Origin: Actinomycetes bacterium
GTDB taxonomy: Bacteria; Actinomycetota; Actinomycetes; Propionibacteriales; Propionibacteriaceae
Direction of reading: 5' to 3'
DNA length: 36,314 bases
NCBI GenBank assembly: GCA_021803025.1
Contig: JAJZQV010000021.1
Location: 1 to 36,314 of the forward strand
Positions 1 to 36,314 of this stretch are shown here, piece by piece (positions within the stretch are counted from its first letter, which is position 1; each line of letters starts with the position of its first letter). The notes under the pieces are model-generated. The model was not told the origin of the DNA. It searched no databases and saw only the letters and a list, made by a program, of their open reading frames with translations. The position numbers were made by a program, and so were the translations under genes.

Positions 1-21
1 CTTTCCATCGGCAGGAGAACC

Positions 22-1191
22 ATGGACACCGTACGTCTGGGCATCATCGGATTCGGCCAGCAGGGCGGCTACTACAGCCGGATCCTTGCCGCCTCCATGG
101 TGCCGGGCATGACCTTGGGCGCGATCTGCGACACCGACCCCGCCCACCGGCAGGCGGCGCAGGAGCAGTACCCGGACGTCCCCGTCTTCGACGACGTCGA
201 CACGCTGCTCGCGAGAGACGGCATCGACGCGGTCGTCACGACCGTGCCGCACTACCTCCACCCCGAGATGGCGATCAAGGCCCTGAGCGCCGGCAAGCAC
301 ACGCTCGTCGACAAGCCCGCCGGCGTGTACTCCAAGCAGGTGAGGCTGATGAACGAGTTCGCGGCGACCAAGCCCGAGCTCACGTTCGCGATCATGTTCA
401 ACCAGCGGACCAACCCGCTGTACGTCGAGCTCAAGCAGCTCCTCGACTCGGGCGAGCTGGGGGCCCTGCGCCACTGGAACTGGATCATCACGACGTGGTG
501 GCGGCCGCAGGGCTACTACCGGCAGTCGGAGTGGCGCGCGACGTGGGGCGGTGAGGGCGGCGGCGTCCTCGTCAACCAGGCGCCGCACCAGATCGACCTG
601 TCCCAGTGGCTGTGCGGGATGCCGAAGAAGGTCTTCGCGAAGCTCGGCTTCGGGTTCCGCCGCGACATCGCCGTCGAGGACGAGGTGGTCGCGGTCTTCG
701 ACCTCGGCGACGGCGCGACCGGTACGTTCACCACGTCGGTCCATGACGTCAAGGGCACCGACCGGCTCGAGATCCTCCTCGACAAGGGCAAGGTCGTCGT
801 CGACGACTCGGCCAAGGTTACGATCACGCGCCTCTCCGAGGACGAGAAGGCGGCCTCCGACCGGACGACCCCCGAGAGCACGCAGCGGCTGTTCGCCGGC
901 GAGAACATCCTGGGCGACGACTTCATCAGGACCGAGACGAAGTCGTACGAGTCGGTATGGGGTCAGCAGCACGCTGCGGTCCTCGAGAACTTCGCCGCGC
1001 ACATCCTCCACGGGACGCCGCTCATCGCTCCGGGCAGCGACGGCATCAACGGTGTCCGGATGGCCAACGCCATGCACCTCTCTGCGTTCCTCGGCCGCGA
1101 GGTCGACATCGACTTCTCCGAGGACGAGTACCTCACCGAGCTCAACGCGAGGATCGCAGCCGAGGGGAAGTTCCCGCAGCAGCAGGTGTGA
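22..1191 (+). CDS. Gfo/Idh/MocA family NAD(P)-dependent oxidoreductase
   Basis: A 389-residue cytoplasmic oxidoreductase of the Gfo/Idh/MocA family, which oxidises or reduces sugars, inositols and related polyols with NAD(P). The N-terminus has the Rossmann motif GIIGFGQQG (about residues 7-15). The family's EKP-type motif appears as DKPAG near residue 97, and the substrate-side signature as NQAPHQIDL near residue 192, which carries the conserved His and Asp. The length is normal for the family. The ATG at 22 follows an AGGAG ribosome site (13-17) at good spacing. The window begins only 21 bases upstream, so it may be the last gene of a longer carbohydrate operon; a loose hairpin-like stretch (1220-1249) lies between it and the next gene. 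The substrate cannot be told from sequence. Family assignment is firm, the specific reaction unknown. Confidence 0.93.
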   Translation: MDTVRLGIIGFGQQGGYYSRILAASMVPGMTLGAICDTDPAHRQAAQEQYPDVPVFDDVDTLLARDGIDAVVTTVPHYLHPEMAIKALSAGKHTLVDKPAGVYSKQVRLMNEFAATKPELTFAIMFNQRTNPLYVELKQLLDSGELGALRHWNWIITTWWRPQGYYRQSEWRATWGGEGGGVLVNQAPHQIDLSQWLCGMPKKVFAKLGFGFRRDIAVEDEVVAVFDLGDGATGTFTTSVHDVKGTDRLEILLDKGKVVVDDSAKVTITRLSEDEKAASDRTTPESTQRLFAGENILGDDFIRTETKSYESVWGQQHAAVLENFAAHILHGTPLIAPGSDGINGVRMANAMHLSAFLGREVDIDFSEDEYLTELNARIAAEGKFPQQQV

Positions 1192-1255
1192 CCATCGCGC
1201 GGCGTGAGGACATGAGGGTCTTCCCAGGCTGACGCCCGGCGCCGGGAAGCCGCCG

Positions 1256-1268
1256 TACCCTACGGGCC
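1256..1268 (+). promoter_or_regulatory. Putative leaderless promoter (-10 TACCCT)
   Basis: TACCCT at 1256-1261 matches the actinobacterial -10 consensus TANNNT and stands 7 nt before the GTG at 1269. A transcript from it would start on or next to the start codon. No good -35 hexamer and no Shine-Dalgarno sequence is visible. Confidence 0.4.
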
Positions 1269-2000
1269 GTGACAGGCGTCGACCTCGCAGAGGTGTCCAT
1301 CCGCTACGGGGACGTCGTGGCGGTCGACCGCCTGACTCTCCACGCCGCGCCGGGACGCGTCCTCGGCATGCTCGGCGGCAACGGCGCAGGCAAGTCGTCG
1401 ACGCTTCGGGCCATCGGCGGCGTCAACGCGCACACCTCCGGCCGGCTGTGTGTAGGGGGCTTCGACCTCGCCACCCCGGACGGCGCCGACGCCGCCAGGG
1501 CCCTTGTCGGGTACTGCCCCGACATCGGCGGCCTCATCGCCCAGGCCACGCCCGACGAGCACATCGACCTCCTGGGCTCGCTCCGGGGGAGCCGCGGGAA
1601 GCGTGCTGTGGGGGACGATCTGGTGGAGCGGTTCGGCCTGTCGACGGTACGGGACCGGCCCGCCGGCACCTTCTCCCACGGCATGCAGCGCCGCCTCTCG
1701 GTGCTGCTGGCCGTGCTCGCCGCGCGCGAGGTCCTCGTCCTGGACGAGCCGTTCGACGGAGTCGACCCGTCCGGCGTGGAGGTGACGGTCTCCGCGATCC
1801 GTGACGCCGCACGCGCAGGCATGGCGGTCATCGTGTCCACCCACCTCCAGCAGCTGCTCACCTCCGCCTGCGACGACGTGGCGGTCCTCGTCAAGGGACG
1901 GCTCGCGGCCAGCTGCGGGTCCGACGAGTTGAGCGGCCCTGACGGGGAGCGGCGCTATGCCGACCTGCTGCGGTCGGATGTGGTCGAGGCGGTCGCGTGA
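1269..2000 (+). CDS. ABC transporter ATP-binding protein (ABC-2 exporter type)
   Basis: A 243-residue single-domain ABC ATPase that would power the membrane protein encoded directly downstream. The Walker A motif GGNGAGKSS is at residues 36-44, the signature region reads FSHGMQRR rather than a perfect LSGGQ, and the Walker B is VLVLDEPFDGVD, followed by the switch His in STHLQQL. The degenerate signature is common in ABC-2 type exporters. The stop overlaps the permease start by four bases (GTGA at 1997-2000), so the two are almost certainly co-translated. The GTG start at 1269 lacks a ribosome site but fits a leaderless transcript. The cargo (drug, lipid or peptide) is unknown. The gene is complete and has codon use like its neighbours. 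Confidence 0.9.
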   Translation: MTGVDLAEVSIRYGDVVAVDRLTLHAAPGRVLGMLGGNGAGKSSTLRAIGGVNAHTSGRLCVGGFDLATPDGADAARALVGYCPDIGGLIAQATPDEHIDLLGSLRGSRGKRAVGDDLVERFGLSTVRDRPAGTFSHGMQRRLSVLLAVLAAREVLVLDEPFDGVDPSGVEVTVSAIRDAARAGMAVIVSTHLQQLLTSACDDVAVLVKGRLAASCGSDELSGPDGERRYADLLRSDVVEAVA

Positions 2001-3559
2001 CGGGCCTCCTGGACGAGGTCGTACAAGGTCTGGCGGCGACCATCCGGCTGTCACGGCTCCGCGCGAGGGTCCGCACACCGCAGGCGAGGCTTCGGGCGCG
2101 GGTCGCGGCCGGCGTCGCCCTCTGTCTCCTCGTGGCGGCCGCGGCGACCGGCGACGTCGTCACCTGGTCGGCCGCGCACTCCTCGCTGGCCTCGCCCTTG
2201 TCCCGCCATCTTCTCGGGGACTCCTCCGTCGGCCTGTCGACTGCGCTCGGTGCCGTCCTCGCCGGTGTCGTCTTCGCCCCCATCACCGGGGCGGCGGCCC
2301 AGGCCCAGTTCCCCGACGCCGACCTGGCTGGGATCCGGCCGAGCCGTCTGTACCGGTACTTCGACGGGCTCTGGAACTCCGTCCTGTCGCCGGTCGGGGT
2401 CTCGCCACTGCTGCTCCTGATGGCGGCCGCGTCGGTCGCGACGGCCGACGGCCGCGGTCGCGCCACCGCGGTGCTCGTCGTCCTCGTGACGTGGCTCGCG
2501 GCCATGCTCGTCATGGCCCTGTTCGCATGGACGATCGAGCTCACCCGGCGTCGATGGGTGGCCCGGCTCCGCTGGTACCTGGCCGTCGTCTCGGCCCTTG
2601 TCGCGGCTCTCGCGGTTCTCGTGGACCCTGCCCACGGGCGCGGTGTCTTCGGCCTCGCTCCTGCGCTCCAGCGCCTCATAAGGGCCGGGGCGGCCGACTC
2701 CGCGGTCTCGGTGTCGGCGGGTCTCGCGGCACTGATCCTCGTGGCCGTCGTCGTGCTCGTCGCGGGCCTTCTCATGTGCCGGCGCACGCTCACCCTGCCG
2801 GCGGCGGTCGAGCGCCTGCGCCAGCGGACGGGCTCCGTGTCCGTGCCGGTGAACCCCTCGTGGGCGATGCTCACGATGCTCGCGACGACGCTCGTCCGTA
2901 CCCGCGAGGTGCGACGCCCGATCATCATGATGCTCGCGGTGGCGATGCCCCTGCTGTTCGCGTGGATCCACTACTCCGGCGGTGACCCGAGTTCCATGCT
3001 GGCATCCGTCACCATGGTGGTGCCCCTCGCCATGTCCCTCGGATGGGGCGTCAACGTGTTCGGCGTCCTCGGCGGGGCCGTGACGCTGCTCCTCGCCCAG
3101 CCCGGCGCCTGGAAGCTGCTGATCCGTCACGTGGTCCTCGTCCAGCTCGTCGCGTCGGTCGGACTCGGCCTGGTGCTCATGGTCGTGGCCGTCGCCACCT
3201 CGACCCTGCCCTGGTCGGTCCTCCCCGCGTACGTCGCCGGACTCGCCGTCTCGTCGGTCATCGCAACGGGCCTGTCGGTGCGCTACTCGGTCGAGAAGCC
3301 GCACCGGACACGCCTCACCGGACGCGGGGACCCGCTCGTCCCACCCATCGTCGGCATGGGGTACGTGATCCGGATCATGCTCACCGGCGCCACGACGGGT
3401 CTCGCCGTCGCCGTGACCGCGGGACTCCTGCCCTGGGTCGCCGCCGTCGTGTGCGTGGTCGTCGCGCTCTCGGCCTACCGGTCCTGGCGCCGCCTCTCCC
3501 GGCGGTGGGCCGACCCCGCGCACCGGTCCTGGGTCGCCGCCCTCGTGGGGGCGATGTAG
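1997..3559 (+). CDS. ABC-2-like exporter membrane protein
   Basis: A 520-residue polytopic membrane protein with about ten to twelve hydrophobic segments, for instance near residues 36-55, 78-98, 130-150, 155-178 and 193-212, and several more in the C-terminal half. It has no ATPase motif. It is the likely transmembrane half of the exporter whose ATPase is encoded immediately upstream with a GTGA overlap. The length and membrane pattern resemble large actinobacterial ABC-2 type permeases, but I recognise no diagnostic motif, so the family name is inference from context. The gene ends with TAG at 3557-3559, directly abutting the stop codon of the oppositely oriented helicase gene with no base between. 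Confidence 0.8.
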   Translation: MTGLLDEVVQGLAATIRLSRLRARVRTPQARLRARVAAGVALCLLVAAAATGDVVTWSAAHSSLASPLSRHLLGDSSVGLSTALGAVLAGVVFAPITGAAAQAQFPDADLAGIRPSRLYRYFDGLWNSVLSPVGVSPLLLLMAAASVATADGRGRATAVLVVLVTWLAAMLVMALFAWTIELTRRRWVARLRWYLAVVSALVAALAVLVDPAHGRGVFGLAPALQRLIRAGAADSAVSVSAGLAALILVAVVVLVAGLLMCRRTLTLPAAVERLRQRTGSVSVPVNPSWAMLTMLATTLVRTREVRRPIIMMLAVAMPLLFAWIHYSGGDPSSMLASVTMVVPLAMSLGWGVNVFGVLGGAVTLLLAQPGAWKLLIRHVVLVQLVASVGLGLVLMVVAVATSTLPWSVLPAYVAGLAVSSVIATGLSVRYSVEKPHRTRLTGRGDPLVPPIVGMGYVIRIMLTGATTGLAVAVTAGLLPWVAAVVCVVVALSAYRSWRRLSRRWADPAHRSWVAALVGAM

Positions 3560-5308
3560 TCAGAACCGCCTGCGCAGCTCGGCGATCCGCGCCTCGACCT
3601 GCTCGGTCGTGGCCGCAGCGAGCGACGGGCCACCGCAGCGCCTGCGAAGGTCCGCGTGGATGTGCGCATGAGGGACGCCATGGATCCGTGCGTACTGGGC
3701 GACGAGACTGTTGAGCTCCTTGCGCCGCGCCTCGAGCGCTCGGGCCAGGCTCTGCTCCCGGGGAGCCGGGCCTCTGTCGAGGCGGTCACGGCGTGCGATC
3801 TGCCGTCGTTGGCGGTCGCTGAGGAGCCGCGACACCTGGTCGGGTTCGAGCAGCCCAGGAAGTCCGAGGTAGTCCTGCTCGTCGGCCGACATGGGCGCGG
3901 CGTGCATGCCGTACGCCTGGGAGTCGAACAGGACGTGGTCGAAGACGGCCTCGGACTCGAGCACGGCGAACTGGTCGTCGAGGTCGTCGGGCGCCGTCTG
4001 CTCCCGGTTCGCGGCGGCGAGGAGGTCCTCTTCGGGAGACCACAGGTCCTCGCCCGAGGTCCGCCTCCCGAGGACGTGGTCGCGCTCCCGCTCGAGCATG
4101 GCCGCGTGGGCGAGGAGGACGGGGACCGTGGGCAGGAAGACGGTGGCGAGCTCGCCACGGCGTCGCGCGCGGACGAACCGGCCGACCGCTTGGGCGAAGA
4201 ACAGGGGAGTGGACGTCGCGGTCGCGTAGACGCCGACAGCCAGCCTCGGCACGTCCACCCCCTCGGACACCATCCGCACCGCCACGAGCCACCGCGCGTC
4301 GCCCTCGCGGAACTTCTCGATGCGCCGGCTCGAGCCGGCGTCGTCACTGAGCACCAGGGTGGGCTTCGCGCCCGTCAGCTCGTGGAGCAGCCGGGCGTAG
4401 GCCCGGGCCTTCGTCTGGTCGGTCGCGATGACGAGGCCTGCCGCGTCGGGCACGTGGCGTCTCACCTCGTCGAGGCGGCGGTCGGCCGAGTGCAGCACGG
4501 AGGAGATCCACTCGCCGTTCGGGTCGAGCGCGGTGCGCCAGGCCTGTGCCGTGACGTCCTTGGTGAGCGGGTCATTGAGCGAGGCCGAGATCTCGTCCCC
4601 GGCCTTGGTGCGCCAGCGCATTGGACCTCCGTAGGCCATGAACACGACGGGCCGCACGACGTGGTCGCGCAGCGCGTCGGCATAGCCGTACGAGTAGTCC
4701 GCGCTGCTCCTCGGGATGCCGTCGGGACCGGGCTCGTACGAGACGTACGGGATCGGGTTGACGTCCGACCGGAACGGCGTCCCCGTCAGCAGGAGCCGAC
4801 GGACCGCCGGCTCGAACGCGCTGCGGACCGCGTCGCCCCAGCTCAGCGAGTGGCCCGCGTGGTGGACCTCGTCGAGGATGACGAGCGTCTTCGAGCTCCG
4901 GCACCGGGTCTCCACGCCGTGGGCGTTCATCGCGACGCCCGCGTACGTCGTGCAGATGCCGTCGAACTGGCGCGACCGCGCGCCGCGTGTGTTCCCCACC
5001 CCCGGGTCGAGGTGGATCCCCACGCGAGCCGCCGCGTCGGCCCACTGCACCTTGAGATGCTCCGTCGGTGTGACGACGATCATCCGCTCCACGGTCCGGC
5101 GAGCGAGAAGCTCCGACGCGACGCGCAGGGCGAACGTCGTCTTGCCCGCGCCGGGTGTGGCGACGGCGAGGAAGTCCTGGTGGTCACCAGAGAGGTACGC
5201 GTCGAGCGCCTCCTGCTGCCAGGCGCGCAGCGCCGAGGCCGTGCCCCACGGAGCGCGGCCCGGGAAGGCCGGGGAGATGGACTCCTGGGCTGTCGCGAGC
5301 TTCACCAT
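3560..5308 (-). CDS. DEAD/DEAH-box helicase (superfamily 2)
   Basis: A 582-residue superfamily 2 helicase. Motif I is TPGAGKTT (residues 51-58), motif Ia VVTPTEHL (about 77-84), motif II DEVHH (145-149), motif III TGTPFR (174-179), motif V about MVSEGVDVP (345-353), and motif VI QAVGRFVRARR (372-382). This is the layout of XPB/Res-like DNA helicases. A C-terminal region of about 190 residues rich in Arg, Glu and Ala may be partly helical and is not assigned. It is cytoplasmic and complete. No nuclease, methylase or other defence partner lies beside it, so a housekeeping or repair role is more likely than a defence role, though neither is shown. The ATG at 5308 has no clear ribosome site; GTG at 5305 is an alternative. 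The product is well supported, the substrate unknown. Confidence 0.9.
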   Translation of the reverse strand: MVKLATAQESISPAFPGRAPWGTASALRAWQQEALDAYLSGDHQDFLAVATPGAGKTTFALRVASELLARRTVERMIVVTPTEHLKVQWADAAARVGIHLDPGVGNTRGARSRQFDGICTTYAGVAMNAHGVETRCRSSKTLVILDEVHHAGHSLSWGDAVRSAFEPAVRRLLLTGTPFRSDVNPIPYVSYEPGPDGIPRSSADYSYGYADALRDHVVRPVVFMAYGGPMRWRTKAGDEISASLNDPLTKDVTAQAWRTALDPNGEWISSVLHSADRRLDEVRRHVPDAAGLVIATDQTKARAYARLLHELTGAKPTLVLSDDAGSSRRIEKFREGDARWLVAVRMVSEGVDVPRLAVGVYATATSTPLFFAQAVGRFVRARRRGELATVFLPTVPVLLAHAAMLERERDHVLGRRTSGEDLWSPEEDLLAAANREQTAPDDLDDQFAVLESEAVFDHVLFDSQAYGMHAAPMSADEQDYLGLPGLLEPDQVSRLLSDRQRRQIARRDRLDRGPAPREQSLARALEARRKELNSLVAQYARIHGVPHAHIHADLRRRCGGPSLAAATTEQVEARIAELRRRF

Positions 5309-5412
5309 GGGGTGACGGGTCGGTCGTGGGCTGGTGGCATGGGACCACGGAGGCTACCCGGCGAAGGGCGGGGACACGACCAGGACCCACCCGCCGGACG
5401 GAGATCGGCTGT

Positions 5413-6690
5413 CTATTTCTCGCCGAGTGAGACCACCGCGTCCACGAGCCTCTCCGCGCTGCCGGGTGCGTACGGGCCGGGCATCCCGTAGTAGCGGTGG
5501 GCGTCGCGCACCTCGTACCCGCCGTGCGCGTACTCCTCGGCAGTCGGGAGGTAGCCGGACACGCCGTCGCAGTAGCCGAGGACGAGCGTGCGCTCACCCA
5601 GCCCGGCCCGCACCTGCTCGGCGACACCGAGGAACGGCTCCCCGGGGAGCGTCGCGATCCGCACGTCGCCGAGCGAGATGAGCCCCACGCGCGCCAGCCA
5701 GCTGCTCGGCTCCGGGAGCCTGGCGAGCCAGTCGTCGGCCCAGGCGACCCACGTCTCGTACAGGGCGCTCCGCTCGGGCGGGAGGGCCGCCGCCAGACGC
5801 ACCCACTCCTCGCGCTCGGCAGCCACCTCGGCGGGGTCGAGCGAGGTGACGTCGAGCGGTACCACGTCGGTGGCCATCGTGGTCCTCCCGGGCGGAAGCC
5901 TGGTCGACTCCGCCAGCGCAGCGAGCGCGGCACGGGCGACGGTCCTGCCCGTGGCCGCTGCCGCCTCGACGTCCCGGCCCGGGGTCTGCGCAGCGCTGTA
6001 GTCCTCCTCGGCGGTGTGGCGGTCGTCGTTGACGTCTCCCGCGCAGCCCTGGGCGAAGACGCAGACCGAACCGGGCAGCGCCGCCTCGAGCTCGTCGCGC
6101 AGCGGACCCACGTAGTCGGAGGAGATGAGGGTGTTCGCGGCGCTCAGCACGACGGGGTGCATCGGGTACGTGACGAGCGTGGCCACGGTGTGGTCCGGAG
6201 CGTCGAACGCGAGAACCTGTACGGGCGGGTCGATCTCGAGGTCGTCGTGGCGCCGGTTGCGACCGACTCCGACCGACCAGCGCTCCCCGTACCGCACGGT
6301 GACGGGCACCTGTCGGTGCCGCGCCCTCGTCAACGCCTCGACGAAGGCCTGCTCGACCGTCCGGAGCATGTCCGGGGCGAAGGTGCCCATGCCGCCGGGG
6401 GTGAGACAGGGCCCCGCATGGGTGTGGGTAGCGGCGACGACGACGTCACGGACACCGGCGGGTCGGGCGGCGCGCAGCTCCGCGCACGTCGTCTTGCGCA
6501 GGGCGCAGCAGTCGACCACGACGACGCCGACGTCGTCGAGGACGAGCGCCCGTACGGTCAGGGGGTCGTGCACACCGGTGCTGGGGGAGAGCCGGGCGGC
6601 GTAGCCGGTCATGGGCGTCCCCACGGGGACGTCGACGGCGAGGGTCGCGGCGCCCGCCGTCAGCACGTGAGGGCTCCAGTCGTCGCTCAT
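5413..6690 (-). CDS. Neutral/alkaline ceramidase-like protein
   Basis: A 425-residue protein resembling the N-terminal catalytic domain of neutral/alkaline non-lysosomal ceramidases. Visible family marks are THTHAGP (residues 88-94, with metal-binding-type histidines), YPMHPVVL around residue 195, and a GCAGDVN block near residue 230. Full ceramidases are around 650-700 residues with a C-terminal beta domain; this one has only the catalytic part. Short forms of this kind are often annotated as hypothetical or as neutral/alkaline ceramidase-like. No signal peptide is evident. The ATG at 6690 follows GAGGAG at good spacing; an open frame continues upstream to 6813 but without a better start. 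It diverges from the YdeI-like gene with only 43 bases between starts. The real substrate is uncertain. Confidence 0.78.
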   Translation of the reverse strand: MSDDWSPHVLTAGAATLAVDVPVGTPMTGYAARLSPSTGVHDPLTVRALVLDDVGVVVVDCCALRKTTCAELRAARPAGVRDVVVAATHTHAGPCLTPGGMGTFAPDMLRTVEQAFVEALTRARHRQVPVTVRYGERWSVGVGRNRRHDDLEIDPPVQVLAFDAPDHTVATLVTYPMHPVVLSAANTLISSDYVGPLRDELEAALPGSVCVFAQGCAGDVNDDRHTAEEDYSAAQTPGRDVEAAAATGRTVARAALAALAESTRLPPGRTTMATDVVPLDVTSLDPAEVAAEREEWVRLAAALPPERSALYETWVAWADDWLARLPEPSSWLARVGLISLGDVRIATLPGEPFLGVAEQVRAGLGERTLVLGYCDGVSGYLPTAEEYAHGGYEVRDAHRYYGMPGPYAPGSAERLVDAVVSLGEK

Positions 6691-6733
6691 GGTCTGCGCT
6701 CCTCGTTCGAGGCAAGCGTGGCACGATGCGCCC

Positions 6734-7075
6734 ATGCGCGACGTGGGTACGCCGGAACAGCCTGCGGTGAGGTTCGACGGCGGCGACGAGTTCCGGGCGT
6801 GGCTGCTCGACAACCACGCCGACGGGCTGTGGGTGGCACTGGCGAAGAAGCACGTGCCGGACCCGCGTGCCGCGGCGTTCTGGGCCGCGTCCGCCCCGAG
6901 CTACCGGCGCGTGGCCATGCACTGGGTGGTGTCGGCGAAGCAGGAGGCCACGCGCGACCGGAGGATGGCCCAGCTCGTCGAGGACTCCGTGGAGGGGCGG
7001 CTCATCCCGAGCCAGCGGTACGGCGCGGAGCCCGGCTGGCTGGCGAGGGCGCGCGCGCGGGATGCCGCCGGCTGA
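6734..7075 (+). CDS. YdeI/OmpD-associated (OmdA) family protein, internally shortened
   Basis: A 113-residue protein. The first part (FRAWLLDNHADGLWVALAKK) matches the N-terminus of YdeI/OmdA proteins, and the second part (AAFWAASAPSYRRVAMHWVV, then SAKQEATRDRRMAQLVE) matches their C-terminal domain. The usual central block of about 80 residues, which in full-length members carries a CFGWIDG-like motif and the RRPRS segment, is missing; the two ends are joined in frame at about residue 40. Full-length members are near 190 residues. The family has been linked to bacteriocin protection in enterobacteria, but biochemical function is unknown. The ATG at 6734 has no clear ribosome site. It could be a functional mini-form or the product of an in-frame deletion. 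Confidence 0.72.
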   Translation: MRDVGTPEQPAVRFDGGDEFRAWLLDNHADGLWVALAKKHVPDPRAAAFWAASAPSYRRVAMHWVVSAKQEATRDRRMAQLVEDSVEGRLIPSQRYGAEPGWLARARARDAAG

Positions 7076-7090
7076 CGGGTGTGGCGTGGA

Positions 7091-7118
7091 GCCGGCTGCA
7101 GATCTCGCCGCAGCCGGC
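7091..7118. terminator. Hairpin between convergent genes
   Basis: GCCGGCTGC (7091-7099) and GCAGCCGGC (7110-7118) form a perfect 9-bp stem around a 10-nt loop. It lies between the YdeI-like stop (7075) and the S-component stop (7124), so it probably ends transcription from both sides. There is no T-tract, as is common in actinobacteria. Confidence 0.65.
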
Positions 7119-7123
7119 GGCAG

Positions 7124-7966
7124 TCAGGACAGGCGTGCCCGGCGCGCCGCGCGGTGCAGGACGTCGAGGATCGGGCGCCCGAGGACCACGAGGCCGATGC
7201 TCGTCGACACCGCGCGACCCGTGTCCCAGCCGGCCGTCGAGGTGAGCAGCGTGTACAAGCCGAAGCGCCGCAGGTTGTCGAGCCACGGCGCGCCGGGCAC
7301 GTAGTCCAGCCCGCCCGCAGGGCCGCCGTAGTCGGCGGTCGCGATGCCGGTGAGGGTCGGCCACGACCAGAGGTTCATGATCGCGCCGTACAGGTAGGCG
7401 GCGGCGATCCCGTAGCCGACGAGCATCGCGAGGTGGCCCACCGTCGCACGGCCGCGGGCCTTCCCCGGAAGCAGGCCCGCCCCGAGCCCCACCCAACCGG
7501 CGGCCAGCATCTGGAACGGCAGCCACGGGCCGACACCTGCGGTGAAGAGGGCGGACGTGGCCATCGACGTCGCTCCGAGGACGAACCCGAAGCCGGGTCC
7601 GAACGCCCTTCCGGCGAGGATGAGCAGCACGAACATGAACTCGATGCCTGCCGTGCCGGCCCCCAGCGCCGGCCTGAGGGCGGCGTTGATCGCGGTGAGC
7701 ACGCCGAGGAGCGCGAGGGTGCGGGTGTCCATCCCGCCGTCGGAGAGCTGGCTGAGCACGATGACGACGATGACGGGCACGAGGGCGGCGAAGACGACGG
7801 GCGCACCCTGGGTCTCCGCCCATCCGGTGGGGGAGGGGACGAGCAGCGGCCAGGCGAACAGGAGCAGTCCTGCGAGGGACGCCAGCGCGAGGATGGCTCC
7901 CGACCTCGCCCCGATCCGTACGGACACCTCGGGCGGGGAGACGTCCAGCTCGGCCCCCGCCGTCAC
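7124..7966 (-). CDS. ECF transporter S component (substrate-binding membrane subunit)
   Basis: A 280-residue integral membrane protein, the substrate-specific subunit of an energy-coupling factor importer. From about residue 65 it has the S-component pattern: LALLGVLTAINAALRP, then GIEFMFVLLILAGRAFGPG, GFVLGATSMATSAL and GPWLPFQMLAAGWVGLGAG. About 60 residues before this form an extra hydrophobic N-terminal segment, so the protein is longer than the usual 180-200 residues. The GTG start at 7966 overlaps the ATPase stop by four bases. It is the last gene of a T-A-S operon behind a cobalamin-riboswitch-like leader, so the substrate is likely cobalamin or a precursor, in the manner described for CbrT-type systems; that substrate is inferred from regulation, not from binding residues. 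Confidence 0.88.
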   Translation of the reverse strand: MTAGAELDVSPPEVSVRIGARSGAILALASLAGLLLFAWPLLVPSPTGWAETQGAPVVFAALVPVIVVIVLSQLSDGGMDTRTLALLGVLTAINAALRPALGAGTAGIEFMFVLLILAGRAFGPGFGFVLGATSMATSALFTAGVGPWLPFQMLAAGWVGLGAGLLPGKARGRATVGHLAMLVGYGIAAAYLYGAIMNLWSWPTLTGIATADYGGPAGGLDYVPGAPWLDNLRRFGLYTLLTSTAGWDTGRAVSTSIGLVVLGRPILDVLHRAARRARLS

Positions 7967-9546
7967 GACGCGGCCCTCGCCGTCAGCACCTCGGCCACGG
8001 TGAGCAGCTCGACGGGCGCGTACACCCGTGCGCACTGCGTCGCCAGCATCGCCGACGACGTGATGATGTCGCGGGCGGGGCCGTCGTCGACGATCTCGCC
8101 CTCGGCCATGACGACGACCCGGTCGCACGTGGCGGCGACGAACTCGGCGTCGTGCGTGGCGATGACGACCGTACGGCCGGCGTCGGCCTGGCCGCGGAGG
8201 ATCCGGGTCAGAGCCGCCTTGCCGGCGTAGTCGAGTCCTCGGGTGGGCTCGTCGAGCAGCACGACGCGGGGCTCCCGCACGAGCTGGACGGCGAGGACGA
8301 GCGCCAGCTTCTGCCCCTCGGACAGGTCGCGGGGGTGCTGGTCGCGCTCCACGCCGTCGACGAGCTCGTCGAGGATCCTTCCTGCCGACCCCGCGGACCG
8401 GTCGGCGTCGGCATCTGCCAGTGCCAGCTCTTCGGCGACGGTCGGCAGGTACAGCACGTCCGATGCCGTCTGCGGGACCAGCGCCACGTCGCCGGGGACG
8501 GCCGGCATCCCGTCGATGGTGATGCGGCCCGCCTTGCGCGAGCCGGACCCCTGGACGGCCCAGAGCAGCGACGACTTGCCGCACCCGTTGCGGCCTACCA
8601 GTGCGGTCACGAGTCCGGCACCGGCCGTGAGGGTGGCACCGCGGACGGCCACGAGCGACCCGTACGAGACGACGACGCCGTCGGCCACCAGACCTTCGCC
8701 CGTGGCGGCCGCGAGGGTCCCCAGGACGGGCGGGTGCTCGCGCCAGGCCGTCCGCTCGGCCCGGGCCGTACGACGCCCGTCACGGATCGTGAGGGGCAGC
8801 GGCGACCAGCCGGACCGCCGGCCCAGCTCGACCAGCGGGGGCGCGACGGGGGAGACGGACAGCATCTCCCGCGGCTCCCCCGAGCGTACGGAGCCTCGCG
8901 AGACGAGGATGACACGGTCGCAGAACTCGACGACCCTCTCCATGCGGTGCTCGGCCATCACGACGGTGAGCCCGAGGTCGTGGACGAGCCGGCTGAGCAG
9001 GGACACGACATCCTCGGCGGCGACAGGGTCGAGGGCGGAGGTCGGCTCGTCGAGGACGAGAACCCTGGGGCGCGCCGTGAGCACCGAGGCGATGGCGACC
9101 CGCTGCTGCTGGCCGCCCGACAGGGTGCGGAGCGCCCGCCGGCGCAGGTCCGTGATCCCCAGCAGGTCGAGGACCTCCTCGACCCGGACGCGCATGCGGC
9201 TCGGGTCGACGCCGAGCTGCTCCATCCCGAAGGCCAGCTCCGACTCGACGGTGTCGGTGACGAACCCGGCCAGGGGGTTCTGGCCGACGTAGCCGATCAG
9301 GTCGGCGAGCTCGCGCGGTGCGGCCGACGTGATGTCCGTGCCGTCGAGGACGACACGCCCGGTCCGGTGACCGCCGGTGAACCGTGGCACGAGGTTGGTG
9401 AGGCAGCCGAGGAGGGTGGACTTGCCGCTGCCGGTCTGCCCGGCGACGAGCGCGAGGTCGCCCTCGGGAATGTGCAGGGTCACGTCGTCGAGGACGGCAA
9501 CCGGCGAGTCCGCGTACCTGACTGTCACACCGTCGAGCGTGATCAT
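7963..9546 (-). CDS. ECF transporter ATPase, two fused ABC domains
   Basis: A 527-residue protein with two ABC ATPase domains in tandem, serving as both nucleotide-binding subunits of an ECF importer. Domain 1 has Walker A GQTGSGKST (about residues 35-43), signature LSGGQQQR and Walker B VLVLDEPTSALD. Domain 2 has GRNGCGKSS, a degenerate signature LSEGQKLALV and VVLLDEPTRGLD. The Q-loops and switch histidines (MAEHRME, ATHDAEF) are present. The ATG at 9546 is preferred over longer in-frame options because it starts the ABC fold and overlaps the T-component stop (ATGA, 9543-9546). Its own stop overlaps the S-component start. Cytoplasmic, bound to the membrane subunits. The asymmetry of the second signature is usual for fused EcfAA' proteins. 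Confidence 0.93.
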   Translation of the reverse strand: MITLDGVTVRYADSPVAVLDDVTLHIPEGDLALVAGQTGSGKSTLLGCLTNLVPRFTGGHRTGRVVLDGTDITSAAPRELADLIGYVGQNPLAGFVTDTVESELAFGMEQLGVDPSRMRVRVEEVLDLLGITDLRRRALRTLSGGQQQRVAIASVLTARPRVLVLDEPTSALDPVAAEDVVSLLSRLVHDLGLTVVMAEHRMERVVEFCDRVILVSRGSVRSGEPREMLSVSPVAPPLVELGRRSGWSPLPLTIRDGRRTARAERTAWREHPPVLGTLAAATGEGLVADGVVVSYGSLVAVRGATLTAGAGLVTALVGRNGCGKSSLLWAVQGSGSRKAGRITIDGMPAVPGDVALVPQTASDVLYLPTVAEELALADADADRSAGSAGRILDELVDGVERDQHPRDLSEGQKLALVLAVQLVREPRVVLLDEPTRGLDYAGKAALTRILRGQADAGRTVVIATHDAEFVAATCDRVVVMAEGEIVDDGPARDIITSSAMLATQCARVYAPVELLTVAEVLTARAAS

Positions 9547-10724
9547 GCGGTCGCCTCCGAGGTGGCGACCGGCGCGGGTGGCGTGATCGCCGAGGGGAGC
9601 AGGGCGACCACCGCGGCGACCAGGAGAGGGAGCGGCAGGGTCGGGATGTCCAGCGTGGGAAGGATCGCCGGGCTGAGGGCGGCTGCGTCGGGCCCGGCAC
9701 CCACTGCCGCGACGGCTGCGACCGGCGCGAAACCGCAGGCAACCGTCAGCAGCTCCGGGAGCAGCCAGCGGTCGGGTCGGTACCGCGACCTGCGGACGCC
9801 GTGACCCGACAGGCGGATGCTCAGCAGCGCCGCGAGGACGCCCGCGACGAGGAGGGCGTCTCGCAGGTGGACGGTGACCACCGACCCGAGAGCGACCGAC
9901 GGCAGCGTGCCGGACACGAGGTCGTACGCGAAGACCATGAGGCACCCGACGGAGGCGAAGGCGGTGAGCGCGGCCATCACCCGATGGCGCCGGCTGCCCG
10001 CAGGGGCGCGGCCGAACCCGCGCGCGTCCATGGACGCGGCGAGCGAGATGGCGGAGTCCAGTGCGTCGGCCAGCACGGGGACGACGAGGCCGCGGACCAG
10101 GCGCGACCGTTCGCGCCAGGACCGCGCCTGGGCGCTCGACTGGCGAAGCCGCCGTGCCCGGGCGACCCGCGCGGCGGACTCGGCGAGCTGGGGGAAGACG
10201 GTCACGGCGACGACGAGGACCGTGCCGATCTCGTACAGTGCCGCGGGCAGACTCCGCAGCAGCCTCCGCGGGCTGGCGAGCGAGTTCGCCGCCCCGACGA
10301 CGACGATGATCGTGCCGAGCTGGAGGCCGTCGTACGCGCCGTACAGGATGGACTCGAGCGACACCGGCCCGAGGAGCCGTACGCCCGCCACGACCGACGG
10401 GAGCGGGATGCGCGGCAGGGTGAAGAGCACGTGGTCGCCGTCGCCGCCGCCGAACACGATCCGGTAGAGGATCCGCACGACGAAGACCGCGGCCCCGAGG
10501 ATCGCGTACAGGCGGAACGACCGTGCCCAGGGTCCGTCGTCACGCCGGGACACGACGACGAAGGTGGCGGCCGCGAGCAGCAGGCCCTCGACGAGGGGGT
10601 TTGTCGTGAGGCTCGCGGCGGTCATGATGCCGAGGGCCCACAGCCACCACGCGACGGGATGGAGCGACCGCGGCAGCCGGTACACCGCCCAGCCCGACCG
10701 TACGGACGCGACGGCGGAGCTCAC
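9543..10724 (-). CDS. ecfT: ECF transporter T component (CbiQ/EcfT family)
   Basis: A 393-residue membrane protein, the scaffold that couples ATPase movement to the S component. Several membrane segments are visible (LHPVAWWLWALGIMTAAS, LLLAAATFVVVS, and further pairs towards the C-terminus). The cytoplasmic coupling region contains ASMDARGFG, the ARG coupling motif of EcfT proteins. The open frame extends upstream to 10913, but that start lies inside the riboswitch aptamer. I choose GTG at 10724 because it places the first membrane segment as in relatives and overlaps the stop of a 23-codon leader ORF (GTGA). No strong independent ribosome site precedes it (a weak GAAGG at about 10737), which supports translational coupling. 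First gene of the T-A-S operon. The family is firm, the start moderately so. Confidence 0.85.
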   Translation of the reverse strand: MSSAVASVRSGWAVYRLPRSLHPVAWWLWALGIMTAASLTTNPLVEGLLLAAATFVVVSRRDDGPWARSFRLYAILGAAVFVVRILYRIVFGGGDGDHVLFTLPRIPLPSVVAGVRLLGPVSLESILYGAYDGLQLGTIIVVVGAANSLASPRRLLRSLPAALYEIGTVLVVAVTVFPQLAESAARVARARRLRQSSAQARSWRERSRLVRGLVVPVLADALDSAISLAASMDARGFGRAPAGSRRHRVMAALTAFASVGCLMVFAYDLVSGTLPSVALGSVVTVHLRDALLVAGVLAALLSIRLSGHGVRRSRYRPDRWLLPELLTVACGFAPVAAVAAVGAGPDAAALSPAILPTLDIPTLPLPLLVAAVVALLPSAITPPAPVATSEATA

Positions 10725-10792
10725 GGCCGCAACCTTCGGGGGACGTGGCCGAGCGAGCAGGTTCTCCCGGCGGCGGGGCGCTGAGCCCTCAT
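10721..10792 (-). CDS. 23-codon leader ORF between riboswitch and ecfT
   Basis: An ATG at 10792 follows a strong purine-rich ribosome site (GGGAGAGGGG, 10806-10797) by four bases. The frame runs 23 codons (beginning MRAQRPAAGR) and stops with TGA at 10723-10721, which overlaps the ecfT GTG as GTGA. Third positions are 20 of 23 G or C. It lies downstream of the cobalamin-riboswitch-like aptamer and holds the only strong ribosome site between aptamer and transporter. I infer a leader peptide whose translation is gated by the riboswitch and re-initiates into ecfT. The peptide itself is Arg/Pro-rich and not recognised. It may have no function as a peptide. Confidence 0.5.
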   Translation of the reverse strand: MRAQRPAAGRTCSLGHVPRRLRP

Positions 10793-10869
10793 CCGACCCC
10801 TCTCCCAGTCCGATGGTGGAGGCCCGATCAACCGTCCGGTGCACCACGTCTGTAGTCCTCGACAGATCC

Positions 10870-10968
10870 GTACGTCCCTGCGGCATTCCGGCTCGTGACA
10901 TGTCGTCACACACGGCTGCGGGTCAGCGCCGGGTTCGGACCGGCTTCCCCACAGGGACCTGCGATAGC
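10870..10968 (-). promoter_or_regulatory. Cobalamin (adenosylcobalamin-type) riboswitch
   Basis: On the minus strand, the run GGGGAAGCCGG (10950-10940), then a GAACCCGG block (10936-10929), GCTGACCCGC (10927-10918) and CCGTG follows the conserved core of cobalamin riboswitches (GGGAA..CCGGUG..AA.CCGG.GCUGAC.CGCAACCGU). About 20 nt further comes ACGAGCCGGAATGCC (10897-10883), resembling the actinobacterial form of the B12 box. Aptamer ends are approximate. The aptamer precedes an ECF transporter, which fits control of vitamin B12 uptake: ligand binding should repress. The likely target is the strong ribosome site of the leader ORF at 10797-10806, so translational control is more likely than termination. 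Confidence 0.85.
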
Positions 10969-10982
10969 GCGCTCAGGCTATC
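10963..10982 (-). promoter_or_regulatory. Riboswitch promoter -10 with inverted repeat
   Basis: On the minus strand TAGCCT (10980-10975) fits TANNNT and would start RNA just before the aptamer. The same place holds an inverted repeat, GATAGC and GCTATC with an 8-nt spacer (10963-10982), which could be an operator or part of the 5' stem. No clear -35 box. Confidence 0.35.
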
Positions 10983-11171
10983 AGCCCCGGGCCTGTCCGG
11001 GACGGGCCCGGGCGGAGTCTCGCGGACAAGCCCAGCCGCGGCGGGTCTCTCTCCTCACGGGACCGATCGTCGACCCGCGACTCCGGTACGGCGTGGTGGG
11101 GCGTGCTGCGCGGCGGCCGAGTCCCTATGCGATCCGTGGACGGAACCGTCCCCGTCACCGACCCGCGGCGG

Positions 11172-11177
11172 TAGCCT
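11172..11177 (+). promoter_or_regulatory. -10 box TAGCCT before leaderless GTG
   Basis: TAGCCT lies 7 nt before the GTG at 11185, the spacing of a leaderless actinobacterial gene. It would drive the EamA remnant and azlCD. No -35 box is clear. A short inverted repeat GGACGG/CCGTCC sits upstream (11138-11151). Confidence 0.35.
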
Positions 11178-11184
11178 CACCCGA

Positions 11185-11541
11185 GTGGCGACGACCGAGG
11201 ACGTGCGGAGCGACCGTGGCGTCCGCGTTCACGGTACGGGGCTCGGCGCGCGTCCGATCGCGCTCGCCGGCGGCGGCATGGTCGTCGGTGCGGCTGGCCT
11301 CGCCGCCGGGGGCAGGTCGGGGCTGGTGCCGATGAGCTTCCGTACCGCGCCCGTCGAGCTGGTCGCGTCCTTCATCGCCCTCACCGACGTGCTGTTCGCC
11401 CTGGAGTTCGCGTGGCTGCTGCTGGGCGAGCTGCCCCGGCCCGTACAGCTCCTCGGCGGCGTCGTGCTGGTTGTCGGCGTCGCGATGGTCAAGCTCGGCG
11501 AGGGCCGTGCGGCCGACGCCTCCCCGGAGCCCCTGACGTGA
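11185..11541 (+). pseudogene. EamA/DMT transporter remnant with internal deletions
   Basis: An open frame of 118 codons whose second half is clearly the end of an EamA-family drug/metabolite transporter: ASFIALTDVLFALEFAWLLL, GELPRPVQLLGG and VVLVVGVAMVKLGEG match the last two membrane segments of proteins near 300 residues. Before it, MVVGAAGLAAGGRSGLVP looks like an earlier segment normally separated from this one by two more helices. At least eight helices are missing, apparently through in-frame deletions. The frame is intact, begins at a leaderless-type GTG (11185) and ends with TGA overlapping the azlC start (GTGA, 11538-11541). I infer a decayed transporter kept in frame, possibly because azlC translation is coupled to it. 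Confidence 0.7.
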
Positions 11542-12215
11542 GGCTGCCCCTCACCCCGGCCACGCGGATGGGCCTGTCCATCGCCGCGGCGGTCGGCGTG
11601 TACGGCGTCTCGTTCGGGGCTCTCTCGATCGGGTCGGGCCTGTCCGTGCTGCAGACCTGCGTCCTGAGCCTGGTCATGTTCACGGGGGGCTCCCAGTTCG
11701 CGTTCATCGGCGTCGTCGGGGGCGGGGGAACGGGGGCGGCGGCCTGGGCCGCGGCCACGCTGCTCGGGGTCCGCAACGGGGTGTACGCGGTCTCGCTCAA
11801 GACCCTCATCGAGCCGCCCGCAGCTCTCGTCCCCCTCATGGCCCACCTCACCATCGACGAGTCGACGGCCACGGCGACTGCGCAGGCCGACCACGACGAG
11901 CGGGTGCGCGGCTTCTGGGCCGCCGGGGTCGGCATCTACGTCCTGTGGAACGCGTCCACGCTCGTGGGGGCCCTCGCCGGCGACGCCATCGGGGATCCGC
12001 GTCGCTGGGGTCTCGACGGGGCGGCGGTGGCGGCGTTCCTGGGTCTCCTGTGGCCGCGGCTCACGGGACGTGACCCCGTCGCGCTCGCGGTCGTGTCGGC
12101 GCTCGTCACCGTCATGGTGCTGCCCGTCGTGCCGCCCGGCATCCCGGTCCTCGTCGCGGCGGCGGCCACGGCGCTGTGGTGGACGTGGCAGCACCGGCGA
12201 GGAGCACGGGGATGA
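11538..12215 (+). CDS. azlC: AzlC family branched-chain amino acid exporter, large subunit
   Basis: A 225-residue membrane protein of the AzlC family, which with AzlD exports branched-chain amino acids or their analogues. It has the family layout: a first segment with YGVSFGALSIGSGL, then CVLSLVMFTGGSQFAFIGVV, a conserved ATLLGVRNGVYAV block, the TIDESTATA segment, and four further hydrophobic segments to the end. Length is typical. The GTG start at 11538 overlaps the stop of the EamA remnant, with GGAG about nine bases upstream; the frame is open further back to 11412 but overlaps the remnant. Its stop overlaps azlD (ATGA). The substrate range in this organism is unproven. Confidence 0.92.
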   Translation: MRLPLTPATRMGLSIAAAVGVYGVSFGALSIGSGLSVLQTCVLSLVMFTGGSQFAFIGVVGGGGTGAAAWAAATLLGVRNGVYAVSLKTLIEPPAALVPLMAHLTIDESTATATAQADHDERVRGFWAAGVGIYVLWNASTLVGALAGDAIGDPRRWGLDGAAVAAFLGLLWPRLTGRDPVALAVVSALVTVMVLPVVPPGIPVLVAAAATALWWTWQHRRGARG

Positions 12216-12523
12216 GCCTGTGGTTCTGGGTGCTCGCGGCGGTGGTGGCCGCGTACGCGATCAAGGTGTCCGGCTACCTGCTGCCCCGCAGGCTGCTCGA
12301 CCGGCCGGTGGTCGTGCGGCTGGCGACGGGTCTCACGGTGGGACTCCTCGCGTCCCTCACCATCCTCAACACGGTCGGCAAGGGACAGGGCATCGTCCTC
12401 GACTCGCGCATGCTCGCGCTCGGGACAGCCGCTGTCGCCCTGTGGCTCAAGGCGCCGTACCTCGTCGTCGTGCTCGTCGGAGCCGCGTCGGCCGGGCTGG
12501 GAAGGCTCGCCGGGCTGCCCTGA
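12212..12523 (+). CDS. azlD: AzlD family branched-chain amino acid exporter, small subunit
   Basis: A 103-residue protein with about four membrane segments, the small partner of AzlC. It shows the family pattern: a first helix (FWVLAAVVAAYAIKVSGYLL), a PRRLLDRPVV loop, then LATGLTVGLLASLTILNTV and two C-terminal helices. The ATG at 12212 overlaps the azlC stop by four bases and has GGAG (12200-12203) upstream. The pair forms the exporter in the cytoplasmic membrane. A stem-loop follows the stop. Confidence 0.9.
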   Translation: MSLWFWVLAAVVAAYAIKVSGYLLPRRLLDRPVVVRLATGLTVGLLASLTILNTVGKGQGIVLDSRMLALGTAAVALWLKAPYLVVVLVGAASAGLGRLAGLP

Positions 12524-12541
12524 GCGGTCCGCTCAGCCCGG
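12511..12541 (+). terminator. Hairpin at the end of azlCD
   Basis: TGAGCG and CGCTCA (12521-12535) pair around a 3-nt loop, and CGGGCT/AGCCCG flank them (12511-12540), giving a GC-rich bulged stem that spans the azlD stop codon. No T-tract. The following 220 bases to the acyl-CoA synthetase hold no convincing gene. Confidence 0.45.
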
Positions 12542-12693
12542 GAGCCGTCCGTGTTTCGCGGCCATGCGGACAGGTCGAGGCTCACGAACCGGAGGAACTG
12601 CGACACGAGGTTCTGGCGCCGGGCGAGGGCTCCCCTCGTGGGAAGGGGTGACACAGCGACCCGGTCCGCAGCTCCGGATCGCGTCGGAACATC

Positions 12694-12724
12694 TTGTCCC
12701 GGGCAGGAGGACACAATCTACGCT
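12694..12724 (+). promoter_or_regulatory. Possible promoter of the acyl-CoA synthetase gene
   Basis: TTGTCC (12694-12699) and TACGCT (12719-12724) are separated by 19 nt, a weak match to an actinobacterial housekeeping promoter. TAGTTT at 12729-12734 is an alternative -10 box. Confidence 0.3.
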
Positions 12725-12764
12725 GCGGTAGTTTGATGGAACGAGACGGAGAAGGAATCGCGCC

Positions 12765-14546
12765 ATGGACGCAGGACATCTCGCCATCAGGTTCCTCGAC
12801 GTGGCGGCGCGTCATGCTCGACGACCCGCCACGAGGATCGCCGACGGGAACGGCTGGACCGTCCGCTCGTACGGCGAGCTCGCGGCGGACGTGCGTCGCC
12901 TGGCCGCTCGGCTCGTCGACCTCGGCCTGCAGCCCGGGGACCGGGTGGCGATCTTCGCCCCCAACCTTCCCGAGTGGACGCTCGTCGACCTGGCCTGCGC
13001 CTCCGCGGCGCTCGTCTCGGTCCCGCTGTACGACACGAGCACGGCTACCCAGGCCCGCCACATCCTCGCGGACTCCGGTTCCCGCATGGTCTTCGTCGGC
13101 GGCGACGAGGAGCTGGCGAAGGTGGCGGAGGTCCGCCACGAGCTGCCGGCGCTGGAGCGGGTCGTGACCTTCGGGCCGTCGTCCAGCTCCGAGGCGTCGA
13201 CCCTGGCCGACGAGGTCGCCGCGGCACCGACGGACACCTCCGCCGTCGAGTCGCGGCTTGAGACCGCCCGCGCGGACGACCTGGCGACAATCATCTACAC
13301 CTCGGGCACGACGGGCGAGCCGAAGGGCGTGATGCTCACCCATCGCGGCTTCTCGCATCAGGTGGACGTGCTCAACGACTACTTCGTCATCACCGACAAC
13401 GACGTGTCCCTGTGCTTCCTTCCGCTGAGCCACGCCCTGGAACGCGCCTGGACGTACGTGGTCCTCGACAACGGCGCGCTCAACACCTACGTGCCGGACC
13501 CGCGCACGGTCCCCGAGTCGATGGTACGGGCGCAGCCGACCCTGCTCGTCAGCGTGCCCCGGCTGTTCGAGAAGGTCTTCCTCGCCGCTCACGACAAGGT
13601 GGCGGGATCGCGTCCGAAGCAGCGGATCATGAGCTGGGCGCTCGGAGTGGGCCGCGCCTACCACGCGGCACGTGAGGAAGGGCACGGGCTCAGCGCGTTC
13701 GTTCGCCTGCGCTTCCTGCTGGCGGACCGGCTCGTCCTGCGGAGCGTGCGGGACGCGATGGGCGGCCCGAAGAAGGTCCTCGCGTGCGGCGGAGCGCCCC
13801 TGCGCCGGGACGTGGAGGAGTTCTTCTACGCGTGCGGGCTGCTCGTGCTCCAGGGGTACGGGCTCACCGAGACCTCGCCCCTCATCAGCTTCCCGTCGCC
13901 CACCAGGCACCGTTTCGGCACCGTCGGGCGCGTCGTCGACGGCGGCGAGGTCCGCCTCGGCGAGGACGACGAGATCCTCTACCGCGGCCCCAACGTCATG
14001 CTCGGCTACTGGAACAAGCCCGACGAGACGGCCGCGGTGCTCGTCGACGGGTGGCTGCACACGGGTGACGTGGGACATCTCGACAGCGAGGGCTACCTCA
14101 CGATCACCGATCGCATCAAGGACCTCATCGTCACGAGCAACGGCAAGAACATCGCGCCGTCGTCGATCGAAGGTCTCCTGGCAAGCGACCCGCTCTTCGA
14201 GCACACGCTGCTCCTGGGCGACAACCGCCCGTACCTCACTCTCCTCGTCGCGCCGGCGCTGCCGCATCTCGAGAACATCGCGCGTCAGCTCAAGGTCAGC
14301 TGGTCGCACCGTGACGAGCTCCTCAACCATCCCGCGGTCCTCGACGAGCTCAAGCGGCGCGTGGACGCGCTGACCACGAAGCTCGCGGGCTACGAGCAGA
14401 TCCGCGACCTCAGGCTGCTCATCGAGGAGTTCACGCTGGAGAACGGACTGCTCACCCCGACGCTGAAGGTCAAGCGCAAGGAGGTCGAGCGGCGGTTCGC
14501 GCACCTTGTCGAGGACATGTACTCGAAGGCTCGCTCCCGGAGCTGA
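12765..14546 (+). CDS. Long-chain fatty acid-CoA ligase (AMP-binding, FadD15-like)
   Basis: A 593-residue ANL-superfamily enzyme that activates fatty acids to acyl-AMP and then acyl-CoA. The P-loop-like motif YTSGTTGEPKG begins at Tyr178, followed by KGVMLTH. Further marks are PLSHALERAWTYVV, the GYGLTETSPLIS motif near residue 363, the WLHTGDVG motif and the hinge DRIKDLIVTSNGKNIAPSSIE with the acyl-AMP motif. Length and motifs fit the AMP-dependent long-chain synthetases (FadD15/FACS type) of actinobacteria. The ATG at 12765 follows GAAGGA by eight bases. Cytoplasmic or membrane-associated, acting in lipid uptake, turnover or beta-oxidation. It stands alone; no other lipid gene adjoins it. 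The C-terminal catalytic Lys region appears shorter than in some relatives, but complete (TLKVKRKEVE). Confidence 0.93.
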   Translation: MDAGHLAIRFLDVAARHARRPATRIADGNGWTVRSYGELAADVRRLAARLVDLGLQPGDRVAIFAPNLPEWTLVDLACASAALVSVPLYDTSTATQARHILADSGSRMVFVGGDEELAKVAEVRHELPALERVVTFGPSSSSEASTLADEVAAAPTDTSAVESRLETARADDLATIIYTSGTTGEPKGVMLTHRGFSHQVDVLNDYFVITDNDVSLCFLPLSHALERAWTYVVLDNGALNTYVPDPRTVPESMVRAQPTLLVSVPRLFEKVFLAAHDKVAGSRPKQRIMSWALGVGRAYHAAREEGHGLSAFVRLRFLLADRLVLRSVRDAMGGPKKVLACGGAPLRRDVEEFFYACGLLVLQGYGLTETSPLISFPSPTRHRFGTVGRVVDGGEVRLGEDDEILYRGPNVMLGYWNKPDETAAVLVDGWLHTGDVGHLDSEGYLTITDRIKDLIVTSNGKNIAPSSIEGLLASDPLFEHTLLLGDNRPYLTLLVAPALPHLENIARQLKVSWSHRDELLNHPAVLDELKRRVDALTTKLAGYEQIRDLRLLIEEFTLENGLLTPTLKVKRKEVERRFAHLVEDMYSKARSRS

Positions 14547-14580
14547 GTCCTCGTGGACGACGACTCCCTCGCCATCAACC

Positions 14581-14826
14581 GTGCCAACGGGGGACAGCCG
14601 CGCCCCGCTGCACGCGAGGGGGTACGGGCTTGAGAAGTATCCTGAGGACCCGGCCGCGTCCAGCGGGGTCGTACGGTTCGACCTACCGCGGCTCGGAGAC
14701 GTCTCGGGACTGGACGCGGTGCACCTCCAGTGCCACATCGACACGGACACGCTGAGCCTGTACCGGCTCGCAGAGCGGCCGGAGCGACTGTCCGCCACAT
14801 TCACGCTCACCGCGGTCACGGAGTGA
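14581..14826 (+). pseudogene. Collapsed SAM-dependent methyltransferase remnant
   Basis: An 81-codon frame from GTG 14581. ARGYGLEKYPEDP followed by VRFDLPRLGDVSGLDAVHLQ and CHIDTDTLSL matches the first part of class I methyltransferases of actinobacteria (usual text: VHLQCHIGTDTLSLARLGA). It then jumps to ERPERLSATFTLTAV, which resembles the last residues of the same family (PERLP.TYTL.A). The central SAM-binding and catalytic domain, about 180 residues, is missing, and the Gly of the CHIGTD motif is Asp here. The frame is open but cannot encode an active enzyme. It follows the acyl-CoA synthetase by 34 bases with no ribosome site. I call it an in-frame deletion relic. Confidence 0.65.
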
Positions 14827-14851
14827 CGCCCGGGGCGGACAACGGTCGGTG

Positions 14852-15328
14852 TCAGAACCCCTTCCGGTTCAGCCCGGCGATCGCGCCGGTGAGCACCGTC
14901 GCGAACGAGCACCATGCGGCGTACGCGACGAAAGGAGCGGCGTCGGTCCTACTCACGTCCTTCGCCCGGCGGGCCAGGTCGGCGCAGCTGGCCGCGAGAG
15001 CCACGGACCAGAGCGTCGCGAACCCCAGCCGGTGGCTGCGGAAGAACGCGCCGCACCAGCCGGCGTTGAGAACGAGGTTGAGCCGGTGGGCGGACTCGAA
15101 GGCGTCCGCCTCGGTGTCGCGGCCCTGGTCCCGCAGCTTCGTCACGACGCCCGCCGCACCGAGCGCCGTCGTCGCGTACAGGGTGCTCCAGACGAGGGGG
15201 AAAGCCGCGGCGGGTGGCTGGAACCACGGCTTGCGCAGGCTCGTGTACCAGGCGCTGCGGGGGTTGGTCAGCGCGGACCCGACGACCGCGCTCGCGGCGG
15301 TGGCGAGCGCCGCCTTCTTGAACGACAT
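14852..15328 (-). CDS. tspO: TspO/MBR family protein
   Basis: A 158-residue tryptophan-rich membrane protein of the TspO/MBR (translocator protein) family, with five hydrophobic helices. Diagnostic segments are WYTSLRKPWFQPP (loop and start of helix 2), FPLVWSTLYATTALGAA, LNLVLNAGWCGAFF and YAAWCSFATVLTGAIAGLN. These proteins bind porphyrins and other tetrapyrroles; their role in bacteria is stress- and tetrapyrrole-related but not settled. The ATG at 15328 is the first in frame with the conserved N-terminus. It lies downstream of the Lrp/AsnC gene on the same strand, with a short hairpin between, and may be co-transcribed with it. Confidence 0.88.
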   Translation of the reverse strand: MSFKKAALATAASAVVGSALTNPRSAWYTSLRKPWFQPPAAAFPLVWSTLYATTALGAAGVVTKLRDQGRDTEADAFESAHRLNLVLNAGWCGAFFRSHRLGFATLWSVALAASCADLARRAKDVSRTDAAPFVAYAAWCSFATVLTGAIAGLNRKGF

Positions 15329-15363
15329 GACCCAGGTCGACTCTCGTGGCGTGCCTCACCTTA

Positions 15364-15380
15364 CGTCCGCCACGCGGACG
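15364..15380 (-). terminator. Short hairpin between asnC-type gene and tspO
   Basis: CGTCCGC and GCGGACG pair around a 3-nt loop between the regulator stop and the tspO start. A 7-bp stem without a T-tract: a weak terminator or attenuator. Confidence 0.35.
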
Positions 15381-15396
15381 GCGAGGGCGGTCGCGG

Positions 15397-15834
15397 TCAG
15401 GTCACCGTCTTGCGGACGAGCCGGCTGAGGACGATCGCTGATCGGGTGTGGTCGACGGTCGTCGCCGCCCGGATGTTCTCGAGGGCCACCTCGAGAGAGG
15501 CGACGTCCCGGGAGCGGATGTGGACGATGGCGTCGGCCTCGCCCGTGATGGTCGCGGCGTCGACGACCTCGGGCACCGCGGACAGGATCCGCTTGAGGTC
15601 GTGCGGGGCGACCGTGCCGCGGCAGAAGAGCTCGACGTACGCCTCGGTGCCCATGCCGTCGAGCGTCGGGTCCACCTGGATGGTGAAGCCCTGGATCACC
15701 CCGTCCTCGACCAGCCGGTCGACGCGCCGCTTCGCTGCGGACGCCGACAGGCCCACCTGAAGCCCGAGGTCGGCGTAGCTCAGGCGGGCGTTGACGCGCA
15801 GGGCGTCGAGGATGACGCGGTCGGTCTGGTCCAT
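15397..15834 (-). CDS. Lrp/AsnC family transcriptional regulator
   Basis: A 145-residue regulator. Residues 1-47 form the AsnC-type helix-turn-helix (ILDALRVNARLSYADLGLQV, then GLSASAAKRRVDRLVEDGVI). The rest is the RAM/AsnC effector and oligomerisation domain (GEADAIVHIRSRDVASLE near the C-terminus). Such proteins sense amino acids and control nearby amino acid genes. It diverges from a guanidino hydrolase and ornithine aminotransferase, so an effector such as arginine, ornithine or a methylarginine is likely. I choose ATG 15834 because a TACGAT -10 box sits exactly 7 nt upstream and the HTH begins there; ATG 15864 is an alternative. Autoregulation from the intergenic inverted repeat is plausible. 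Confidence 0.92.
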   Translation of the reverse strand: MDQTDRVILDALRVNARLSYADLGLQVGLSASAAKRRVDRLVEDGVIQGFTIQVDPTLDGMGTEAYVELFCRGTVAPHDLKRILSAVPEVVDAATITGEADAIVHIRSRDVASLEVALENIRAATTVDHTRSAIVLSRLVRKTVT

Positions 15835-15841
15835 GAACGCG

Positions 15842-15847
15842 ATCGTA
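15842..15847 (-). promoter_or_regulatory. -10 box TACGAT of a leaderless asnC-type gene
   Basis: Minus-strand TACGAT is 7 nt before the ATG at 15834, fitting a leaderless transcript. No convincing -35 box. Confidence 0.45.
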
Positions 15848-15892
15848 CGCAATGACCCAGTCATCGACGGCCAATCTGCGCCTGATTCCTGC

Positions 15893-15911
15893 ACGAAACG
15901 GCACGTTTCGT
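15893..15911. promoter_or_regulatory. Inverted repeat, candidate Lrp/AsnC operator
   Basis: ACGAAAC and GTTTCGT, perfect 7-bp arms with a 5-nt spacer, lie in the divergent region between the Lrp/AsnC gene and the guanidino hydrolase gene. Position and size fit an operator acting on both promoters. Confidence 0.5.
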
Positions 15912-15938
15912 CGCGTATCCGTTGTCATGATGGGCCAC

Positions 15939-16811
15939 ATGACGGTAGTTGAAGATCGCGAGACCTTGCTGGACGTGGAGAGCGACGTGCTGGGGGAGCG
16001 GGTCGCGTCCCCCAAGACGGTGCTGATGTGCCGTCCCGAGCACTTCACGGTCCGCTACCGGATCAACCCGTGGATGGAGCCCGCGAACCCGACGGACACC
16101 GAGGTCGCGCTGCGACAGTGGCAGACCCTGTACGACACGTACCGGCGGCTCGGGTACCACATCGAGCTCATCGAGCCCATCCCCGGACTGCCCGACATGG
16201 TGTACGCGGCGAACGGCGGGTTCGTGCTCGACGGCGTCGCGTACGGCGCCCGGTTCCACTACGCCGAGCGGGGGCCTGAGGGACCGGCGTACGCGATGTG
16301 GTTCGCGGAGCGCGGGCTCGAGGTGGTCGACCCCGTGTCGGTGAACGAAGGGGAGGGGGACTTCCTCAAGGTGGGCGAGACGATCTTCGCGGGGACGGGC
16401 TTCCGCAGCGACGCCGCGAGCCACGCCGAGCTGTCCAGGATCTACGACCGTGAGGTCGTGACGCTGCGGCTCGTCGACCCGAGCTTCTACCACCTCGACA
16501 CGGCGTTCGCCGTCCTCGACGACGCGGGCGGGCCGGCATCGGTCGCGTACCTTCCCCGTGCCTTCGACGGCGCCAGCAGGACCCTCCTCGAGAAGCGCTT
16601 CCCGGACGCCATCCACGCCACCGACGCGGATGCGGCAGTGCTCGGCCTGAACTCGTTCAGCGACGGCCGCAACGTTGTGATCGCCGCTCGGGCTGAGACG
16701 TTCGCACGGGACCTCGAGGCCCGAGGATACGTACCTCACGGGGTGGACCTGTCCGAGCTGCTCCTGGGAGGCGGGGGAGTGAAGTGCTGCACGCTGGAGC
16801 TGAGGTGGTGA
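15939..16811 (+). CDS. ddaH: Dimethylargininase / arginine dihydrolase-like guanidino hydrolase
   Basis: A 290-residue enzyme of the guanidino-group modifying superfamily (amidinotransferase fold). By family it is a dimethylarginine dimethylaminohydrolase, which turns methylarginines into citrulline. Visible active-site candidates are the NEGEGDF acidic segment (136-142), His185 in SFYHLDTAF, and a Cys pair, 283-284, in GGGGVKCCTLEL, where the nucleophile is expected. Two Asn-containing motifs, INPWM (42-46) and YAANGG (89-94), resemble what I recall of cyanobacterial arginine dihydrolases, which make ornithine directly. Its partner is ornithine aminotransferase, joined by a GTGA overlap, which would make such an activity useful. 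ATG 15939 is chosen from family length; 15927 and 15930 are alternatives. Family firm, substrate open. Confidence 0.85.
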   Translation: MTVVEDRETLLDVESDVLGERVASPKTVLMCRPEHFTVRYRINPWMEPANPTDTEVALRQWQTLYDTYRRLGYHIELIEPIPGLPDMVYAANGGFVLDGVAYGARFHYAERGPEGPAYAMWFAERGLEVVDPVSVNEGEGDFLKVGETIFAGTGFRSDAASHAELSRIYDREVVTLRLVDPSFYHLDTAFAVLDDAGGPASVAYLPRAFDGASRTLLEKRFPDAIHATDADAAVLGLNSFSDGRNVVIAARAETFARDLEARGYVPHGVDLSELLLGGGGVKCCTLELRW

Positions 16812-18031
16812 CGATGCCGATGGCCGCGGGCCCTTTGACGTCGGCGGACTACATCGCGCTCGACGAGGCCTGGGGCGCGCACAACTACCACCCGCTGCCG
16901 GTCGTGGCGGCCTCCGCGTCGGGCTCGTGGGTGACCGACGTCGAGGGGCGCCGGTACCTGGACTGCCTCGCCGGCTACTCGGCGCTGAACTTCGGCCATC
17001 GGCACCCGCTGCTCGTCGCGGCCGCTCACGCCCAGCTCGACCGGTTGACGCTGACCAGCCGCGCCTTCCACAACGACCGGCTGGGGCCGTTCATGGAGGA
17101 CCTCGCAGCGCTCACCGGTACGGACCGCGTCCTTCCGATGAACACCGGCGCCGAGGCGGTGGAGACGGCGATCAAGATCTCACGGGCCTGGGGCTACCGC
17201 GTCAAGGGCGTGCGTGCGAACGCCGCGACGATCGTCGTCGCGTCGGGCAGCTTCCACGGCCGGACGACGACGATCGTCTCGTTCAGCGACGACCCGAGCG
17301 CCCGGAACGACTTCGGGCCGTACGGGCCGGGCTTCGTCATCGTGCCCTACGGCGACGCCGCTGCGCTGGCGGCGGCCCTCGACGAGGACACCGTGGCGGT
17401 ACTGCTCGAGCCGATCCAGGGCGAGGCCGGCATCATCGTGCCTCCGCCCGGTTACCTCGCCGAGGTGCGGCGGCTCACAGCGGCCGCGGACGTGCTGTTC
17501 ATCGCCGACGAGATCCAGTCGGGCCTGGGACGTACGGGCGCGACGCTCGAGACGGAACGCGTGGGCGTCCGGCCGGATCTCATCACGCTGGGCAAGGCCC
17601 TGGGCGGCGGCATCGTGCCGGTGTCGGCGGTCGTGGGTCGCGATGACGTCATCAGCGTGATACGGCCGGGGGAGCACGGCTCGACCTTCGGCGGGAACCC
17701 GCTGGGCGCCGCGATCGGCCACGCCGTCGTCGGCATGTTGGAGACGGGTGAGTACCAGGCTCGGGCTCGCCGGCTCGGTGAGGTTCTCCATGGGCGGCTC
17801 GCGGAGCTCGTGGGGCATGGTGTTGTCGCGGTGCGCGGCGCGGGACTGTGGGCCGGCGTCGACATCGCCCCCGAGTACGGGACAGGGCGGGCCGTGTGCG
17901 AGCGGCTGGTCGCCCGGGGCGTCCTCGCGAAGGACACGCACGGCCAGACCCTGCGTCTCGCGCCGCCGCTCGTCACGACCGAGGACGAGGTCCACATGGT
18001 CGTCGACGCCCTGGCAGACGCCCTGGCGTGA
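16808..18031 (+). CDS. rocD: Ornithine aminotransferase
   Basis: A 407-residue class III pyridoxal-phosphate aminotransferase that converts ornithine and 2-oxoglutarate to glutamate-5-semialdehyde and glutamate. N-terminal NYHPLPVV and the YLDCLAGYSALNFGH block are typical of ornithine aminotransferases, as is MNTGAEAVETAIKISRAWGY. The phosphate-binding segment GSFHGRTT, the cofactor Asp in FIADEIQSGLGRTG and the Schiff-base Lys263 in TLGKALGGG are all present. The GTG at 16808 overlaps the upstream stop (16809-16811) and has GGAG eight bases upstream; ATG 16814 is an alternative. With the upstream hydrolase it forms an arginine-to-glutamate route, likely controlled by the divergent Lrp/AsnC regulator. 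Confidence 0.94.
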   Translation: MTMPMAAGPLTSADYIALDEAWGAHNYHPLPVVAASASGSWVTDVEGRRYLDCLAGYSALNFGHRHPLLVAAAHAQLDRLTLTSRAFHNDRLGPFMEDLAALTGTDRVLPMNTGAEAVETAIKISRAWGYRVKGVRANAATIVVASGSFHGRTTTIVSFSDDPSARNDFGPYGPGFVIVPYGDAAALAAALDEDTVAVLLEPIQGEAGIIVPPPGYLAEVRRLTAAADVLFIADEIQSGLGRTGATLETERVGVRPDLITLGKALGGGIVPVSAVVGRDDVISVIRPGEHGSTFGGNPLGAAIGHAVVGMLETGEYQARARRLGEVLHGRLAELVGHGVVAVRGAGLWAGVDIAPEYGTGRAVCERLVARGVLAKDTHGQTLRLAPPLVTTEDEVHMVVDALADALA

Positions 18032-18061
18032 GGCCGGCCAGCGGCTCGCGGGTGGCCAGGC

Positions 18062-18631
18062 TCAGTACGTGCGCTGGCCGGGCATGTACTCCTTGCGGAT
18101 CTGGGCCGCCCGCGGGCACCAGTCACCTTCGCGGGCATGGAGCAGCAGGTTCGCCGCGACGAGAAGCTCTGCCCGGCTCAGCTCGAGCCGACCGCGGGTG
18201 CCGCGCCGGATCGCCTCCCCGAGGTCGAACGCCCACCGGTCGATGGTGAAGTCCGGGTCGTAGAGACCTGCGACCTCGCCGTGCTCGTTGAGCCTGGCCT
18301 TGCTCGCTTCCGGGAGCCAGTCGCCGTCGCCGGCCTGGTGCAGGAGCTCGAACGCGACGTCTCGGAGCAGGTCGAGACCGACGCGGGTTCTGCCACCGGT
18401 CGTCCGCTCCACGACGTAGGTGAGGTCCGCCGCCCAGACGTCGAGGTCGAAGCTCAGGTCGGGCGGGTTCTCCGGCGCGCCGAGCTGCCTGCGGAGGACA
18501 TCGATCTCCCGCTCGTTCCAGCCTTCGCCCTGGCGCCAGGAGATGCCCGCGAACGAGTCGATGACCGCCTGGACCTTCGCGCGGTCGTGGCCCTCCGCGG
18601 CCAGCGCAGCCACGACCTGGTCGGTGGTCAT
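18062..18631 (-). CDS. Hypothetical protein
   Basis: A 189-residue soluble protein I do not recognise. Its codon use is GC-rich as in neighbouring genes. Visible features are a short N-terminal helical region (MTTDQVVAALAAEGHDRAKV), many acidic residues and Trp, and a C-terminal half with DVAFELLHQAGDGDWLPEA and a similar later phrase, AANLLLHAREGDWCPRAAQ. This internal echo (LL.(Q/H)A..GDW.P.A) suggests a duplicated helical unit, like a repeat domain or a DUF of growth- or stress-linked actinobacterial proteins. No signal peptide or membrane segment. The ATG at 18631 lies 6 nt after a TACGGT -10-like box and has no ribosome site, so it may be leaderless. It ends 30 bases from the convergent rocD. 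Confidence 0.75.
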   Translation of the reverse strand: MTTDQVVAALAAEGHDRAKVQAVIDSFAGISWRQGEGWNEREIDVLRRQLGAPENPPDLSFDLDVWAADLTYVVERTTGGRTRVGLDLLRDVAFELLHQAGDGDWLPEASKARLNEHGEVAGLYDPDFTIDRWAFDLGEAIRRGTRGRLELSRAELLVAANLLLHAREGDWCPRAAQIRKEYMPGQRTY

Positions 18632-18957
18632 GCGCAAACCGTAGGGCCCGGCGACCGTCAGGTGCCACATCGGGGCGGCGCGGCAAGTGTTGCTCGCAGC
18701 GCCACACGTCACATGTGTCACCCCAAGACGCGTGAACGCGCGCGTTCGTGAGGCCGGCCATGCAGGCCAGGTGCGCGTAGGCGACCCGTGGTCCCTCACG
18801 TGTGCGGCACGGTAGGTGAACAGGGGTCGCCTGGGCCCCCAAACCCGATAACGGTTGACATGAGCCGGGTTTCGACCCTCATAACAACGGTATCTGCGGC
18901 GAGAGGGGACGCGCTCACCCACCAGTGACCGGGAATGTCATAATGCACGTTATCGGA
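18632..18957. other. Intergenic stretch with palindromes, no gene seen
   Basis: Apart from the short ORF that ends at 18958, I find no convincing coding frame here. It has a TACGGT -10-like box for the hypothetical gene (18638-18643), a 14-bp perfect palindrome (18734-18747, GAACGCG/CGCGTTC), a plus-strand TTGACA (18855-18860) without a clear -10 box, and the outer repeats described separately. GC content dips around 18845-18960. Confidence 0.5.
18845..18956. repeat. Separated inverted repeat CCGATAACG/CGTTATCGG
   Basis: CCGATAACG (18845-18853) and its exact reverse complement CGTTATCGG (18948-18956) are 94 nt apart. The second copy directly follows the stop of the small ORF at 18958. They could be paired operator half-sites for looping or a relic of a small insertion; no transposase or target duplication is seen. 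Confidence 0.4.
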
Positions 18958-19125
18958 CTATGACGTACGGTCGTTGCCGGCCCTCTCGACGCGGTGGCCG
19001 TCAGGATCCGCGTTCTCGTACCGCAGATGGGCACGAGACCGGCATAGGGTCGCGTAGACCTCTTCTGGGGTACGAAAAGGCGGCGCCTCGAGGCCGAACC
19101 TGCCACCTTCCGTGCGATCCGTCAC
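18958..19125 (-). CDS. 55-codon ORF translationally coupled to the epimerase gene
   Basis: A short frame not previously obvious because of its size. Its GTG (19125-19123) overlaps the epimerase TGA as GTGA, the coupling arrangement used elsewhere in this window. The 55 residues begin MTDRTEGGRFGLEAPP and include RTPEEVYATLCRS and RYENADPDGHRVE. The product is charged and soluble with one Cys. The end (DPDGHRVE) is faintly like a VOC-domain C-terminus, which is not enough to name it. About 71 percent of third positions are G or C, lower than in neighbours, so it may be young, foreign or decaying. A real gene is plausible, not proven. Confidence 0.45.
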   Translation of the reverse strand: MTDRTEGGRFGLEAPPFRTPEEVYATLCRSRAHLRYENADPDGHRVERAGNDRTS

Positions 19126-20093
19126 ACGACCAGCGGGTTCGCCACGTCGAGCTGTCCGTGGTCAACGAGCCACCGGACGGACTCGAGGATGGCCGCCTCG
19201 GGCTCGTACGAGGGCTGGTACCCGAGCAGCGTCCGCGCTTTGTCGATGCTGAAGTACTGGTCCCGGTACAGGTGGCCCCAGCTGGACTCGTACGCCTCGG
19301 GGCTCGTCCGGGACCGGAACTCCTCCCACGTCACGCTCCGCAGGTCGGCGACCTGGCCGAACCAGGAGGCTGCGATCTGCGCGTACCCTCGCACGTTGAG
19401 CGCCGACGGCGCGACGGCCGAGAACGCCTGGCCCGCAGCCGCGTCTCTCCGTTCGATTGCACATTCGAACACCTGTGCGACGTCGTCGGCGTGCACGTGG
19501 TGCATGAACTCGCCGCCGAGGCCCGGAACGTACAGCGGCTCACCCGCGGAGAGCGTCCGCCACACCGCCGGGTCCTTGTTGCCGAGAGGGCCGATCGGAT
19601 GCCACCCGGGTCCCACGATGTGCCCCGGGTCGACCGACGTCGTGACCAGTCCCCCGGCCGCGGTCTCCGCGAGGAGCATCTCGGTGGTCGCAGCCTTCTG
19701 GATCCCGTACTCGCCCACCGGGGGCGTGCCCCCGTCCTCGGTGCCGGGGAGCTTCTGGCTCGGCCCGTGCCGCCAGATGGACCCGCAGTACAGGAGGTGC
19801 CCGGTCTGTCCCCGGAGCCGTTCCAAGAGTGCCTTCTCGGACTCGAGGGTGAACGAGATGAGGTCGACGACCGCGTCCGCGCCGAGGCCGGCGACCCGGC
19901 TCGGGAACGTACCTGCCTCGTCCTCTGCCGCCCGGTCGGCCGTCACCTGCTCGACGTCGTCCCAGGCAGGGTCGTCGACATAGCTCCGGCGCTGCCCCCG
20001 GCTGATGGCGACGACCTCGTGACCGCCCCGTACGAGCCGGGGAACGAGGAACGTCCCGATGTGACCGCTTCCTCCGATGACGACGATGCGCAA
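19122..20093 (-). CDS. NAD-dependent epimerase/dehydratase (extended SDR)
   Basis: A 323-residue extended short-chain dehydrogenase. The NAD-binding motif GGSGHIG is at residues 7-13, the catalytic Tyr129-x3-Lys133 lies in EYGIQK, and the sugar-epimerase-like segment VDPGHIVGPGWHPIGP follows. HHVHADDVAQVFECAI is the conserved middle motif of this group. Such enzymes act on nucleotide sugars or related substrates; the exact one cannot be read here. Length is typical. ATG 20093 is preceded by AGAGG at a longer than usual distance. An inverted repeat (20117-20136) lies just upstream. A 55-codon ORF is coupled downstream. Cytoplasmic. Confidence 0.9.
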   Translation of the reverse strand: MRIVVIGGSGHIGTFLVPRLVRGGHEVVAISRGQRRSYVDDPAWDDVEQVTADRAAEDEAGTFPSRVAGLGADAVVDLISFTLESEKALLERLRGQTGHLLYCGSIWRHGPSQKLPGTEDGGTPPVGEYGIQKAATTEMLLAETAAGGLVTTSVDPGHIVGPGWHPIGPLGNKDPAVWRTLSAGEPLYVPGLGGEFMHHVHADDVAQVFECAIERRDAAAGQAFSAVAPSALNVRGYAQIAASWFGQVADLRSVTWEEFRSRTSPEAYESSWGHLYRDQYFSIDKARTLLGYQPSYEPEAAILESVRWLVDHGQLDVANPLVV

Positions 20094-20116
20094 TACTCAG
20101 ACCTCTCGACGCGAAC

Positions 20117-20136
20117 GGCTACGAGCCACCGTAGCC
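20117..20136. promoter_or_regulatory. Inverted repeat upstream of the epimerase gene
   Basis: GGCTACG (20117-20123) and CGTAGCC (20130-20136) pair perfectly around a 6-nt spacer, 24 bases before the epimerase ATG. It could be an operator or the terminator of the upstream protease gene. Confidence 0.4.
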
Positions 20137-20218
20137 CGCGTCAGGGCCTGCCGGGAGCCTCACAGGGCCAAGCCGTCGCGCACACCGCTGTCGATGGCGA
20201 CGTGAAGAGCTGTCGCTC

Positions 20219-21856
20219 CTACGCGGGCGGCCCGCTCACGAGGGTGACCCTGGCGGTGTGGGCGGTCCCGGAGGTGTCCACCCAGCCGATGGTCACGCTG
20301 TCACCAGGGTGGTAGCCGATCATCAGCTGGGCCAGGGTCGTGGCGGAGTCCACCGTCTTCCCGCCCAGCGACGTGATCGTGTCGCCCGCGACGATCCCCG
20401 CCTTGGCGGCCGGGTCGCCCGCGACGACGCCGCCCACCACCGCGCCGGCACCAGACGACTGCCGTCCGGGGCGGCCATTGCCCGACGAGCCCATGAGGAT
20501 GCCGAGGAACGCGGACTCCCCCACGTGCGTCGTCGCCGAACCTTGGCCGGCCTCGATGGCCTTCGCGATCGCCATCGCGTCCCCGATCGGAATCGCGAAG
20601 CCGCGACCGGACTGCGACGAGAGCGAGTAGCTTCCCGAGCCGGCGGTGTCGACCCCGACGACGGCCCCGGAGGTGTCCACCAGCGCGCCTCCCGAGTCAC
20701 CGGACTGGATGTTCGCGTCCACGGCGATGAGCCCGCTGAGCTGCTCGCTCGTACCTGTGAGCTCGTTCGTCGCGGTGATGGACTGATGGAGGGCCGTCAC
20801 CGCACCTGCCGCAGCAGTCGGCGTCCCGCCCGTACCGCCCGCGTTGCCGACGCCCACGACCGGCTGGCCGACGGTCACCGCGGTCGAGCTGATCGACGCG
20901 GTCTTCAGGCCCGACGCGCCCTTGAGCTGCAGCACGGCCACGTCGTGCGCCGCGTCGTAGCCGACGACGCTCGCCGAATACGTCTTCCCGTTCCCGACGT
21001 CTGTCACCCTGATCGAGGTCGCCCCGGCGATGACGTGGTTGTTCGTGAGGATCTCGCCGGTCGACGTGAGGACGATGCCGGTCCCCGCGCCCTCGGCCCG
21101 CTGGTACGAGAACGTGCTGACGATGTCGACGAGCGCCGGGTCGATGATGGCGGCGACAGCCGACGCGTCGACCGTGCCCGTGGACTGAGGCGTCGTCGCG
21201 GCGCCTCCGCTCGGGGAGGCGTCCGGCGCCGTCGTGACGCTCGGCTGGCTGGTTGCCTGGGCAGTGGGCACCGTGGCGGTCCCCACGTACCGTCCGACCT
21301 GAGCGCCTGCCACTCCGAGTGCGAACGCGGCGATCATCGCGAGCAGGAGCAGGATGCCGCCTCGGCGTCGCCGGTGCGGAGGAGTCGGCGAGGTGGAGGC
21401 GTACGGGCCGGCCTCTGCGCCGGCCGTCCAAGCGGGAGCACCTGTCGGCGGCGGCCATCCGCCGTACTGGCCGGGCTGTCCGCCGTACAGGCCTCCCTGG
21501 GCCTCATAGCCGGACGGCCCGGCGTACGCCTGTTGCCCGGACCACGGCTGCTGTCCGTATCCGGTCTGTCCCGACCACGCCTGTTCCCCGGACCACGGCT
21601 GCTGTCCGTATCCGGTCTGTCCCGACCACGCCTGTTCCCCGGACCACGGCTGCTGTCCGTACCCGGTCTGCCCCGACCACGCCTGCTGAGTCGGCTGGCC
21701 GTACCCGCCGCCGTAGGTCGGGGGCGGGCCGGCGTACCACGCCGACTGTCCGTCGAACAAGGGTCGGCCATGCCCGTGACCCGGCTGGTCCCCGTACTCG
21801 GGTGGGGTGAACGCCGGTCCCGGTCGGCTCGTGCTCTCCTCGTGGGGCTCTGACAT
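20219..21856 (-). CDS. HtrA/DegP-like membrane serine protease with PDZ domain
   Basis: A 545-residue protease. Residues 1-160 form a disordered cytoplasmic tail rich in Gly, Gln, Tyr, Trp and Pro, with tandem 17-residue repeats (about 57-107). A basic stretch HRRRRGG precedes a single membrane helix (about 167-186). A Thr/Ser/Pro linker leads to a trypsin-like domain outside the membrane, with triad His274 (NNHVIAG), Asp305 (AHDVAVL) and Ser388 (GDSGG). A PDZ domain follows (about 450-540, with VVAGDPAAKAGIVAGDTIT). This is the usual layout of actinobacterial HtrA-like proteases in envelope stress. The start is ATG 21856 with AAGGCGAG upstream and a TATACA -10 box at 21880-21885. Complete. 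Substrates unknown. Confidence 0.93.
   Translation of the reverse strand: MSEPHEESTSRPGPAFTPPEYGDQPGHGHGRPLFDGQSAWYAGPPPTYGGGYGQPTQQAWSGQTGYGQQPWSGEQAWSGQTGYGQQPWSGEQAWSGQTGYGQQPWSGQQAYAGPSGYEAQGGLYGGQPGQYGGWPPPTGAPAWTAGAEAGPYASTSPTPPHRRRRGGILLLLAMIAAFALGVAGAQVGRYVGTATVPTAQATSQPSVTTAPDASPSGGAATTPQSTGTVDASAVAAIIDPALVDIVSTFSYQRAEGAGTGIVLTSTGEILTNNHVIAGATSIRVTDVGNGKTYSASVVGYDAAHDVAVLQLKGASGLKTASISSTAVTVGQPVVGVGNAGGTGGTPTAAAGAVTALHQSITATNELTGTSEQLSGLIAVDANIQSGDSGGALVDTSGAVVGVDTAGSGSYSLSSQSGRGFAIPIGDAMAIAKAIEAGQGSATTHVGESAFLGILMGSSGNGRPGRQSSGAGAVVGGVVAGDPAAKAGIVAGDTITSLGGKTVDSATTLAQLMIGYHPGDSVTIGWVDTSGTAHTARVTLVSGPPA
21541..21688 (-). repeat. 51-bp tandem repeats inside the protease gene
   Basis: Two units, 21541-21591 and 21592-21642, are identical over 51 bases; a third, 21643-21688, is partial with a few changes. 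Each encodes 17 residues (AWSGQTGYGQQPWSGEQ), so copy changes stay in frame. Near-identity at DNA level suggests recent expansion. Confidence 0.95.
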
Positions 21857-21879
21857 GGGCTCGCCTTTCGCTCCACTCC

Positions 21880-21885
21880 TGTATA
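21880..21885 (-). promoter_or_regulatory. -10 box TATACA of the protease gene
   Basis: Minus-strand TATACA would start RNA about 17 nt before the ATG. No -35 hexamer close to consensus; an alternative sigma factor cannot be excluded. Confidence 0.35.
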
Positions 21886-21969
21886 GGTCGCGGATGCTGG
21901 GAATCCGCTGTGAGGGGCCGATGGGGTTCTTGAGACCGTCGGCCGAACCGTCGTGGACCCGGTCCAGCC

Positions 21970-24339
21970 TCACCCGACGCGTCCGGCCCCCACGTACTCC
22001 GCGAGGTGCTGGCCGGTGAGAGTGCTGCGCGCCGCGACCAGTGCCGCAGGCGTCCCCTCGTACACCACCCTGCCCCCGTCGTGGCCGGCGCCGGGCCCCA
22101 GGTCGATGATCCAGTCGGCGTGGGCCATGACGGCCTGGTGGTGCTCGATGACGATGACCGACCTCCCCGAGTCCACGAGCCGGTCGAGAAGGCTCAACAG
22201 CTGCGCCACGTCGGCGAGGTGCAGGCCTGCCGTGGGCTCGTCGAGCACGTACACGCTGGCCTTGTCCGCCATCTGCGCCGCCAGCTTGAGCCGCTGCTGC
22301 TCGCCGCCGGACAGTGTCGTGAGCGGCTGACCGAGGCTGAGATAGCCCAGTCCGACGTCGGAGAGCCGCTCGAGGATCCTGTGGGCCGCCGGCGTCCTCG
22401 CGTCGCCCTTCCCGAAGAAGGCCACCGCCTCGTCGACCGGCAGGTCGAGCACGTCCGCGATGTTCAGCCGACCCAGCCGGTACTCGAGCACGGCCGCCTG
22501 GAAGCGCCGGCCCTCGCACTCCTCACAGACCGTGGAGACCGTGGCCATGACGCCGAGGTCGGTGTAGATGAGACCGGCACCGTTGCACGCCGGGCAGGCG
22601 CCCTCCGAGTTCGCGCTGAACAGCGAGGCCTTGACGCCGTTGGCCTTGGCGAAGGCCGTACGGATCGGGTCGAGGAGACCGGTGTACGTGGCGGGGTTGC
22701 TCCGCCTCGACCCGCGGATCGGCGTCTGGTCGATGTCGACGACTCCTTCACGCCCGGCCAGCGACCCGTCGATGAGCGAGCTCTTGCCGGAGCCCGCCAC
22801 GCCGGTCACGACGACGAGCACCCCGGTGGGGATATCGACGTCGACGTCGCGAAGGTTGTGCTGGTTCGCACCCCGGATCGGGATGGCTCCTGTCGCCGTC
22901 CGTACCGACTCCTTGATCCGCGCGCGGTCATCGAGGTGGCGGCCGGTCACGGTGCCGCTCCGGCGCAGGCCCTCGACGGTCCCCTCGTACACGAGCTCTC
23001 CGCCGGCCCCTCCGGCGCCGGGCCCCAGGTCGACGACGTGGTCGGCGATCTCGATCACCTCGGGCTTGTGCTCGACGACGAGGACGGTGTTCCCCTTGTC
23101 GCGCAGGCGTCGCAGCAGCTCGTTCATCCGCCTGATGTCATGCGGGTGGAGCCCGATCGTGGGCTCGTCGAACACGTACGTGACGTCCGTGAGTGCAGAG
23201 CCCAGGTGCCGGATCATCTTCGTGCGCTGCGCCTCGCCGCCCGAAAGCGTGCCGGCGGGCCGGTCGAGGCTGAGGTAGCCGAGCCCGATCTCGACGAAGG
23301 AGTCGAGCGTCTCCCGCAGGGTCGCCAGGAGGGGCGCCACGGGCGGCAGGTCGAGGCCGCGCACCCACTGTGCCAGGTCGCTGATCTGCATGCCGCAGGC
23401 GTCGGCGATGCTCACGCCGGCGACCCGGCAGGACCGGGCCTCGGCGTTGAGCCGGGTGCCGCCGCACTCGGGGCAGGTGCCGAACGTGATCGCCCGCTCG
23501 ACGAACGCCCGGACGTGCGGCTGCATCGCCTCGGGGTCCTTGGAGAGCATCGACTTCGTGATCTTGGGGATGAGGCCCTCGTACGTGAGGTTGATCCCCT
23601 CGACCTTGATCTTCGTCGGCTCGCGGTAGAGCAGGTTGTGGAGGTCCTTCTTCGTGAACTCCCGGATGGGCTTGTCCATCGGGAGCCCGGAGCCCTCGAA
23701 GATCCGCCCGTACCAGCCGTCCATGCTGTAGCCGGGCACCTTGAGCGCTCCCCCGCGGAGCGACAGGGTGTCGTCGTACAGTGCGGTGAGGTCGAAGTCG
23801 CTGACCTGCCCCCTGCCCTCGCACCGCACGCACATGCCACCCAGGCGGGTGAAGGACGCCTTCTGCGCCGTGGTCGCGGCGCCACGGTCGACCGTGACCG
23901 CTCCACTCCCCCGCGCTGTCGCGAGGTTGAACGAGAAGGCGCTGGGCGGTCCGATGTGCGGCTCCCCCACGCGGCTGAACAGGATCCGCAGGAGGGCGTT
24001 GGCGTCCGTGGCGGTGCCCACAGTGGACCGTGCGTCGCCGAACATGCGCTGCTGGTCGACGAGGATCGCCGTTGTGAGGCCGTCGAGCAGGTCGACGTCT
24101 GGCCGGGCGAGGTTCGGCATGAAGCCCTGGACGAACGAGCTGTACGTCTCGTTGATGAGCCGCTGGGACTCCGCGGCGATCGTGTCGAACACCAGGGAGC
24201 TCTTGCCCGACCCGGAGACGCCGGTGAACACGGTGAGGCGGCGCTTCGGGATCTCGACCGAGACGTCCTTGAGGTTGTTCTCGCGGGCGCCCACGACCCG
24301 GATCACGTCATGGCTGTCGGCGGGTCGAGACGTGGGCAT
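21970..24339 (-). CDS. UvrA-like ABC protein (excinuclease A paralogue, drug-resistance type)
   Basis: A 789-residue double ABC protein of the UvrA family. Walker A motifs are GVSGSGKSS (first domain) and GVAGSGKSS (second). Each domain has LSGGE(A/Q)QR and a DEP(T) Walker B (VFDEPTIGLH, VLDEPTAGLH). Zinc-site pairs are CVRCEGRG, CPECGGTRL, CPACNGAG and CEECEGRRF. UvrA itself is about 950 residues; the missing part is consistent with absence of the UvrB-binding region, as in UvrA2 and DrrC-type daunorubicin-resistance proteins. Hence a role in DNA-intercalator tolerance is more likely than core excision repair. ATG 24339 is preferred because GGAG lies seven bases upstream; ATG 24351 is the longer option. 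Stands alone downstream of the Liv operon. Confidence 0.9.
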   Translation of the reverse strand: MPTSRPADSHDVIRVVGARENNLKDVSVEIPKRRLTVFTGVSGSGKSSLVFDTIAAESQRLINETYSSFVQGFMPNLARPDVDLLDGLTTAILVDQQRMFGDARSTVGTATDANALLRILFSRVGEPHIGPPSAFSFNLATARGSGAVTVDRGAATTAQKASFTRLGGMCVRCEGRGQVSDFDLTALYDDTLSLRGGALKVPGYSMDGWYGRIFEGSGLPMDKPIREFTKKDLHNLLYREPTKIKVEGINLTYEGLIPKITKSMLSKDPEAMQPHVRAFVERAITFGTCPECGGTRLNAEARSCRVAGVSIADACGMQISDLAQWVRGLDLPPVAPLLATLRETLDSFVEIGLGYLSLDRPAGTLSGGEAQRTKMIRHLGSALTDVTYVFDEPTIGLHPHDIRRMNELLRRLRDKGNTVLVVEHKPEVIEIADHVVDLGPGAGGAGGELVYEGTVEGLRRSGTVTGRHLDDRARIKESVRTATGAIPIRGANQHNLRDVDVDIPTGVLVVVTGVAGSGKSSLIDGSLAGREGVVDIDQTPIRGSRRSNPATYTGLLDPIRTAFAKANGVKASLFSANSEGACPACNGAGLIYTDLGVMATVSTVCEECEGRRFQAAVLEYRLGRLNIADVLDLPVDEAVAFFGKGDARTPAAHRILERLSDVGLGYLSLGQPLTTLSGGEQQRLKLAAQMADKASVYVLDEPTAGLHLADVAQLLSLLDRLVDSGRSVIVIEHHQAVMAHADWIIDLGPGAGHDGGRVVYEGTPAALVAARSTLTGQHLAEYVGAGRVG

Positions 24340-24438
24340 GGGCGGCTCCATCCATCACTCGTGGCGTTCGACGGCTGCGCCATGCTGCCACGTCCGTGCC
24401 GGGATTGACACCCCGCCGGGCCGGAGTCCCGGAGACGG

Positions 24439-25146
24439 TCAGCTGGCTCCGAGGTAGGCCCTCTTCACGCGGTCGTCCCCGAGCAGCGCCCTGCCCGTGT
24501 CGGAGAACATGATGTGGCCGACCTCCAACACGTACCCGCGATCCGCGAGCGACAGGGCCGCCGACGCGTTCTGCTCGACGAGGAGGATCGTCACGCCCTC
24601 CGACTGAAGCGTCCGGATCGTGCGCATGATCGTCTGCGTCATGATCGGGCTGAGTCCCATGGACGGCTCATCCAGCATGAGCAGCTTGGGCTGGCTCATC
24701 ATCGCGCGGCCGATGGCGAGCATCTGCTGCTCGCCGCCCGAGAACAGGCCCGCGGCCTCGTGCCGACGTTCGCCGAGCACCGGGAACAGGTCGTACACAC
24801 GGGCCAGGTCGGACCTCACGCCGGCCGGGTCCTTGCGGGAGTACGCACCCAGCTTGAGGTTGTCCTCGACGCTCATCCGACGGAAGAGCCGGCGGCCCTC
24901 GGGCGACTGCGCGATGCCGCGCTCGACGATCTTGTGGGCCGGTACGCCGTCCAGCCGCTGCCCCTCGAACGTGATCGACCCAGACACCAGCTTGAGCAGG
25001 CCGGAGATGGCCCGCAGCGTCGTCGACTTCCCGGCGCCGTTCGTGCCGAGCAGCGTGACGACCTGGCCCTTCTCGACGGTGAAGGTGATGCCCTTGACGG
25101 CGTTCACGCGGCCGTACGCGACGACCATGTCCTTGACCTCAAGCAT
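24439..25146 (-). CDS. livF: Branched-chain amino acid ABC transporter ATP-binding protein LivF
   Basis: A 235-residue ABC ATPase of the LivF type, the second energising subunit of a branched-chain amino acid importer. Walker A is LGTNGAGKST (about 33-42), signature FSGGEQQMLAIGRAMM, Walker B LLMLDEPSMGLSP, followed by LLVEQNASAAL, a LivF hallmark. ATG 25146 begins the conserved MLEVKDM start and overlaps the livG stop by eight bases; the open frame upstream to 25251 lies within livG. Last gene of the livKHMGF operon; 99 bases separate it from the UvrA-like gene. Confidence 0.95.
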   Translation of the reverse strand: MLEVKDMVVAYGRVNAVKGITFTVEKGQVVTLLGTNGAGKSTTLRAISGLLKLVSGSITFEGQRLDGVPAHKIVERGIAQSPEGRRLFRRMSVEDNLKLGAYSRKDPAGVRSDLARVYDLFPVLGERRHEAAGLFSGGEQQMLAIGRAMMSQPKLLMLDEPSMGLSPIMTQTIMRTIRTLQSEGVTILLVEQNASAALSLADRGYVLEVGHIMFSDTGRALLGDDRVKRAYLGAS

Positions 25147-25966
25147 CGTTCCCGTCCTCCTCGATGACCGTCGGCTTCCCGATGTAGGCCTCGATGACCC
25201 GAGGGTCGTTCTGCACGACGTCACCGGCCCCCTCGACGAGGACCTCGCCACGCACGAGGCAGTAGACGCGGTCGCACAGGTTGAAGATGAACCGCATGTC
25301 GTGCTCGATGACGAGGACTGCGAGCCCGAGGTCGCGGATGCGGAAGATGAGGTCCTCGGCCTCCCGGGTCTCCTGCGGGTTCATGCCGGCGGTCGGCTCG
25401 TCGAGCAGGAGCAGCTGGGGGTCGGTGGCGAGGGCACGGGCGATCTCCAGGCGGCGCTGGTCGCCGTACGGGAGGTTGCGGGACAGTGTGTCCGCCTTCT
25501 TCTCGAGTCCTACGAAGGCCAGCAGCTCGCGGCTCCGGTCCGTCGCCTCGCGCTCCTCCCGCCGGTGCCGCGGAAGGCGCAAGACGGCGTCGATAGCGTT
25601 CGTCTTCGTCCGGCAGTAGCGCCCGACCATGACGTTCTCGAGGGCGGTCATGTTGTGGAAGAGCCGGATGTTCTGGAACGTGCGAGCCATGCCGGCGTAG
25701 ACGACCTTGCGGGGCCTCGGTGGGAGCGGCTGGCCGGCGAACGTCACGGACCCGGAGGTCGGCTTGTACAGGCCGGTCAGGCAGTTGAAGAACGTCGTCT
25801 TCCCCGCGCCGTTGGGGCCGATGAGGCCCACGATCTCGCCGCGGCTCACGTGCATGCTCACGTTGCCCACGGCGCGCAGTCCGCCGAACTGCATCGTGAC
25901 GTTGTGCGCGTCCAGGAGCACACCGCCGGTGGCGGAGCCCCGGGCGACCTCAGGTGCAGCGGTCAT
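25139..25966 (-). CDS. livG: Branched-chain amino acid ABC transporter ATP-binding protein LivG
   Basis: A 275-residue ABC ATPase of the LivG type. Walker A GPNGAGKTT is near residue 50. The C-terminal LivG pattern reads DQRRLEIARALATDPQLLLL, then DEPTAGMNPQE, then VIEHDMRFIFNLCDRVYCL. LivG is longer than LivF by the extra N-terminal strand and C-terminal tail, as here. ATG 25966 has GGAG at ideal spacing and overlaps the livM stop (ATGA, 25963-25966). Cytoplasmic, paired with LivF on the LivHM membrane dimer. Confidence 0.95.
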   Translation of the reverse strand: MTAAPEVARGSATGGVLLDAHNVTMQFGGLRAVGNVSMHVSRGEIVGLIGPNGAGKTTFFNCLTGLYKPTSGSVTFAGQPLPPRPRKVVYAGMARTFQNIRLFHNMTALENVMVGRYCRTKTNAIDAVLRLPRHRREEREATDRSRELLAFVGLEKKADTLSRNLPYGDQRRLEIARALATDPQLLLLDEPTAGMNPQETREAEDLIFRIRDLGLAVLVIEHDMRFIFNLCDRVYCLVRGEVLVEGAGDVVQNDPRVIEAYIGKPTVIEEDGNDA

Positions 25967-27699
25967 CGCAGCTCCTCCGTCTTCGCGGCGTCGGGGTTGT
26001 AGTGGTCGTGGTAGGCGATGAGCTCGCCCTCGACCTCCTCGGCCAGCTCCTCGTCCTCGGCGTGGAACTCGAGCTGGCGCCGCTCGTCGGCGATGATGCC
26101 CTCCGGCCGGAACCGCATCATGAAGACGAGCAGCAGCCCGAACAGCATGAGCCGGTAGTCGGAGAAGAAGCGGAGCTTCTCCGGGAGCAGCTTGAGGACC
26201 GTCGCACCGACGAGGACGCCCATGACCGTGCCCATGCCGCCGAGGACGACCGCCGCGAGAAGGAACGCCGACTCGAGGAACACGTACTGGTCGGGCGTGA
26301 CGGACACGTCGTAGTGGGCCTTCACCGACCCCGCGACGCCGGCGAGGAAGGCGCCACCTGCGAACGCGAGCAGCTTGAGCCCGAACGTGTTGACGCCCAT
26401 GGCCTCCGCCGCGAGCTCGTCCTCGCGGATCGCGACCCACCCTCTACCGATCCGGGACCGGTTGAGGTTCACGAAGACCACCATGATGAGGGCGAGGACG
26501 ATGAGCATCAGCCAGAAGTAGTTCGCGAAACGGCCGATGGTGACGCCGAGCATGACGTGGGGGTCGCCGAAGTTGAACCCGAACAGGCCCAGCTCGGGGA
26601 CGTTGTTGATGCCGTTGGACCCGTTGGTGATGTTCGGACCGTCGCTGCCGTCGAGGTTGTTCATCGTGATCCGGAAGATCTCCCCGAACGCCAGCGTGAC
26701 GATGGCGAGATAGTCGCCGGAGACGCGCAGCGTCGGGGTGCCGATCAGGAGGCCCAGAAGCGACGAGACGACGCCGCTGATGAGCACGGTGACGATGAAC
26801 GGCGGGTGCCAGTTGATGTGTGCGAAGAGCGAGCCCGAGAGGCTCGCGGACGTGAACGCGCCGGCGCCCAGGAACGCGATGTAGCCGAGGTCGAGCAGCC
26901 CGACCATGCCGACGACGATGTTGAGGCCGAGCGCGGTCGCCGAGAAGAACAGCACCTGCGTGGCGATCGACATGTTCGCGTCCGAGCCGTTCTGGGTGAA
27001 CGGGAACAGGAAGGCGACGAGGAACGCGGCGAAGACCAGGACCTTCTTGTTGTCCGCGGCGCACTGGGCCAGCCAGCCGAACAGGCCGACCCTGACCAGC
27101 GTGAGCGCGAGCCCGAGAGCGAAGGTGAGGTAGAAGAGGAAGGCGCCCGAGTCGGTGAGGCCGAGCGCGTACGCCGCGGCGAAGAGGACTGCGGCCAGCC
27201 CGACCGCGATCGCGAGGATCTGGCCCCAGGCCGGGGTGCGGAACGTGCCCGTCCTCGGAGCGGCCGACGGCAGAAGCACCAGACCTGCGGCGGTGGCGAG
27301 GACGCCCGCGGCGACCGCGATCCACCCGCCCGGGTCGACGTTGACGAGGCCGCCGGCCTCGATGCCGATGCCGGCGACGGCGACCAGGGCTGTGGCGAGC
27401 ATCGCGTATCCGCCGAACCGAGCTCCTGTGTTCCAGGCGATGCGGTCGCGGAACTTGCCCTTCCTGCGCAGGGCGAGCGGCGCCCCGAACATCACGAGGA
27501 CGATGACCATGAGGCCGAGGTAGTTGTACTGCAGCGGGCTCGGGGCACCGTAGTACGCGACGTCGTCGAGCGGCTCGTGCGCGTACGACCAGGGCAGGAG
27601 CACCGAGACGATCCCCAGCACCGCCGCGACCACGCCGGCGATGTGTGCAGAGGTCTGGTACCGCGCCAGTCGGTTCGCGCTCGTGGTGGTGTCGCTCAT
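25963..27699 (-). CDS. livM: Branched-chain amino acid ABC permease LivM, long N-terminal extension
   Basis: A 578-residue membrane protein. Its C-terminal 350 residues are the LivM permease, from about residue 228, with NIVVGMVGLLDLGYIAFLGA, LRVSGDYLAIVTLAFGEIFR (the EAA-like loop region), then GRGWVAIREDELAAEAMGVN (the coupling helix loop) and GGMGTVMGVLVGATVLKLLP. Before this is an unusually long extension of about 230 residues with roughly six more hydrophobic segments (e.g. IAGVVAAVLGIVSVLLPW, YAMLATALVAVAGIGIEA). Known LivM proteins run about 300-430 residues. ATG 27699 overlaps the livH stop by four bases, and no internal start with a ribosome site stands out. The extension is in frame with normal codon use; its role is unknown. 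Confidence 0.92.
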   Translation of the reverse strand: MSDTTTSANRLARYQTSAHIAGVVAAVLGIVSVLLPWSYAHEPLDDVAYYGAPSPLQYNYLGLMVIVLVMFGAPLALRRKGKFRDRIAWNTGARFGGYAMLATALVAVAGIGIEAGGLVNVDPGGWIAVAAGVLATAAGLVLLPSAAPRTGTFRTPAWGQILAIAVGLAAVLFAAAYALGLTDSGAFLFYLTFALGLALTLVRVGLFGWLAQCAADNKKVLVFAAFLVAFLFPFTQNGSDANMSIATQVLFFSATALGLNIVVGMVGLLDLGYIAFLGAGAFTSASLSGSLFAHINWHPPFIVTVLISGVVSSLLGLLIGTPTLRVSGDYLAIVTLAFGEIFRITMNNLDGSDGPNITNGSNGINNVPELGLFGFNFGDPHVMLGVTIGRFANYFWLMLIVLALIMVVFVNLNRSRIGRGWVAIREDELAAEAMGVNTFGLKLLAFAGGAFLAGVAGSVKAHYDVSVTPDQYVFLESAFLLAAVVLGGMGTVMGVLVGATVLKLLPEKLRFFSDYRLMLFGLLLVFMMRFRPEGIIADERRQLEFHAEDEELAEEVEGELIAYHDHYNPDAAKTEELR

Positions 27700-28655
27700 G
27701 CCCGGTCCACCACCTTCGCACCCAGTAGGCCCTGGGGCCGGAACACGAGGACGAGGATGAGGAGGACGAACGCCCACACGTCCTTCCAGGCCGGGCTGCC
27801 GAACTGGCCGGGGATGAACGTCGTCGCCATGGACTCCACCACGCCGAGGACGAGTCCGCCCACCACGGCGCCGTTGATGTTGCCGATACCGCCGAGGACG
27901 GCCGCAGTGAAGGCCTTGAGGCCCGCGAGGAACCCCATCCGGAAGTCGATGTTGCCGTACCGCATGCCGTGGGCGACTCCGGCGATGGCCGCGAGCGCGG
28001 CTCCGACGGCGAAGGCCGACATGATGACGCGGTCGACGTTGATGCCCATGAGCCGAGCGGTGTCGGGGTCCTGGCTCGTCGCGACCATGGCGCGCCCGGT
28101 CTTCGTGCGGTTCACGAAGAACCACAGGAAGACCGTGCAGACCGCGAGGGCCGCGATCGTGAAGACCGCGGAGTTCTGGACGGTCACGGTCCCGATCTGG
28201 AACGACCGTCCCGAGATGCCCGTGACCGTGGGGAACGGGATGGCCCGCTTCGCGTCGGGCATCCCCGGGATGGTCCCGAAGAACAGCCGGACCACCTCCT
28301 GGAGGAACACGGAGATGCCGATCGCGGTGATGAGGGGCGCGAGGCGGGGAGCGTCGCGCAATGGCCGGTACGCCAGTCGCTCGGTGAGCAGCGCGACGCT
28401 CACGCTGACGATCATCCCCCCGACGATCATCGCCGGGAGGAGGCCGAACACCGCGGCCTGCCACGACATCTGCTTCGGGGATCCCATGACGACCCACGTC
28501 GCGAACGCGCCGAAGGCGCCCACCATGAAGATCTCGCCGTGGGCGAAGTTGATGAGCTGCACGATGCCGTACACCACCGTGTAGCCGACCGCGATGAGTG
28601 CGTACAACGCCCCCAGCGACAGGCCGTTGATCAGTTGCTGCCAGAACAGATCCAC
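27696..28655 (-). CDS. livH: Branched-chain amino acid ABC permease LivH
   Basis: A 319-residue membrane permease. It opens with the LivH pattern WQQLINGLSLGALYALIAVG, YTVVYGIVQLINFAHGEIFM, and has RPLRDAPRLAPLITAIGISV, ATSQDPDTARLMGINVDRVI (coupling loop) and FLAGLKAFTAAVLGGIGNIN. The GTG start at 28655 follows GAGAGGG; the open frame to 28703 runs back into the intergenic hairpin and is rejected. It overlaps livM (27696-27699). An 82-base gap with a strong hairpin separates it from livK. Confidence 0.95.
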   Translation of the reverse strand: MDLFWQQLINGLSLGALYALIAVGYTVVYGIVQLINFAHGEIFMVGAFGAFATWVVMGSPKQMSWQAAVFGLLPAMIVGGMIVSVSVALLTERLAYRPLRDAPRLAPLITAIGISVFLQEVVRLFFGTIPGMPDAKRAIPFPTVTGISGRSFQIGTVTVQNSAVFTIAALAVCTVFLWFFVNRTKTGRAMVATSQDPDTARLMGINVDRVIMSAFAVGAALAAIAGVAHGMRYGNIDFRMGFLAGLKAFTAAVLGGIGNINGAVVGGLVLGVVESMATTFIPGQFGSPAWKDVWAFVLLILVLVFRPQGLLGAKVVDRA

Positions 28656-28690
28656 GTCGCCCTCTCTTGACCGTGCGTGCCCGACATGAA

Positions 28691-28726
28691 GCGCGGTCGG
28701 CACCGAATAGACGGCGCCGACCGCGC
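28691..28726 (-). terminator. Strong hairpin between livK and livH
   Basis: A stem of 13 paired bases plus one mismatch that becomes a G-U pair in the minus-strand RNA, with an 8-nt loop (arms 28691-28704 and 28713-28726). Placed after the binding-protein gene it could be a partial terminator or an mRNA-stabilising stem that keeps livK more abundant than the permease genes, as usual for such operons. Confidence 0.65.
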
Positions 28727-28737
28727 TCCGAGCCGGT

Positions 28738-29949
28738 TCAGCTCAGCGTCTTCTCCGTGCCCCACTTGCCGTTGGTCACCTTGTAGACGGTGATGACCTT
28801 GGAGACCGTGTCGCCGAACTTGTCGAACGCGACCTTGCCGGTCGCACCGTCGAAGCTCACGGACGACATCGCGGCCACCGTGTCAGCGCGCGCGGACTTG
28901 GCGTCGCTGGCCTTCGCCAGCGACGTCTTGAGGGCGTTGATGATCGCGTTGGCGGCGTCGTACGACTGGGCGCCGTACGCGGCGTAGGGATCCTTGTAGC
29001 CGGCAGCCTTGTACGCGGTGATGAAGGCCTTGGCCGAGGCCAGGGTCTCCACCGGGGCGCCGACGGAGGTCGCGAGGTCGCCGTTGGCGGCCGACCCGGC
29101 GAGGTCGACATATGCGGGGTCGAAGATGCCGTCGCCACCCATGAGCGGCACGTTGAGCCCGGCGGCCTTCATCTGCTTGGACAGCGGCCCGGCCTGCGGG
29201 TACTCCCCGCCGTAGTAGACGGCGGCCGGCTTCGCAGCCTTGACGTTCGTGATGACCGCGCTGAAGTCCTTGTCGTCGGGGTTGATCGTCTGAGCTGCGA
29301 CGATGGTGCCGCCGCCCGCGGTGAAGGCCTTGGTGAAGGCCTCGACGAGGCCCTGGCCGTACGTCTTCTTGTCGTGGATCGTGGCCACCTTGTTGATCCC
29401 GACGCTCAGCAGGTACGTGGCGGCTGTCGGGCCCTGGACGGCGTCCGTGGTGCACGTGCGGAAGTAGTTGTCGTAGGGACGGCTCGGCTTGGTGAGGTCG
29501 TTGCCCTGGGTCAGCCCGGGCCCGGTGTTGGCCGGCGAGACCTGGACGATGTGGGCCGGCTGGAGAACCGGGGTCACACTCTGTGCGACGGAGGAGTTGA
29601 GCGTGCCGACGACCCCCACGACCAACGGGTCCGACGAGAGCTTCGTGGCCGCGTTCTTGCCGACGTCCGGCGTCGCCTGGTCGTCCTCGGCAGCGAGCTC
29701 GAGCTTCCACCCGGGGATCGCGTTGGACTCGTTGGCCTGCTTGATGGCCAGGTCGACCGAGTTCTTGATGCCGAGCCCCAGGGCCGAGAGGTCGCCGGAG
29801 AGCGGCGCGATGACGCCGATCTTGGCGATCTTGACCGCCCCCCCGGACGTGCCGGTCGTCGTGTTCCCGGCCCGTGACCCACAGCCCGTGAGGGCAAGGG
29901 TGCCCGCCACGAACGTGACGGCCGCGAGCTTGGCGATACGTCTGTTCAC
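28738..29949 (-). CDS. livK: Branched-chain amino acid-binding lipoprotein LivK/LivJ
   Basis: A 403-residue extracellular substrate-binding lipoprotein (Peripla_BP_6 type). The signal peptide (NRRIAKLAAVTFVAGTLALT) ends in a lipobox LTGC with Cys23 as the lipidated residue. A Gly/Thr-rich linker is followed by IGVIAPLSGDLSALGLGIKN, the classic start of this fold, and by VGVVGTLNSSVAQSVTPVL and FRTCTTDAVQGPTAATYLL. The GTG at 29949 has an excellent AAGGAGG site six bases upstream. First gene of the operon. Substrate could be leucine, isoleucine or valine, or another amino acid or amide such as urea, since this family is broad. Confidence 0.93.
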   Translation of the reverse strand: MNRRIAKLAAVTFVAGTLALTGCGSRAGNTTTGTSGGAVKIAKIGVIAPLSGDLSALGLGIKNSVDLAIKQANESNAIPGWKLELAAEDDQATPDVGKNAATKLSSDPLVVGVVGTLNSSVAQSVTPVLQPAHIVQVSPANTGPGLTQGNDLTKPSRPYDNYFRTCTTDAVQGPTAATYLLSVGINKVATIHDKKTYGQGLVEAFTKAFTAGGGTIVAAQTINPDDKDFSAVITNVKAAKPAAVYYGGEYPQAGPLSKQMKAAGLNVPLMGGDGIFDPAYVDLAGSAANGDLATSVGAPVETLASAKAFITAYKAAGYKDPYAAYGAQSYDAANAIINALKTSLAKASDAKSARADTVAAMSSVSFDGATGKVAFDKFGDTVSKVITVYKVTNGKWGTEKTLS

Positions 29950-30282
29950 TCTTCCTCCTTGTTGACGTGTTTCCCCCACGTCCTCGGATGCACGGCGAGA
30001 ACGCTGAGGTGGGCCACATTGGACCACGCGCTTGTCTCGTCCGTGTTGCAGAAGCCTGGATCGGGAGTCGGCTTTACCGAATTGTTGTTAAGTCGGACCG
30101 AACATTGCCCGAGTTCTACTGCACGAGGCCGTCCGGCGGCAAGCGACAGACCCGCGCGGCGGCAGGACGGGAAGAGCGCCCGGCCGTCTGAGGTACCTCA
30201 GACGCCGGTGAGCGGGACGCGGCGGAAAAGATGCGGCATCTGCCCGATGCAGGGGTCGGCGCCTTACGAGGACTGTTGACTC
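29950..30282. other. Divergent control region between livK and the LuxR-type gene cluster
   Basis: The 333 bases hold no convincing gene. Seen here are an inverted repeat GACGTG/CACGTC (29964-29982) in the livK leader, an AT-richer patch (about 30077-30110) suited to promoters, and the 20-bp palindrome at 30185-30204. Confidence 0.6.
30185..30204. promoter_or_regulatory. 20-bp perfect palindrome, candidate operator
   Basis: CGTCTGAGGTACCTCAGACG is its own reverse complement over all 20 bases. It sits 78 bases before the small ORF at 30283 and 235 bases before livK, in the divergent control region. A homodimeric regulator site is more likely than a terminator because the arms leave no loop. 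Confidence 0.6.
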
Positions 30283-30492
30283 ATGTTCGAGAACCACATG
30301 TTGCAGATGTACGACACCCGCGAGATCGAGATGCGGGCGCGACTGAGCGAGCGTCGGGTCGGGCTGGTCCCGCCGTTCCGCTCCACGGGCGACGGCCTCG
30401 TCGCACGCCTCATGACCGCCGTTCGTTCCGTACGCAGACCCGCGCGGGCCGGTGCGACCCGTCCGGCCGTTCCTTCCGTCCCATGCCTTTGA
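30283..30492 (+). CDS. Small hypothetical protein upstream of the LuxR-type regulator
   Basis: A 69-residue frame starting ATG 30283, with GAGGA about ten bases upstream. It begins [20 protein letters not shown] and has a charged N-terminal helix, then a basic Arg/Pro/Ala-rich tail. Third positions are strongly GC. It ends 41 bases before the preferred regulator start and is in the same direction. Not recognised; a small DNA- or protein-binding protein or a leader for the regulator is possible. Coding status is moderate. Confidence 0.45.
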
Positions 30493-30533
30493 GCCCGGAT
30501 GAACCGCACCGACTGTCGGTCGTCGGTGGCACG

Positions 30534-33419
30534 ATGTCGGGCATGAGCGTCCAGGCGCCGGCTCGTGAGAAGCCGCACGAGACGACCGTCGTCGGCCAGC
30601 ACGTCGAGCGGCAGTTCCTCATGGACGCCTGGGGACGTGCGCTCGACGGGGAGCCCGGTCTCGTCGTACTCGGCGGCGAGGCCGGCATCGGCAAGTCCAC
30701 CCTCGTGGCGTGGCTGACCGGCCGGCTGGGTCCCGAGAGCCAGCACGTGTCGGGCCAATGCGTCCCCCTCGGCGAGGACGGCCTCGCGCTGGCACCCCTC
30801 ACGTGGATCCTCCGCGAGCTCGTGGCCCGGTACGGCCTCACGACGGTGCGCTCGTGGGCCGGTCCGGGCTGGCCGGCCCTGTCGGCGGTGCTGCCGAGCC
30901 TCGTCGACGGTCCTGCCCGGCCGCACGACCGGCTGCAGCAGTACGAGGCGGTCACGCGCATCTTCGAGCAGGCTGCCTCCGTCGCACCCCTCCTCGTCGT
31001 CGTGGAGGATCTGCACTGGGCCGACGAGTCCACGCTGAGCCTGCTGCGGTTCGTGTCGCGGGCGGTCCTCAGTGCCCGGCTCCTGGTCGTGTGCACGTTC
31101 CGGTCCGACGAGCTGCCGCGGCGCCACCCTCTGCGGCCGTTCCTCGTGGAGGCGTCGAGGCAGCCCGGCGCGCTGAGGATCGACATGTCGAGGCTGTCCG
31201 CGGCCGAGACCGGCGAGCTCATCGCCCTGTCGAACGGCAGGACGCCGTCGCCCGCGCTCGTGCGTCTCATCGCCGAGCACAGCCAGGGCATCCCGTACTT
31301 CGTCACCGAGCTCGCCACGGCCACCACCGTCGGCTGCCTGCGCCTTCCCGACACGCTGCGTGACGCCCTCAGCGTGCGGCTGTCGCGCCTGTCCGACCCG
31401 ACCGAGAGGCTGCTGGCACTCATGTCGGTGGCTGGCAACAGGATCGACCACGACCTGCTGGCCATCGTCGCGGCGGCGGAGGGTCTGGCCGACGGGCTGG
31501 AGACGAGCCTGCGCGAGGCTGTCGACGCATCGATCCTCGTCCCCGACGAGAGCGGCTACTCGTTCCGGCACTCCCTGCTGCGCGAGGTGCTGTACGACGA
31601 CCTTCTTCCTGGCGAGCACGCCCGCCTGCACGCGCGGTTCGGATCCGTGCTCACCGACAACCCCGGCATCGGGTCGGTGCTGGACCGGTCGGCGATCCCC
31701 GCGCACTGGTTCGAGGCGCACGACCTGGAGCGGGGGTTCGCTTCGGCCCTGGCCGTGGCCGCGATCGCGTCCCTCCCTCCCGCGGAGGCGCTGACCCTCT
31801 ACGCGCGTGCTCTCGACGTGTGGGACCGCGTCGCCGACCCCGAGGCGGTCGTGGACGGGCTGGAGATCGCCGACGACGAGGAGTTCGGGGCGCCGCCGTC
31901 GGACCCCCGCGCTCGTATCCTCCAGCTGGCCGGGGTGCGCGCGTACAGGGCCGGTGAGATGGACCGCGGCCCCACGTACATCTCGGCCGCATTGGCCCGC
32001 GTCGACGCCGGGCGCGATCCGCTGGCGGTCGCGCGGCTGCTCGTCCTCCAGAGCCGCCTGCTGCGCCTCACCGGAGTGTCGGACCGCGACGGGCTGACCG
32101 AGGCCCTCCGGCTGACAGCGCCTTTCGGCGACACGCTGGAACGCGCCCAGGTCCTCAACCAGCTCTCCATGCTGGACCAGACCATGTACCTGCCGGACGC
32201 GGCCGCAGAGGCCCAGGAGCTGCTCGAGCTCGCGGAACGGCTGGGCAACGACGCGCTGCGTGCGGACGCGCTCGTGACATTGAGCTGCCAGCTCTGCGCG
32301 ACAGACCCGGCAGCAGGGCTCGAGCTCATGGAGTCCGCACGGCCGCTCGCCACCCAGCGGCCCACGCTGCTGCGTCTGGCCACGAACCTCTCCGACGCCC
32401 TGTTCACGGCCGGGCTGTACGAGCAGGCGGTCGAGGCGGGTCGCCGAGGGCTCGACACCGTCGAGGAGCTGGGCCGCGACCGGAAGTACAGCCCGATGCT
32501 CCTCGGCAACATCGCCGAGCCGCTGCTCGCCTTGGGCCGGTGGCGGGAGGCGGAGCAGCTGATCCAGCGTGGGCTGGACCTCGACGCGCCGTTGTCCCAC
32601 ACCCGGCAGTTCCAGCTCCTGCTGGCCGAGCTGCGGTGCTGGCAGGACCGGCCGGACGAGGCCGAGACACTTCTGGCCACCCTCGGCGGCATGCTCGGCA
32701 TCCTGTCCCCCGACCTGCAGCTGACGATGTCCGCCCGTGCCTCGCGGGCGCTCTCAGCGCTCGCCTGCGGGCAGCCGGAACGCGCCTGGGCCGAGTTCGA
32801 GGCGAGTCTGACCGGCGCCCATGTCCCGCCCGTCCAGCGGCTCCCCGTGCTCGTCGCGGGAGGGATCGCCCTGAGGCAGGGCGCGGGCGACACGGGGTTG
32901 TACGCGGAGGAGGTCGAGCGGTCGTGCGGCGCGCCAGGCCACCGGGCCGCGGCGTACCGGCCCGTGCTGAAGGCGTATCTCGACGGGTCGCCGGCCTCTT
33001 GGACCGAGGCGGCCGCGGGTCGGCAGAACCCGGCGCTCCCGGCTGTGGTCAGGGCTCTCGTCGCGTACGAGCTCGCCCGTGTCCTGCACCACACGGGATC
33101 CGCTGAGGCGGGCGGTGCCCGCGCGACGGCTCGCGAGGAAGCCGCGCACCTGGGTGCCGCGCTGCTCGTCCGCTGGTGCGATGCGCTGGCTCCCAGCGGG
33201 ACCATCGATGTGGCCGGACGTCCTGGCGGTCTCACGGCGCGCGAGGTCGAGGTCCTCAGACTGGTGGCCGAGGGGCGCTCCAACTCCCAGGTCGGCCGTG
33301 CGCTTGTCATCAGCGCCAAGACGGCGAGCGTCCACGTCTCGAACATCATCGCCAAGCTCGGAGTGGCGAGCCGCGGCGAGGCGGCCGCCTGGGCCCACAG
33401 CCACGGCCTCATCGACTAG
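30534..33419 (+). CDS. Large LuxR-family ATPase regulator (LAL/MalT-like)
   Basis: A 961-residue regulator. An N-terminal AAA/NACHT-like ATPase has Walker [11 protein letters not shown] (about 47-56) and Walker [15 protein letters not shown] (about 153-166). A long helical middle region with TPR-like repeats (e.g. [20 protein letters not shown]) follows. The C-terminal LuxR-type helix-turn-helix starts at about residue 899 ([20 protein letters not shown], then [16 protein letters not shown]). LAL proteins activate pathway genes in response to an inducer. ATG 30534 is preferred since the ATPase domain begins soon after; ATG 30483 and 30543 are alternatives, and the much longer open frame to 30231 is rejected. 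It diverges from the Liv operon, which may be a target; that is inference. Confidence 0.9.
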
Positions 33420-33475
33420 CGTCCGCGGCGCCGGCCCCCAGAACGTGGCGTTCCCCGCTGTGGAAGGATGTCCGG

Positions 33476-35110
33476 GTGCTGTCGCTGATCGGGATGCTCA
33501 CGGAACGCTTCGAGACGGCCGCGGGGACCGACCCGGAGCTCAGGCCCGCGACCAAGCCCCAGTTCGGCCACTTCCAGTCCAACGTCGCGTTGCGCCTCGC
33601 CAAGGCGCAGGGGCAGCCGCCGCGAGACGTAGCGAGCGATCTCGTCGCCCGCCTCGAGGTCGACGACCTGTGCGAGCCGCTCGAGATCGCAGGACCCGGG
33701 TTCATCAACATTCGGGTCCGAGCTGACGTGCTGGCCAGGGTGGCTGACCAGGTGCTGCACGACCCCCGCGCCGGCATCGAGGTCGCCGCACAGCCCGCCC
33801 GGATCGTCATCGACTACAGCTCGCCGAACGTCGCGAAGCTCATGCACGTCGGCCACCTCCGCACGACGATCATCGGCGACTGCTTCCACCGCGTACTCGA
33901 CGCGTGCGGCAACACGGTCATCGCCCAGAACCACATCGGCGACTGGGGCCGTCAGTTCGGCATGCTCATCGAGCAGGTGCTCGAGGAGGATCTCGACCTC
34001 TCGGGCCTGGACCTCGCCGGGCTGGAGGAGCTGTACCTTCGGGCGAACGCTCACCTGACGGCCGACGACGCCTTCGCCGATCGCGCCCGTGCCCGCGTCG
34101 TGGCGCTGCAGGCCGGCGACGAGGGGACCAAGGCCCTGTGGCACCAGCTCATCGAGATCTCCAAGGTCGGGTTCAACGCCACGTACGCACGCCTCGGCGT
34201 CCTCCTCACCGACGACGACCTCGCTGGCGAGTCCATGTACAACGACATGCTCGCGCCCATCTGCGAGGACCTCGAGGCGCGGGGCATCGCGGTGGTGGAC
34301 GACGGCGCGCTCGTCGTCTTCGTCGACGGCTTCGACGCACCCGCCATCATCAGGAACCGACACGGCGGCTACGGCTACGACGTCACCGACGTCGCCGCGA
34401 TCTCGTACCGGGTCAACACGCTCAAGGCCGACCGGCTGGTCTACGTGACGGACGCCCGCCAGCACCAGCACTTCCAGCTCGTCTTCGAGGTCGCGAGGAA
34501 GGCGGGGTACCTCCCCGACTCGGTGTCCGCCGAGCACGTCGGCTACGGGATGGTGCTCGGCACCGACGGCAAGCCGTTCTCGACCCGCAAGGGCGGCGCG
34601 GCCCACCTCGACGACCTGCTGGACCGTGCCGAGGAGCATGTCTCCCGGCCCATCGCGGTCGCCGCCGTGAAGTACGCGGACCTGTCCAACCAGCTCCAGA
34701 AGGACTACGTCTTCGACGCCGAGCGGATGACGCAGACGACGGGCGACACGGGTCCGTACCTGCAGTACGCACACGCCCGCGCCACGCGGATCCTCGCCAG
34801 GGCCGCAGCGGAGGGCATCACGTGGGACACGATCACCGTGCTCAACGAGGTGCCGGAACACCACCTGGCCCTCCTCCTGAGCAGGTTCGGCGAGGTCGTC
34901 TCGGGGGTGGCCGCAGACCTCCAGCCTCACAAGCTGTGCACGTACCTCTTCGAGCTGGCCACCGCGATGAGCGTCTTCTACGAGGCCTGCCCCGTGCTCA
35001 CGGCCGAGGGCGAGGTCCGTACCTCGCGGCTCGGCCTGTGCGCCGCGGTGCGCCAGGTCCTGTCCCAAGGGCTCGGGCTCCTGGGCATCGAGGCTCCCGA
35101 CCAGATGTGA
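33476..35110 (+). CDS. argS: Arginyl-tRNA synthetase
   Basis: A 544-residue class I synthetase that charges tRNA-Arg. The N-terminal additional domain holds FGHFQSNVALRLAK and PGFINIRV. The HIGH-type signature is HVGHLRTT (124-131), just after SSPNVAK. The KMSKS position is replaced by FSTRKG (368-373), which is normal for many ArgRS. A DALR anticodon-binding domain ends the protein (PHKLCTYLFELATAMSVFYE). Length is typical. The GTG start at 33476 has GGAAGGA eight bases upstream. It is 56 bases after the regulator gene and may be expressed separately. Confidence 0.96.
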   Translation: MLSLIGMLTERFETAAGTDPELRPATKPQFGHFQSNVALRLAKAQGQPPRDVASDLVARLEVDDLCEPLEIAGPGFINIRVRADVLARVADQVLHDPRAGIEVAAQPARIVIDYSSPNVAKLMHVGHLRTTIIGDCFHRVLDACGNTVIAQNHIGDWGRQFGMLIEQVLEEDLDLSGLDLAGLEELYLRANAHLTADDAFADRARARVVALQAGDEGTKALWHQLIEISKVGFNATYARLGVLLTDDDLAGESMYNDMLAPICEDLEARGIAVVDDGALVVFVDGFDAPAIIRNRHGGYGYDVTDVAAISYRVNTLKADRLVYVTDARQHQHFQLVFEVARKAGYLPDSVSAEHVGYGMVLGTDGKPFSTRKGGAAHLDDLLDRAEEHVSRPIAVAAVKYADLSNQLQKDYVFDAERMTQTTGDTGPYLQYAHARATRILARAAAEGITWDTITVLNEVPEHHLALLLSRFGEVVSGVAADLQPHKLCTYLFELATAMSVFYEACPVLTAEGEVRTSRLGLCAAVRQVLSQGLGLLGIEAPDQM

Positions 35111-35135
35111 CACTGCCGTACGCGAGGATGTGATC

Positions 35136-35900
35136 ATGGCCATCGACTTCACCGCCTACCCCGCCGGGCCGGGCCCGGCGCCCGCGTTCGTCGTCCTGCC
35201 CGGAGGGGGCTACCACCACCACGCCGAGCACGAGGGCCGGCCGGTCGCCGAGTGGCTGAACGCCCACGGCGTCCACGCGCTCGTGGTCCGGTACGGCGTC
35301 GGGGAGGGCTGCTTCCCGCGTCCTCTCCACGATGCGCGCGAGGCGCTGGCCATGCTCCGGGACGGCGAGACGGATCTGTCGGTCCTCCCCGGCCATGTCG
35401 GGGTCATCGGCTTCTCGGCCGGTGGACACCTCGCCGCACTCCTGGCCACCGACAGCGACGATGTGACCGGTACGCAGCGTTGGACGTTCGCCGGAAGGCC
35501 GGACGCGGCGATCCTGTGCTACCCGGTCATCGAGCTCCGTGACGCCTTCGCCGGCCGCATCCCGAACGTGGACGCGGGTGTCTCCGAACGGCTCCTCGGC
35601 GGGGACGCGCCCGAGGAGCAGCGCTCGGAGCTGTCGCCGAGCACGCGCGTCACCGCACGCCGGGAGGGCAACCCCACTCCCCCGATGTTCTTGTGGACGA
35701 CGAGCGACGACGAGGCCGTCTCGGTGCTCCACACGACGTCGATGATGCTGTCGCTCGCCGTCGCCGGGGTGCCGCACGAGGGTCACGTCTTCGTCGCCGG
35801 CCAGCACGGCCTCGGCCTCGCTGCGGACGACCCGGCCGTGGGCCGGTGGACGGACCTGGCGGTCGAGTGGCTGCGGGGCCTGGGCTGGCCCGTCGACTGA
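35136..35900 (+). CDS. Alpha/beta hydrolase (carbohydrate esterase-like)
   Basis: A 254-residue alpha/beta hydrolase related to acetyl xylan and other small-ester esterases. The oxyanion segment is LPGGGYHHHAEHEG (21-34), the nucleophile elbow GFSAGGH puts the catalytic Ser at 94, and the C-terminal His is in GQHGLG (near 220). The acidic residue is probably the Asp in TTSDDEAV. No signal peptide, so it likely acts in the cytoplasm. ATG 35136 follows GAGGA at seven bases; GTG 35130 is an alternative. It follows argS by 25 bases. It ends exactly next to the stop codon of the convergent gene. Confidence 0.88.
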   Translation: MAIDFTAYPAGPGPAPAFVVLPGGGYHHHAEHEGRPVAEWLNAHGVHALVVRYGVGEGCFPRPLHDAREALAMLRDGETDLSVLPGHVGVIGFSAGGHLAALLATDSDDVTGTQRWTFAGRPDAAILCYPVIELRDAFAGRIPNVDAGVSERLLGGDAPEEQRSELSPSTRVTARREGNPTPPMFLWTTSDDEAVSVLHTTSMMLSLAVAGVPHEGHVFVAGQHGLGLAADDPAVGRWTDLAVEWLRGLGWPVD

Positions 35901-36314
35901 TCAGGCGCGGCTGAGCGACAGCCGCAGTCCCTGGCGGGTCAGGGGGCCGAGGGTGCCGGTCGTCCGCAGGAGTGCCATCGACAGGTTGGCGAGGATGAGG
36001 ACGAGTGAGGCCGTCCCGACCATGAGCACCGAACGCTCGTCGATGAGCAGCGCCCAGACGAGCCACGCGGACTGGTTGACCAGGCCGATCCACTGGTTGA
36101 CGACCGACAGGCCCCGGACGTCGACGCTCGTCGCCGTCACCTTGAGCTGCGAGACCAGCGAGACCGCTGCCGGCAGGAACGCCGCGACGGAGTACGCCAC
36201 CGTGCCGACCGTGTGGTCGAGCGTCGTGGTCGTCGCGGCGATGAGAAGCCCGGGGGCGAGCAGGACGGCCCATGGCGTGCCCACGTGGCGGTGGAACAGG
36301 GACAGGATGACCAG
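35901..36314 (-). CDS. PQ-loop/SWEET-like membrane protein, 5' end beyond the window
   Basis: The open frame continues past the window edge, so only the last 137 residues are seen and the start at 36284 is not the true one. There are about four hydrophobic segments. SVAAFLPAAVSLVSQLKV carries the Pro and Gln of a PQ-loop, followed by the pattern GLSVVNQWIGLVNQSAWLVW and a final LVLILANLSMALL helix, which fits SWEET/SemiSWEET sugar transporters. Match is by eye and modest. A partial membrane protein is certain, the family moderate. It shares no bases with the upstream esterase stop (TGATCA junction). Confidence 0.55.
   Translation of the reverse strand: MVILSLFHRHVGTPWAVLLAPGLLIAATTTTLDHTVGTVAYSVAAFLPAAVSLVSQLKVTATSVDVRGLSVVNQWIGLVNQSAWLVWALLIDERSVLMVGTASLVLILANLSMALLRTTGTLGPLTRQGLRLSLSRA

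Follow-up and report, generated by a model that had tools for sequence, protein, structure and literature searches.

In a 36,314-nt stretch of a Propionibacteriaceae contig (hereafter the window), B12 control of an ECF transporter operon is probably exerted by a short cobalamin riboswitch and relayed to ecfT by a 23-codon open reading frame (ORF) that most likely represents an in-frame deletion remnant of a SCO2322-type gene. The T, A and S components of the transporter are all encoded in this one operon (Table 1), although the matches of ecfA to ECF ATPase models fall below the equivalog cut-offs. NTGA overlaps are present at all three operon junctions, with two further ones at 9546-9543 and 7966-7963 (-) in addition to that between the short ORF and ecfT, and from this arrangement the whole operon looks translationally coupled.

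Table 1 Features of the riboswitch-ecfT locus (window positions).
Feature	Position	Strand	Basis or remark
Cobalamin riboswitch aptamer core, short form	10882..10949	-	RF00174; homologous matches 5' of ecfT in G001, G002, G004, G005, G006
Near-invariant block CTGTCGAGGACTACAGAC between aptamer and ribosome site	10848..10865	-	5-bp hairpin in consensus fold
Candidate expression-platform hairpin GUGGUG (10847-10842) / CACCAU (10818-10813)	10813..10847	-	Sequence and folds, inferred
Candidate sequestering hairpin CAUCgGACU-GGGAGAGG-GGUCgGAUG	10790..10815	-	p = 0.04 in window; relatives not significant
Ribosome-binding site GGGAGAGGGG, core ACUGGGAGAGG	10797..10806	-	Same core in each of the six genus members
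23-codon ORF, likely in-frame deletion remnant of a gene for a protein with signal peptide and membrane segment	10721..10792	-	Comparison with 84-93-codon frames in four same-genus genomes
GTGA stop/start overlap of 23-codon ORF and ecfT	10721..10724	-	Sequence
ecfT, 393 aa, CbiQ-like T component	9543..10724	-	PF02361, 39 bits, cut-off 25
ecfA (527 aa), ECF ATPase with two domains, joined to ecfT by ATGA	7963..9546	-	ECF ATPase models
ECF S component (280 aa), joined to ecfA by GTGA	7124..7966	-	PF12822

The cobalamin-riboswitch-like aptamer proposed in the initial annotation was confirmed by an Rfam search, in which RF00174 scored 31.7 bits, just above its gathering threshold of 31.5 (E = 2.7e-6 when the local stretch is searched and 0.00016 when the whole window is). 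The riboswitch is of a short form that lacks the large peripheral extension, with 14 bases against a 68-position arm of the Rfam model, and the corresponding riboswitches of same-genus relatives score 23.9-35.6 bits. The window aptamer is predicted to bind B12. Neither aptamer loop L5 (ACCCG) nor the ribosome-site core ACUGGGAGAGG varies among the six genomes; an L5-L13 kissing pairing with this core is therefore possible, with the invariance of both sides leaving covariation uninformative.

The leader segment between the near-invariant block CTGTCGAGGACTACAGAC and the ribosome site is a variable hairpin. Within the block itself (10865-10848, -), the single change among the six genus members is A to T in G002. 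The candidate expression-platform hairpin, the equivalent of which in relatives is C(U/C)GGUG/CACUGG, and the ribosome-site hairpin are mutually exclusive; in the latter, the ribosome site occupies the loop and the AUG lies in the stem, and the GGG of this loop could kiss L5. The earlier proposal that the riboswitch masks the ribosome site of the ORF is plausible, with p = 0.04 for the hairpin in the window, but the same hairpin is not significant in relatives. No clear covariation for sequestration was found in the six-sequence set, for which the RNAalifold covariation term was slightly unfavourable, and the fold of the whole leader was no more stable than shuffles (z -0.02). Transcription attenuation by an intrinsic terminator was rejected, as no terminator-like site was found in 10650-11250.

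The ORF starts with ATG at 10792 (translation MRAQRPAAGRTCSLGHVPRRLRP) and ends in a TGA (10723-10721) that overlaps the ecfT GTG (10724-10722). Both this GTGA junction and the contrast between ribosome sites were as initially annotated: the predicted duplex with the 16S tail is -12.7 kcal/mol for the ORF, a value among the top 1% or so of window 19-mers, and -5.1 kcal/mol for ecfT, near the background (window mean -4.1, sd 2.8), with a moderate GAAGG 8 nt before the GTG as the gene's own site. A chance origin of the ORF was rejected on the basis of its rarity, since a single one of the 486 [AG]TGA sites in the window has such an ORF with so strong a site. Forty of these sites close an ORF that begins with ATG and is 15-60 codons long, 4 of the 40 ORFs have a ribosome site of -9 or lower, and the one reaching -12.7 is the ORF at 10792-10721.

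Among 57 genomes searched, comprising that of the window and 56 relatives, 49 have ecfT, and five of these are other members of the genus; the contigs matched in a named collection come from Propionibacteriaceae/Propionibacteriales metagenome assemblies, of which two carry the label fen. In four of the five (G001, G004, G005 and G006), the same riboswitch and ribosome-site core precede ATGAGGGCTGTTCGCCCCGC and an ORF of 84, 93, 84 and 84 codons, respectively, which ends in GTGA or ATGA on ecfT in all cases (example translation MRAVRPAAVALLALAMLLILVGPRQAAAASPQLPSAPTTAPPRATSLPGADEMAQSLDDDILTSGAIVLVSGMVGIAGLMWGRL). The ATG and the stop/start overlap on which the initial annotation depended are therefore kept in four of the five same-genus locus holders, whereas the 23-codon length is not, the frame being 84-93 codons long in these genomes and absent from G002. 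The pN/pS values among the four longer ORFs (0.28-0.55) denote purifying selection and indicate that these ORFs encode a translated protein, in which a signal peptide, a Pro/Thr-rich linker and a C-terminal membrane segment were recognised by eye, while no family model matched the 84-93 aa proteins. The contig of one of these loci (L012 in G006, DAIEHO010000258.1) starts with a stretch that resembles an Illumina P5 adapter (AATGATACGGCGACCACCGAGATCTACAC, at about positions 20-48 of L012), shortly upstream of the riboswitch, and its first bases are therefore unreliable.

The first 24 nt of the window ORF are identical to those of the relatives at 19-20 positions, compared with 16 for the next-best window position, and the window ORF is shorter than theirs by 183 or 210 nt, both multiples of three. 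No recognisable homology to the relatives was found in the middle of the 23-codon ORF, and the deletion breakpoint could not be placed by alignment of the window with the relatives. In G002, the ribosome site runs directly to GTGAGC and serves ecfT, with CTGTTCCCCCGCG retained between the two; this segment is close to ORF codons 3-7 (CTGTTCGCCCCGCG) and is a probable deletion scar. G002 falls outside the supported clade (95/96) of the window genome and the other four, pointing to two separate losses. Across the genus, the ecfT ribosome sites range from -5.1 to -9.2, and those of G004 and G006 nearly match that of the ORF (-9.2 and -9.0 versus -9.4). Together with the GAAGG before the window ecfT, these near-equal sites imply that coupling need not be strict.

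A broader comparison covered 75 further actinobacterial loci with a related ecfT from outside the window's genus. In 70 of the 75 loci, ecfT is preceded by an ORF of 120 codons or more, with an exact NTGA overlap in 42 of the 70; the median ORF length of about 306 codons is inflated because the farthest start codon was used, and in this wider class the upstream gene is full-length, at about 140-400 codons. A membrane segment and a basic tail are visible in many of the printed C-termini. Two tested upstream ORFs matched the SCO2322 family model (SCO2322_fam, NF040672) with 164 and 224 bits (cut-off 85), the others matching weakly or not at all, and the family is above the cut-off in 20 of the 57 genomes. 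None of the genomes of the window's genus has this domain above the cut-off, and the 84 aa relatives do not match it; the tie of the 84-93 aa proteins to the SCO2322 type is instead suggested by position, NTGA overlap and the layout of signal peptide, linker and membrane segment. Across Actinobacteria, the position between riboswitch and ecfT is thus usually filled by a full-length gene for a secreted or membrane protein of the SCO2322 family or a relative of it. As such upstream genes often overlap ecfT by NTGA, the GTGA junction of the window appears to be inherited from an ordinary overlapping gene pair rather than built for a leader peptide. Our literature search on SCO2322-SCO2325 returned nothing.

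The genus also has a second short B12 riboswitch locus, which leads to secreted proteins with a YWSYW-type motif. Weak SCO2322 relatives (17-25 bits, below the cut-off) lie near this second riboswitch in G001 and G002, and in the window genome a similar secreted protein is encoded after the second short riboswitch of that genome (contig 146). The genus may have its B12 uptake system divided between the two riboswitch loci. When the other riboswitches of the window genome were read by eye, no clear short overlapping upstream ORF (uORF) was seen.

The initial annotation had taken the 23-codon frame for a leader peptide as such, and a dedicated regulatory peptide that serves only to transmit the riboswitch signal to ecfT would account for the strong ribosome site of the ORF, the GTGA overlap and the weak site of ecfT, much as uPPE2 of M. 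tuberculosis does. The relatives speak otherwise, the frame being a protein gene under purifying selection in four of them and a full gene in the wider class, while in G002 the ribosome site works on ecfT with no ORF in between. A conserved leader peptide is largely refuted by the occurrence of the 23-codon form in one genome only, and we see little chance that the dedicated-peptide reading is correct. That this one genome is a fragmented metagenome-type assembly of 191 contigs raises the question of whether about 183 bases of a true 84-codon ORF were lost in assembly or sequencing. Such an artefact is very improbable: the frame is clean, the start and the GTGA junction are intact, and the internal bases are not a simple join of the relatives' sequence and have therefore diverged.

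The ORF could also be a functionless vestige, whether translated or not, with ecfT starting from its own GAAGG and any regulation acting through message stability or Rho-dependent termination. The range of ecfT sites in the genus fits this explanation, as do two genomes (G025 and G049) in which the riboswitch directly precedes ecfT with no usable uORF. In those two, however, ecfT has stronger sites of its own (-7.1 and -12.1, respectively), whereas that of the window is at background, and the GTGA junction has been kept exactly; we consider the vestige unlikely. In G049, a 25-codon frame ending in ATGA on ecfT is likely a chance frame, with no ribosome site (-3.2) against a strong one on ecfT (-12.1), and forms a useful negative control.

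Under the explanation that we favour, in which the deletion remnant relays B12 control, a short-form cobalamin riboswitch would act on translation through its expression platform, governing the ribosome site from which the first cistron in the ECF operon is translated. The ancestral first cistron would have been a secreted, membrane-anchored SCO2322-type protein with a stop codon overlapping ecfT; with the globular domain absent in the genus, 84-93 codons would have been left, and an in-frame deletion in the window would have reduced these to 23. As the remnant starts at the riboswitch-controlled site and ends in GTGA, finishing ribosomes would most likely restart on ecfT, and we infer translational coupling of the two from this layout. 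At high B12, the aptamer would close the ribosome site, shutting off remnant and transporter together, an OFF direction suggested by analogy with other translational B12 switches.

By our own estimate, the frame would be kept through a deletion about 1 time in 4 by chance without selection, which alone is not strong evidence of selection. We raise more tentatively, as a possibility open to considerable doubt, that a decaying riboswitch-controlled gene keeps its start site and junction by selection, as a non-protein translational relay, with the transporter needing delivered ribosomes. If so, mini, relay-only and fully lost stages would stand side by side in the genus, and neighbouring genera would still carry the intact gene. 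The locus suggests that leader ORFs can arise when an upstream gene erodes while translationally coupled, an origin made testable by the genus series of 84-93, 23 and 0 codons after the invariant ribosome site.

Among known systems, the window aptamer agrees with cobalamin riboswitches (RF00174) of the short type that lacks the P8-P12 extension in core junction, P3-P6 and B12 box, although its score is barely above the gathering cut-off. SCO2322 family genes 5' of CbiQ-type ecfT share the position and NTGA junction of the window ORF, and their signal peptide and C-terminal membrane segment recur in the 84-93 aa relatives; the globular domain, in contrast, is absent from this locus in the window's genus, and the window retains 23 codons. 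In the M. tuberculosis pe20 Mbox riboswitch, the translational platform likewise directly controls a small uORF, Rv1805A (PMC12810186, 2026), but this riboswitch senses magnesium, the Rv1805A peptide is highly conserved and, in the available part of that report, an overlap relay is not mentioned. The arrangement, which the initial annotation had thought not commonly described, has a closer precedent in M. tuberculosis ppe2, where a B12 riboswitch is followed by the uORF uPPE2, which bears the only ribosome site, and then by an AUGA overlap (PMC11260477, 2024). Loss of the uPPE2 ribosome site or start severely lowers PPE2, and ppe2 expression is strictly dependent on uPPE2 translation, mainly through termination-reinitiation (PMC11260477). 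The window uORF similarly follows a B12 riboswitch, bears a strong ribosome site and shares an NTGA stop/start overlap with the main gene; ppe2 has no ribosome site, and the window ecfT has the near-background GAAGG site. The two differ in the downstream genes, which are PPE2-cobQ in one case and an ECF transporter in the other, and in host lineage. While the M. tuberculosis relay has been proven by reporters, the window uORF can be traced to a protein gene that was probably lost by deletion. A relay of this kind, until now described as an M. tuberculosis oddity, would thereby be extended to another family of Actinobacteria and to a B12-type ECF transporter.
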